Source: Candidatus Tectimicrobiota bacterium
GTDB taxonomy: Bacteria > JACPSX01
Assembly: GCA_016193065.1 (NCBI GenBank)
Contig: JACPSX010000057.1
Location: forward strand, 1 to 7,353
Direction of reading: 5' to 3'
DNA: 7,353 bases
Under the pieces are notes generated by a model. It did no database searches, was not told the DNA's origin, and saw nothing but the letters and a program-made list of their open reading frames with translations. The stretch's first letter is position 1, and each line of letters begins with the position of its first letter. Below, piece after piece: positions 1-7,353 of the stretch. Position numbers and translations under genes: made by a program.

Positions 1-933
1 CACCAGGGGGCGGAGATCACCTATCTGGAAATCCCCCAACTTGTCAGTCCGGGATACGTCCTTACCAAGGACTTTCTCCTGTTGGCGACGGACAAGGGGG
101 GCCTGGTTCGATCTCTCGACATTGCGGCGGGAAAAGTGGCGCCCCTGGACAAAAATGCGCGCTTTCTGGATGCCAAGCGCCAGCTTTCCGAGAAGAGCAA
201 CAGCCTTTTCTTTGTCGACGGGAACAAGGCTGCTGACGCCCTTGAGCGCGCCGTATCCATGGTGAGCTCGCTGAACCCGGCATTGCAGAAAGCCCAGCAG
301 GAGGGCTCGGGACCTTTACAGATTCTGGAACTCTTGCGGGTAGCTCCCCTGGCGGCTGGAGAGAGCGTGAACGAGAACAACCGGGTGACGAGTCGGCTTT
401 TCGTGGCTCTGGCGGATGTCCCCAAGACTTCCAAGCCGGTTTCCGCTCCTCCCTCTGGGCTCCCGCCGGGGCTTTTGGCTTTGCTGAATCCCCAGGCTGC
501 CCCTGCTGCCGAGGACAAGCCGGGCGAGCCCGCGACGGCCTCACCGGGTAAAGCAGGAGAAAAATCCGCTGGCCAGAGAGACCCCTTCCGGCCGGTGATC
601 TTGCCCGAGAGGGTGCGCAAAGCTCAGGAACGTCCGGTAATCCCTCAGACCCCTTTGCAGCGCTATGACTTGGAGTCCCTGAAGCTCGTGGGGATCCTGT
701 GGGGGGAATTGGGGAACAAAGCCTTGATCCAGGCTCCGGATGGAAAGGGTTACACGGTCACGGCCAACACGCTGATCGGGTCCAGGGGTGGCGTGATCAA
801 GGAAATTCAGGCCGACCGGATCATCGTGGAGGAAAGCCGCCAGGACGAGTTCGGCAAGTTCCATCCCGTCAACGTCACCGTTCCTCTAAGACGAGAGGGC
901 GGTGCTGTGACCACCGCGCCGGCCAATCGTTAA
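1..933 (+). CDS. pilP: DUF3352-like/PilP fusion protein, 5' end missing
   Basis: The reading frame is open from base 1, so the N-terminus lies outside the window; the visible part is 310 residues ending in TAA. Residues about 1-138 look like the C-terminal part of a DUF3352-type protein (opening HQGAEITYLEIP, then DFLLLATDKGGLVRSLD). A Pro/Ala/Glu-rich linker follows at about 140-192. Residues about 193-298 match the type IV pilus assembly protein PilP: RDPF, then TPLQRYDLESLKLVGILWG, a GNKAL strand, DGKGYTV and DRIIVEE. In the known family PilP is a small inner-membrane lipoprotein that binds PilN/PilO and connects them to the PilQ secretin. Here it is carried on a much larger protein, and any signal peptide would be upstream. 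The PilP assignment is solid; the DUF3352 assignment is by eye and less certain. A TTG at 82 gives an apparent start but is internal to the same open frame. Confidence 0.82.
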   Translation, partial: HQGAEITYLEIPQLVSPGYVLTKDFLLLATDKGGLVRSLDIAAGKVAPLDKNARFLDAKRQLSEKSNSLFFVDGNKAADALERAVSMVSSLNPALQKAQQEGSGPLQILELLRVAPLAAGESVNENNRVTSRLFVALADVPKTSKPVSAPPSGLPPGLLALLNPQAAPAAEDKPGEPATASPGKAGEKSAGQRDPFRPVILPERVRKAQERPVIPQTPLQRYDLESLKLVGILWGELGNKALIQAPDGKGYTVTANTLIGSRGGVIKEIQADRIIVEESRQDEFGKFHPVNVTVPLRREGGAVTTAPANR

Positions 934-945
934 CCCCGCGCCCTT

Positions 946-958
946 GAACCTTCGGTTC
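946..958. terminator. small hairpin between convergent genes
   Basis: GAACC, TTC, GGTTC forms a perfect 5-bp stem with a three-base loop in the 33-bp gap between the PilP-fusion stop and the stop of the convergent acyltransferase-hydrolase. It could act as a two-way terminator, but neither side has a clear T-run (only TTTT after a gap on the plus strand), so this is weak. Confidence 0.28.
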
Positions 959-966
959 TCCTGCGC

Positions 967-3306
967 TCACTTTTCCTGGGGTGCCCCGGCGGAGATGATC
1001 CGCTGGGCGATGAACCCGGCGATCTCCTCGTGAACCTCCGGACAGTCGACCCCGATGATCACATGCCGCGGTCGCTCGCTCCAGACCAGCTTTTTATCAC
1101 GGATTCTCAACTGGTCATAGACGATCTGTGCGCTCTCTGGCTTCACGGTAGGGTCGCGCCGGGAGTGGAGGATCAGGGTGGGTTGTCTGACTTTGGGGAT
1201 TTCGGTCTGGTAAAATTCCACCAGGCGGTTAAACTGAGCAATTGCCTTGGGAGAAAGGGTGGTGTAGTTCAGGTGGGGATTTTCAGGCTCTGAGTTTACC
1301 TGGCGGGTCACCATTCCCACCAGAGCCGCCAAGCGCAGCCAGGGATTTTGCATCTGAATGGGGGGGGAGACCGCAACCACCCCTTGAACCTTTTCTCCCT
1401 TTCTAGAGGCCAGGAGCAGGGCCAGGGCCGCTCCCGCCGAAAAGCCCGCCACGAACACCCGGGAACAGAAATAGTGCAAACAGCTATAGCCCCAGAGTGT
1501 CGAATCGTACCAGTCTTCCCACAATCTCTCCTCCAGATCCGCCGGCGAGGTGCCGTGGCCGCGCAGCCGCACTCCGTACACCGTGTATCCCCGGGCATGA
1601 AGGTCCCGCCCCAGGGGTTTGGTTTCTTCGGGGGAAGCCGAAAACCCGTGGATCAGCAAAATTCCCGTTTCTCCTTCCCGTGTCCCGCGCCGGCCCCGGT
1701 AGAAGAAAGGGACTCCCAGACCGTGGGGTTTGGATTCAGCCAGACGGTCTGAGTGAGCCGCAGTGCTTTGCCACTCTTTCTCGTAGACCTGCAAATCTCC
1801 CGTGAAGAGGGCATCGGCCAGATCTGGCCCCGTGAATCTCCGGGGTGACTTGATTTGCCGGGCAACTGCCTCTGTTACCGTGGTAAGGGGCTGGACCTCG
1901 TTGGAGTAGACCTGCAGGATGTTTTCGAGACGCATCCGGCCGAAAGCCGGGGCCTGCCGGATCTTCTCTTCATTGAATCGAATCGTATCCTCTGTTTGCT
2001 CGATGAGACCGGCGTGCTCCAGGCGCTGCAGGAGGTGGGTGAATTTCGGCTGCCCGTCTTCCGTGAGAAGGGAGTAGAGCGCTGAGGGATCCAGGAGATC
2101 GGGGTGGAGATGAATGTCGGGCTCCTGGCAAACCGTTTCGGCAATTGCGTAGACGGTATGGCGGAGCTGGGAGACAGGCAATCCGGGAAGTCCCCGGGAC
2201 ACGACGGATTGCCGGATGGCTTCGCAGGTCAGATGGTCCAGATTCACGGTGGTCAGGGAGTAGATCTGCTTCATGTAGCGCTCGGTAATCTGGCGGGCCC
2301 GGGTCTTTATCCTGCGGTCGCTTTCCAGGAGCCATTTTTCCAGCAGGTGTCCGTAGGGGTGCAGGATCTTGCTGTTCTTCAACGCTTCAAAGAGTTTGAT
2401 CAGAGGGGGGTGATACCCCGTATCGAACCGGCGCCGGTCGATCTGCTGAAAGCCCGCCTCGACGATCAGAGGGTCACCTACCCGGATATCAATCTCGATT
2501 CCGCCCAGGAGCATCGAGCCTTCCACGGCGATTTCCTCCAGCAGGCGCTCCCCTCCGTTTCGGGACAGAAAATCGTGCGGCAGCCGCTGGGCCAGTTGCT
2601 GGAAGATTTTCTCCGAGCCCCGCAGCGGGTAGTAGGTGACGTTGACCGGCAGGAGGCACGTGATCCGCCGGGTGATCGCGTTCAAGTCGTCATGGGTGCA
2701 GTGCTCGAGGCCCAGGCGCCGGCAGACGGTCTCGATCTCGCCCCGGTCTCGATCCATGGCGCGGCGCAGGTTGTTCTTGTAGCGCTGCACCAGGAGGGCC
2801 AGTACGGCGGCTCCGGAGTGGGGCGGGCGCCGGATCCCGTCGTTATAAACCTGCAATTTTCCCCGCTCCATGACCTTGCGGTCCTTGACCATGATCCCCT
2901 CGGGAAAGATGAGCCACCAGCCCCCTTGCAGGATATCCCGGGCGATCAGCTCATATTTGCCCGGCGTGTTTGTGGGCACGGCCCCGATGCTTTTTAAATA
3001 GTCTCCAAAAAATCGGTTCTGGAAGAACGAGTAATGGGCCAGGCTCCTGAGCTTCACCCGGGTCTGCCGGTAAAAAATGTAGGGGAGCAGGAAGGTCTCG
3101 AAGCGGGTGAAGTGGTTGGCGATGACGATTCCGCCCCCGGCCCAGACCTGGTCCGTCAGGTTATGGACCCGCACCGAGACCTTTAGATTCTTCAGGAGTT
3201 GGTCAAGGAAGAACCGGGTCAGCTTGTGGTTTCGCAGGTTGAAAGAGGGCAAGTCCGCAACAGGCTGCGGGGGGGAAGTGGAAATGGCGTCTTCCTCTTT
3301 CATCAT
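967..3306 (-). CDS. PlsC-type acyltransferase fused to alpha/beta hydrolase
   Basis: A 779-residue protein with two enzyme halves. Residues about 35-300 are a glycerophospholipid acyltransferase (PlsC/PlsB type): motif I is NHFTRFE at 64-70 and the second conserved block is FPEG at 134-137. The usual H-x4-D is H65-x4-E70 here, an unusual change at the catalytic acidic residue. Residues about 340-500 are of unknown fold and helical in look; MRLENILQVYSN (458-469) loosely recalls the C-terminal region of PlsB-like acyltransferases. Residues about 545-770 are an alpha/beta hydrolase of the esterase/monoacylglycerol-lipase kind: oxyanion HG at 553-554, nucleophile elbow GFSAG with S623, acid D718 and H748, so the triad looks complete. 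No signal peptide or clear membrane segment is seen. It probably acts on acyl chains of membrane lipids at the inner membrane, with the hydrolase releasing or supplying an acyl group; the substrate is unknown. The start has two adjacent ATGs and only a distant GGAG, so the N-terminus is less sure than the frame. Confidence 0.88.
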   Translation of the reverse strand: MMKEEDAISTSPPQPVADLPSFNLRNHKLTRFFLDQLLKNLKVSVRVHNLTDQVWAGGGIVIANHFTRFETFLLPYIFYRQTRVKLRSLAHYSFFQNRFFGDYLKSIGAVPTNTPGKYELIARDILQGGWWLIFPEGIMVKDRKVMERGKLQVYNDGIRRPPHSGAAVLALLVQRYKNNLRRAMDRDRGEIETVCRRLGLEHCTHDDLNAITRRITCLLPVNVTYYPLRGSEKIFQQLAQRLPHDFLSRNGGERLLEEIAVEGSMLLGGIEIDIRVGDPLIVEAGFQQIDRRRFDTGYHPPLIKLFEALKNSKILHPYGHLLEKWLLESDRRIKTRARQITERYMKQIYSLTTVNLDHLTCEAIRQSVVSRGLPGLPVSQLRHTVYAIAETVCQEPDIHLHPDLLDPSALYSLLTEDGQPKFTHLLQRLEHAGLIEQTEDTIRFNEEKIRQAPAFGRMRLENILQVYSNEVQPLTTVTEAVARQIKSPRRFTGPDLADALFTGDLQVYEKEWQSTAAHSDRLAESKPHGLGVPFFYRGRRGTREGETGILLIHGFSASPEETKPLGRDLHARGYTVYGVRLRGHGTSPADLEERLWEDWYDSTLWGYSCLHYFCSRVFVAGFSAGAALALLLASRKGEKVQGVVAVSPPIQMQNPWLRLAALVGMVTRQVNSEPENPHLNYTTLSPKAIAQFNRLVEFYQTEIPKVRQPTLILHSRRDPTVKPESAQIVYDQLRIRDKKLVWSERPRHVIIGVDCPEVHEEIAGFIAQRIISAGAPQEK

Positions 3307-3349
3307 CGTGATCGTCCGTGCTCCAGGCCCTTGCGCGTCTTCTCGGTTT

Positions 3350-3376
3350 CCCGTGCAGGGAGTCCCTGTTTACGGG
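3350..3376. repeat. nested palindrome in the acyltransferase leader
   Basis: CAGGGA-G-TCCCTG (3356-3368) is a perfect 6+6 palindrome. It sits inside a second pair of arms, CCCGT (3350-3354) and ACGGG (3372-3376). It lies 44 bp or more upstream of the acyltransferase-hydrolase start and downstream of that gene's predicted promoter, so it could be an operator or an RNA hairpin in the leader. No T-run follows on either strand. Confidence 0.5.
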
Positions 3377-3452
3377 AGAGAAGCTTTCTTCTTAAAGATG
3401 ATAACGGCACCGCTGAGATTCCCTCGTCCCCTTTTTTACGTGAGCCCTGTTG

Positions 3453-3481
3453 ACGCTACAATGAGCAGCGTAACATATCAA
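3453..3481 (-). promoter_or_regulatory. candidate promoter for the acyltransferase-hydrolase
   Basis: On the minus strand TTGATA (3481-3476) is followed after 17 bp by TAGCGT (3458-3453). The -35 is good and the -10 weak (3 of 6). The same -10 hexamer at the same spacing appears in the thrC-like promoter candidate. It would give a leader of about 140 nt containing the nested palindrome. Confidence 0.35.
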
Positions 3482-3502
3482 CCGGTGAAGGATGAGAACC
3501 TT

Positions 3503-3531
3503 TTGACAAATCGGTAGAAATGACGTAAAGT
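3503..3531 (+). promoter_or_regulatory. sigma70-type promoter of the Rrf2 gene
   Basis: A consensus TTGACA (3503-3508) is separated by 17 bp from TAAAGT (3526-3531, 4 of 6). Transcription would start near 3538, about 32 nt before the ATG. The -10 is inside a TGAC-n5-GTCA dyad (3521-3533), a position where a bound repressor would block polymerase; self-repression, common in Rrf2 regulators, is a natural inference. Confidence 0.72.
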
Positions 3532-3533
3532 CA
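3521..3533. promoter_or_regulatory. possible operator over the Rrf2 promoter -10
   Basis: TGACGTAAAGTCA is an interrupted palindrome with perfect 4-bp arms that covers the -10 hexamer. Its 7-mer ACGTAAA recurs at 7082-7088, abutting the cysK -10, and, inverted, at 3435-3441 in the divergent region. It could be the Rrf2 protein's own binding site. The arms are short, so this is suggestive only. Confidence 0.35.
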
Positions 3534-3569
3534 AGTAATTCTATAGACATTATTCCATGTGGAGGCGTT

Positions 3570-3989
3570 ATGAGGATTTCCACGAAGGGGGAGTACGGAC
3601 TCAAGGCGATGCTCGATCTTGCCCTTCATCATGACCGGGTTCCGATCCAGATCCGGGAAGTTGCCGAGCGCCAGGGAATCCCCCAGCGTTATCTGGAACA
3701 ACTTCTCCTCAGGTTGCGTCAGGAAGGACTGGTGGTTAGCCAGCGAGGGGCTGCGGGGGGTTACGGTCTGTCGCGACCCCCAGGCCGGATCACGGTTGCC
3801 GAGATCATCGCAGCCCTGGAAGGCCCCATTCGCATTGTGACCCACAAAAAGGGGGGCAGCCGGGACGTGTTCAGCGCTCTATGGGAAGATGTCGAGGGCG
3901 CCATCGGCGACGTGCTCAGGATCTCTCTAGAGGACTTGATCGCTCGCAAGGCGAAACTGGAGAGAGGAGCCATGGTCTACCACATCTAA
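3570..3989 (+). CDS. Rrf2-family regulator, cysteine-free (CymR-like)
   Basis: A 139-residue Rrf2 regulator of normal family length. MRISTKGEYGLKAM opens the winged helix; IQIREVAERQGIPQRYLEQLL holds the helix-turn-helix, and the wing is SQRGAAGGYGLSR, all classic family motifs. Residues about 80-139 form the usual dimerisation helix and tail. There is no cysteine anywhere, so it cannot hold the Fe-S cluster of IscR, NsrR or RsrR. In that it resembles CymR of Firmicutes, which represses cysteine-synthesis genes and senses cysteine status through a complex with CysK. Beside cysK and a sulfur-carrier cluster, control of sulfur metabolism is a reasonable inference, though direct homology to CymR within the family is untested. 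The start has GGAGG at 3561-3565, 4 nt before the ATG. It converges with the NIL gene, so it is not in that operon. Confidence 0.9.
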   Translation: MRISTKGEYGLKAMLDLALHHDRVPIQIREVAERQGIPQRYLEQLLLRLRQEGLVVSQRGAAGGYGLSRPPGRITVAEIIAALEGPIRIVTHKKGGSRDVFSALWEDVEGAIGDVLRISLEDLIARKAKLERGAMVYHI

Positions 3990-4028
3990 GGGCTAAGAGT
4001 TTAGAGCTGAGAGCTAAGCGCTAAGCGC
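3986..4028. repeat. degenerate CTAAG / GAGCT repeat between convergent genes
   Basis: CTAAG occurs four times (3986, 3993, 4014, 4021), mixed with variants such as TTTAGAG and GCTGAGAG. The stretch begins within the Rrf2 stop codon and fills most of the 48-bp gap to the NIL stop. It ends in GCGC-TAA-GCGC (4018-4028), an imperfect hairpin, with AAAAA after it on the plus strand, so it is not a typical terminator. It looks like a decayed short tandem repeat. Confidence 0.55.
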
Positions 4029-4037
4029 AAAAACTTC

Positions 4038-4277
4038 CTATTCGATTACATCTCCCTCGATCGGGTCGACCCGGACGCCCCAGCTTCTCAGCGTGTCCAC
4101 AGCCTTTTCGATCTCCCTGCTGTCGCCGCTGATCTCGAGGTCGGCCCAGCCTTCCTCGAGGGTGATGTTGGCCCGACGGATGTTGGTGACGATGTCAAAG
4201 GCGTGGCCGATTTCGTGGATAATCGGCCGTTTGACGATCTCAGGAGGAAATCGCAGGTGAACACGCAGGGTCGTCAC
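4038..4277 (-). CDS. NIL-domain protein
   Basis: A 79-residue protein that is essentially one NIL domain (an ACT-like ferredoxin fold): VTTLRVHLRFPPE, then IVKRPIIHEIGHAFDIV, RRANITLEEGWADLEISG and a closing helix and strand. NIL domains are known at the C-terminus of the methionine transporter ATPase MetN, where they bind methionine, and in proteins tied to homocysteine synthesis in anaerobes. Here it stands alone, with no cysteine and no ferredoxin part. The start is GTG at 4277, chosen because AGGAGG (4287-4282) lies 4 nt upstream; an ATG at 4370 in the same frame would add 31 low-complexity residues and run into the upstream gene. It is the last gene of the thrC-like/MoaD-like operon, 46 nt after the carrier. 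A role in sensing or handling methionine or homocysteine is inference. Confidence 0.85.
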   Translation of the reverse strand: MTTLRVHLRFPPEIVKRPIIHEIGHAFDIVTNIRRANITLEEGWADLEISGDSREIEKAVDTLRSWGVRVDPIEGDVIE

Positions 4278-4323
4278 TTTACCTCCTGTTCTGGCCTTCT
4301 CCGGGGCTGCAGCGGCCCGCGCT

Positions 4324-4608
4324 TTATGCCCGTTTCCCTCCGGCAATTGCCGGCACGATCGAGATTTCATCCCCTTCCTTGACTTTCGTGCTCTCCCCCT
4401 GCAGGAAGCGGATGTCCTCGTCGTTGACGTAGATATTGATGAAACGGCGTAGGGTTCCCGACTCGTCGTAAAGTCTCTCGCGCACGCCCTTATACTGCTC
4501 CTCGAGGTTGGCGAGAACCTCTTTTACGTTGTTTCCCGAAGCGTTCACCTCACCGCGGTTGCCCGTCAGTTTTTGCAATGGCGTTGGAACTCGCACCAAA
4601 ATGGGCAT
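4324..4608 (-). CDS. MoaD/ThiS-like sulfur carrier with C-terminal tail
   Basis: A 94-residue ubiquitin-like protein. It has the beta-grasp pattern of MoaD/ThiS/CysO: MPILVRVPTPLQKLTG, the helix NNVKEVLANLEEQY, FINIYVNDEDIRFL, and the end KEGDEISIVPAIAGG. In this family the last glycine is adenylated by an E1-like enzyme and converted to a thiocarboxylate that gives sulfur to molybdopterin, thiazole or amino-acid synthesis. Here G90-G91 are followed by K92-R93-A94 before the TAA, so the diglycine is not terminal and would need trimming. Such tails are known in QbsE and in the homocysteine carrier HcyS, each with a metalloprotease partner. The start is ATG at 4608, one base after the thrC-like stop; AAGGAGG inside the last codons of that gene is well placed, so translation is probably coupled. 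An in-frame ATG at 4629 would add 7 residues and overlap that ribosome site. Confidence 0.9.
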   Translation of the reverse strand: MPILVRVPTPLQKLTGNRGEVNASGNNVKEVLANLEEQYKGVRERLYDESGTLRRFINIYVNDEDIRFLQGESTKVKEGDEISIVPAIAGGKRA

Positions 4609-4609
4609 A

Positions 4610-5848
4610 TTATTTACCCTCCTTTCCATTAAACAGATCCTGGAACGCGCTCAAGCGGGGATCTATGAGAATTGGAGAACCAACGTCGCCCATCACCGCT
4701 TCTTGAGTCTTCAACCCGTTGCCCGTAATGGCCAGGACAGTGACATCATCGGGTTGGATCCGACCCTGAGCGACAAGCTTGCGGGCAACACCGAGGGTCA
4801 CTCCCCCTGCCGTCTCCGCGAAGATTCCTTCGGTCTGGGCCAGGAGCTTCATGCATTCCACGATCTCATCGTCCGCGACGTCTTCTCCATAACCACCGCT
4901 TTCCTTGACCGTCTTGATACCGTAATAACCGTCCGCCGGGTTGCCGATGGCGATCGATTTGGCAATGGTATTCGGGATGACCGGCTTGATGAAGTCGCGA
5001 TTTTCCTTAATCGCGGTCGTAACTGGAGCACAGCCGCTGGCCTGGGCAGCATGGATTTTCGTCTTCACCTCGTCGATGAGACCCAGATGGGCGAATTCGT
5101 TAAAGGCCTTCCAGACCTTGGTGATGAGAGAACTTCCCGCCACGGGGATGACGACGTGATCCGGGGCTTTCCACCCCAGTTGCTCGGCGATCTCGTAGCC
5201 GAACGTTTTGGAGCCGTCTCCGTAGAAGGGCCGGATCGTGATGTTTACGAAGGCCCAGGGGAAATTGGCGGCAATCTCGCTGCACAGGCGGTTCACTTCA
5301 TCGTACACGCCCCGGATCCCGACCAGCGTGGTTCCGTAGATCAGCGTGCCGACGACTTTGGTCATTTCAATGTCGGCGGGGATGAAGATGTAACTCTTGA
5401 GGCCGGCTTCAGCGGCGTGAGCGGCCACGGAATTGGCGAGATTCCCCGTGGAGGCACAAGCCACCGTGTCGTAATTGAATTCTTTGGCTTTACTGACTGC
5501 CACCGCCACCACCCGGTCTTTGAAAGAAAGGGTCGGGTGGTTCACGCAGTCGTTTTTGATGTAGAGATTATTGAGGCCCATGACCTTGCCGAGGCGTTTC
5601 GCCTTGATGAGGGGGGTGAAACCGACCTGTAGCCCCACCGTGGGGTCCCCGTCTAGAGGAAGGAGAGGCTGATAGCGCCACATACTCCTGGGACCGCGGG
5701 CGATCGTCTCCCGGCTTAAAACCCGGCGGATCTGCTCGTAATCGTAGACAATTTCCAAGGGGCCAAAACAAAATTCGCAGACGTGCAGTGGCTCTTTCGG
5801 GTATTGCCGCCCGCACTCACGGCACTGAAGTCCCAGAACGTATCCCAT
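4610..5848 (-). CDS. thrC: Threonine synthase-like PLP enzyme, zinc-ribbon type
   Basis: A 412-residue fold-type II PLP enzyme. An N-terminal zinc ribbon has C9, C12, C24 and C27. HPTLSFKDR (104-112) carries the PLP lysine K110, with ASTGN (132-136) near the cofactor and the glycine-rich AETAGG at 344-349. The C-terminal TGNGLKT (375-381) replaces the TGxGLKD usual in threonine synthases. Classical threonine synthase turns O-phosphohomoserine into threonine and phosphate in the cytoplasm. The carrier gene starts one base after this stop and a NIL gene follows. A role in a sulfur-accepting reaction, for example on O-phosphohomoserine to give homocysteine, is therefore possible but not shown, and a plain threonine synthase remains the default reading. 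The start is ATG at 5848, with AAGGA (5863-5859) 10 nt upstream. Just before that lies a terminator-like hairpin. Symbol given for family; true function uncertain. Confidence 0.88.
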   Translation of the reverse strand: MGYVLGLQCRECGRQYPKEPLHVCEFCFGPLEIVYDYEQIRRVLSRETIARGPRSMWRYQPLLPLDGDPTVGLQVGFTPLIKAKRLGKVMGLNNLYIKNDCVNHPTLSFKDRVVAVAVSKAKEFNYDTVACASTGNLANSVAAHAAEAGLKSYIFIPADIEMTKVVGTLIYGTTLVGIRGVYDEVNRLCSEIAANFPWAFVNITIRPFYGDGSKTFGYEIAEQLGWKAPDHVVIPVAGSSLITKVWKAFNEFAHLGLIDEVKTKIHAAQASGCAPVTTAIKENRDFIKPVIPNTIAKSIAIGNPADGYYGIKTVKESGGYGEDVADDEIVECMKLLAQTEGIFAETAGGVTLGVARKLVAQGRIQPDDVTVLAITGNGLKTQEAVMGDVGSPILIDPRLSAFQDLFNGKEGK

Positions 5849-5863
5849 GTCGTTTCATTCCTT

Positions 5864-5890
5864 AAAAAATCTCGGCCGGCTGCGGGCCGA
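5864..5890 (-). terminator. terminator-like hairpin in the thrC-like leader (possible attenuator)
   Basis: On the minus strand TCGGCC (5890-5885) and GGCCGA (5877-5872) form a perfect 6-bp GC-rich stem with a 7-base loop, followed after two bases by TTTTTT (5869-5864). The T-run touches the ribosome site AAGGA. Only 15 bp remain before the ATG, so no promoter fits downstream; mRNA for this gene must start upstream and read through. That fits transcription attenuation, or a terminator for a cysK transcript that leaks. Confidence 0.6.
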
Positions 5891-5902
5891 TCCTCGCGTT
5901 CT

Positions 5903-5911
5903 ATGATACCA
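5903..5911 (-). promoter_or_regulatory. alternative extended -10 for the thrC-like operon
   Basis: TGG-TATCAT on the minus strand (5911-5903) is an extended -10 matching TATAAT at five of six bases, without a recognisable -35. A start near 5896 would put the hairpin almost at the 5' end. It competes with the 5925-5953 candidate. Confidence 0.35.
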
Positions 5912-5924
5912 GCAAAGGCAAGAA

Positions 5925-5953
5925 ACGCTAGCATAACAAGGGTTTGTCGTCAA
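5925..5953 (-). promoter_or_regulatory. candidate promoter of the thrC-like operon
   Basis: On the minus strand TTGACG (5953-5948) lies 17 bp from TAGCGT (5930-5925), with TGC just before the -10 (an extended -10). The leader would be about 70 nt and include the hairpin. The tandem 11-bp repeat abuts the -35. Confidence 0.5.
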
Positions 5954-5975
5954 GTGCTAAAGGAGTGCTAAAGGA
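5954..5975. repeat. tandem 11-bp repeat abutting the thrC-like -35
   Basis: GTGCTAAAGGA occurs twice head to tail (5954-5964 and 5965-5975). The 11-bp period is one DNA turn, and the copies lie directly upstream of the candidate -35. That suggests a binding site for an activator or a dimeric regulator, if the promoter call is right. Confidence 0.7.
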
Positions 5976-5978
5976 GAG

Positions 5979-6086
5979 CTTGTGCCGTTCCAACCGAATG
6001 CGCTGAATTTGAGCAGCATGCCTTTCCGCAAAGATTGCAACCGTAGGGAACGAATCAGTTGGTACAAATAGTTGGAACGGTACTAG
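5979..6086. repeat. 16-bp inverted repeat spaced by 76 bp after cysK
   Basis: CCGTTCCAAC (5985-5994) and GTTGGAACGG (6071-6080) are perfect 10-bp inverted copies. Extending outward, 5979-5994 and 6071-6086 match at 14 of 16 positions. The right arm covers the cysK stop codon. The 76-bp interior has no gene and no obvious target-site duplication flanks it. It could be a small MITE-like insertion, a long-loop RNA structure between cysK and the thrC-like gene, or a pair of protein sites. Confidence 0.6.
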
Positions 6087-7006
6087 TCGAACAGGGCGGT
6101 GCTGAGATAGCGCGAGTTCGCGTCGGCAAACAGCGTGACCACCGTCTTGCCCGCGCCCAGGGAGCGCGCCACCTGCACGGCCGCGCAGCAAGCAGCCCCG
6201 GAGGAGATCCCGACCGCAACCCCCTCTTCCTGCGCGAGCTTGCGGGCCCAGGTGAAGGCTTCCTCATCGCTGACGGGGATCACCTCGTCGATGATGTCCC
6301 GGTTCAAGATCCGGGGGATGAACCCGGCGCCGATGCCCTGGATCTGGTGGGGTCCCGGCGCCTTGCCTGATAGCACCGCCGAGGTGGATGGTTCAACGGC
6401 CACAATTTTAATCTGGGGGTACGCCTTCTTGAAAACTTCCCCTAACCCGGTGATCGTGCCGCCCGTGCCAACGCCGACCACCAGAGCATCCACGGGCCGG
6501 CCCTGCATGCTCTCGATGATCTCCGGACCCGTCGTGCGGCGGTGCACTTCCGGGTTGGCCGGGTTATTAAACTGCTGGGGCATGTAGTAGTCCGGGTGCA
6601 GCGCCACGAGGGCTTCCGCCTTTTCCACAGCTCCCTGCATCCCCCAGTCCGCCGGGGTTAGAATCACTTCCGTGCCGTAGGCCTCCAGGAGTTTTTGGCG
6701 CTCGTAGCTCATCCCCTGGCAGAGCACCACGATCACCCGATAGTTCCTGGCGGCCCCGATCATGGCGAGTCCCAGGCCGGTATTGCCGCTGGTGGGCTCG
6801 ATGATCGTTGCCCCTGGTTGCAAGAGCCCCTGCCGCTCCGCCTCGTCAATCATGGCCAAGGCGATGCGGTCTTTCACGCTGCCCCCAGGGTTAAAAAACT
6901 CCATTTTTGCAAGGAGATCGGCGGAATCGGCCGGAAGGATCCGGCGGATTTTCAGGAGAGGAGTACCGCCCACCAGCTTCTCAACGCTATCCGCATAGGA
7001 ACCCAT
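6083..7006 (-). CDS. cysK: Cysteine synthase (O-acetylserine sulfhydrylase)
   Basis: A 307-residue fold-type II PLP enzyme of the usual CysK length. It makes L-cysteine from O-acetylserine and sulfide in the cytoplasm. NPGGSVKDR (39-47) carries the PLP lysine K45; TSGNTG (72-77) binds substrate; GTGGTITG (180-187) holds the cofactor phosphate; PGPHQIQGIGAGFIP (217-231) is the typical acetylserine-type block; GISSGA (266-271) includes the serine facing the pyridine nitrogen. The tail reads FADANSRYLST rather than the common PxSGERYLST. The acetylserine-type block argues against a phosphoserine enzyme of the CysM/CysO kind. The start is ATG at 7006, with AAGGAG (7017-7012) 5 nt upstream. An in-frame TTG at 7105 would start inside the -35 hexamer, so it is rejected. 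The thrC-like gene lies downstream on the same strand after 234 bp, probably a separate unit. Confidence 0.93.
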   Translation of the reverse strand: MGSYADSVEKLVGGTPLLKIRRILPADSADLLAKMEFFNPGGSVKDRIALAMIDEAERQGLLQPGATIIEPTSGNTGLGLAMIGAARNYRVIVVLCQGMSYERQKLLEAYGTEVILTPADWGMQGAVEKAEALVALHPDYYMPQQFNNPANPEVHRRTTGPEIIESMQGRPVDALVVGVGTGGTITGLGEVFKKAYPQIKIVAVEPSTSAVLSGKAPGPHQIQGIGAGFIPRILNRDIIDEVIPVSDEEAFTWARKLAQEEGVAVGISSGAACCAAVQVARSLGAGKTVVTLFADANSRYLSTALFD

Positions 7007-7075
7007 GCTGACTCCTTCCGATTCCGGCCTTCCGTACCCTCGGCTTGGCCTGGCGATTTTTGCAGGCGAGGAGAA

Positions 7076-7105
7076 ACCATAACGTAAATGGGCCTGTGCT
7101 GTCAA
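7076..7105 (-). promoter_or_regulatory. sigma70-type promoter of cysK
   Basis: On the minus strand consensus TTGACA (7105-7100) is 18 bp from TATGGT (7081-7076, 4 of 6). Transcription would start near 7069, leaving a leader of about 63 nt. ACGTAAA (7082-7088, plus strand), shared with the Rrf2 promoter, abuts the -10, and CCAT/ATGG arms flank it. Confidence 0.68.
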
Positions 7106-7148
7106 TGTTCCTTGACACCTTGCCTACCCCCAGTTTGCCTAAGGAACA
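7106..7148. repeat. 8-bp inverted repeat abutting the cysK -35
   Basis: TGTTCCTT (7106-7113) and AAGGAACA (7141-7148) are perfect inverted copies with 27 bp between. TTGCCTA is also repeated directly in the interior and right edge (7120-7126, 7135-7141). The left arm touches the cysK -35. Arm centres are 35 bp apart, more than three turns, so this may be two half-sites of a looping or tandem-binding regulator. Confidence 0.5.
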
Positions 7149-7353
7149 ATTGCTATCCCCATCGGCTCCTCGGGTGCCCACACCCAGGACGGGTACCCGG
7201 CTCACGAAGCGCTTGCGATGAGACATTTGCCGGCCGAATCGAGAGGGATTTGCCTCGCAACCGCTTAGATCGCCTGCGGGGGCAACCCCTCGGAGGAGAG
7301 AGTACCAAGGGGACTGTCCTTCCTGCCCTGAGCGCAACTGCCGGGAGCAGCGG
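7149..7353. other. non-coding stretch with several hairpins
   Basis: No convincing gene is visible here. Structures seen: GGGTG-CCCA-CACCC (7172-7185), the perfect palindrome CGGGTACCCG (7190-7199), AAGCGCTT (7207-7214), an 8-bp stem with one G-T pair between 7286-7293 and 7305-7312, and GGAC-T-GTCC (7311-7319). They do not assemble into a riboswitch, tRNA or T-box that I recognise. The neighbouring gene beyond the edge is unknown. Confidence 0.4.

Follow-up and report, generated by a model that had tools for sequence, protein, structure and literature searches.

Hasebe and colleagues reportedly demonstrated in 2024 that MetM/MetO of Streptomyces form homocysteine from O-phosphohomoserine (OPHS), and Krishnamoorthy and Begley are said to have described in 2011, for HcyS/HcyD/HcyF of Wolinella succinogenes, a carrier thiocarboxylate acting as the sulfur donor for homocysteine. 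The roles of MetM and its carrier MetO from the Streptomyces study (Hasebe, Adachi, Maruyama, Hamano 2024, Appl Environ Microbiol 90:e01247-24), a SAM riboswitch for Streptomyces metM and the presence of MetM homologs in cyanobacteria are documented in PMC12172450. One of these, the ThrC of Microcystis aeruginosa, is 51.6% identical to S. albulus MetM and has an adjacent metO-like gene (PMC12172450). In vitro, it forms threonine from OPHS and also acts as a threonine deaminase, and the authors doubt that it fills the full MetM role in their cells (PMC12172450). A further homocysteine route, involving DUF39 and a NIL/ferredoxin protein, is known from Desulfovibrio and Methanosarcina (PMC5764234).

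Here we analyze a window of 7,353 nucleotides (the whole stretch of DNA under study) from a Candidatus Tectimicrobiota bacterium, which very probably encodes, judging from its sequence, an operon of the MetM/MetO type in a NIL-bearing form. The features shared with MetM/MetO of S. albulus are a ThrC-like PLP enzyme, an adjacent sulfur carrier and, by prediction for the window, homocysteine formation from OPHS. The window differs in having a NIL gene and a carrier ending in GG-KRA, and its relatives in fusing the carrier to NIL and in having JAMM genes; the SAM riboswitch found upstream in Streptomyces and in many window relatives is, in contrast, missing from the window. A ThrC-like partner for a sulfur carrier had been considered new in the original prediction, a claim superseded by the 2024 publication of MetM/MetO (Hasebe et al., discussed in PMC12172450). 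What looks additional to MetM/MetO is the NIL partner, the carrier-NIL fusion accompanied by JAMM, and an E1 predicted to contain selenocysteine.

The HcyS system is alike in its protein thiocarboxylate donor, its JAMM-trimmed carrier and its E1-like activation, but its acceptor is handled by a MetY-type fold-I Cys_Met_Meta_PP enzyme, absent from the window genome. In CysO-CysM-Mec of Mycobacterium tuberculosis, CysO is a close relative of the window carrier (3dwg) and its partner is also a fold II PLP enzyme, but CysM acts on O-phosphoserine, whereas the window partner is ThrC-like. The DUF39 route likewise involves a NIL domain in homocysteine synthesis, but it bypasses homoserine, and the window genome lacks DUF39 and has a NIL protein with neither ferredoxin domain nor cysteine.

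Organization of the window locus

Profile searches confirm each of the PLP enzyme, sulfur carrier and NIL genes that had been predicted on the minus strand at 4038-5848. The features of the locus are as follows:

4610..5848, minus strand: ThrC-like (metM-like) gene, from PALP and thrC profiles, orthologs and a clade support of 100
4324..4608, minus strand: MoaD/ThiS-type carrier (metO-like) gene, from ThiS and SAMP1 profiles, CysO relatives in the PDB and a Shine-Dalgarno start
4038..4277, minus strand: NIL-domain protein gene, from PF09383, predicted fold and a NIL gene near the enzyme in at least 65 of 102 loci
6083..7006, minus strand: cysK, cysteine synthase A, from TIGR01139 (428 bits, cut-off 351)
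3570..3989, plus strand, convergent with the operon: Rrf2-family regulator gene, from PF02082 (117 bits)

Two gene starts were corrected from the sequence. The moaD-like gene most likely begins at ATG 4608 (MPILVRV), preceded by a GGAGG located in the final codons of the enzyme gene. For the NIL gene the most likely start is GTG 4277, behind an AGGAGG and 46 bases past moaD. Close coupling of the first two genes, as originally proposed, is plausible given this Shine-Dalgarno sequence and the single base separating the enzyme TAA from ATG 4608, but from that start the genes do not overlap. From the gene spacing, we infer that the trio is co-transcribed.

The cysK reading frame is open to 7105, but the ATG at 7006 provides a better family fit. 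This gene lies upstream of the ThrC-like gene on the same strand, across a 235-base gap, and is perhaps outside the transcript of the trio. Its product scores 428 bits against CysK and 279 bits against CysM, the latter below the cut-off of 394. The nearest named model for the Rrf2 protein is CymR (122 bits, under its cut-off of 195), and the protein is a candidate sulfur regulator; locus L045 likewise has an Rrf2 gene ahead of the enzyme gene. Between the Rrf2 and NIL genes, positions 3990-4032 hold a run of near-repeats of GAGCTAAG/GCTAAGCGC.

The enzyme lacks canonical threonine synthase motifs

The 412-residue enzyme belongs to the fold-type II PLP family, with K110 as the PLP lysine and an N-terminal C9/C12/C24/C27 motif; K110 and all four cysteines are invariant in 22 aligned orthologs. 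It matches PALP (2.6e-67) and the TIGR00260 thrC model (281.6 bits, cut-off 167.1), so that annotation as a threonine synthase is to be expected. Alignment to solved ThrC structures nevertheless revealed that the canonical motifs GSFKDRG, NSxNPxRxEGQKT and PVGNAGN are absent: the first reads LSFKDRV, the second is replaced in the clade enzyme by NITIRPFYGDGSKT and the third reads PVAGSSL, while the stretch VN-SVNPHRLEGQKT corresponds to VNITIRPFYGDGSKT. In this alignment, Ser155, Arg160 and Asn188 of Thermus ThrC are equivalent to Thr204, Tyr209 and Gly238, and its PLP lysine Lys61 to Lys110. The three replaced residues of Thermus ThrC are ones that we take to contact the OPHS phosphate. The replacement motif is itself conserved across 22 relatives, with R206, Y209, G212 and K214 invariant, and most of 43 comparison sequences, including the second ThrC of the window genome, keep the canonical motifs. 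With its OPHS-contact motifs replaced, the enzyme is, on alignment grounds, no ordinary threonine synthase.

A MetM-type clade spans about 18 phyla

To survey relatives we used a 98-genome sample across the domain; the phylum-level set comprised the window's genome only. Enzyme orthologs 52-72% identical were identified in 20 of the 97 other genomes, against next-best matches of at most 42%. In addition, when 84,980 species genomes were scanned for conserved peptides, at least 592 loci matched. The best 80 of these at least 592 loci were taken and encompass Nitrospirota, Nitrospinota, Omnitrophota, Planctomycetota, Poribacteria, Aquificota, Verrucomicrobiota, Chloroflexota, Cyanobacteriota and Actinomycetota, among others.

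A quick maximum-likelihood tree of 99 sequences split 56 clade members from 43 others by a branch with support 100 and length 0.76, and placed cyanobacterial (L137, L139) and actinobacterial (Nonomuraea, L059) sequences inside the window's clade. By record titles, the MetM-type clade spreads over about 18 phyla, cyanobacterial sequences included, whereas the authors describing the Microcystis ThrC lineage saw it in cyanobacteria only (PMC12172450). Streptomyces MetM was absent among the plasmid records searched. The window enzyme thus stands phylogenetically apart from canonical ThrC and has a GlyGly carrier gene directly downstream, as in MetM/MetO. The homocysteine route published for Streptomyces is hence indicated across about 18 phyla, in which the enzyme passes the threonine synthase model. 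Three Aquificaceae loci (L092, L094 and L096, labelled Aquifex aeolicus and Hydrogenobacter) have a MetM-type enzyme, with an adjoining carrier gene in L096.

Conserved gene neighborhood

The neighborhoods of 102 clade loci, window included, were compared after selecting them by enzyme similarity and not by neighbors. Many contigs end early and the counts are therefore lower bounds: on the enzyme strand and no more than a few kilobases away, a MoaD-like gene is present in at least 87 of the 102 loci, a NIL gene in at least 65, a CysK-type gene in at least 47, an E1 gene in at least 46 and a JAMM protease gene in at least 29. In the 43 loci around other ThrC-like genes, no MoaD, NIL or JAMM gene was detected, and E1 in only one. 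With MoaD adjoining the enzyme in 87 of 102 clade loci and in none of 43 non-clade ThrC-like loci, chance does not account for the arrangement of the trio.

In L058, the genes for enzyme and carrier flank one for a GHMP kinase, with a SAM-alpha riboswitch in control, and this homoserine kinase family assignment fits OPHS as the substrate. In several loci NIL sits directly between the enzyme and carrier genes, or lies upstream by one to two genes (L130, L132, L136, L071, L081 and L123), showing that the NIL partner shifts position yet stays in the cluster. Seven Poribacteria loci (L089, L099, L102, L109, L110, L120 and L121), and L050, which groups with them, have the enzyme with no nearby carrier gene; here the carrier gene may lie at another site, or the enzyme may instead work with sulfide. 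In L039 (7563-9475), two rhodanese genes lie between the carrier gene and a second CysK-type gene, and their products are candidate sulfur donors to the carrier.

SAM riboswitches precede the enzyme gene in many relatives

Rfam searches detected a SAM riboswitch 92 nt upstream of the enzyme gene in L039, the closest relative of the window (72% identical), and upstream of the enzyme gene also in L051, L054, L057, Nonomuraea (L059), L118, L090 and L127. A covariance model made from five Rfam-detected riboswitches and run on 100 loci (1.33 Mb) identified a SAM-I riboswitch in 22 loci, in all cases upstream of the enzyme gene and on the same strand, at 38-1033 nt from its start (within 404 nt in 20 of the 22). 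The model returned no SAM riboswitch elsewhere in the 1.33 Mb, and Rfam confirmed three of its new matches. The presence of these elements points to a link between the clade enzyme and methionine.

Neither Rfam, at normal and permissive thresholds, nor the purpose-built model identified a riboswitch in the window. This is not a defining feature of the MetM/MetO type, since the Microcystis gene also lacks a riboswitch (PMC12172450). In the window, it may instead be NIL or the Rrf2 protein that exerts control. The notion of NIL and SAM riboswitches as alternative controls was dropped, since many riboswitch loci also have NIL.

Methionine pathway of the window genome

The window genome (2.9 Mb) is 86% complete, and the absences reported for it are provisional. 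It encodes another ThrC, with canonical motifs, a homoserine kinase ThrB (257 bits, above cut-off) and a homocysteine methyltransferase domain. No B12-activation domain of MetH was detected in this 86% complete genome. The original prediction had named a sole threonine synthase as an objection to its reading, which the additional ThrC removes. Searches of the genome returned no full-length Cys_Met_Meta_PP protein, the family of MetB/MetC/MetY/MetZ (best E 2.3e-8), and no DUF39/HcyBio (PF01837).

Within the 98-genome sample, both other homocysteine routes are missing from 11 of 21 genomes with the clade enzyme and from 12 of 77 without it (Fisher p=0.001), a suggestive difference that favors a homocysteine role, bearing in mind that draft genomes miss genes and that genomes are not independent. 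The MetM-type route is therefore the only one present, of three tested, in 11 of the 98 genomes. A 2018 listing gives Aquifex aeolicus as lacking any known homocysteine route (PMC5764234), and the MetM-type enzyme is a candidate answer for this gap in the Aquificaceae.

Proposed function and alternative explanations

The gene context, the SAM riboswitches of relatives, the loss of ThrC motifs, the second ThrC and the absence of other routes all support the originally proposed action of a ThrC-like enzyme and a thiocarboxylated carrier on phosphohomoserine. We hence consider it highly likely that the window operon directs carrier-dependent homocysteine synthesis from OPHS. The carrier would be cut back to its terminal GlyGly, after which the single ThiF-type E1 of the genome (a rhodanese-E1 fusion) would adenylate it, and thiocarboxylation would follow. 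The ThrC-like enzyme would bind OPHS and eliminate phosphate via PLP, the carrier thiocarboxylate sulfur would be added at the gamma carbon to yield homocysteine, and the latter would then be methylated to methionine. Every chemical step, as well as the role of NIL, is one that we infer.

The main counter-evidence to homocysteine synthesis comes from Microcystis ThrC, which in vitro converts OPHS to threonine and the latter to 2-ketobutyrate (PMC12172450). Together with a thrC profile score above the curated cut-off, these data would fit a divergent threonine synthase or synthase/deaminase, as for this cyanobacterial relative, with the carrier giving its sulfur elsewhere. Such an enzyme is unlikely here: the window genome has another ThrC with canonical motifs, the ThrC contact motifs are lost, and both the SAM riboswitches and the adjoining carrier gene are features of the clade that canonical ThrC does not share.

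Given the resemblance of the carrier to CysO, the cysK gene upstream in the window and the CysK-type genes in at least 47 of 102 loci, it could also be argued that the carrier mainly serves the neighboring cysteine synthase, following CysO-CysM logic, while the product of the ThrC-like enzyme is some other thiol or resembles cysteine. This is very unlikely, since carrier adjacency tracks the ThrC-like gene (87 of 102) and not CysK (47 of 102), the window protein is an ordinary CysK falling under the CysM cut-off, and SAM as the riboswitch ligand points to methionine. Least probable of all, and barely credible, is that the carrier is a molybdopterin-synthase subunit placed here by chance. It does approach the MoaD family model TIGR01687, at 49.0 bits against a cut-off of 49.5, yet the window genome has four other ThiS-family genes, one of them immediately ahead of a reading frame resembling a molybdopterin oxidoreductase (L009), and the carrier-enzyme adjacency is kept in 87 loci. 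Furthermore, no molybdopterin synthase gene lies beside the carrier, a pairing that the original prediction had listed against itself.

The sulfur carrier and its fusion to NIL

The carrier, a small ubiquitin-like protein of 94 residues, ends in AGG-KRA, with a three-residue tail after the GG; the GG is invariant, and the AGG conserved, in 18 aligned carriers. It matches ThiS (2.1e-18) and SAMP1 (61.2 bits, cut-off 60), and its PDB matches are CysO proteins. If it works like other carriers, the KRA tail would need to be removed before activation of the GlyGly end. Despite this tail, no JAMM protein of the Prok-JAB family was detected in the window genome (86% complete).

In nine loci, NIL is fused to the carrier behind its GlyGly. 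A JAMM gene lies nearby in seven of these nine and in 21 of 77 unfused loci (p=0.005). JAMM is associated with the fusion only, and short carrier tails present no such association. This fits a protease that parts the carrier from NIL or trims the carrier. The Thermus thermophilus 'MoaD related protein' (1v8c, 168 aa) aligns near full length with a model of the fused carrier-NIL protein, at an rmsd of 12.5, and may be the structure of a related fusion.

The NIL protein as a putative methionine-binding partner

The C2 domain of the methionine importer subunit MetN binds methionine and shuts the transporter. The 79-residue NIL protein of the window (PF09383, 43.4 bits, cut-off 24) has a predicted ferredoxin-like fold (pLDDT 85.8) whose top match is this domain, with a TM of 0.84 and an rmsd of 1.2; the matched MetN entries include a SeMet soak. 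In MetNI importers the NIL domain is fused to the ATPase, whereas window-type NIL proteins are free-standing or fused to a sulfur carrier. The literature found describes no role for NIL in a MetM/MetO-type operon.

On the basis of the predicted fold, methionine or homocysteine is the most likely ligand of NIL, which would either regulate the pair of enzyme and carrier or keep the two together, and which provides an additional, testable candidate regulatory subunit. Whether it would be a methionine sensor or a docking part is, from the model, about evenly balanced. A cysteine persulfide relay is unlikely, since the window NIL has no cysteine, cysteines are likewise absent from 54 of 71 NIL sequences and no column of the 71 presents a conserved one. 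A combined scheme, in which NIL senses methionine and gates sulfur delivery at the carrier-enzyme complex, fused NIL caps the carrier GlyGly until JAMM cuts, and the E1 of the window genome activates the carrier with selenocysteine at its conserved cysteine, is tentative, and we hold it to be somewhat less probable than its negation.

A predicted selenocysteine-containing E1

The single ThiF-family protein found in the window genome is the rhodanese-E1 fusion, encoded on another contig (L004, contig C87). At L004:2029, its frame is broken by one TGA at a conserved cysteine (VPS-U-SEAGVLG, against VPSCQEAGVLG in relatives), and the family C-terminus continues past it. A hairpin after this TGA had a z of -1.9 against shuffles in one fold but was not more stable in two others, and a SECIS is only suggested. 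The genome encodes a full SelB (370 bits, above cut-off).

The same TGA occurs independently in a Syntrophaceae locus (L067:10782), where the E1 lies within an enzyme-carrier-NIL-JAMM-cysK operon, and this genome also has SelB. Both proteins are predicted from sequence to be selenocysteine-containing E1 enzymes. MoeB proteins with Sec form an established selenoprotein family, which came to light in the Sargasso Sea and was attributed a role in molybdopterin synthesis (PMC1088965; PMC13188914), and the L067 operon suggests that some 'MoeB' selenoproteins serve homocysteine/methionine rather than molybdopterin synthesis.

Elsewhere in the window, positions 967-3306 of the minus strand encode a 779-residue protein that joins acyltransferase and alpha/beta hydrolase domains, an unusual pairing.
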